Source of the DNA: a virus
DNA length: 27,933 nucleotides
IMG/VR virus record: IMGVR_UViG_3300011115_000123
Span: 1 to 27,933 of that record
Strand: one strand, 5' to 3'
Shown here: one piece after another, positions 1-27,933 of the stretch
How positions within the stretch are numbered: position 1 is the stretch's first letter
How the letters are laid out: each line of letters begins with the position of its first letter
Translations under genes and position numbers: made by a program
The notes under the pieces: generated by a model
Seen by the model: the letters and a program-made list of their open reading frames with translations, nothing else
Told to the model about the DNA's origin: nothing
Database searches by the model: none

Positions 1-293
1 CAGCCATTGTTGTTTCTTTCAGAAATTGCTTTTGCCTTGGCTCGGGCATCTTCCTTGGATGATGCGCCCCATGCCTTTAAAGCAAGTGCCAACCGTGTGG
101 GTTCGCCATTCTTTTCCATTGGGCCATTGGTTGCCCCCATTCGTGCAAGGAAAGATGCACGCCTTGGGTTATCGCCAGACTTAACGGGAGGCTTTAGCTT
201 TCCCCCCGTTTCCGCTGCATAACTCGCCCGCCCTTTGGCGTTTAACCCACCTTCGGGGTTCTTACCTTCTTTGCGAGTCCATGCGGCAGTCAT
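1..293 (-). CDS. Small basic phage protein, DUF6321-like (3' end cut by window edge)
   Basis: The frame opens at an ATG whose A is at 293 and stays open to the left edge, so the C-terminus is missing. The start MTAAWTRKEGKNPEGGLNAK, followed by a Gly/Lys-rich stretch and a segment containing DNPRRASFLARMG and LKAWGASSKEDARAKA, matches my memory of a small basic protein (DUF6321) common in aquatic phages; its function is not known. The abundance of Lys and Arg suggests nucleic-acid or virion contact, which is inference. The start overlaps the stop of the preceding gene by ATGA. It lies just downstream of terminase, where portal-proximal genes usually sit. Confidence 0.8.
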   Translation of the reverse strand, partial: MTAAWTRKEGKNPEGGLNAKGRASYAAETGGKLKPPVKSGDNPRRASFLARMGATNGPMEKNGEPTRLALALKAWGASSKEDARAKAKAISERNNNG

Positions 294-445
294 TTGTTCT
301 CAGGCTTTGCAGTCTTAGCAGCTTGTTTAAAATCTTTGTCGGTAGGGGCATCTTTACTGCCCACTTTGTTCATCTTTTCGCCTGAACCCGCCTTGATTCG
401 CTCTTGTTTTGCCAAAATATTGGCATAAAGTCCAGCTTTAGACAT
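290..445 (-). CDS. 51-aa conserved phage protein (LYANI / GSGEKM type)
   Basis: A 51-residue frame begins MSKAGLYANILAKQERIKAG and continues GSGEKMNKVGSKDAPT, ending in a Lys-rich tail. From memory the pattern LYANI..K..RIKAGSGEKM..xGSKxAPT recurs in many uncultured phage genomes next to terminase or portal genes, always without an assigned role. It is hydrophilic and basic, with no membrane segment. It sits two bases after the stop of the upstream gene, and its stop overlaps the next start by ATGA, so it belongs to the packaging operon. A minor virion or packaging-associated role is only a guess from position. Confidence 0.82.
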   Translation of the reverse strand: MSKAGLYANILAKQERIKAGSGEKMNKVGSKDAPTDKDFKQAAKTAKPENK

Positions 446-447
446 GA

Positions 448-762
448 TTAAGCCGAGAAGATGCCAACAGCCAACACTTCAACACCCGCGCCTGTCGTGA
501 TCTTCCATGCGCCATTTCTAGATATGGTGTTCAATTCAATGTTGTATTGACCAACGCCACCGCCAGGCAATGCGGGCAGTATCGTATGGCTAAAGCCAGC
601 GCCATCAAGCAAAATAACACTACCTGTTGCGGCAGTTGATACAGTGCAAGCTAGGCGGTGAATGTAATCCCCCGCTGCGCCTGTGCCGCCCAAAACTTGC
701 GCAGTTTGACTTGCGGCAACGTGTTCATATTGGTAGCGGTAAGGGTCTGATGTTCCACTCAT
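448..762 (-). CDS. Small virion-type protein downstream of TerL, function unknown
   Basis: The protein has 104 aa and is rich in Gly, Ala, Thr and Val. It starts MSGTSDPYRYQYEHVAASQT, followed by alternating hydrophobic/Thr stretches that look like beta strands (RLACTVSTAATGSVILLDG, WKITTGAGVEVLAVGIF). It has no signal peptide and no membrane helix. The composition resembles the other small head-associated proteins in this genome (26546-26908 and 26958-27254), so a head decoration or fibre role is plausible; this is inference from composition and position. Its start overlaps the TerL stop by ATGA. Confidence 0.8.
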   Translation of the reverse strand: MSGTSDPYRYQYEHVAASQTAQVLGGTGAAGDYIHRLACTVSTAATGSVILLDGAGFSHTILPALPGGGVGQYNIELNTISRNGAWKITTGAGVEVLAVGIFSA

Positions 763-2099
763 ATTCGATTACTCCTTGCGGTTTGTTTGTGGATTGCCCA
801 CATATCGTTCATTGTGACTTCGTTTTCAGGGCCAACAATCAACACTTTACTCGGGTCAGGCGGTTTGTCTTTCGGTTCTTCTCGCCAACTAATTGCTAAC
901 ATCCTCATGGCATCAGCGGGGTGACTTGTCCAATCGTGCTTGGGCGTTTGCCTAAAAGCCTTTTTATCCTCATCATACTCACGCTGATACTGCCTTAACG
1001 CTTCTATGCCATCGGCACACTTCTCGGCATCAAACCAACATCTTGGCAATGCCATGCGCACCGCTTGGATGCCATCTTGAACCGTCAAACTAGGCACAAT
1101 TGCCAAGTTGTTAATGCCCAAGTGCGCTGCCATCTGCTCAATTACTGACTTCCCACCGCTTGCCAAAGTCCTTGCCCTTGCATCATGCGGTAGGTAGTGC
1201 TTTCCGTAATTGTAGGGTTTTTCTTTGATTTTTGTAACAAATTCTTCGATTGTTCCACCAGAAAGGGCAAAAAAATCAACAATATGGATTTCACCCCCAA
1301 TGACTTGATACCACCAAATTGCCGTGTCATCGGTATGACCTAAGTCCCAAGCCGTGTGAGTCTTGACCTCAATTTGGTTCTCAACCTTGGTAATGCGCCC
1401 ATCTTCGCTAACCCGACGCATTTCAGTTCCCCATATCGCACCAACGATTGCCGCCTCAAAGCTGCACTCATATTCTTGCAAATATTGATCTTCCGCTAGT
1501 TGTGCTTGTGCCGCTTGTAGCTCTGATTCGGGTAATAGCTTGGATTTACTAGCGGGAAGTGACAAAGTGAACCACTCATTTGGTAGTTTTCGGCTTGTCT
1601 CATAGATGTCCCAAAATTGATTTTTGCCCTTGGGCGTGCCACCAAAAACGCACCACCCTTGTTTATCTGATAAAGCGGGCCTCACCACGTTACCCCAAAC
1701 ACTAGGCTTAAAGTCACCATATTCATCTAGATATAGGCCATCAAAGCCCAACCCACGCATGGCATCGGCATTGTCCGCACCAAATAGCCTGATCTTTGCA
1801 CCGTTTAACAGTTCAATGATTAAGTCGGCCTCATTGCTTTGCTTAGTAATGGGACGGGAAAAGTATTTTAAATAGTCCCACGCCACGCTTTTAGCTTGGC
1901 TTCGGTACGGGGCAACGTACCCAAACAAAGGCATAGGGCTTTTGCAAGTGATGGCTGCCCTGATAAGGTCATTGATAGCCGCAACGGTCTTACCCGCCCT
2001 TCGGTGAGCTACCAAACAAGCCCACCTTTCGGTTCTAGCGTGAAACTCCCTGAACTGCTTTCTAGGGCTGTAAGGGATTTCTATGATTCCGCTTGCCAT
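759..2099 (-). CDS. terL: Terminase large subunit (packaging ATPase/nuclease)
   Basis: This is the motor that pumps DNA into the procapsid and cuts the concatemer. The N-terminal ATPase domain has Walker A AHRRAGKT (res 31-38), Walker B LYLDEY (122-127, with D125 and E126) and a coupling motif GGTPKG (153-158). The C-terminal RNase H-like nuclease shows the expected acidic residues in AWDLGHTDD (D252), VDFF (D275), LPHDA (D306) and HPADAMRM (D396). Its 446 aa are normal for the family. The first 19 nt of the gene overlap the 3' end of terS, and its stop overlaps the next start by ATGA. The packaging type (headful or cohesive ends) cannot be read from the sequence. Confidence 0.97.
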   Translation of the reverse strand: MASGIIEIPYSPRKQFREFHARTERWACLVAHRRAGKTVAAINDLIRAAITCKSPMPLFGYVAPYRSQAKSVAWDYLKYFSRPITKQSNEADLIIELLNGAKIRLFGADNADAMRGLGFDGLYLDEYGDFKPSVWGNVVRPALSDKQGWCVFGGTPKGKNQFWDIYETSRKLPNEWFTLSLPASKSKLLPESELQAAQAQLAEDQYLQEYECSFEAAIVGAIWGTEMRRVSEDGRITKVENQIEVKTHTAWDLGHTDDTAIWWYQVIGGEIHIVDFFALSGGTIEEFVTKIKEKPYNYGKHYLPHDARARTLASGGKSVIEQMAAHLGINNLAIVPSLTVQDGIQAVRMALPRCWFDAEKCADGIEALRQYQREYDEDKKAFRQTPKHDWTSHPADAMRMLAISWREEPKDKPPDPSKVLIVGPENEVTMNDMWAIHKQTARSNRI

Positions 2100-2410
2100 T
2101 TAATGACCATTTCCTGTGGGCCACCATCTGCGCCTGTTACTTCTGAACGTGCCAACTTTGGTACATGGTACTCAACAACGCTTTGGAACAACTCAAACGC
2201 CTTGGCGGGGTTTGGTTTTATGTCGTTAGTTATGTCACCCTCGGCAACGGCATCGAGCCATTCTGCGAGCCTGTGGGCGTTTCCATCGACAAATGAGGCT
2301 ATGGCCTGTCTTGCCTCTTGCGTGACCTTGTTGGGCACTCCTGATGGCCTTCCGTTGGGATTATTGGTCTTACCCTTGCGGCTTTGTTTAACTTTGTTGT
2401 TTTCAATCAT
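2081..2410 (-). CDS. terS: Terminase small subunit (DNA recognition)
   Basis: The protein has about 109 aa and a basic N-terminus, KTNNPNGRPSGVPNKVTQEA, a GRPxGxxNK signature common in small terminases, followed by a helical segment and an acidic/neutral C-terminus ending EMVIKWQAES. It lies immediately upstream of TerL and overlaps it by 19 nt. The ATG at 2410 is preferred because AAGG sits at good spacing upstream. A GTG at 2419 (112 aa) would place that AAGG too close to the start. TerS binds the packaging site and regulates TerL; the site itself is not identified here. Confidence 0.9.
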   Translation of the reverse strand: MIENNKVKQSRKGKTNNPNGRPSGVPNKVTQEARQAIASFVDGNAHRLAEWLDAVAEGDITNDIKPNPAKAFELFQSVVEYHVPKLARSEVTGADGGPQEMVIKWQAES

Positions 2411-2436
2411 TGCTTGCACCTTGTCGGGTGAGTTGC

Positions 2437-2808
2437 TTAATTTAGATACTTTAGTTTGTATAGGGTTGAATCGATGTTTTCTTGAATGTTATCCACAAGC
2501 TGATTAAGTTCCGAGTCTTGGGGTAACTCTTTCCTAATGTTCATTACAAACTTAGATAAGACTTCAAAGTATTTGATTGGATCGGCACTTGGGGGATGGT
2601 ACTCATTGGGGAATTTCTTGAGTTGCCCATATTTGCCCATGTAAGCCTCGGCATAGGCATCGGTTTGTTCTACGATTAGGTCATAAAACGTAGCAAGAGC
2701 CATGTGCTTGCTGAAGCTATTGGTTGTCCAGTGCATCAAGTGGGCGTTTGTGCCGCAGTGTAGTAGTGCAAGAACAAAGTTTGAGACAAAGCCAGCGTAC
2801 TTATCCAT
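2437..2808 (-). CDS. DUF5856-type Dps/ferritin-like phage protein
   Basis: The 123-aa, mostly helical protein has a motif LMHWTTNSFSKHMALATFYD (res 24-43), then EQTDAYAEAYMGKYG and a C-terminal NIRKELPQDSELNQLVDNIQ. The pattern HWxTxSxxxHxAxxxFYD resembles the first helices of Dps/ferritin-like four-helix bundles, and I recall it as DUF5856, a family seen in phages. Whether it binds iron is unclear: His25 and Asp43 are present, but a full ferroxidase set is not obvious. It is the first gene after the 2819-2859 terminator and has an AGGA six bases before its ATG. Being first in the packaging block suggests a virion or DNA-protection role, which is inference. Confidence 0.72.
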   Translation of the reverse strand: MDKYAGFVSNFVLALLHCGTNAHLMHWTTNSFSKHMALATFYDLIVEQTDAYAEAYMGKYGQLKKFPNEYHPPSADPIKYFEVLSKFVMNIRKELPQDSELNQLVDNIQENIDSTLYKLKYLN

Positions 2809-2818
2809 GCTTTTTCCT

Positions 2819-2859
2819 AAAAAAAGTGGTGAGATTGCATTTTAGTACAGTCTCACCAC
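2819..2859 (-). terminator. Strong intrinsic terminator ending the leftward early operon
   Basis: Read on the minus strand, GTGGTGAGA (2859-2851), a 16-nt loop and the exact complement TCTCACCAC (2834-2826) are followed at once by seven T residues (2825-2819). A nine-base perfect stem followed by a U-tract is the classical Rho-independent form. There is no T-run in the other direction, so it acts on leftward transcripts. It follows the YbcO-like stop by 16 bases and precedes the DUF5856 gene. Confidence 0.9.
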
Positions 2860-2874
2860 AAGGCAACTACAATT

Positions 2875-3198
2875 TCAGTATATCGGAATTGGGACATCTT
2901 TGGGCCATTGATTGCTTTCAACTAAGTTATCCACAGTGCTTTGATGGGCTTTTTGCCACATATCCTTGCGTTCATCCTTGGATAGATGCGCCCCTTGATC
3001 TATTTCGTAATGGCATTTGAGACAGAGGGCAGCTACTAGGTTGTCATCGGCCTTAATTCCTTTGCCCTTACCACCGCCCCAATTGCTATGTGCCGCTTGC
3101 ACTCCGTTATCGATGCCACAGTTTTGACAGGCTAAACCCGCCACTAGCTTTAGGAGTTTCTGACTTCTCACATATTGGTGCTTCAAATATTGTGTCAT
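2875..3198 (-). CDS. YbcO/DUF1364-like HNH-fold nuclease
   Basis: The protein has 107 aa. After YVRSQKLLKLVAGLACQNCG (CxxC at the end) come AAHSNWGGGKGKGIKADDN and ALCLKCHYEIDQG, then helical LSKDERKDMWQKAH. The arrangement CxxC, AHxN, Gly/Lys loop, CxxCHxxID is that of the small phage nuclease family typified by E. coli YbcO (DLP12), a zinc-binding HNH-like fold, often found beside ninB and rusA as here. A role in processing recombination intermediates is inferred from that context. Its first 92 nt overlap the zinc-ribbon gene in a different frame. The early start is supported because the YVRSQKL region before the first Cys is part of the recognisable family pattern. Confidence 0.82.
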   Translation of the reverse strand: MTQYLKHQYVRSQKLLKLVAGLACQNCGIDNGVQAAHSNWGGGKGKGIKADDNLVAALCLKCHYEIDQGAHLSKDERKDMWQKAHQSTVDNLVESNQWPKDVPIPIY

Positions 3199-3328
3199 CT
3201 TTGATTGCGTATTCTCTTGTTAGATATTTGTGACCGTTATCGCAAAGACGTTTTCTAAGGATGAACTCGGGGTTTGCCCTAGTGTCTATGACTTTGTTGT
3301 GGCGGGTCTTGCATACAGGACACATCAT
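3107..3328 (-). CDS. Small NrdR-type zinc-ribbon protein
   Basis: A 73-aa protein starts MMCPVCKTRHNKVIDTRANP, followed by ILRKRLCDNGHKYLTREY. This closely resembles the N-terminal zinc ribbon of the ribonucleotide-reductase repressor NrdR (CPxC..xxVxDSR....RRRRxC..C..RFTTYE), but the last metal ligand is His (CDNGH) and the ATP-cone domain is absent. The remaining 30 residues (TPKASGGFSLSKLWHR end) look like a tail. Such orphan ribbons are frequent in phages and may bind DNA. Its start overlaps the upstream stop by ATGA, and its 3' 92 nt overlap the YbcO-like gene. Confidence 0.78.
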   Translation of the reverse strand: MMCPVCKTRHNKVIDTRANPEFILRKRLCDNGHKYLTREYAIKDDTIFEAPICEKSETPKASGGFSLSKLWHR

Positions 3329-3957
3329 GTGTTTTTTTCCTCAATATTGTAAAACCAATTATCGCCCGCTGACCATTTGCGAGTGCCATCAACCGTCCAT
3401 AGCCTTTGTGCGGCTTTAAAATCGGGGTGTTTTGTCTCCGAGGGAATTAGGCTTTGGTCATACCACAAGCATCGGTTGTTGGGTTGACACGCAAATTGAC
3501 CGTTTTCTAGCGCAATGAAGTTAAAACTCTTGTGTTCCTCGGCTTGTTCGGTGAAACCCGTGTCAAGTTCCATCCCATCCGCACAAAAGTCCACGGTAAA
3601 CAAATACCGCCCAAAATGCCATTCTTTGTCTTTGCCATAGAACTTAACGCCCAAGTTACGCAAGCCAATCTTCTCAAGGATTGTGAATTTGTAGCCCATG
3701 CAATCCCATAATTGCAAGGTATCTATGGGCAAATTACCCGCATCGGTGTGCCAAACATAGGCATGGATGGGTAGCTTGTCGTATAAAGCCCCATATGCGG
3801 GGAGTAATGATTCAATTCGGAATACTTGACCCCTTAAGGCTTTCAGGCTTACCCATATTGCGGGTTCTAGCTCACCATGCCCTTTGTGATCGTTGTATAA
3901 AAACTCACGTTTTACAAAACATTTCATGGGGGGCAACGATGCAATGATGTAACTCAT
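3325..3957 (-). CDS. Conserved phage hypothetical protein (210 aa)
   Basis: The protein begins MSYIIASLPPMKCFVKREFL and contains YNDHKGHGE, LPAYGALYDKLPIHAYVW, LPIDTLQLWDCMGY, GRYLFTVDFC and FACQPNNRCLWYDQS. I recognise this pattern as a protein widespread in environmental phages, unassigned in function. It is rich in aromatic residues and looks like a globular mixed alpha/beta fold without membrane segments. The frame extends upstream to 3990, but the ATG at 3957 overlaps the preceding stop by ATGA, the rule in this operon, and fits the family start. Context among ninB, rusA and nuclease genes suggests an early-infection role. Confidence 0.85.
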   Translation of the reverse strand: MSYIIASLPPMKCFVKREFLYNDHKGHGELEPAIWVSLKALRGQVFRIESLLPAYGALYDKLPIHAYVWHTDAGNLPIDTLQLWDCMGYKFTILEKIGLRNLGVKFYGKDKEWHFGRYLFTVDFCADGMELDTGFTEQAEEHKSFNFIALENGQFACQPNNRCLWYDQSLIPSETKHPDFKAAQRLWTVDGTRKWSAGDNWFYNIEEKNT

Positions 3958-4196
3958 GCTTGTCCCCTTGCTCGGATAGCGCCAGCACATTCGCTTGCTC
4001 CCTCACCCATGAATTCATATCTACCTTGTATGTCTATCCAAGATAGGTAAAAGCCGTCACAGATTTCTGCACACGCCTCACGCTCGGCAGAAGCGACAAG
4101 GGCGGCAAACTCCCATAATGGTTCATAACCACTTTCACCATGTGCATATTGCCAACCAGCCTCTTTTGCCATGCGAATCATGTCTTCTCTGTTCAT
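3954..4196 (-). CDS. Small conserved phage protein (MIRMAKEAG type)
   Basis: The 80-aa protein starts MNREDMIRMAKEAGWQYAHG, with a middle LWEFAALVASAEREACAEIC and a C-terminus GASECAGAIRARGQA. The pattern of a short amphipathic start, then FAALVAxAEREACAxxC...IRARG, recurs in many phage genomes as an uncharacterised small protein. It is acidic and helical. Both ends are coupled by ATGA overlaps, to ninB upstream and the 210-aa gene downstream. The function is not known. Confidence 0.83.
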   Translation of the reverse strand: MNREDMIRMAKEAGWQYAHGESGYEPLWEFAALVASAEREACAEICDGFYLSWIDIQGRYEFMGEGASECAGAIRARGQA

Positions 4197-4594
4197 GCTT
4201 CAATTCCTTTATCGGCCATCCAAGCCATTAACCATTCAATAAACTCCGAACCTTCCTCTTTGGTAAATTTGTGGCTTTGCACACCTAGTTGCACCACCCT
4301 TTGACCGTCCAAACTAGGGACAACCCTACCAATCTTGCGGCCTGTTTCGTTTGCCCAGGCATCTATAAGCAACCTTTTCCAACACTCCGCATCCCAATCC
4401 GACCCCGCAACCTTCATTTCTTTGGTTACTTTGTCAATCAGGGCGTGAAACATATCGTTTTGCTCATTGCTTCGGTTGGCTTTTTTGACCTCAAGGCGTA
4501 GCTGCTTGCCCGCTTGCAAGGTTTCTTTGATCTTCGGCCACAAGTCTTTTAAGACGGTGTGGGCTTGTTGGCTATTGTGTAGGGTGTAAATCAT
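4193..4594 (-). CDS. ninB: NinB-like recombination mediator (lambda Orf family)
   Basis: The 133-aa protein has KKANRSNEQNDMFHALIDKV (res 38-57), then DWDAECWKRLLIDAWANE and VVPSLDGQRVVQLGVQSHKF, ending in EFIEWLMAWMADKGIEA. The RSxEQNxxxHAxxxxI...W....K..L and VPSLDG.. signatures are those of NinB/Orf, which in lambda binds single-stranded DNA and helps load the annealing protein, partly replacing host RecFOR. Here a DUF1071 annealing protein and exonuclease are encoded on the opposite strand (8074-9284), so a functional partner is present in the genome. Its start overlaps the 29-aa membrane protein gene by ATGA. Confidence 0.9.
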   Translation of the reverse strand: MIYTLHNSQQAHTVLKDLWPKIKETLQAGKQLRLEVKKANRSNEQNDMFHALIDKVTKEMKVAGSDWDAECWKRLLIDAWANETGRKIGRVVPSLDGQRVVQLGVQSHKFTKEEGSEFIEWLMAWMADKGIEA

Positions 4595-4680
4595 GGCTTG
4601 AATCCTATAAAGTAAGCAACCAATCCCCAGTGGACAATGAGTAAAACAACCAAAATGGTGAACACGGCTTTATTGCTCAT
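4591..4680 (-). CDS. 29-aa single-pass membrane mini-protein
   Basis: The sequence is MSNKAVFTILVVLLIVHWGL followed by VAYFIGFKP. Nearly the whole chain is one hydrophobic helix with a short polar start. Its ATG overlaps the rusA stop (ATGA) and its TGA overlaps the ninB start (ATGA), so it fits between two genes with no free bases, which is strong support for a real gene despite the length. The function is unknown. Tiny early membrane proteins of phages sometimes act on host membrane enzymes, but nothing in the sequence shows that. Confidence 0.72.
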   Translation of the reverse strand: MSNKAVFTILVVLLIVHWGLVAYFIGFKP

Positions 4681-5096
4681 GATTGCCTCACCATAACTTC
4701 AACTTTTGCAACTTCCCCGTAAACTTTGGTTGAGTGAATGGATGTAATTTGCGAATCGTTGTCAAATACGATTTTGTCCATGCCATCGATGACCGCTTTA
4801 ATTACGTTGTCCAAATCGGGGCGTTTGGTGTGTTTCTCGGTATTGCTTAAACAAGCCTCTGTGCGTTTTTTTGAGTATGAGGCGGGAATGGGAAAGGTAA
4901 CGTAAATAAACGCCTCTAATGCCCCTTCTAAGGCTTTTGATGCACCCATTGCCGCCTTTGCCATCATTCCAACCTCGGTTTCATAAGTTTTGGTCTTTTC
5001 GGGAGTGTAAGCAACGGGAAACTTTCCCCTTGTTGAAAACCTTGGCCTACCCTTGGCTACGGGGTGTCCATACACCGTGAACATGATGGAAATCAT
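4677..5096 (-). CDS. rusA: RusA-family Holliday junction resolvase
   Basis: The enzyme is a dimeric, Mg2+-dependent endonuclease that cuts four-way DNA junctions. The 139 aa show HPVAKGRPRFS near the N-terminus (res 11-21) and the catalytic region RPDLDNVIKAVIDGMDKIVF followed by DNDSQI (res 93-117), with Asp94 and Asp96 and a later Asp (D112 or D114) in the positions of the RusA acidic cluster. The length is normal. It is coupled by ATGA overlaps at both ends. An in-frame ATG at residue 5 is an alternative start. With ninB and the YbcO-like nuclease it forms a Nin-region-like recombination group. Confidence 0.93.
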   Translation of the reverse strand: MISIMFTVYGHPVAKGRPRFSTRGKFPVAYTPEKTKTYETEVGMMAKAAMGASKALEGALEAFIYVTFPIPASYSKKRTEACLSNTEKHTKRPDLDNVIKAVIDGMDKIVFDNDSQITSIHSTKVYGEVAKVEVMVRQS

Positions 5097-5272
5097 TTTT
5101 TGTCCCTTTGATCGTTCATGCGCTTGCGTAAGTCATCGGCAGCCGCTTGCCCACGTTTCTTGGCTATGTCCAAAAGGGTTTGTTGCCACCAATATTGGGC
5201 TTCCCCCCGCCCTTCCTCTAGCGCTTTCTTGCGGTAGCGCCTGATCCATTCCATTGCTTCCGTTTGTCTCAT
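5093..5272 (-). CDS. Small phage protein, RRYRKKALEEGRG type (59 aa)
   Basis: From the ATG at 5272 the frame reads MRQTEAMEWIRRYRKKALEE, then GRGEAQYWWQQTLLDIAKKRG and AAADDLRKRMNDQRDKK, a charged helical protein. I recall similar W.xRYR..AL..GR...WW..T..DI...RG..AA.DLR.RMN proteins in other phages; the role is unknown. GGAG sits just upstream of the ATG. The same frame could start earlier at a TTG (5362, 89 aa, TTGA overlap with the methyltransferase stop), but those first 30 residues look like an out-of-frame reading of the neighbouring gene. The stop overlaps the rusA start by ATGA. Confidence 0.7.
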   Translation of the reverse strand: MRQTEAMEWIRRYRKKALEEGRGEAQYWWQQTLLDIAKKRGQAAADDLRKRMNDQRDKK

Positions 5273-5372
5273 AGTCTCCCGTAAGTTCAAGCGCTCTTGT
5301 GATGACAAAGTGGCTAAATTGTTGGCCTTCTCTAACCCGATCAAGAATTCTGTTTGCTTCAAAGTGATTCAC
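5133..5372 (-). CDS. Small overlapping phage protein, NRILDRVREG type
   Basis: This frame starts at a GTG (5372) with an excellent GGAGG seven bases upstream and reads MNHFEANRILDRVREGQQFS, then HFVITRALELTGDYE. The motif EANRILDRVREG....I..AL..TGD resembles small phage proteins I have seen beginning exactly this way. After about residue 37 the sequence (QALPQESARGRAGGSPILVA) looks like an out-of-frame reading of the 59-aa gene, so the tail to residue 79 may be a read-through left by a small indel that removed an earlier stop. The function is unknown. It overlaps the end of the methyltransferase by 14 nt. Confidence 0.5.
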   Translation of the reverse strand: MNHFEANRILDRVREGQQFSHFVITRALELTGDYETNGSNGMDQALPQESARGRAGGSPILVATNPFGHSQETWASGCR

Positions 5373-6186
5373 TTAATTTCCTCCAGACTGCTGCGACCAC
5401 TTGTGGAACTTGTCCGTTGCCAATGGCTTTAAGTCTGTCCACTCTTGCGGCCACCCCATCAGCCACTCGACCCACTCGGGGTTCAACGGCCCACCAACCT
5501 GTGCCGCTAGGGGTATCTCGTTCCTTTCGTATTCCGAGGGATACCCTTTGTCTTTGTGCATCCTGGCTACTGGTGTGGGCCAAAGTCTCGGATTGTTCAC
5601 TTGATCGACCAATCTGATTTGGATGGGTTGACCATTCTTTCGATGATTCTGGCCCTTTTTGAGTAGTCCAGATGCCCCCCCCCCCCCCGTGTCTGGAGTG
5701 CGCCACAATCCACGTTCTATCCCTTTGATGGGGCGCTCCGACCTCGTTTGCTCCCATAACAGTCCACCTCGTGTCAAACCCGAGGGAGGAAAGGTCTCCA
5801 AGCACTCGCCCGATTCCTCTATGAATGAGCATTGGGCTGTTTTCCACGAATACGAATCTTGGTCGAACTTCGCTAACCACCCTCGCCATGTGATACCACA
5901 TTGAGGAACTTTCTCCGTCAAGCCCTGCGCCTCGTCCCGCAATGGAAATGTCCGTACAGGGAAAGCCTCCCGAAACAACGTCAACAATTCCTCGCCATGG
6001 CTTTCCATCAAAGGTTTGTACGTCATCCCAAATCGGGAAAGGCGGGAGAAGCCCGTCATTTTGTCGGGCGCACAGTACGCTTGCGGGGTATTGTTCCCAC
6101 TCAACTGCACAGACTGTTCGCCATCCAAGCAAATGGCCTCCGAGAATTCCTCCACCAGCGCCTGCGAAAAGAGCCAACTCATTCAT
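5359..6186 (-). CDS. C5-cytosine DNA methyltransferase (Dcm-like)
   Basis: The enzyme transfers methyl from SAM to cytosine C5, probably shielding phage DNA from restriction. Motifs are in order: I LFAGAGGGILGG (res 6-17, SAM loop), IV GGFPCTDIS (73-81, catalytic Cys77), VI FVENSP (113-118), VIII QRDRTWIVA (154-162) and X AIGNGQVPQV (254-263). The 275 aa are short for the family because the target-recognition region (about 165-240) is small; it is Ser/Thr/Gln/Arg-rich and carries a run of five Gly encoded by a G14 tract. No restriction enzyme lies nearby, so it is an orphan. A second 269-aa frame occupies almost the same DNA. The start overlaps the upstream stop by ATGA. Confidence 0.93.
   Translation of the reverse strand: MNELALFAGAGGGILGGHLLGWRTVCAVEWEQYPASVLCARQNDGLLPPFPIWDDVQTFDGKPWRGIVDVVSGGFPCTDISIAGRGAGLDGESSSMWYHMARVVSEVRPRFVFVENSPMLIHRGIGRVLGDLSSLGFDTRWTVMGANEVGAPHQRDRTWIVAHSRHGGGGGIWTTQKGPESSKEWSTHPNQIGRSSEQSETLAHTSSQDAQRQRVSLGIRKERDTPSGTGWWAVEPRVGRVADGVAARVDRLKAIGNGQVPQVVAAVWRKLSESL
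5373..6182 (-). CDS. Overprinted phage protein fully inside the methyltransferase gene
   Basis: Starting four bases after the methyltransferase start, in the +1 frame, 269 codons are open from an ATG to a TAA. The product begins MSWLFSQALVEEFSEA and contains CAPDKMTGFSRLSRFGMT (38-55), QCGITWRGWLAKFD (94-107), two LW.TP repeats (GLWRTP 158-163, LWPTP 200-204), NPEWVEWLMGWP (234-245) and WTDLKPLATDKFHKW (248-262). I recognise these motifs from a protein common in environmental phages, often annotated as hypothetical or as a methyltransferase. Its ends are out-of-frame readings of methyltransferase motifs I and X, so it looks like a genuine overprinted gene. The function is unknown. Possible roles are a partner or regulator of the enzyme. 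Confidence 0.72.
   Translation of the reverse strand: MSWLFSQALVEEFSEAICLDGEQSVQLSGNNTPQAYCAPDKMTGFSRLSRFGMTYKPLMESHGEELLTLFREAFPVRTFPLRDEAQGLTEKVPQCGITWRGWLAKFDQDSYSWKTAQCSFIEESGECLETFPPSGLTRGGLLWEQTRSERPIKGIERGLWRTPDTGGGGASGLLKKGQNHRKNGQPIQIRLVDQVNNPRLWPTPVARMHKDKGYPSEYERNEIPLAAQVGGPLNPEWVEWLMGWPQEWTDLKPLATDKFHKWSQQSGGN
5675..5688. repeat. Homopolymer C14/G14 tract inside both overlapping frames
   Basis: Fourteen consecutive C on the plus strand (G on the coding strand) encode Gly167-171 of the methyltransferase and Gly166-169 of the overlapping protein. It is the longest mononucleotide run noticed in the window. Tracts of this length slip easily in replication and are also error-prone in sequencing, so the exact count is uncertain. 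Confidence 0.95.
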
Positions 6187-6587
6187 ACACCGCCTTTCAT
6201 TTGTGCAATTTTTTGTCTTATGTGGTCAGGCATAGGTGCAGCTTTTTTGTTGTCAGCTTCAATCTTTGCCAAGGCGGGGTCAATCAAAGGTTTGGCCTTA
6301 ATTTCAGGAATATCTGCGCCATCCCATCGTTGTTGGTTTAAATAGACTTTGGGGGCGGGAATCCATGAGCCGTTGTCTCTCAACCATTGCGCTGTGGTTG
6401 CCATCCATTGAACGTGTTTCAAAATAATGTGCTTTTGAGAGAAATAATAGGATTCAGTCCACTTTTTCTTACAAGCAACCTTTTCACCCTTGCGGTCACA
6501 TTTCGGGTATGCAGACCAGAATTCATCAAACCCCTCGTCTGTTTTCTTGTGTTGTTCAGGTATTTCATTGCCGAATAAGTCTTGCAT
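6183..6587 (-). CDS. Replication-initiation / helicase-loader-like protein
   Basis: The 134-aa protein has FDEFWSAYPKCDRKGEKVAC (res 20-39), QWMATTAQWLRDNGSWIPAP and VYLNQQRWDGADIPE, then a charged linker and a C-terminal helix (PDHIRQKIAQMKGGV). The pair FWxxYPxxxxK.....W and W..d...fIPxPxxyLnqrRWe is the signature of the C-terminal part of phage replication proteins (O-like, DnaT-like). It lacks an obvious N-terminal winged helix, so it is a short member. No DNA polymerase or replicative helicase is visible in the window, so the phage probably recruits the host replisome (inference). It follows the upstream stop TAA directly and has a good GGGAAG ribosome site. Confidence 0.72.
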   Translation of the reverse strand: MQDLFGNEIPEQHKKTDEGFDEFWSAYPKCDRKGEKVACKKKWTESYYFSQKHIILKHVQWMATTAQWLRDNGSWIPAPKVYLNQQRWDGADIPEIKAKPLIDPALAKIEADNKKAAPMPDHIRQKIAQMKGGV

Positions 6588-6935
6588 TTACTTCCCTTTG
6601 GTGATTGTTTGAGCAAAGCAAAGCCTTACCGTACTAAAACAGCAATCGCTTTGCTTGTGGATAACTTCCCTTCGGAGCCATGTCATCGCATCGCATAGGA
6701 CAGACTTCTTAGACTTGCGTCCAAACCACTCGGCTCTATCCTTCGCCCACCGCCCCTGCTTTAGTTTGCTCGTGTAACAGGGTATCCCTAAATGCAACCA
6801 CCGACGTACCGCATTGCACAGCCGCCAAACGCAAAAACCCCTCAAATAACTCTGGTGGTCTTGGCTCTTGGCGAGAGCAACAGCAAACGAATGACGCAAA
6901 TCAAAAGTTAGCTTGCCGTCTGACAAGACCGCCAC
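6588..6935 (-). CDS. Unrecognised basic protein, first gene of leftward early operon
   Basis: The frame reads SDGKLTFDLRHSFAVALAKS, YLRGFCVWRLCNAVRRWLHLG, KQGRWAKDRAEWFGRKSKKS and DAMTWLRREVIHKQ, rich in Trp, Arg and Lys, and ends in a TAA directly followed by the next ATG. It looks like a real small basic, perhaps nucleic-acid-binding protein, but I do not recognise the family. The start is uncertain: the frame stays open to a TTG at 7022, but that TTG is part of a TTGACA -35 box with TATAAT downstream, so translation must begin after about 6989. The GTG at 6935 (115 aa) is my choice and a TTG at 6926 is an alternative; neither has a clear ribosome site. Confidence 0.5.
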   Translation of the reverse strand: MAVLSDGKLTFDLRHSFAVALAKSQDHQSYLRGFCVWRLCNAVRRWLHLGIPCYTSKLKQGRWAKDRAEWFGRKSKKSVLCDAMTWLRREVIHKQSDCCFSTVRLCFAQTITKGK

Positions 6936-6970
6936 AGGTATCTGAGGGGTTAAACTAATCTGCGTCTTTC

Positions 6971-6988
6971 GTCTGATGCCACTCAGAC
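6971..6988. promoter_or_regulatory. 18-bp palindrome at the predicted leftward transcription start
   Basis: The sequence is GTCTGA TGCCAC TCAGAC on the plus strand: perfect 6-bp arms around a 6-bp centre. It begins one base after the position (about 6989) where transcription from the TTGACA/TATAAT promoter should start. It could be a repressor operator over +1 or a 5'-terminal mRNA stem-loop. Confidence 0.5.
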
Positions 6989-6995
6989 AATTTAA

Positions 6996-7022
6996 ATTAT
7001 ACACACTTTTCCTATTTGTCAA
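6996..7022 (-). promoter_or_regulatory. Consensus sigma70 promoter for the leftward early operon
   Basis: On the minus strand, TTGACA (7022-7017) and TATAAT (7001-6996) both match consensus exactly, with a 15-bp spacer, shorter than the optimal 17. It overlaps the last codons of the Cro-like gene, whose TAG stop lies in the spacer, and fires into the 6588-6935 gene and the replication, methyltransferase and recombination operon. Confidence 0.72.
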
Positions 7023-7167
7023 ACCATTCAGGTTTTATTGCCATCAATTGATACAAACGGCCCATAGGAAGTGTTTTCCATTGATGCACCGCTGCCCTGG
7101 TGATTCCTAATATTCGAGCTAGCTCACTTTGTGAGCCTGCAAGGGTGATAGCCTTTTGTTTGTCCAT
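7012..7167 (-). CDS. Cro/YdaS-like helix-turn-helix repressor (51 aa)
   Basis: The sequence starts MDKQKAITLAGSQSELARIL, continues GITRAAVHQW and ends LYQLMAIKPEWFDK. It is a minimal Cro/YdaS-type DNA-binding domain: SQSELARILGI forms helix 2 and the turn, TRAAVHQWKT the recognition helix, and LYQLMAIKPEWF the final helix. It lies between divergent early promoters, the usual position of a Cro-type switch protein, and should bind the palindromes nearby. An extended -10 (TGCTATACT) ends six bases before the ATG, so the transcript may start at or next to the A of the start codon and be leaderless. No CI-type partner or integrase is seen in the window. Confidence 0.85.
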   Translation of the reverse strand: MDKQKAITLAGSQSELARILGITRAAVHQWKTLPMGRLYQLMAIKPEWFDK

Positions 7168-7173
7168 TTGTCA

Positions 7174-7182
7174 AGTATAGCA
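7174..7182 (-). promoter_or_regulatory. Extended -10 promoter of the Cro-like gene
   Basis: The minus strand reads TGCTATACT (TG at 7182-7181, hexamer 7179-7174), an extended -10 element; a weak TTGCAC lies 14 bp upstream of the hexamer. The predicted +1 falls on or beside the ATG at 7167. The core TTTGCTATAC is repeated in the rightward promoter at 7258-7267. Confidence 0.55.
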
Positions 7183-7215
7183 AAATTTACATGGTGCAAG
7201 TTACACAAAAGCAAC

Positions 7216-7233
7216 ATTAGGGTAAGTCCTAAT
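7216..7233. promoter_or_regulatory. 18-bp palindrome between divergent promoters (operator candidate)
   Basis: ATTAGG GTAAGT CCTAAT has perfect 6-bp arms around a 6-bp centre. It lies about 34 bp upstream of the Cro-like -10 and 10 bp upstream of the rightward -35, in the place expected for an operator controlling both directions. Binding by the Cro-like protein is inferred. Confidence 0.5.
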
Positions 7234-7242
7234 AAAAAAGTC

Positions 7243-7270
7243 TTGATGTGTGTTTAGTTTGCTATACAAT
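7243..7270 (+). promoter_or_regulatory. Rightward early promoter
   Basis: TTGATG (7243-7248), a 16-bp spacer and TACAAT (7265-7270) give a plausible sigma70 promoter. An overlapping extended -10 reading (TGC TATACA, 7260-7268) is also possible. Transcription should start near 7275-7277 and run into the 7314-10258 operon. Confidence 0.65.
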
Positions 7271-7279
7271 ACACCCATG

Positions 7280-7296
7280 CCCCGAACTTCTTGGGG
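7280..7296 (+). promoter_or_regulatory. 5' leader hairpin of the rightward early transcript
   Basis: CCCC GAACTTCTT GGGG forms a four-pair stem, extendable by AA/TT across a bulged G, followed by TCTTTTT and then the AGGAGG ribosome site of the first gene. It lies within a few bases of the predicted transcript start. It could stabilise the mRNA or act as a weak attenuator; both readings are inference. Confidence 0.4.
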
Positions 7297-7313
7297 TCTT
7301 TTTAGGAGGTCTT

Positions 7314-7502
7314 ATGACCGATTTCACTTTCTCTCCCGCTGACTTTAACGCTACTGAAATCACAGTAGTAGCCAACACACCAGATGGTTTGCAATACCTT
7401 GCAGAGCGTTATGGCTTTGCTTGCATTTCCATCAATATTCGCAAGTCTGCTGCACCAGACCTTGCTGATAGTTTTGAGTTTCAGGGTTTTAGCTACTCTT
7501 AA
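7314..7502 (+). CDS. First rightward early gene, unknown 62-aa protein
   Basis: The protein is MTDFTFSPADFNATEITVVA then NTPDGLQYLAERYGFACISI and a short acidic C-terminus (DLADSFEFQGFSYS). The frame is open from 7248, but the ATG at 7314 has a perfect AGGAGG four bases upstream and lies downstream of the predicted transcription start, so it is chosen. I do not recognise the family. The protein is small and acidic with no membrane segment. As the first early gene it may be a host-takeover protein, which is inference from position. Confidence 0.75.
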   Translation: MTDFTFSPADFNATEITVVANTPDGLQYLAERYGFACISINIRKSAAPDLADSFEFQGFSYS

Positions 7503-7507
7503 TTAAC

Positions 7508-7521
7508 AGGGCTTCGGCCCT
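7508..7521 (+). terminator. UUCG-tetraloop hairpin between early genes
   Basis: AGGGC TTCG GCCCT forms a five-pair stem closed by the extra-stable C(UUCG)G loop, directly after the first rightward gene. Only TTT follows, then the next gene's AAGG ribosome site, so it is at most a leaky terminator and more likely an mRNA-processing or 3'-end stabilising hairpin. Confidence 0.55.
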
Positions 7522-7534
7522 TTAAGGAAACCAA

Positions 7535-7807
7535 ATGACTGAATTCAAACTTCACTATTACTTTGATGACGTTGTGTCTTATGACAATGGCACAACGCTT
7601 GAGAACGTCAAGGTTGGTTATGACTACTATCCCGCAGAAGATAACTACCCACACGAACCAGATTTAGCAGAAATCTACGATGTGTTTGTCTTTAACTTAA
7701 AAGGTGATGACATTTCTTGTGATCTGCCTTTAGCCGAATTTCAACACATCATGTCTGAAACCAAGATTCACCATGCCCGTATGCTGAAAGAACAAAATGA
7801 AATCTAA
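7535..7807 (+). CDS. Unknown acidic, Tyr/Asp-rich 90-aa protein
   Basis: It starts MTEFKLHYYFDDVVSYDNGT and contains KVGYDYYPAEDNYPHEPDLAE and LKGDDISCDLPLAEFQHIM, ending in a charged helix. It is strongly acidic and aromatic-rich, with a compact alpha/beta look. Acidic early phage proteins can mimic DNA and block host nucleases, but there is no motif to support that here. AAGG lies upstream at usable spacing. Its last 11 nt overlap the start of the mini-protein that follows. I do not recognise the family. Confidence 0.8.
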   Translation: MTEFKLHYYFDDVVSYDNGTTLENVKVGYDYYPAEDNYPHEPDLAEIYDVFVFNLKGDDISCDLPLAEFQHIMSETKIHHARMLKEQNEI

Positions 7808-7889
7808 GATTATTCAAACCCTAATTGAGTGCGTGCTTGCCATCGTCATCTTTGGCGGCATTGGCGTAATGTTGGCTTGGAGGGGTTAA
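7797..7889 (+). CDS. 30-aa single-pass membrane mini-protein
   Basis: The product is MKSKIIQTLIECVLAIVIFG followed by GIGVMLAWRG: a positively charged start, one hydrophobic helix of about 18 residues and a short Arg-Gly end. It overlaps the upstream gene by 11 nt and ends two bases before the next ATG. It resembles in size and layout the 29-aa membrane protein at 4591-4680, though without sequence identity. The function is unknown. Confidence 0.55.
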   Translation: MKSKIIQTLIECVLAIVIFGGIGVMLAWRG

Positions 7890-7891
7890 AC

Positions 7892-8077
7892 ATGATTGAC
7901 CAAATCAAAGAATATATGCGTTTGCCATCAGCCAAAGAGTTAGCTGCCAAAGAACTTGAAATGGCACAACGCAAGCTATTAGAGGCACTCAGCGCCCAAG
8001 AATATGCAAAGCGCATGGGTGACTATCACTCGGATCGAATCAAACGCCTTACGGCTTATTTAAAGGAAGAAGCATGA
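7892..8077 (+). CDS. Small helical coiled-coil phage protein (61 aa)
   Basis: The protein starts MIDQIKEYMRLPSAKELAAK, then ELEMAQRKLLEALSAQEYAK and DRIKRLTAYLKEEA, almost wholly helical with heptad-like Leu/Ala spacing. I recall the pattern MI..IK.Y.R.P.A.E.A..EL..A...LL.A....EYA from other phages, always placed next to the annealing protein. The ATG at 7892 has GGAGGGG at good spacing; the open frame to 7829 has no such site. Its stop overlaps the next start by ATGA. The function is not known. Confidence 0.8.
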   Translation: MIDQIKEYMRLPSAKELAAKELEMAQRKLLEALSAQEYAKRMGDYHSDRIKRLTAYLKEEA

Positions 8078-8628
8078 ACGTCCAAGAATTACTCAAACTG
8101 AATGTCAATGAGCATACAGAAAAAAAAGCAAATCTAACCTATCTGTCATGGGCTTGGGCATGGGCTGAAGCACTCAAAGCTGACCCTAAAGCCACGTTTA
8201 AAGTGGAAATGTTTGGCGACAAATGCTTTATGGACATTAACGGCACTGCAATGGTGTGGGTCACGGTCACCATGTTTGAAAAACCAATGACTTGCCAGTT
8301 ACCCGTGATGGATCACCGCAACAAAGCCATTCAAAGCCCCGATGCTTTCCAAGTCAACACCGCCATTATGCGTTGCATGACCAAGGCACTCAGCTTGCAT
8401 GGCCTCGGGTTATACATCTATGCGGGTGATGATCTTCCGCAAGGTGATGAGCCTGAGTCAACCATTGACCCAAATAGCATGACAGACCTATTTTTAGCTA
8501 TCCACAACGCCAAAACACCAGACGAATTGAAGTTGGCTTTTAAAGTAGCTTATGCCGCTTGTGATGGTGACAAAGCTTGGCAGATCAAAGTCATTGCAGC
8601 AAAAGATGAAATTAAGGCAAAACTTTAA
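8074..8628 (+). CDS. DUF1071 single-strand annealing protein (Sak-like)
   Basis: The protein anneals complementary single strands in phage recombination. The 184 aa show LTYLSWAWAWAEALKADP (res 21-38), the strand-rich centre TFKVEMFGDKCFMDINGTAM, then QLPVMDHRNKAI and QVNTAIMRCMTKALSLHGLG with LYIYAGDDLP, all hallmarks of the DUF1071 branch of the Rad52/Erf-type superfamily. The C-terminal 55 residues are a variable helical tail. It is coupled by ATGA to the upstream gene and is followed by its natural partner exonuclease and an SSB-like protein, forming a complete recombination set. Confidence 0.92.
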   Translation: MNVQELLKLNVNEHTEKKANLTYLSWAWAWAEALKADPKATFKVEMFGDKCFMDINGTAMVWVTVTMFEKPMTCQLPVMDHRNKAIQSPDAFQVNTAIMRCMTKALSLHGLGLYIYAGDDLPQGDEPESTIDPNSMTDLFLAIHNAKTPDELKLAFKVAYAACDGDKAWQIKVIAAKDEIKAKL

Positions 8629-8657
8629 TGTGGCGTAAACGTCAAATAGGAGAAATG

Positions 8658-9284
8658 ATGATTGAAATGATTGAACAACGCTCAGACCAATGGTTTGCAG
8701 CACGAATTGGCAAAGTCACCGCATCCCGTGTGGCTGATGTGCTTGCCAAAACCAAAACGGGCTATTCAGCAACCCGTGACAACTACATGGCTCAGTTGGT
8801 GTGTGAACGCCTAACGGGTGAAAAAGGGGAAAGTTTTACCAATGCTGCAATGCAATGGGGTACTCAAACAGAACCGCTTGCCAGAGCCGCCTACGAATCT
8901 CTCTATGACGTTTTAGTTGATGAAGTGGGGTTTGTGCCTCACCCATCAATCATTATGGCGGGTGCGTCCCCTGACGGGCTTGTGGGAGACGATGGCTTGC
9001 TAGAGATTAAATGCCCCAACACCGCCACGCACATTGAGACTTTGCTCAGTCAAACAGTGCCAGGCAAATACAACACGCAAATGCAATTTCAACTTGCGTG
9101 TACAGGGCGACAGTGGTGTGATTTTGTCAGCTTTGACAACCGCCTACCCGCAGAACTTCAATTGTTTGTTAAACGTGTCCCTCGGGACAATATGTATATC
9201 AGACTAATGGAAGAAGAAATTATCAAATTCTTGAATGAACTTGATCTAAAAATTGCTCAACTTATGGAAATTAAAAATGTCTAA
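8658..9284 (+). CDS. YqaJ/lambda-Exo-type 5'-3' exonuclease
   Basis: The enzyme resects duplex ends to give single strands for the annealing protein. From the chosen start, MIEQRSDQWFAARIGKVTAS lies at the N-terminus, WGTQTEPLAR at 67-76 (Glu72), GASPDGLVGDDGLLEIKCP at 102-120 with Asp106, Glu116 and Lys118 of the PD-(D/E)xK centre, and NTQMQFQLACTGRQWCDFV with the usual Gln-rich helix. The frame opens at 8628 (218 aa), but AGGAG at 8648-8652 points to the ATG at 8658 (or 8655). The last bases overlap the next gene by 8 nt. Confidence 0.93.
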   Translation: MIEMIEQRSDQWFAARIGKVTASRVADVLAKTKTGYSATRDNYMAQLVCERLTGEKGESFTNAAMQWGTQTEPLARAAYESLYDVLVDEVGFVPHPSIIMAGASPDGLVGDDGLLEIKCPNTATHIETLLSQTVPGKYNTQMQFQLACTGRQWCDFVSFDNRLPAELQLFVKRVPRDNMYIRLMEEEIIKFLNELDLKIAQLMEIKNV

Positions 9285-9516
9285 AATTTACGAAATTACC
9301 GTTGTTTCAGGTAAATACAAAAACAAAGATGGTGTGGAAAAATCACGCTATCAAACCATTGGATCGGTCATTGAAACCAAGAATGGCCCAATGCTCAAAT
9401 TGGATAGCATCCCTTTGCCTGATGGCGGTTGGAACGGTTGGGCATACCTCAACACTCCCAAGCCAAAAGAAGAATACAAAGGTTTGCCACGGGATGAGGA
9501 AGACATCCCATTTTGA
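9277..9516 (+). CDS. Small SSB-like protein with DxxPF-type acidic tail
   Basis: The 79-aa protein starts MSKIYEITVVSGKYKNKDGV, followed by KSRYQTIGSVIETKNGPMLK, LDSIPLPDGGWNGWAYLN and a tail ending DEEDIPF. The strand-rich core with aromatic residues looks like a minimal OB fold, and the last residues match the acidic C-terminal tip (DDDIPF in E. coli SSB) that recruits DNA-repair partners. It follows the annealing protein and exonuclease, which fits single-strand binding. The fold assignment is inference. The 79 nt after its stop hold a GGGGGG run and a CCCCC run that could pair over a long loop; nothing else is seen there. Confidence 0.75.
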   Translation: MSKIYEITVVSGKYKNKDGVEKSRYQTIGSVIETKNGPMLKLDSIPLPDGGWNGWAYLNTPKPKEEYKGLPRDEEDIPF

Positions 9517-9595
9517 TTAACGGGGGGAAAGCTGTGCAAAGGTCTTTTTTGGCTTGCGGACGAGCAGTTAGTACCCCCACCTTTAAGGAACAATC

Positions 9596-9916
9596 ATGGA
9601 CTACAAAAGAATGTTTGACAGAATATTTCCCGAATTTCCAAGAGTCAGAGCCAATGACCCCGTGACGTCATTTGAGGCAGCGGAGTCGATCAAAGACGTT
9701 GCACCCCAACACCACAAAGTTATTTTTGATTGCCTCAAGTTTTACGGGCCGATGGGCAAAGATGGCATTTCGGCCTTGACGATGCTTGATTCCAATCAGG
9801 TAGCCAGGCGCTTAAATGAAATGAAAATCATTGGTTTAATAGAATTGACGGGCAACACCGTGAAATCCAATTCGGGGCGAAATGAAAGAGAATGGCAATG
9901 TATCCAATCGAGCTAG
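9596..9916 (+). CDS. Winged-helix-like phage protein (NDPxTSxEAA type)
   Basis: The 106-aa protein carries RANDPVTSFEAAESIKDVAP (res 18-37), HHKVIFDCLKFYGPMGKDGI, a helix DSNQVARRLNEMKIIGLIE and a strand pair NTVKSNSGRNEREWQC. NDPxTSxxAA...h...I...L...G..T..EI......VxRRLxELxxxGLI is the layout of small winged-helix proteins that occur near phage replication genes. DNA binding is therefore likely, and the target is unknown. The AAGG ribosome site is clear. The 3' end overlaps the zinc-ribbon gene by 25 nt. Confidence 0.8.
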   Translation: MDYKRMFDRIFPEFPRVRANDPVTSFEAAESIKDVAPQHHKVIFDCLKFYGPMGKDGISALTMLDSNQVARRLNEMKIIGLIELTGNTVKSNSGRNEREWQCIQSS

Positions 9917-10077
9917 GCAAAAGTCAGCCCGTTCATAGATTACGATCTTGTACCAAATGTGATGAAGTCAAACCGCCAGAGGGCGGGGTTGACATGGGGC
10001 ATAAGTGGATTTGTCAAACTTGTTGGATCATGCGCTTAACGGGTAAACACTTGAGGCAAAACAATGACAAAAGATGA
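9892..10077 (+). CDS. Small four-cysteine zinc-ribbon protein
   Basis: In 61 aa there are two CxxC knuckles: RSCTKCDEVKPPEGGVDMG and KWICQTCWIMRLTGKHLRQ. This is a single zinc ribbon with a basic C-terminus, a common form of small phage nucleic-acid or protein binder. Two in-frame ATGs (9892, 9898) are possible starts; the first is used. It overlaps the genes on both sides (25 nt and 14 nt), as expected in a compact early operon. The function is unknown. Confidence 0.75.
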   Translation: MAMYPIELGKSQPVHRLRSCTKCDEVKPPEGGVDMGHKWICQTCWIMRLTGKHLRQNNDKR

Positions 10078-10258
10078 CTTGATTGCATTGCTACGCATGA
10101 CGGGCGCTCAAGAAGCCTCTATAGACGCGGTATGCGCGGCTTACGATGCGGGTTGGAACGATGCCCTTGATGACTACGCAAAACGCTTAAAACCGCTTCC
10201 TTTTGGCAAAGACACGTTAGATAGTTTTAGCGTGTTTATCAAGTCAGCTAAGAAATAA
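10064..10258 (+). CDS. Small conserved-type phage protein, last rightward gene
   Basis: The 64-aa protein starts MTKDDLIALLRMTGAQEASI, then DAVCAAYDAGWNDALDDYAK and a C-terminus KDTLDSFSVFIKSAKK. The AAYDAGWNDAL motif and the short helical form are typical of small phage proteins of unknown role. GAGG precedes the ATG. Its last 15 bases overlap the end of the convergent lysozyme gene. Confidence 0.72.
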   Translation: MTKDDLIALLRMTGAQEASIDAVCAAYDAGWNDALDDYAKRLKPLPFGKDTLDSFSVFIKSAKK

Positions 10259-10720
10259 CGCTCTTTCATCTAATCTACGATTTTGAAGACCTTTAAGAAT
10301 TTTGCCACCCGCCATGCAATACTTTAGAAGTTCCTCAGCAGCGCCCTCCATGTCACCACGCAACACTTTTTGTCGCATGGTTGACCTTTGGAGAGTGCCA
10401 AGCCCTACATTGAAAGAAAATGAAACCAACGAATCAAACTGTCCTTGAGTAAGAGGAACAGGACAATAAGTAGCCACTCCCTTCTCAAACCTAGCAAGAT
10501 CAAACCTAAGTATTTCATCAACTTCCTCCATGCTGTACTTGCGCATGGCCTCTTGAGGGGGTGTAAACGCATCACGTTGGTCAATTTTTAACTTTCCTTG
10601 CTCGGGAAACATGACATGGCCCACTCCCACCGTCCACAATTTTGCGGGGCATTTATAGGGATTTTGACGCACGCCCTCATGGTGCATCACCATCTTGATG
10701 GCTTTAGGGCTAATGTTCAT
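10244..10720 (-). CDS. Phage lysozyme (GH24 endolysin)
   Basis: The enzyme cleaves the MurNAc-GlcNAc bond of peptidoglycan at lysis. The 158 aa have the T4-lysozyme-type active site MHHEGVRQNPYKCPAKLWT followed by VGVGH: Glu15, Cys24 and Thr30 in the E-8-D/C-5-T pattern, with Cys in the Asp position, as known in some family members. LTQGQFDSLVSFSFNVGLGT (res 91-110) is the second family signature. No signal or SAR helix is visible at the N-terminus, so release depends on a holin. Its start overlaps the holin stop by ATGA and its end overlaps the convergent early gene by 15 bp. Confidence 0.94.
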   Translation of the reverse strand: MNISPKAIKMVMHHEGVRQNPYKCPAKLWTVGVGHVMFPEQGKLKIDQRDAFTPPQEAMRKYSMEEVDEILRFDLARFEKGVATYCPVPLTQGQFDSLVSFSFNVGLGTLQRSTMRQKVLRGDMEGAAEELLKYCMAGGKILKGLQNRRLDERALFLS

Positions 10721-11232
10721 TTGCCAAAGGCTCTACCGCCAAAGTGAAAAGCAATGATTGAGGCAAAGAGTGCTTGGGTATCGTTATCCCACAACATATC
10801 AAGCAACTCATTAAAAGGAACGCTTGTGTAATAGCCATACCAAAAACCCCCAATGTCCACAAACACCAATAGAAAGAAAAAGCCATAAGTGATAACAGGG
10901 CGAACACTTGCTCTAAGGTTTTTCATCCATTGTGATGTTCCCTCATTAAGTGATGTGTCGTGAGCATAGATGGCTTGCATTTCCGCTTGTTGCGCCCCCA
11001 TCAACACTTGAGCCGTGTTAGCAGCGCTTTCAGTGGCTAATTGTTCAGAACGGATATTTTCTATACGTTCTTGAGCTTCAAAACCCGCTTTGCGTAGTTC
11101 AAGCTCACGGGTTATTTGCATTTGAGCCAAAGCAAGCTCATGCGCTTTGTCTTGTCTAGCTTGAAAAAAATCCAACAACTTGGGCAAACCGCCCATTAAA
11201 AAAGAAATGATGGTTGAGAGTAAAGTCAACAT
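10717..11232 (-). CDS. Holin of the 3TM (GTA-holin) family
   Basis: The 171-aa protein has an N-terminal hydrophobic helix (TLLSTIISFLMGGLPKLL), a long charged helical region (res 22-105) and a C-terminal membrane part, SVRPVITYGFFFLLVFVDIG, then GFWYGYYTSVPF and ALFASIIAFHFGGRAFGK. The ASxRPxxTY...G.RxxxK end is the signature of the 3TM holin family described for gene-transfer-agent release. It is coupled by ATGA to the lysozyme gene. Its start overlaps the upstream stop by TAATG. Confidence 0.88.
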   Translation of the reverse strand: MLTLLSTIISFLMGGLPKLLDFFQARQDKAHELALAQMQITRELELRKAGFEAQERIENIRSEQLATESAANTAQVLMGAQQAEMQAIYAHDTSLNEGTSQWMKNLRASVRPVITYGFFFLLVFVDIGGFWYGYYTSVPFNELLDMLWDNDTQALFASIIAFHFGGRAFGK

Positions 11233-11384
11233 TATTTAATTCCAATCTTTCCAAGTAATAAATTTACAATTTTGTCGGATAAATCATTTGGCAAAAATTT
11301 AAGAAACCCAAGAAAATAAAGCGCCACACAACCATAAACAATGATTTTGAGGAAAAGATCAAAGGTTTTTTGATACTCATTCAC
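11232..11384 (-). CDS. 50-aa single-pass membrane protein in lysis cassette (GTG start)
   Basis: From GTG at 11384 the product is MNEYQKTFDLFLKIIVYGCV then ALYFLGFLKFLPNDLSDKIV and a basic end LLLGKIGIK. It has one transmembrane helix (about res 9-31) with a polar start. The GTG overlaps the upstream TGA (GTGA) and the stop overlaps the holin start (TAATG), so it fits exactly between its neighbours. Position next to the holin suggests an antiholin or accessory lysis protein; that is inference. A nearby ATG at 11380 is in another frame and gives a 39-aa frame that looks less protein-like. Confidence 0.65.
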   Translation of the reverse strand: MNEYQKTFDLFLKIIVYGCVALYFLGFLKFLPNDLSDKIVNLLLGKIGIK

Positions 11385-11875
11385 CGACCACACCTTGTTT
11401 TGGCGCACATATCTTGAATTTCAGAAATTCCAAATGCAACGGCTAAACCCAACAAAATTATGATAAAAGCACCCGCAACAATAGCCATTTGTTCTTCTTG
11501 TTCTTCTTTTTTCTTTTTGGCATCAACTTTGGCTTGACGGGCGGCATGGGCATCTTCAACGTCCATCAATTGCGATCTTTCTTTGATCTTTTGCCACACG
11601 TCCATTTTGTTAGATTGAAAAAACAGCATTTGTAGCTCTTTTTCAAATTCACGGGCTTGATCTAACGCCATTTCAATTTGAAGCGCAGCGCCCATGTTTG
11701 AGCCTTTACCCGACCGCTTGGCTTCCACCATAGCTTTAGAAGCCTGAGATTTGGCATCAAACATCTTGCCAATCATGGGGGCAAGACCGCCTATGTCATT
11801 GGCAACTTGAGCCGCCTTCTTGACCATGCCAATGGCGCTTTGCAACCCCGCTAATGCTGAAATTGGATCAATCAT
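11381..11875 (-). CDS. Helical protein with C-terminal membrane anchor, unknown
   Basis: The 164-aa protein starts MIDPISALAGLQSAIGMVKK and continues as a Gly/Ala/Lys helical segment, a coiled coil with a Lys/Glu-rich part (AKVDAKKKKEEQEEQ) and a single hydrophobic helix (MAIVAGAFIIILLGLAVAFG, res 129-148), ending CAKTRCGR. I recall similar proteins in pelagic phages near holin genes, with no proven role. It is coupled by ATGA upstream and GTGA downstream. A function in membrane-associated lysis timing or as a spanin-like element is a guess. It has no lipobox. Confidence 0.78.
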   Translation of the reverse strand: MIDPISALAGLQSAIGMVKKAAQVANDIGGLAPMIGKMFDAKSQASKAMVEAKRSGKGSNMGAALQIEMALDQAREFEKELQMLFFQSNKMDVWQKIKERSQLMDVEDAHAARQAKVDAKKKKEEQEEQMAIVAGAFIIILLGLAVAFGISEIQDMCAKTRCGR

Positions 11876-12324
11876 TTCAATTCAAAACTCAAATTTGCAT
11901 GGCGCGGGTATTGAACGATGCGCTCACCCTCGGGGCATTTGTACTTAATAGTCGCTAACAACGTGGCTTTGCCAAGTGCAATCTTTTCTTTTTGCACCGT
12001 AGTTAACTCATAGGTAAACGTGTCAATATCAGGCCCTGCTGGGCCACTAAACTTGCTTGCGGTAGTGGTTACTTCATGCACCATGCCCGCTGAATCACGG
12101 ATGTTTGGTGTAAAACTCTCAACAGAACAATCGTCCCGTTTTTTTATTCTTGCAACCGTGACGTTAATGGGCTTGCCCGCATCTGCCACAATTTTAAAAT
12201 TCTCGGGAGACCACTCAATAATGGCTCTGTCAAACCAACCAAACTTATCCGCAAGCGTATAACTGCCACCTAATGCGGCAACACTAGCTGCAACTGCGCC
12301 AATTGCTTTAGTAAGATCAATCAT
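11872..12324 (-). CDS. Conserved phage protein with N-terminal hydrophobic helix, probably exported
   Basis: From the ATG at 12324 the 150-aa product begins MIDLTKAIGAVAASVAALGG, a hydrophobic segment, followed by a beta-rich domain with VTVARIKKRDDCSVESFTPN, ASKFSGPAGPDIDTFTYEL and LATIKYKCPEGERIVQYPRH. I know this pattern from other environmental phages, unassigned. The hydrophobic start plus two spaced cysteines suggest a membrane-anchored periplasmic domain (inference). The open frame extends to 12354, but the ATG at 12324 overlaps the upstream stop by ATGA. Confidence 0.8.
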   Translation of the reverse strand: MIDLTKAIGAVAASVAALGGSYTLADKFGWFDRAIIEWSPENFKIVADAGKPINVTVARIKKRDDCSVESFTPNIRDSAGMVHEVTTTASKFSGPAGPDIDTFTYELTTVQKEKIALGKATLLATIKYKCPEGERIVQYPRHANLSFELK

Positions 12325-12461
12325 TTCCGTACAACCTTTTCCCACTGTAGGCAAACAACTTTGCGGTTATAAACATCACCCGTCCAAGCCCACCGCACAC
12401 AACGGTATTCAGTAGAAGACGCTTGCGAAAGTATTAAAACAATCGCAACCGCCCATTTCAT
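12321..12461 (-). CDS. 46-aa secreted Cys/Trp-rich mini-protein
   Basis: From ATG 12461 the product is MKWAVAIVLILSQASSTEYR then CVRWAWTGDVYNRKVVCLQW and EKVVRK. It has a typical signal peptide (res 1-15, AxS-type cleavage region) and a short mature part with two Cys that could form a disulfide in the periplasm. I recall EYRCVxWxWTGDVYNRxVVCLxW from other phages of this kind. It has ATGA overlaps on both sides. The gene sits between holin candidates and the 150-aa exported protein, so a small periplasmic accessory of lysis is possible. There is no lipobox, so it is not a standard Rz1. Confidence 0.75.
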   Translation of the reverse strand: MKWAVAIVLILSQASSTEYRCVRWAWTGDVYNRKVVCLQWEKVVRK

Positions 12462-12661
12462 TTTGACCAATAATGTGAAATACACCCAAGAACTGTAGAA
12501 GTTGCAGACACAAAGACCATGCCCATCCAAAAGCCACCACGCCCTTTGTTGGCTAGTTCAATCAAGGTCTCAAGTTGGGATTCCATTTTATCAATCTTGG
12601 CCTCCATTGATTCAACTTTTTGCCAAAGCACCCCATATTTGACCAAATCAATATCAGACAT
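12458..12661 (-). CDS. XhlA-like membrane-associated protein (second holin candidate)
   Basis: The 67-aa protein starts MSDIDLVKYGVLWQKVESME, then a short coiled coil AKIDKMESQLETLIELANKG and a single C-terminal hydrophobic helix FWMGMVFVSATSTVLGCISH. The coiled-coil plus terminal membrane helix layout is that of XhlA-type proteins, which work with a holin to permeabilise the membrane. It follows the kinase gene by two bases and overlaps the exported mini-protein by ATGA. With the 3TM holin this gives two membrane candidates in one lysis region. Confidence 0.75.
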   Translation of the reverse strand: MSDIDLVKYGVLWQKVESMEAKIDKMESQLETLIELANKGRGGFWMGMVFVSATSTVLGCISHYWSK

Positions 12662-12663
12662 AT

Positions 12664-13107
12664 TTAACCTACGCTATACAAAGATGGTCTAATTTTAGGG
12701 TTAATTCTACGGGCTAATTCTTCAGCGTAATACTGCATCCCCCAAGGGCCATTGATACGGGCATCGTATTTTTCAGGCGGTACAAACAACTTATTTGTAT
12801 CTGCAAATCTGCTTTCTTGGATGCGATCAACCCAAACAATAAAGTCAGCATTAAACGCTTCACGGGCTTCTGGTGTTGGGCAAACAAAATCGGCAATGAC
12901 ATAAGCACCATGACGGCTTACGATGTCACATAGCACACCCATACGCCTTGCTTGCTCTAATCTATCTTTAACACTAAAACCAAGGTCTTTGTTGATTTCT
13001 TTGCGGATTTCATCAGCGTTAAAGTGGGCGCATTGCAGCTCTCTTGCCAAGGCTTCAGCAAGGGTTGTTTTGCCAGCGCCAGGCAAGCCCATGATTAAGA
13101 TTTTCAT
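12664..13107 (-). CDS. APS kinase-like P-loop kinase (PAPS-forming candidate)
   Basis: The 147-aa protein has a Walker A GLPGAGKTT (res 7-15) and the APS-kinase-like motif FNADEIRKEINKDLGFSVKD then RLEQARRMG, matching the family pattern DGDxxRxxLNxDLGFSxxDRxENxRRxG, and IADFVCPTPEAREAFNADF, matching the later phosphosulfate-site region. The reaction would be ATP + adenylyl sulfate giving PAPS + ADP. The adjacent gene is a sulfotransferase that would consume PAPS, which supports this substrate. It is a compact member (about 147 versus roughly 180-200 aa). No ATP sulfurylase is seen, so APS must come from the host. Its start overlaps the sulfotransferase stop by ATGA. Confidence 0.8.
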   Translation of the reverse strand: MKILIMGLPGAGKTTLAEALARELQCAHFNADEIRKEINKDLGFSVKDRLEQARRMGVLCDIVSRHGAYVIADFVCPTPEAREAFNADFIVWVDRIQESRFADTNKLFVPPEKYDARINGPWGMQYYAEELARRINPKIRPSLYSVG

Positions 13108-13925
13108 CCCTTGACCTTATACAGTTGTTTCATTGAAAACTCGGGTGCGGGTGTGCGCCAAAACTCTTTGCCACTATACTTTTCCCACACAGATTTTGGC
13201 AAGATTGACGGGCGTTCTTGCCATGTCACTTCTTTGCGTACCGTGTGCAAACTTTTCATGTTTAAAGCCTTGTCAAACACTTCGTTATCATACTCAACAT
13301 TTTTAAAGTCATGGTCAAAGTAAGGTTTACCAATAAACCCATATAACTCCCGCATCACACTCTCAGGTTGTTTGCATAGGGATTCATATTCAACCAACAT
13401 AATCATGTTGGGGTTTAGCAATAAACCTTCTTCTAAAAAATAATAAGGTTTAACAACTTGACCTTCTTTCTTGACATCCATTAACGCATCACACCTTGTG
13501 GTGACAGTCTGTCTAGCTTCATCGTCTGTTAGTGCCGCACCATAAAGGGAGTTCTTGGCAGAAATACGCTCAAAGCTATCGAGTATCCAAGGCAAGTCAC
13601 GCACACAACAAATAATCTTTGTCTGTGGATACAGGTCTTTCAATAAAGAAGTCTTAGAAGTCCAACCCCTGCTAGTGTCAAAGACTGTGCTTTGGGTTAC
13701 TGATTCGTAAAACGAATTAAATATTGACTTGAGTATGAGCTTGCGTCTGTTTTCATCAATCAAGTGGTTGCTCTCACTTCCCGTAATGACATTGATGGTT
13801 GATGTAACCAAGCCTTGTACGGGGGAGGAAATATCTGCATAGAACTCAGGGTTCTGACGCAAGATAGCCGAGAGCAGGGTTGAGCCTGACCTTGGCAAAC
13901 CTGAGATGAAGTAAAACTCTTTCAT
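13104..13925 (-). CDS. PAPS-dependent sulfotransferase
   Basis: From ATG 13925 the 273-aa protein opens MKEFYFISGLPRSGSTLLSA, the 5'-phosphosulfate loop (RSGST, res 12-16) of sulfotransferases. TKIICCVRDLPWILDSFERI carries the Arg...Ser pair of the 3'-phosphate-binding motif. MLVEYESLCKQPESVMRELY and GFIGKPYFDH match the conserved later region (YExLxxxPxxxxxxLxxFLG). The acceptor is unknown: candidates are a host surface glycan, a virion protein or a metabolite. It sits between the tail-fibre genes and the kinase, all coupled by ATGA, and so is probably made late. The earlier in-frame start at 13946 is rejected in favour of the coupled ATG. Confidence 0.88.
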   Translation of the reverse strand: MKEFYFISGLPRSGSTLLSAILRQNPEFYADISSPVQGLVTSTINVITGSESNHLIDENRRKLILKSIFNSFYESVTQSTVFDTSRGWTSKTSLLKDLYPQTKIICCVRDLPWILDSFERISAKNSLYGAALTDDEARQTVTTRCDALMDVKKEGQVVKPYYFLEEGLLLNPNMIMLVEYESLCKQPESVMRELYGFIGKPYFDHDFKNVEYDNEVFDKALNMKSLHTVRKEVTWQERPSILPKSVWEKYSGKEFWRTPAPEFSMKQLYKVKG

Positions 13926-14353
13926 TCTTGAACTTGTGCAACCCAATTAACTGTGGCTTCATCCCACCGATATCTAACATTACCACCATTTATCACTGCG
14001 TCTATAGGACGGGCTACAGGCGCAGACCAACTCATTGTGTCCAAGTAACCAATCCAAGATGGATAGGGCTTAGTGGCCTCATGCTCTGTAACTCTAAGTG
14101 CGTTGTACTCTGTTTCAGTCAAAACTTGCAAGACACCAGCAATAGTAGTATCAGCATCGTCATCGCAAGTACCATAGTATTTAGGCGCGCGTAAATAAGT
14201 ACCGTCTGAGGCTAGTTCAACAGGCCATGTGGATTTGTCTTGCCATACTATTTTTAAGCCCTTGATGGCAGGCATAGATGGCCCTGTGCGCTGTGGCTCA
14301 ACAGTGCAAGGGATACAGGTGTTTTGATCTACTTCTGTTACACAAATAAACAT
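13922..14353 (-). CDS. Conserved phage protein next to tail fibres, unknown
   Basis: The 143-aa protein starts MFICVTEVDQNTCIPCTVEP, with GPSMPAIKGLKIVWQDKSTW, YYGTCDDDADTTIAGVLQVL and a C-terminus MSWSAPVARPIDAVINGGN and VRYRWDEATVNWVAQVQE. I recall the start MFICVTEVD...IPCTV.PQRTGP from other phages, in the same place behind tail-fibre genes. Location suggests a tail-fibre assembly or capping protein, without direct evidence. It is coupled by ATGA to the sulfotransferase. Twenty AT-rich bases separate it from the next gene upstream. Confidence 0.78.
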   Translation of the reverse strand: MFICVTEVDQNTCIPCTVEPQRTGPSMPAIKGLKIVWQDKSTWPVELASDGTYLRAPKYYGTCDDDADTTIAGVLQVLTETEYNALRVTEHEATKPYPSWIGYLDTMSWSAPVARPIDAVINGGNVRYRWDEATVNWVAQVQE

Positions 14354-14373
14354 TTTTATGCTACTTTAAAAAT

Positions 14374-15018
14374 TTAAACTGCAACTCTACGAATGGCTCG
14401 AACACCATATGAAAGATTTTTATAAAAATTGGCTTGTGATCCATAGTCAAAACTTTGAAACTTGCCATAAGTTGCAGAATTTTGTGTACTAGACCAATAA
14501 ATAGTTGCTGAAAACGCTTCTGCGCCAGTAGTTATCTTAAATGCCGCAGCGGAAGTTTGTGCAGGATTGCCAGAAGTGTATTGACTAGCTCTAGCAGGCA
14601 CTGCATTTGGGTTTATACCTGATGAAGTAAAGTTTGCTGTAGTTGTTGGTTTGAGGTTGTAATAACACACTTCAACTTCATTATTTGCAGGCATATACCA
14701 GTCTGAAAATCCACCAATCGTAAGACCTTCACAGAATTGTGCAGCGGGATGAGTTACATTATTCATTGCCGCACTGTTAGCAGGGCCATCAATATTTGAT
14801 GTAGTTCCAGCAGTTGATGTGTTTACTATTTTCCATTGCAATGTGCTTTGTGCAGACGCTACAGGGCCAACAACAAGGTTGTAATCTGCAACCCCATTCC
14901 CTGCGGTTGAAATTTGACCTGCAAAAAACCCACCACCAAATGCGTCGCCAATGGCGGCTGGAAGTGGAATAATAAACGACCTTTGGTTTTGAAAAACAGC
15001 TTGTAGTGCGCCACTCAT
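14374..15018 (-). CDS. Tail-fibre tip protein with DUF1566/Lcl-like C-terminal domain
   Basis: From ATG 15018 the 214-aa product has an N-terminal GGGFFAGQIS turn and a C-terminal domain with EGLTIGGFSDWYMPANNEVE, VCYYNLKPTT, IYWSSTQNSATYGKFQSF and YGVRAIRRVAV. The sequence W.xP..xE...Y......YWSST......F..G.....K....VRAxRxV is the DUF1566/Lcl pattern, a C-type-lectin-like fold used as a ligand-binding tip. It probably binds the host receptor. Such domains are sometimes diversified by reverse transcriptases, but none is present here. It is coupled by ATGA to the fibre gene upstream. Confidence 0.82.
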   Translation of the reverse strand: MSGALQAVFQNQRSFIIPLPAAIGDAFGGGFFAGQISTAGNGVADYNLVVGPVASAQSTLQWKIVNTSTAGTTSNIDGPANSAAMNNVTHPAAQFCEGLTIGGFSDWYMPANNEVEVCYYNLKPTTTANFTSSGINPNAVPARASQYTSGNPAQTSAAAFKITTGAEAFSATIYWSSTQNSATYGKFQSFDYGSQANFYKNLSYGVRAIRRVAV

Positions 15019-15956
15019 GTCAATCCACTCCCCGAAATTAACCAAGTTGTTGATGTCATTTTAATTGCAGTTGCTGACCCATATTGAGCCAAACTGCGTG
15101 ATCCAGTTGTGCCAGCAGAAGAAAGATACATGGTGTCAGTTGTAATTGCAATTGTTACCACTTGGCTTGTCATGTTAATAAACGTGATAGCAGTTCCAAT
15201 TGGATAAGCAACGGAACTATTTGCAGGGATTGTGTATGTTCTAGCATTAGCATCACCTGATGGGTGAAATATGTGCTTACCAGCATCAGCCAAAACCAAT
15301 GTATAAGCAGCAGATTGACTGTTTTGTGGAATGTTTAAAAACCCAACGGCATTAGTGCCATCAACAGTTAAATTTGCTGTTGTTCCTGTAGTGCCTGTGC
15401 CACCATTAGCAATTGGCAAAATACCTGATGGAGTTGTAGTTGATGGGTTAATCAATTGAAACCGAGTTCCATCGTATTCAATCAAATAAACTTGACCACT
15501 TACAAGATCACCCGCAGCCAAAGCGGTTGTTCCTGATTTTGTAATGCTTTTAGCACCCAAACTGTTTAGGTTAATTGTGGCTGCACCCGTATTTGTTGCA
15601 ACCGCAACAAAAGAGAACAAATTGCCCGTGGCATAAGCGGCAATGGCGGGCGTTAAAGAACCCGTTAATGTGTCTGTGCCTGAAACCGTTGCAATCGTGG
15701 TTGCACCCGCTTGCAATTGACCATATTGAGCCGCATCGGTAGCCGCAGAACCCGCACCCAAACCCGTTATTTTGAACGTCCCCATAGGGATGTTTGCGGT
15801 TGGTGTAGTTTGTCCATCTTTGGTCAATGCGGTAGTTAAACCCGTAGCCAAATCAGTAGTTAGCAAGTTAAATGCCGTGCTAGTGATGGTTGTGCCTGTA
15901 ACAACGGGTTGACCCGCTGTGTTGATATTAAACGTGCCTGAACCGTTGTAACTCAT
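15015..15956 (-). CDS. Tail fibre protein
   Basis: The 313-aa protein is Thr/Ala/Gly/Ser-rich with beta-strand repeats: MSYNGSGTFNINTAGQPVVT, the fibre-type segment ANIPMGTFKITGLGAGSAAT (res 54-73), the ILPIANGGTGTTGTTANLTV motif typical of fibre shafts, and a C-terminal part with SQSAAYTLVLADAGKHIFHP and PAGTAIxFIN-like strands. The N-terminal part presumably joins the baseplate or tail stub, and the following gene supplies the tip. The start follows the upstream stop by nine bases and overlaps the next gene by ATGA. Confidence 0.88.
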   Translation of the reverse strand: MSYNGSGTFNINTAGQPVVTGTTITSTAFNLLTTDLATGLTTALTKDGQTTPTANIPMGTFKITGLGAGSAATDAAQYGQLQAGATTIATVSGTDTLTGSLTPAIAAYATGNLFSFVAVATNTGAATINLNSLGAKSITKSGTTALAAGDLVSGQVYLIEYDGTRFQLINPSTTTPSGILPIANGGTGTTGTTANLTVDGTNAVGFLNIPQNSQSAAYTLVLADAGKHIFHPSGDANARTYTIPANSSVAYPIGTAITFINMTSQVVTIAITTDTMYLSSAGTTGSRSLAQYGSATAIKMTSTTWLISGSGLT

Positions 15957-15965
15957 TTTGTGTCC

Positions 15966-18005
15966 TTATCTTCCGTATTGGTCAAGGTTTTGCCCAATTA
16001 TTGAGCCAGCACCCGTTTGCATTTGCGTTGATCTTTGGTTTAAAGCACGAATCAATGCCGCTGTGTTTTCAACTTCCATTTGACCTGTTGGGCCACGCAA
16101 CAACAACATTTTAGCGAGTTCATTGCGCGTTGTCTCGGGCATTTGATTGATTACTTGACCAATCCTGTTTTTGACATTTGCCGCCTCACCCGCAGCCGCC
16201 ATTGGGTTGCCCGTTGCCACATTTGCCACCGCTTTGCCCGCAGCCATTGTGGTTGGCATGACGCCCAAATCTTCAGCGCCCGCCATCCTAGAGAAAGTTC
16301 CCGATCCTCTACCAACTTGCTCCAACGGCTTTAATCTAGCTTCTTTGGCAACATCTTGAGCAAACTTTTGATAGTTGTCGCCAAATATCTCTTTGAGCCT
16401 GTTACTTGTTGCGGGTTCTTTCCACATCTTGAGCAATGAAGTCTGACCCGCCTCTGTGCCAACTTTATCCTTCAAAGACTGCAACGCACCTATGCGAAAA
16501 GCCTCTAATTCGCTTGACGACATATTGCTCATCAAGTCGGATAATGCAATATCGTCTTGCTTCATGGCGGTTCTGCCCTTGACAACGGCATTGCCTAGTT
16601 GTGACGGGCCAGCGTAAGCATCCAAGGCTTGACGGTAAATTGAGCCATTTTTATCGGTAGGCGATAAGGCTTCAAGTTTCTTTGTCAATGAAACTCTCAA
16701 ATCGTCATATGCTCGGCTTGTGTTTGTAGCTTTGCCAAACTCGCCACGGGCCGATTCGCCCATGTCATAAAGTGATTGTTTGACAACATCCAAAACTTTA
16801 AGTGGGACATCATCGCCCGCTTTGAGCTTGGAAATATCAAGTGGCAATTGTCTTTGCAATTGCGTCAACAACTCGGCCTTACCATGCGCAGACGTTGAGG
16901 CTTGAATTAAAGATTGCAAATCATCGTCAATTTTGACCGATACGTTTTCAAGTTTTTTGTATAAAGGCGCAGAAGTGGATTTTTTCACCGCATCCAACGC
17001 TTCTAATGTGGCTGTGAAACCCTTACCTTGAGTGCCTAGAGCCTCATCTGCCGCGTTTGCAAGGCGTTCGGGTCTAAATGTCTGTTGCTCACGAATTCTT
17101 CGCTCCACAAGCGTTTTGGCTTGGCCTGGCATCGAGGCCAACACATCCAATTGAGCCAACGCACTTGGGCCACCAGCTTGGGCAATGCTTGCGTTAGGGT
17201 TCAATCCCATTTCACGCTCGACACGGCTTAACACGGTGTTTGAACCATCCGCACTTGAGCCACGTTGTAAGGCTTGAGCAAGTTTGATTCGTGCCGCATC
17301 TTTGGCACTTTCGGGAATGTAGCGTTGTGCAACATTGCTACCCACGTTATAAACGCCTTGCCCCGCGCCTGATAAAACACCGCCCGAGGCGGCAGCAATT
17401 GCCCCTTTTTTGGCAATATCTTGGGCATATTCTGTGGGGCTAGTGACGGGGTTGATGTCGGATGCGCCAACGGCAGAAATAGTGCCTTGCGTACCCGCCA
17501 TTTTTGCAGCCATTGCCATTTTTTCAGCCGCTGACAACGCTTCTGCGGTTTGTTTGGCCTTGCTTGCCATGCCCAAAGGTGTGAGCAAAAGTGGCAATCC
17601 ACCAACTACTTCACTTGCAAATGCCGTTTTAGGGTTGGTTTCCCTAAATTGCTCATTTACGCCTTTGATGTAATCACGGGTGTTTGCGTAAGTTTCGGTT
17701 GGAGTGGAATCAAAGCCACGTTGCAAGATGTCCATCCCCGCTGCGCCCGCACCCGCAATCTTTGGTGCAAAGTTAAAAGTTAAACCTTGAGCCGCTGCCA
17801 AACCCATTTTGCTTGGCATGGACAAGTCGGCTTGGCGGCCTTGCATCATTGCGGGTGATTCAACCGTTTGATCTACTGCGGGTTGTGATGTAGGGGTTTG
17901 CGTGATCTTAAAAATTGCAGCATTAACTTGGTCATCCGACATGGTGACGGGAAAGTTAACAGGCCCAAAATTGGGAATCTCTACAGTTTTAAATGCTTCA
18001 GACAT
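15966..18005 (-). CDS. Large virion protein, probable internal/ejection protein
   Basis: The 679-aa protein begins MSEAFKTVEIPNFGPVNFPV then MSDDQVNAAI, a short N-terminal motif (FP.xMSDxQxxxAI) seen in phage ejection and structural proteins. The rest is Ala/Lys/Leu-rich and mostly helical, with ERRIREQQTFRPERLANAAD (res 304-323), coiled-coil stretches and a Gln/Thr C-terminus. No enzymatic domain was recognised. Three very large helical proteins following head-completion genes is the layout of podophage internal virion proteins that leave the capsid with the DNA; the assignment is from size, composition and order. The start overlaps the upstream stop by one base (TAATG). Confidence 0.75.
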   Translation of the reverse strand: MSEAFKTVEIPNFGPVNFPVTMSDDQVNAAIFKITQTPTSQPAVDQTVESPAMMQGRQADLSMPSKMGLAAAQGLTFNFAPKIAGAGAAGMDILQRGFDSTPTETYANTRDYIKGVNEQFRETNPKTAFASEVVGGLPLLLTPLGMASKAKQTAEALSAAEKMAMAAKMAGTQGTISAVGASDINPVTSPTEYAQDIAKKGAIAAASGGVLSGAGQGVYNVGSNVAQRYIPESAKDAARIKLAQALQRGSSADGSNTVLSRVEREMGLNPNASIAQAGGPSALAQLDVLASMPGQAKTLVERRIREQQTFRPERLANAADEALGTQGKGFTATLEALDAVKKSTSAPLYKKLENVSVKIDDDLQSLIQASTSAHGKAELLTQLQRQLPLDISKLKAGDDVPLKVLDVVKQSLYDMGESARGEFGKATNTSRAYDDLRVSLTKKLEALSPTDKNGSIYRQALDAYAGPSQLGNAVVKGRTAMKQDDIALSDLMSNMSSSELEAFRIGALQSLKDKVGTEAGQTSLLKMWKEPATSNRLKEIFGDNYQKFAQDVAKEARLKPLEQVGRGSGTFSRMAGAEDLGVMPTTMAAGKAVANVATGNPMAAAGEAANVKNRIGQVINQMPETTRNELAKMLLLRGPTGQMEVENTAALIRALNQRSTQMQTGAGSIIGQNLDQYGR

Positions 18006-19612
18006 TATTCAACCCTTCCTGTTGCGGGATTGTAGGTCGGAATTTGACCTTTGCCCGCTTTGGTTGAGGCATTGTTCATACCCGTTCGAATGGCGTCTCT
18101 AAACCTAGACATTGCGCCTCTAAACGCATCGGGAGACTGCGCTGTTGATGCTTCTGTCAATGCGGCTGTGGCTTTAGTTCCTTCAATCTCAGAAAGCGCA
18201 CCACTTCCCTTCATAAGTTGAACGGCCTCAAGGAAAGCGCCACCCTTAACTTGGTCATACAGGGCTTTGAAGTCAGCACCTTGCGTGCCGCCTTGGAATG
18301 GCTTGTATTCAAATGGTATGGTTGTGCCAACAACGTCTTTTAAACCTTTGTGTTCAGGAATGAGAACATTGCCTTGTGTATCTTTTAGGCCAATCATTTG
18401 GTTAATTGAGCCAAGCAAAGTTTTACCTTGTTGCATCACTTGCGGCAATGCTTCTGCCGCTTTCTGTTGGTCTTTCAATTGAGCAACTTGCAACTCTTGT
18501 TGGGCTTTTGGTGACAAAGCATTTGCCAAGGCTTGATTAGGCGACACTGGAGGAGCAACGGGGGGCGCAACGGGGGGCGCAACGGGAGGAGCAACGGGTC
18601 TAGCTTGCATAGGTGCTTGCGCAACGGGCTGTGTAGCGGGTTGTGCAAGGGGTTGAGCCATAGGCGGTGCATTGGGTCTTGGTGCGTTTACATTTGGCAC
18701 GCCTCCCGCTTTCATTCCAGTATTGAAATAAAGATCAGTTGCACTAATGCCAATCCTTGCCGCATCATTAGCAATAGTGGCCTTCTGATTTGCACTCAAA
18801 CCATCAAATGCACGGTCAGAAATATCACGCTCTTGTTTCAATCTTGCCTTAGTATTTGCATCAACTTCTGTCAATCTCGCTTGAGTATCTGCACTAACTG
18901 CGGGCACTAATAAGGAGAAGTCTTTACCGCCATCCGCACTAAACGCTTTCAAACTAGCGGGCGTAAATGAGGCGGGGTTAACATTACCAAAAGGAGACTT
19001 TGCATCAGCAGAAAACAACTTGGCGTATGTTGTTGGGCTAAATGCCGATTCACCTTCTTTAAGAACCAAAGGCGCTTTAGGAGCAAGTTGACCCATGTAC
19101 ATAGTCATGGCTTGTTGTTGCATACCAGGCGTTTTAAACTCGCCAATCATTGACGGATCAATTGTCCCCGCTGCTCTTGCGGGCATAGCGGGCATGGTCA
19201 TCGCCTTTTGTTGGTCAGGCATCATCTGCGCAAATGTTGGCGCAAGGTTTGGATTATCTTCAAAATCCCTTGCCGTTGGCTCTTGCTTCATTTCGGGCGT
19301 AGCCGCTTGGCCTTGCAAGCCTTGAATCAATCGTTGAATGTCAGAGGATGTATCAGCACGGTATTGCTCACCCAATGCTTTTTGCTCTGATTTCAAACCC
19401 TCTTGATTCTTGTTTGACAAGTACATTTGAAGCACTTTAGCCAAACCTTGAACGGGGCTAATTGGGGCTTGGATGCCTTGGTATGAACCCGCTTGAACAG
19501 GCTCAAATGCTTGTTGTTGAAGAATCTCAGCCATTTTTTGGCGTCGATCCAACTCTTGTTGTTGCAACTGATAAGGGTTGGCAACATTAAATTGTTCGTA
19601 TTGATTAGCCAT
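18005..19612 (-). CDS. Virion protein with Gln-rich N-terminus and Pro-rich hinge
   Basis: The 535-aa protein begins MANQYEQFNVANPYQLQQQE and has a Gln/Met-rich helical first half, a proline-rich hinge (res 310-359, with the unit VAPP repeated) and a conserved C-terminal part, LYDQVKGGAFLEAVQLMKGS, then GALSEIEGTKATAALTEAST and RFRDAIRTGMNNA. The C-terminal pattern QVKGGAFLEA...KG...SEIEG..AT.A occurs in podophage internal-protein neighbourhoods as I remember them. It is likely a partner of the 679-aa protein in the ejectosome (inference). Four bases separate it from the repeat protein gene. Confidence 0.75.
   Translation of the reverse strand: MANQYEQFNVANPYQLQQQELDRRQKMAEILQQQAFEPVQAGSYQGIQAPISPVQGLAKVLQMYLSNKNQEGLKSEQKALGEQYRADTSSDIQRLIQGLQGQAATPEMKQEPTARDFEDNPNLAPTFAQMMPDQQKAMTMPAMPARAAGTIDPSMIGEFKTPGMQQQAMTMYMGQLAPKAPLVLKEGESAFSPTTYAKLFSADAKSPFGNVNPASFTPASLKAFSADGGKDFSLLVPAVSADTQARLTEVDANTKARLKQERDISDRAFDGLSANQKATIANDAARIGISATDLYFNTGMKAGGVPNVNAPRPNAPPMAQPLAQPATQPVAQAPMQARPVAPPVAPPVAPPVAPPVSPNQALANALSPKAQQELQVAQLKDQQKAAEALPQVMQQGKTLLGSINQMIGLKDTQGNVLIPEHKGLKDVVGTTIPFEYKPFQGGTQGADFKALYDQVKGGAFLEAVQLMKGSGALSEIEGTKATAALTEASTAQSPDAFRGAMSRFRDAIRTGMNNASTKAGKGQIPTYNPATGRVE
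18545..18595. repeat. Short tandem repeat coding (VAPP)n
   Basis: A 12-bp unit (plus strand type GGCGCAACGGGG / GGAGCAACGGGA) is repeated about four times and encodes residues 340-356 of the 535-aa virion protein. It forms the core of its proline-rich hinge and is a site where unit number could vary. Confidence 0.8.
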
Positions 19613-19616
19613 GTTT

Positions 19617-22600
19617 TTACCCGTTCAATAAACCGTAATTGACCATTTTGTAACCGCTTGGGTGCGTTACGACAGCTTCAGGCATGACTTTCTCAGCCTC
19701 ATCTGCCATTACACCTTGTTGACGTTTGCCAAAGATGTCATATTCATAAAGACCGATGCCAAGTTTGTGAGTGCCAATGCGCTCAATGTTTGACTTGAGT
19801 TTGCGGTCAGAGAACATTAAAGGAGCTGCCGCACCCGCAAGGCTAAACAAACCGCTTGTTGCGGCATTAGCACCAGATTGTTGGATGCCATAGTTTTGCA
19901 TATTAGCCGCACCTTGCGCTTGCGCACCCGCAAACACGGGGGCGGGGGCAATATTCGTTGGGTTGTAACCTTGGAACTGAGGCATTTGCAATTGTGAGCC
20001 ACTCATCAAGCCCGTGATTTCATTCAAAGGTTGATTACGCAATGTGAGTTGGGCTTGCAGAGCTTGCAAAGCCGCATTGTTACTAAACTGCGAACTTCCA
20101 AGGTTTTGGTTGTATTGCTGAAGCACTGCGGCATTAGCCAATTGTTGTTGTTGCGCGGCAGTGGCTTGATTTTGAGCAAGTGCTTGGTTTTGCGCTGATT
20201 GCGTCCCCATGCCTTGTTGATAGTTTTGAGCCGCAGCCGCATTTGCAAGTTGTTGGCTTGTTACGTTCTGACCAAAGTTCTGTGCAAGTGCTTGGTTTTG
20301 AGCCTGTTGTGTAGCCAACGCATTGTTGAAATTCTGCTGTGTAGCTTGATTTCCAAGTTGCTGATTAGTCACGTTTTGACCAAAGTTTTGGGCAACGGCA
20401 GCGTTTGCTAATTGTTGATTGGTCACGTTTTGACCAAAGTTTTGCGCAGTAGCTTGATTTGCCAACTGTTGATTAGTTACGTTTTGACCAAAATTCTGTG
20501 CAGCCGCTTGATTTTGAGCCGCTTGCGTTCCCATACCTTGTTGGTAATTCTGACCAATTGCGGCATTGTAGGCTTGCTGATTTTGCAAGTTTTGACCAAA
20601 GTTCTGACCAACTGCCGCATTAAATGCTTGTTGTTGGGCTAATCCTTGCGCTGAATTCTGCGCAATGGCTTGGTTTTGAGCTTGTTGATTTTGCAGATTT
20701 GCACCAAATCCTGACAATTGGGCTTGATTGGCAAATTGTGCATTACTTTGTGCTTGACCGTATTGTTGCGCTTGAGCTTGGTTTGCAGCCGCTTGTTGTT
20801 GCAGTGCCGCATTTTGATTTTGCGCAAGTGCAGCATTTGCCGCATTAGATGCGGTCATGCCCTGACCAAAGTTTTGAGCCACGGAAGCATTAGCGGCATT
20901 TTGAGCAGTTATGCCTTGACCAAAGTTTTGACCAACTGCGGTATTTTGCGCTTGTTGAGCCGCTAATCCCTGACCAAAGTTTTGACCAATAGCCGCATTT
21001 GTTGCATTGGATGCCGCCAAACCTTGCCCAAAATTCTGACCAACAGCAGCATTTGCCGCATTTTGAGCAGCCAAACTTTGACCAAAATTTTGAGTAATAG
21101 CTTGGTTTTCAGCTTGTTGTGACGACATCCCTTGACCGTAATTCTGCGCAACAGCTTGATTGGCAGCTTGCTGAGACGTCATGCCTTGACCATAGTTTTG
21201 GGCAATGGCTTGATTAGCGGCTTGCTGAGAATTCATTGCCTGACCATAGTTCTGAGCAATAGCCGCGTTTGCGGCTTGTTGCGCTGCTAAACCTTGACCA
21301 AAGTTTTGTGCAACCGCTGAGTTTGCAGCATTTTGTGCCGTTATTCCTTGACCAAAATTTTGTGCAACGGATTGATTTGCCAATTGTTGCGCATTTAGTG
21401 CTTGACCGTAATTTTGAGCAATTGCTTGGTTGCCAGCTTGTTGGTTTTGCAAATTAACGCCAAAACTTGCCAACTGCGCTTGATTACCAAATTGACCTGA
21501 TTGCAACTGTTGGTTAAAACCTTGACCTTGAGCCGCGTTCTGTGCTTGTTGAGCCGCCAAAGCATTGCCAAAGTTTTGTTGTATGCCCGTGTTCCCAAAT
21601 TGACCCGCAGCCAAGGCTTGACTAAAGCCCTGTTGATTTGCCGCAGTATCCAAACCAATTCCTTGCAAAGCCGCTTGGGTCAACAAGTCATTTTGTTGTT
21701 GGCTTTGATCTAACATTGCATTTTTATATGCTTCACCACCCGCCACTAAACCTTGGTTTGCCAAGTTTTGAGCATTTAACCTTTGTTGACGTTCCAATTG
21801 AGGCGCAAGCCGTGACATGATTGCCGCTTGTCCCGTAGTACCCGCATTGACGGGCATTTGGGCAACATTTCTCAAATCTAATTGATTGTTGGCTAGATAA
21901 TTATTGGCGTTTAAGTTTTGATTGATTTGACCAATGTTTCCAAGGGATTGTTGCAAATTGACGCCTTGAACGCCTCCTTGTGCCAATCCATATTGAGAGG
22001 GGTTTATGCCGCCCGCCAAACCGTATTGGTTTGCGGCAACATTTCCTTGAGCCAAACCGTACTTATCTGCCGCAACATCTCCTTTTGCTAAACCAAATTG
22101 ATTACCCGCAACATTTCCTTGAGCCTGACCGTATTGATCGCCTGTAACATTTCCTTGTGCTAAACCATACTGATTAGCTCCAACATCACCTTGAGCTAAA
22201 CCAAATTGCGTCCCTGAAACATTACCTTGAGCTAAACCGTATTGATTTGCCGCAGCGGTATTTGCGGCTGATCCAAATTGACCACCCGTTAGATTACCTT
22301 GAGCCAATCCGTATTGATTTGCCCCGACATTGCCTTGAGATAACCCAAATTGATTTGCACCAATTGATGAGGCAGAGCCATAACCGCCCAAATCAGGGCC
22401 ACCTTGAACAGCGCCATAATTGCCATAACTTTGTTGCAAAGTTGGGCCTGTTACGCCACCCGTTGCCGTTCCACCTTGGAAATTACCTCTAGCAGTACCA
22501 CCGTACACACCGCCAACAGCTTGACCACCTTGGAAATTAGCGTTAGCTTGTGGATTGGCAACAGAGCCTTGTGCCGTACCACTAGCAACAGAACCTTGTG

Positions 22601-23102
22601 CTAAACCATTGGCGACAGAACCAAGTGCTTGACCGCTTTGTGCATTTCCCGTGGCCGTTCCACCCGTGACATTACCAACCGCTTGAGTGCCTGTAAAACC
22701 ACCCGTGGCTGATCCCATTCCTGTTAGATCAGGCGCACCCGCTATTTTTCCCGAATCAGCAAGTGAGAAAATTCCCAACGGGCCTGTATATTTGTATGGC
22801 GTGCTAAGAATGTTTGATGCACTTGCAAGAGCTTGTTCACCAAGGTTCGACATTCCACTTTGAACTCGTTGTTGTGATTCCAACGTGTTTTGTGCCGTTG
22901 GGGTCAAATTTTGAGTAATTGTGGGTTGATTTGTAACGGGATCAAACGTAACGGTTTGACCACCCAACGGGCCAACAATGTTGGGGTTGTTTAAATAACC
23001 TTGCGTAATCGCTGTATCTTTGTTTGCTACGCCTTGGGCAGTAGCGGCAGCCGCATAATCAGGCGTTGCGGGTGCGGAGGGTTGAGGGCATAAGAAAGCC
23101 AT
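19617..23102 (-). CDS. Giant Gln/Asn-rich repeat virion protein with S74 chaperone tail
   Basis: The 1161-aa protein has: a conserved-type N-terminus (MAFLCPQPSAPATPDYAAAA, res 1-20); imperfect Gly/Ala/Val repeats of about 9 aa (138-220); ten 12-aa repeats of the ANQYGLAQGNVx type (249-368); a linker; 29 uninterrupted 18-aa repeats of the ANxAVAQNFGQGxTAQQA type (503-1024); and a C-terminal Peptidase_S74-like segment (SDRKLKSNI..., 1097-1161) with QGVMADEAEKVMPEAV and MVNYGLL. S74 domains are intramolecular chaperones that trimerise fibres and then cut themselves off before a Ser. The S74 part here is short (about 65 aa). The protein is probably a trimeric long structural element or ejection protein; which one is not decided. 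Confidence 0.85.
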   Translation of the reverse strand: MAFLCPQPSAPATPDYAAAATAQGVANKDTAITQGYLNNPNIVGPLGGQTVTFDPVTNQPTITQNLTPTAQNTLESQQRVQSGMSNLGEQALASASNILSTPYKYTGPLGIFSLADSGKIAGAPDLTGMGSATGGFTGTQAVGNVTGGTATGNAQSGQALGSVANGLAQGSVASGTAQGSVANPQANANFQGGQAVGGVYGGTARGNFQGGTATGGVTGPTLQQSYGNYGAVQGGPDLGGYGSASSIGANQFGLSQGNVGANQYGLAQGNLTGGQFGSAANTAAANQYGLAQGNVSGTQFGLAQGDVGANQYGLAQGNVTGDQYGQAQGNVAGNQFGLAKGDVAADKYGLAQGNVAANQYGLAGGINPSQYGLAQGGVQGVNLQQSLGNIGQINQNLNANNYLANNQLDLRNVAQMPVNAGTTGQAAIMSRLAPQLERQQRLNAQNLANQGLVAGGEAYKNAMLDQSQQQNDLLTQAALQGIGLDTAANQQGFSQALAAGQFGNTGIQQNFGNALAAQQAQNAAQGQGFNQQLQSGQFGNQAQLASFGVNLQNQQAGNQAIAQNYGQALNAQQLANQSVAQNFGQGITAQNAANSAVAQNFGQGLAAQQAANAAIAQNYGQAMNSQQAANQAIAQNYGQGMTSQQAANQAVAQNYGQGMSSQQAENQAITQNFGQSLAAQNAANAAVGQNFGQGLAASNATNAAIGQNFGQGLAAQQAQNTAVGQNFGQGITAQNAANASVAQNFGQGMTASNAANAALAQNQNAALQQQAAANQAQAQQYGQAQSNAQFANQAQLSGFGANLQNQQAQNQAIAQNSAQGLAQQQAFNAAVGQNFGQNLQNQQAYNAAIGQNYQQGMGTQAAQNQAAAQNFGQNVTNQQLANQATAQNFGQNVTNQQLANAAVAQNFGQNVTNQQLGNQATQQNFNNALATQQAQNQALAQNFGQNVTSQQLANAAAAQNYQQGMGTQSAQNQALAQNQATAAQQQQLANAAVLQQYNQNLGSSQFSNNAALQALQAQLTLRNQPLNEITGLMSGSQLQMPQFQGYNPTNIAPAPVFAGAQAQGAANMQNYGIQQSGANAATSGLFSLAGAAAPLMFSDRKLKSNIERIGTHKLGIGLYEYDIFGKRQQGVMADEAEKVMPEAVVTHPSGYKMVNYGLLNG
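20031..21596. repeat. 29 tandem 54-bp coding repeats (18-aa units)
   Basis: Residues 503-1024 of the 1161-aa protein divide into exactly 29 units of 18 residues without a single insertion or deletion. The consensus is (A)-N-x-A-V/I-A/G-Q-N-F/Y-G-Q-G/N-x-T/A-x-Q-Q/N-A/L. Units differ in many codons, so they are old rather than freshly duplicated. They give a period-54 pattern on the DNA. Confidence 0.92.
21963..22358. repeat. 36-bp coding repeats (12-aa units)
   Basis: Residues 249-368 of the same protein form ten 12-aa units of the type A/G-N-Q-Y/F-G-L-A-Q-G-N-V-x, followed by one unit shortened by a residue (369-380). One unit (273-284) has decayed to GGQFGSAANTAA. Confidence 0.88.
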
Positions 23103-23104
23103 GT

Positions 23105-23542
23105 TTATTCCTTAAATTCGTATGTTTCGCCTGATGGCTCATAGTTTGCTCTTTGCAGCAAAACGCTCAAATCTTGATTTTTCTTGTGGCTAATCATTAT
23201 TTGGTGGACACCATTGACTTTGAGCATTTGCCCCGCTAACTTGAGCAGTTTGCAAATTCCAAGACCGCCCCGATGCTCAGGCAGTAAATAATAGAAAACG
23301 TCTAGTGCTTGCATTGCGCCATAAAAAGGCGATCTAAACACCATAAACCCCGCATGACCCGCTAGTTCACCCGCTTCGGTGCGCAAAGTAAAGTATGCAA
23401 AATTGCCCGTTCTTTCTAGTTCAATCATGCCACCCAAATCGCTTTTTAAGTTGGCATTACCATAAAGTTCAGTCCAATGCTTCCCAATAAGCACCACGGC
23501 CTCGGCTGAAACATCTGCAAATCTCTCCATCTTTGCGTTCAT
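23105..23542 (-). CDS. GNAT-family acetyltransferase
   Basis: From ATG 23542 the 145-aa protein has GHAGFMVFRSPFYGAMQALD with VFYYLLPEHRGGLGICKLLK: the beta-strand followed by the R-G-G-L-G acetyl-CoA loop of GNAT motif A, then QMLKVNGVHQIMISHK and a C-terminal NYEPSGETYEF strand. The substrate is unknown. Small GNATs inserted among head-tail genes are frequent in environmental phages and may modify a virion or host protein (inference). Its start overlaps the upstream gp10-like stop by ATGA; the longer frame to 23587 is not used. Confidence 0.87.
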   Translation of the reverse strand: MNAKMERFADVSAEAVVLIGKHWTELYGNANLKSDLGGMIELERTGNFAYFTLRTEAGELAGHAGFMVFRSPFYGAMQALDVFYYLLPEHRGGLGICKLLKLAGQMLKVNGVHQIMISHKKNQDLSVLLQRANYEPSGETYEFKE

Positions 23543-25083
23543 ATGCCAGCCCATCCTTGTTGGAACACCACATCGGTTGAAGCCCACTCAATTTGCAAGC
23601 CCTGTGAGGCCGATTTTAGTTGAATTCCCGCGCAGTAGCCAATGCCCGTAACGCCTTGCCAATTGTTTGTGATAATTGTGCCACCCGCCCATAATGAGTT
23701 ATCCCACACAGATGTGTCCCACAAGCCATAAGTCGTTGGGCTGAAATTTAAACTTCCCGTTGTATCCGAAACGTCAAAATCGACATTCATGCCAACCAAA
23801 ATGGCGGGAGTGCCATCCGTAAAAATAGATGGTCTTGCCCGTGTAAAGTATTTCTTTACACCACGGCTTTCATAATAATTGAACGCTTGCAAAGCAATAG
23901 CATTGATGTCGTTTATGTCATCGGTGTAGCCATCCCATGCCAAACCGACAAAACCATTGCCGCCAAAATAAGGATCATCGTTAAATGTTTCCCAACAGTT
24001 AGCGCCCCATCCCGTGAATCTTGTCCATGACTTTGTAATGGTATTCATTACAAATTGCTCTTGTACACCCGCGCCAACAGGCACATTGATCCACAAAGCA
24101 TTGTTTTTGGCGTGATAAAGCAAAGCCCAACCAAATGAGTTTTGATAAAGTGTTGTTGCTTGAGTAATAGCGCCTTGAATCTTGTCGGACAAATTTACCC
24201 TAGGGTCAAGTCGGCTTGATTGCAACGCTGAAGCCAATGGCAACAAACCGTCCAAACTCAAAATCAATAGGTCGCCACCATACTTGTACAAACAACGCCT
24301 AGAAACGGGCGCTCCTAGCTTCCAAACGCCCGCCAAAGCCCATGTGCTTGCGGATGCGGGGTCTGTGCCTCGATAAACAATAATCTCGCCCTGTGACGTT
24401 ACAAACACAAGGTTGTCGTCCACGCCATAACCCGCGTCAATTGTCCATGCGCTAACGGAAACAATGTAGCCACCCATTCGGGCAATGGAACTCAAGTCCA
24501 AAACCTCGGCAGCGCCACCAACCGAATTGGTTGGCAAATACCATGCTTTTAGGCTTTCTTTTTCAACAAACCACACACGGTTTTTAAACAACGTCACATT
24601 GTTAAATTTGTTTGTGGTTACGCCCGTGATTGCAATTGGTGAGCTTGATGCGTTAATACTTGCCCAAGTTGTGCCGTTGTACAGTAATGGGTCATCAACG
24701 CCATTGCAAGCATAGAGGAAACTTCCTCCCGCAGTTGTGACGTTAATATGCTCAAAACGGCTATTGGTTAACCCCGTCTTTTCAGCCGCACCAACAGCGC
24801 CTTGCGTTGTGCAATTGTATATTTTGCCGTTAGCAATACCAAACAATTTGCTTACAGTGCCCGTTTCATACGCCATTAGCGTTTCAACTTGACCCGTGAT
24901 CCCCGTTGACCATTTGGTATATCCACCGCGCAAGTTCACACTTGACACCGTTGGAAAGAAATTGGTCATTGTCACCGCATCGGTTGGTGACATATTTGCC
25001 AATGAATCACGGACATTCCAACCCCCAACGGGCGCGGGAATACTCGCTACGTTAGCGGCAGTCCTTTGGGCAATTTTTGGCAT
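23539..25083 (-). CDS. Head-completion / DNA-stabilisation protein (P22 gp10-like)
   Basis: The 514-aa beta-rich protein starts MPKIAQRTAANVASIPAPVG then GWNVRDSLANMSPTDAVTMT, with NFFPTVSSVNLRGGYTKW and many short WD-like strands (VETLMAYETGTVSKLFGIA, RVWFVEKESLKAWYLP, VFVTSQGEIIVYRGTDP), as in the propeller-like packaged-DNA stabilisation proteins of short-tailed phages. It should close the portal channel and carry the tail needle or fibres. The order gp4-like then gp10-like is the usual podophage order. The start overlaps the upstream stop by TAATG. Confidence 0.82.
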   Translation of the reverse strand: MPKIAQRTAANVASIPAPVGGWNVRDSLANMSPTDAVTMTNFFPTVSSVNLRGGYTKWSTGITGQVETLMAYETGTVSKLFGIANGKIYNCTTQGAVGAAEKTGLTNSRFEHINVTTAGGSFLYACNGVDDPLLYNGTTWASINASSSPIAITGVTTNKFNNVTLFKNRVWFVEKESLKAWYLPTNSVGGAAEVLDLSSIARMGGYIVSVSAWTIDAGYGVDDNLVFVTSQGEIIVYRGTDPASASTWALAGVWKLGAPVSRRCLYKYGGDLLILSLDGLLPLASALQSSRLDPRVNLSDKIQGAITQATTLYQNSFGWALLYHAKNNALWINVPVGAGVQEQFVMNTITKSWTRFTGWGANCWETFNDDPYFGGNGFVGLAWDGYTDDINDINAIALQAFNYYESRGVKKYFTRARPSIFTDGTPAILVGMNVDFDVSDTTGSLNFSPTTYGLWDTSVWDNSLWAGGTIITNNWQGVTGIGYCAGIQLKSASQGLQIEWASTDVVFQQGWAGI

Positions 25084-25994
25084 TACGGTGATGCCCCATA
25101 ACCACTATCGGGGATATTGTCGTATCCCACTAAAATTGTCCCTGGCCTTGGCGCAAACGACAGGTTAGCCGCAGACATATCCAAAGCAATTGCCGCTTCC
25201 ATTTCTTCCAAATAGTTGCGATACATTGCCGTTGTGTCAAAACCTTTAGCCTCAAAATATTTGAGCTTTGTGCAAAGAACCATCAAACGGTCGGGATAAA
25301 TGCAAGTATCGGTGTCAACCGTGAACGATGTTTTTGGAATATCCGTGGCACTATTTGCCCAAGAATTTGAACGGTATTCGTAACCCAAAAACTCAGCGTT
25401 AGAAAAACCTGGCCATATTTGGAAATACTTGCTAAACAAACGCCACCGAATCCGTGGGCCTGTGGCAATGTAACCCGATAGCAACCACTCCCATTGTTGG
25501 GCATCTTCAGGGCCGAGCATTTCCCAATGCTTGTCCTTGTCCCACATTGTTCTTGGGATGATGGCCTCATAGTCGCTAGGAAACGCATACTTCATTTTTT
25601 GGAAGTACACGGTTGCGCTAGTTCCCGCAGCGGTTGTTTTTCTATCAATAGTGACAGATGTACCCGAGTCCACCGTTTGAATAAAAGTGTTTTGGTCAAT
25701 CCCCGTGCCAACCACCATGTAAGTGCTATCCAAACCCGTTGTGGATGGAATACCCGTAATCGTTGTTCCACTACTACTCCATGTGCCTGTAGTGGTTAAA
25801 TATTCGGTGTAGAACTGCTTTTGCTTTGTAAGCGTTCGCCAAGGGTGTTTGCGCAAGAATTCGTATCCACTTGCGTTCATTAACGCAAGAATTTGGATAA
25901 CGTCTTGATTAGTATTTCCAGCAACACTTGTCGGTGTTGTCACGCCTAATTCATTGGTAACTTGCTGCACTAACTGAAGCATAGTGCTAGACAT
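25083..25994 (-). CDS. Head-to-tail adaptor (P22 gp4 / tubular-A-like)
   Basis: The 303-aa protein starts MSSTMLQLVQQVTNELGVTT with a helical N-terminus (QDVIQILALMNASGYEFLRK, HPWRTLTKQ) followed by an inserted beta domain (TWSSSGTTITGIPSTTGLDS), FPSDYEAIIPRTMWDKDKHW, and the C-terminal helical part LMVLCTKLKYFEAKGFDTTA with EEMEAAIALD. The helix bundle with P.Dyexxi..t.WD....W.m.Gp is typical of the first ring attached to the portal in short-tailed phages. It precedes the gp10-like gene, as expected. Confidence 0.83.
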   Translation of the reverse strand: MSSTMLQLVQQVTNELGVTTPTSVAGNTNQDVIQILALMNASGYEFLRKHPWRTLTKQKQFYTEYLTTTGTWSSSGTTITGIPSTTGLDSTYMVVGTGIDQNTFIQTVDSGTSVTIDRKTTAAGTSATVYFQKMKYAFPSDYEAIIPRTMWDKDKHWEMLGPEDAQQWEWLLSGYIATGPRIRWRLFSKYFQIWPGFSNAEFLGYEYRSNSWANSATDIPKTSFTVDTDTCIYPDRLMVLCTKLKYFEAKGFDTTAMYRNYLEEMEAAIALDMSAANLSFAPRPGTILVGYDNIPDSGYGASP

Positions 25995-25997
25995 AAT

Positions 25998-26528
25998 TTA
26001 GACCTCTTTTTTAGGGCGGCCTCGTGTTTTTTCAGACAACAAGGCTTTCATTTGCTCTTGCAATTCTTTCAACTCAGAACGGGTTTGCTCTAATTCAAAT
26101 GAACTTTCACTTTGATTGCGACGCAAAAGATATGCTCTTGCCTTTTCACGCAATCCAACAGCGCCCATCCCAACGCGCTGCAATTGAGCATCACTTGCCG
26201 TAGCAACTTGCTCAACTGTTTGAAACTTTAGAATTTGCAGTTCAGCCATCTGACTGTCTGTAAATTCTTCAGGGCGATCTAGATGCCAATTTTGCAAAGT
26301 TGTGCCAATGATCGGCCCACCTTCTGAGTTTTGCATTTGATAGTGCAGCCATTGACGGGGAAAGCGCTCTTTATGGTCATCACGAACAGGTTGTTCAATG
26401 ATGTTGTACTTATCGCCTGGAACCATAATTCGCACAAACGGGGTGTCTTTGTACGGTGCTTTATCAAATGTATAAAACTCAACGTGCAGATGCGTATCTG
26501 CGTTTGCAATATCGGAATCTAGTGCCAT
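25998..26528 (-). CDS. Conserved phage structural-region protein, unknown (176 aa)
   Basis: The protein begins MALDSDIANADTHLHVEFYT and contains KDTPFVRIMVPGDKYNIIEQ, RFPRQWLHYQMQNSEGGPII, ILKFQTVEQVATASDAQLQR with VGMGAVGLREKARAYLLR and a C-terminal coiled coil ending RGRPKKEV. I recognise this from many uncultured phages between capsid and adaptor genes. The middle ASDAQLQRVGMGAxGLREKA resembles a helix-hairpin-helix-like segment, and the basic tail could bind DNA. A head-filling or scaffold-related role is inferred only from its place. Confidence 0.82.
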   Translation of the reverse strand: MALDSDIANADTHLHVEFYTFDKAPYKDTPFVRIMVPGDKYNIIEQPVRDDHKERFPRQWLHYQMQNSEGGPIIGTTLQNWHLDRPEEFTDSQMAELQILKFQTVEQVATASDAQLQRVGMGAVGLREKARAYLLRRNQSESSFELEQTRSELKELQEQMKALLSEKTRGRPKKEV

Positions 26529-26545
26529 TTTTTATCCTGTGGGGA

Positions 26546-26908
26546 TTAAGCTGAAGTGACGGATGCCCAAGTTGTTGCGCTTGGAGCAAAAAGAATCATA
26601 CTCTTTGCTGTTGCCAATGTAACAGATGTCGCTGCTGCATTGATAGTTGAGCTTGTATTGTAAGGGTAAACCGTAATCGTTTGACCCGAGTCATTACGAA
26701 TACCAATCATTGCGCCCGCTTCGGTAGGGGGCAATTTAACGCCCGTTGAAGCAGAGGAAGTTGTGATTGTGTTGAACACCGCAGACAACAGTTTTGCATC
26801 AGCGGCAGTTGTGCCCGTTGCAACAATGGCAACCGCGCCATCGCCCGCAATGGAAACCGTTGACAAAGGCGAGTTACCCGCGCCTAAAATTCTTGATGGA
26901 ATAGCCAT
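26546..26908 (-). CDS. Small head-associated protein (120 aa)
   Basis: Sequence features are a start MAIPSRILGAGNSPLSTVSI, beta-rich Ala/Thr/Ser content and a pattern GAMIGIRNDSGQTITVYPYN with AKSMILFAPSATTWASV. IRNDSGxTxxVYP....INg....slA...s..F......W is a fold I associate with small phage head decoration or fibre proteins. It lies after an intrinsic terminator that follows the capsid-side genes and before the 176-aa gene. The function is inferred from composition and place. Confidence 0.8.
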   Translation of the reverse strand: MAIPSRILGAGNSPLSTVSIAGDGAVAIVATGTTAADAKLLSAVFNTITTSSASTGVKLPPTEAGAMIGIRNDSGQTITVYPYNTSSTINAAATSVTLATAKSMILFAPSATTWASVTSA

Positions 26909-26923
26909 ATTAGTTCCTTAATT

Positions 26924-26954
26924 AAAAAGAGGCGGTTTTTATGCCGCCCCTTTT
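26924..26954 (-). terminator. Intrinsic terminator/attenuator downstream of capsid genes
   Basis: On the minus strand, AGGGGCGG, an eight-base loop region and CCGCCTCT form an eight-pair stem (one G-U) that runs into TTTTT. The plus-strand side is also followed by a T-rich stretch (TTTTATTTTA), so it could work both ways. It separates the capsid and its small companion from the rest of the late operon. Confidence 0.82.
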
Positions 26955-26957
26955 ATT

Positions 26958-27254
26958 TTACACAGATGCTTTAGAGAACCATGCAACGTCACCAGATGCT
27001 AGGGCAACTGCGGGAGATGTATAAGAACCTCCTGAAGCTGTTACCAAGAACGTGGTTGCGTTGACAGTGCAAGCGGTTGTTGTGGCGGTAATTGTTGCAT
27101 TGGCTTGAGCCAAAACATAAATTTTGCCATCAGAACCGAATACTTCAGCACCCAAAGGGCCAAATGTAGGAATAGCCGTACCAGCGCTATTTGTGTTGGT
27201 GTTGACGATGTTGTTAAAGTCAATACCAATAAGGGGGGTGATTGTATATGCCAT
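26958..27254 (-). CDS. Small protein following the capsid gene, decoration candidate (98 aa)
   Basis: The product starts MAYTITPLIGIDFNNIVNTN and is a Thr/Ala-rich beta protein (GPLGAEVFGSDGKIYVLAQA, NATITATTTACTVNATTFLV, GDVAWFSKASV). Small Gly/Thr-rich proteins directly behind the major capsid gene are usually head decoration proteins, which is the most likely role here (inference). It has a strong AAGGAG ribosome site, fitting high expression, and a terminator 4-34 bases after its stop. Confidence 0.82.
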   Translation of the reverse strand: MAYTITPLIGIDFNNIVNTNTNSAGTAIPTFGPLGAEVFGSDGKIYVLAQANATITATTTACTVNATTFLVTASGGSYTSPAVALASGDVAWFSKASV

Positions 27255-27268
27255 GATTACATACTCCT

Positions 27269-27933
27269 TTAAGCGATTAAGACGCCACAGAACTGTGGGC
27301 CTGAGCTAGTTAAGTTACCAGCCCAACCAATCAACTTAACGATTGCGTCTTGGTTGACGGCTTGACGCTCACCACCAATAGGCACAAAGTTGCGGTCAAC
27401 GTGGGGACGGAACATCAAATATTTGGTGTTCAAGAACCACATATGGTTTGCAGTAGCGGCTGAACCGATACCACCATCAAGCACAACATCAGATGCCATG
27501 CCAGCGCCATAGTATTTCAATGAAGCGAAACCAGCGCCTTGAGTGGAATTGCCACCATCAGTAACACGCTGAATGGATTGCATAGACTGCAAATACAAAC
27601 GGTAATAGTTACTGTCGGCAACGATCAAGTCAGGCTTGTCTGTGCCACGAATCAACTGAACAGCCAAAGAATCCATATAAGATTGGATGTTTGAAGCTGA
27701 AACAGCAGAGCCGCCATCGGTCACGCCTGAATACTTGCTTGAACGCCAAAAGCTATAGTTGGCGCGGTTAATACCACCGTATGTACCTGTTGAGGGTGCA
27801 TCAGGCACTGCTGCGCCCAAACCTGTGATGTTTTTGCCGCTATTGCCTGTGCCATCTGTGTAGATGTCAGCGCCAATGCGGTTAGCCAATTGTGCCTCGG
27901 CAACCATCATGCGTCCGTCAAGCAGATCAATAA
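27269..27933 (-). CDS. Major capsid protein, HK97-like (5' end cut by window edge)
   Basis: The frame is open to the right edge; visible residues begin IDLLDGRMMVAEAQLANRIG then ADIYTDGTGNSGKNITGLGA. The middle has AVQLIRGTDKPDLIVADSNY with YRLYLQSMQSIQRVTD, and the C-terminus KYLMFRPHVDRNFVPIG then GERQAVNQDAIVKLIGWAGN and a short end. This is the pattern of a HK97-fold coat protein of the type frequent in environmental phages. An internal ATG-ATG (27910-27905) would start a 213-aa product, but that would lack the N-arm, and the upstream codons continue without a stop, so the true start is outside the window. Transcription enters from the right. Confidence 0.88.
   Translation of the reverse strand, partial: IDLLDGRMMVAEAQLANRIGADIYTDGTGNSGKNITGLGAAVPDAPSTGTYGGINRANYSFWRSSKYSGVTDGGSAVSASNIQSYMDSLAVQLIRGTDKPDLIVADSNYYRLYLQSMQSIQRVTDGGNSTQGAGFASLKYYGAGMASDVVLDGGIGSAATANHMWFLNTKYLMFRPHVDRNFVPIGGERQAVNQDAIVKLIGWAGNLTSSGPQFCGVLIA

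Follow-up and report, generated by a model that had tools for sequence, protein, structure and literature searches.

What does a short-tailed phage do with a sulfotransferase (ST) and an APS-kinase-like protein encoded side by side behind its tail-fibre genes? We addressed this question in a freshwater virus record of 27,933 bases, analyzed over its whole length and referred to here as the window. Terminase and major head protein genes mark it as a tailed phage, and its placement among short-tailed phages in an earlier note on this DNA appears reasonable, as the capsid and tail relatives are podovirus-like: the head and tail genes resemble those of EBPR podovirus 2, BUCT555, Mx8 and phiGT1 ('tubular tail B'). 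Of possible bearing on the host, the nearest terminase is that of Rhodoferax phage P26218 (44%), and the nearest capsid protein is that of a Bradyrhizobium phage (54%). Elsewhere the window carries a match to PHROG phrog_3704 'ferredoxin' at 3325-3990 (E = 3e-73), of the auxiliary-metabolic-gene class, and a cytosine-5 DNA methyltransferase gene at 5359-6186, which is overlapped in another frame of the same strand by a long open reading frame (5373-6182).

A conserved gene pair in a fibre cassette

The two genes lie much as the earlier note had described them, in adjacent reading frames on the minus strand that are coupled by an ATGA overlap and placed directly behind fibre-type genes (13922-14353, 14374-15045 and 15015-15956), with a phage lysozyme gene further downstream of the kinase gene (Table 1). 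The order of ST and kinase, overlapping or closely spaced, is retained in relatives, and about a hundred related virus contigs have the same cassette. Relatives of the ST are encoded in 173 viral contig stretches, 80 of which were kept for a count of neighbouring genes; the kinase directly follows the ST in 79 of these 80 loci. Conservation thus gives good support to a functional link between the two genes, as the earlier note had supposed. Both are under strong purifying selection, with dN/dS of 0.03-0.08 where it could be estimated. Across the pair loci, identity to the window's proteins is nearly constant for the ST (89-96%) and varied for the kinase (43-97%), which suggests that the partner has been exchanged while an APS-kinase-family gene was always retained.

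Table 1. Coordinates of the gene pair, its motifs and the adjoining fibre genes in the window
Feature	Position	Strand	Details
Sulfotransferase (ST; Sulfotransfer_3)	13104..13925	-	273 aa, ATG start; PF13469 7e-17, phrog_27463 8e-48
APS-kinase-family P-loop kinase, short lid	12664..13107	-	147 aa; PF01583 2.4e-16, phrog_10255 9e-33
ATGA overlap, ST stop and kinase start	13104..13107	-	Read from the sequence
Small fibre-associated protein	13922..14353	-	143 aa; in 80/80 pair loci, 71-100% identity
Lcl_C-like fibre gene	14374..15045	-	PF07603 5e-8; 33.7 bits, slightly below the 34.9 cut-off
5'-phosphosulfate-binding loop SGLPRSGST of the ST	13878..13904	-	Residues 8-16; all 20 aligned STs have S8, G9, P11, R12 and G14
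3'-phosphate-binding motif R109...S117 of the ST	13575..13601	-	All 20 aligned STs have R109 and S117
P-loop GLPGAGKT of the kinase	13066..13089	-	Residues 7-14; core invariant in two alignments
APS-pocket-like segment D32-R55 of the kinase (DEIR...NKDLGFS..DR.EQARR)	12943..13014	-	Aligned with E. coli CysC

The neighbouring fibre genes share this history. The Lcl_C fibre gene is found in 78 of the 80 pair loci, with one relative (L003) scoring 50.1 bits, while tail genes further upstream recur in just 5 and 2 of the 80. The high recurrence of the fibre gene, the small protein, the ST and the kinase relative to the upstream tail genes indicates that these four have moved together between mosaic phages. 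A single-linkage count of independent phage backbones was discarded; it placed 60 of 64 loci in one component, yet no more than 32% of pairs have a backbone gene in common. At L003:8127-9548, Lcl_C fibre genes, apparently tandem copies, stand beside the sulfation pair. Sulphated glycosaminoglycans are bound by the C-terminal region of Legionella Lcl to which the Lcl_C domain belongs (PMC11162425), a parallel that may be no more than suggestive for the phage Lcl_C fibre.

The sulfotransferase and its kinase partner

Both PAPS-binding motifs and the fold identify the ST as a PAPS-type enzyme, in agreement with the earlier call. It scores 62.8 bits against Pfam Sulfotransfer_3 (gathering cut-off 27), its motif residues are invariant across aligned phage and bacterial relatives (Table 1), and the R-x7-S spacing of its 3'-phosphate motif is, in alignment, that of the tyrosylprotein sulfotransferases (TPSTs). 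Structure prediction, one of the checks proposed in the earlier note, was run for both proteins and gave a PAPS-sulfotransferase fold for the ST and an APS-kinase fold for the kinase. The nearest solved folds to the ST model (AF2, pLDDT 87) are PAPS-dependent sulfotransferases, with human TPST1 at Z 19.7; only sulfotransferases occur among the matches listed, seven TPST entries coming first (Z 19.0-19.7) and the next match following at 16.0. The protein therefore has the 5'-phosphosulfate- and 3'-phosphate-binding motifs, the whole fold and the nearest solved structures in common with Sulfotransfer_3 and tyrosylprotein sulfotransferases (PF13469), whereas its identity to the latter is 15-18% and their acidic catalytic segment is not conserved in the alignment. 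In that alignment, which is weak, ISSP of the ST stands without a gap opposite GEETR, the catalytic Glu region of TPSTs, so the acceptor is not readable from the fold.

Sequence, profile and fold all place APS kinases nearest to the kinase, which nevertheless belongs to a sister family and is not CysC. It scores 60.5 bits against Pfam APS_kinase (cut-off 21.1), with a match confined to residues 3-85 and profile positions 5-92 of 152, and 59.1 bits against the NCBIfam apsK equivalog (TIGR00455), far below the cut-off of 138.7. APS kinases were closest in a profile search of solved structures, again over residues 3-85 (E = 2e-15), and the best 30 PDB entries for the AF2 model (pLDDT 91.9) are all APS kinases or APS-kinase-domain proteins (Z 15.9-18.5). 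A tree that took in E. coli CysC, CysNC proteins, SAR11 CysC-like kinases and GntK placed the phage and bacterial kinases of the window's family in one clade beside the CysC group, with low support at the key splits (63, 42 and 32). The earlier note had regarded kinship with gluconate or nucleotide kinases as the outcome that would speak against it; profile, fold and tree instead group the protein with APS kinases. Identity as a gluconate kinase was rejected, the fold Z being 15.5 against 16-18 for APS kinases and the GntK branch length in the tree 4.0.

Shared with CysC (PF01583/TIGR00455) are the P-loop, the D-x-x-R and NKDLGFSxxDR segments (residues 39-57 read NKDLGFSVKDRLEQARRMG) and the overall fold. 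The APS-pocket residues D, R, F and R of CysC (DGDNIR...DLGFSxxDR) are present as D32, R35, F44 and R49, and these four, together with R55, F74, P77 and R82, are invariant in 37 kinase homologues. Unlike CysC, the 147-residue window kinase has no lid: the 18-residue CysC segment KKARAGELRNFTGIDSVY (KKARxGExxxFTG) faces a gap in the alignment with E. coli CysC. The conserved Asn of the CysC ENIRR segment is Gln in the window kinase and Gln or His in its relatives, the C-terminal third has no match to CysC, and relatives of the kinase are sometimes fused to an NMN-adenylyltransferase-like domain. Because the lid is absent, the Asn is changed, the equivalog score is 59 against 139 bits and the clade is separate, we describe the protein as an APS-kinase-family kinase and not as a proven APS kinase. 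The earlier view of it as the maker of PAPS stands as far as its grouping with APS kinases goes, but is weakened by these departures from CysC.

Kinase partners in other phages and in bacteria

Taking the kinase as query gave 80 viral loci, 52 of which hold an ST (33 adjacent, 3 within 1 kb and 16 at 1-5 kb); five further loci hold the cut-off C-terminal part of a second type of ST at the contig edge, and for the kinase locus L102 an ST is encoded at another place on the contig. This second type, an ST with a 300-residue C-terminal domain, is encoded 3-5 kb upstream of the same kinase among fibre genes, between those with RCC1 repeats; in some loci a methyltransferase or GT25 glycosyltransferase gene lies between it and the kinase, and in L084 heptose-type sugar genes come after the kinase. 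Searches with the C-terminal domain matched nothing in the PDB and gave no more than a weak hint of Glyco_transf_9 (E = 0.11). In these other phages, RCC1-repeat tail-fibre-like genes flank the fused ST gene at L084:7287-9557 and L133:4279-9586. Carbamoyltransferase genes near the same kinase at L137:7616-9232 and L118:6952-8664 may represent another glycan-decorating partner. The complete phages DLP_6 and Bhz60 and several long contigs carry kinase relatives without an ST.

The kinase is long enough for a C-terminal HxGH nucleotidyltransferase (NT) domain in 52 of 79 paired loci, nearly always confirmed by profile, and fusion to an NMN-adenylyltransferase-like domain is found in 65 of 150 viral loci. 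The nearest solved relatives of the NT domain are archaeal-type NMN adenylyltransferases, and the fused kinase is a better match to PRK05541 than to apsK. Kinases of the window's type are without the domain, and a profile search found no NT in the window. An obligate role for the NT in the module was rejected, with 85 kinase-bearing viral loci lacking an NT and 23 of 108 SAR11 genomes having an NT without the kinase. NMN or CoA chemistry was also set aside; the NMN-stacking segment seems, by eye, to be missing, and we therefore assign neither NAD synthesis nor sulfate activation to the NT.

Bacteria also carry the kinase, which a scan of genomes located in Alphaproteobacteria and SAR11. At two Bradyrhizobium loci (L167 and L176), a kinase-NT gene adjoins an ST that is 37-38% identical to that of the window. 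Nine further alphaproteobacterial genomes had been chosen when no ST was known near their kinase; in seven of them no more than 18 kb separates it from the genome's sole PF13469 match, against an expectation in proportion to length of about 1% per genome. Such an ST occurs together with CysD and no canonical CysC in G012, G013, G014 and G020, so that the kinase would be their only visible source of PAPS if the ST uses PAPS. Among 297 Rhizobiales genomes the ST is present in 150 and the kinase in 3, too few for a co-occurrence test by counts; two of these three have an ST within about 6 kb.

SAR11 presents a different arrangement. The kinase occurs in 45 of 108 genomes, usually beside a separate NT gene and rarely next to an ST, and among these 45 CysD is found in none and Sat in five. 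Kinase and NT stand side by side at L185:7992-8773 and L207:7415-8196, where the neighbours, judged by eye, are a Rieske-type oxygenase or peptidase-like gene and an enoyl-CoA hydratase-like gene. Kinase and ST co-occur in SAR11 with an odds ratio of 7 (p = 5e-5), which we take as a hint only, since genome size and kinship are confounding factors. With no CysD and mostly no Sat, APS kinase activity makes little sense in these genomes unless APS comes from elsewhere; either the nucleotide donor comes from the NT by a new route, or the kinase family acts on something else.

Donor, acceptor and role of the pair

We regard the pair, with moderate confidence, as a sulfation module of two genes that travels within a mobile tail-fibre cassette; in this module the kinase would make PAPS and the ST would sulfate a surface structure. 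The kinase would first phosphorylate the 3'-hydroxyl of host-derived adenosine-5'-phosphosulfate to give PAPS; the ST, as its motifs and fold suggest, would then bind PAPS and move the sulfuryl group to an acceptor. We infer the substrate of the kinase and, from the context of the genes, an acceptor that is a surface structure tied to adsorption. The earlier note had named a host surface glycan, the phage's own fibre proteins or a signalling molecule as acceptor; of these, the cell surface or the fibres fit the setting in the cassette better than a signalling molecule does. A host envelope glycan would be the most likely acceptor, its sulfation keeping progeny from re-adsorbing or excluding rivals, and a fibre or fibre-associated virion protein would be the next candidate.

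That the ST acts on a virion protein, for instance on a tyrosine of a fibre or of the 13922-14353 protein, thereby adjusting receptor binding or the stability of the fibre, is a possible though unlikely alternative. The lead of tyrosylprotein sulfotransferases among its nearest folds would fit this role, but the GEETR region of those enzymes aligns to ISSP in the ST. The small protein is always in the cassette and 60 of its 78 distinct homologues contain an acidic tyrosine motif, YYGTCDDDADTT, although conservation extends over its whole length and the motif therefore need not be special. While tyrosine sulfation has a precedent in bacteria with RaxST and RaxX (PMC4216712, PMC6637879), the weak glycosyltransferase-9 hint in the second type of ST points to glycans.

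We consider the main rival reading fairly improbable, namely that the kinase makes a 3'-phospho-nucleotide donor other than PAPS, in which case a fused NT might make a nucleotide-linked group, the kinase might add the 3'-phosphate and the ST-fold enzyme might transfer a group other than sulfate. Such a donor would be consistent with the lost lid and changed pocket Asn, with the NT fusions in viral loci and the affinity of fused kinases to PRK05541, and with the kinase and NT of SAR11 genomes that have no CysD and mostly no Sat; however, the window-type kinase and the window itself are without an NT, the canonical NKDLGFSxxDR segment is kept, and we know of no ST-fold enzyme that uses a donor other than PAPS. 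The analogy is to Campylobacter, in which the APS-kinase-like Cj1415 acts on CDP-phosphoramidate and Cj1415-1418 make CDP-phosphoramidate 3'-phosphate (PMC11800397).

Less probable again is a wider proposal, that the kinase and a fused or adjacent NT form a new, minimal donor synthase, which would make either PAPS, as a second type of PAPS synthase, or a PAPS-like donor, and with which phages and SAR11 bacteria, the latter mostly lacking every known ATP sulfurylase, would run their STs. If so, phages would spread the synthase along with their fibres, rewriting host surfaces. A role of the kinase in host sulfur assimilation, as an auxiliary metabolic gene beside an incidental ST, is very improbable, although described phage cysC genes have been read in terms of assimilatory sulfate reduction (PMC10914622): phages link the kinase to at least two ST types, bacterial chromosomes also carry it near STs, and no cysH-like or other assimilation gene was found among the scanned window genes.

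Our literature search found no paper joining sulfotransferase, cysC and viral genomes. PAPS supply is combined with a dedicated sulfotransferase in NodPQ and NodH of rhizobia. RaxPQ and RaxST of Xanthomonas represent the same combination (PMC4216712). The earlier note had called the pair unusual, which is no more than half right, given such bacterial modules and the many virus contigs in which the pair recurs. As in the Rax (RaxP, RaxQ, RaxST) and Nod (NodPQ, NodH) systems, sulfate activation appears dedicated to a sulfotransferase; unlike them, the pair is phage-borne, consists of two overlapping genes in a fibre cassette, employs a non-CysC kinase and is accompanied by no ATP sulfurylase gene among the window proteins scanned, which cover part of the open reading frames of a record that is possibly a fragment. 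Phage STs are already known (PMC10580990), and those of cyanophages and OM43 phages (S-SKS1, S-SRM01, S-SCSM1; PMC10580990) belong to the same ST family at 28-32% identity; in S-SKS1 and S-SRM01, no kinase of the window's family was found within 4-5 kb on either side of the ST. Freshwater-phage cysC is likewise a matter of lake phage genes annotated as APS kinase, but was published as assimilatory sulfate reduction with no sulfotransferase partner mentioned (PMC10914622). Phage STs, phage cysC and bacterial modules of PAPS supply and ST were thus separately known; the phage two-gene form in a fibre cassette appears to be a new version of such modules.

Phage 'cysC' is commonly read as help to host cysteine synthesis, and the kinase family extends to the abundant SAR11 bacteria. 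The suggested route, receptor masking or fibre modification by sulfation, had no phage description in the literature searched. The steady neighbourhood of kinase and ST in the fibre cassette suggests another use for phage 'cysC', namely that it may serve to remodel the surface to which the phage binds.
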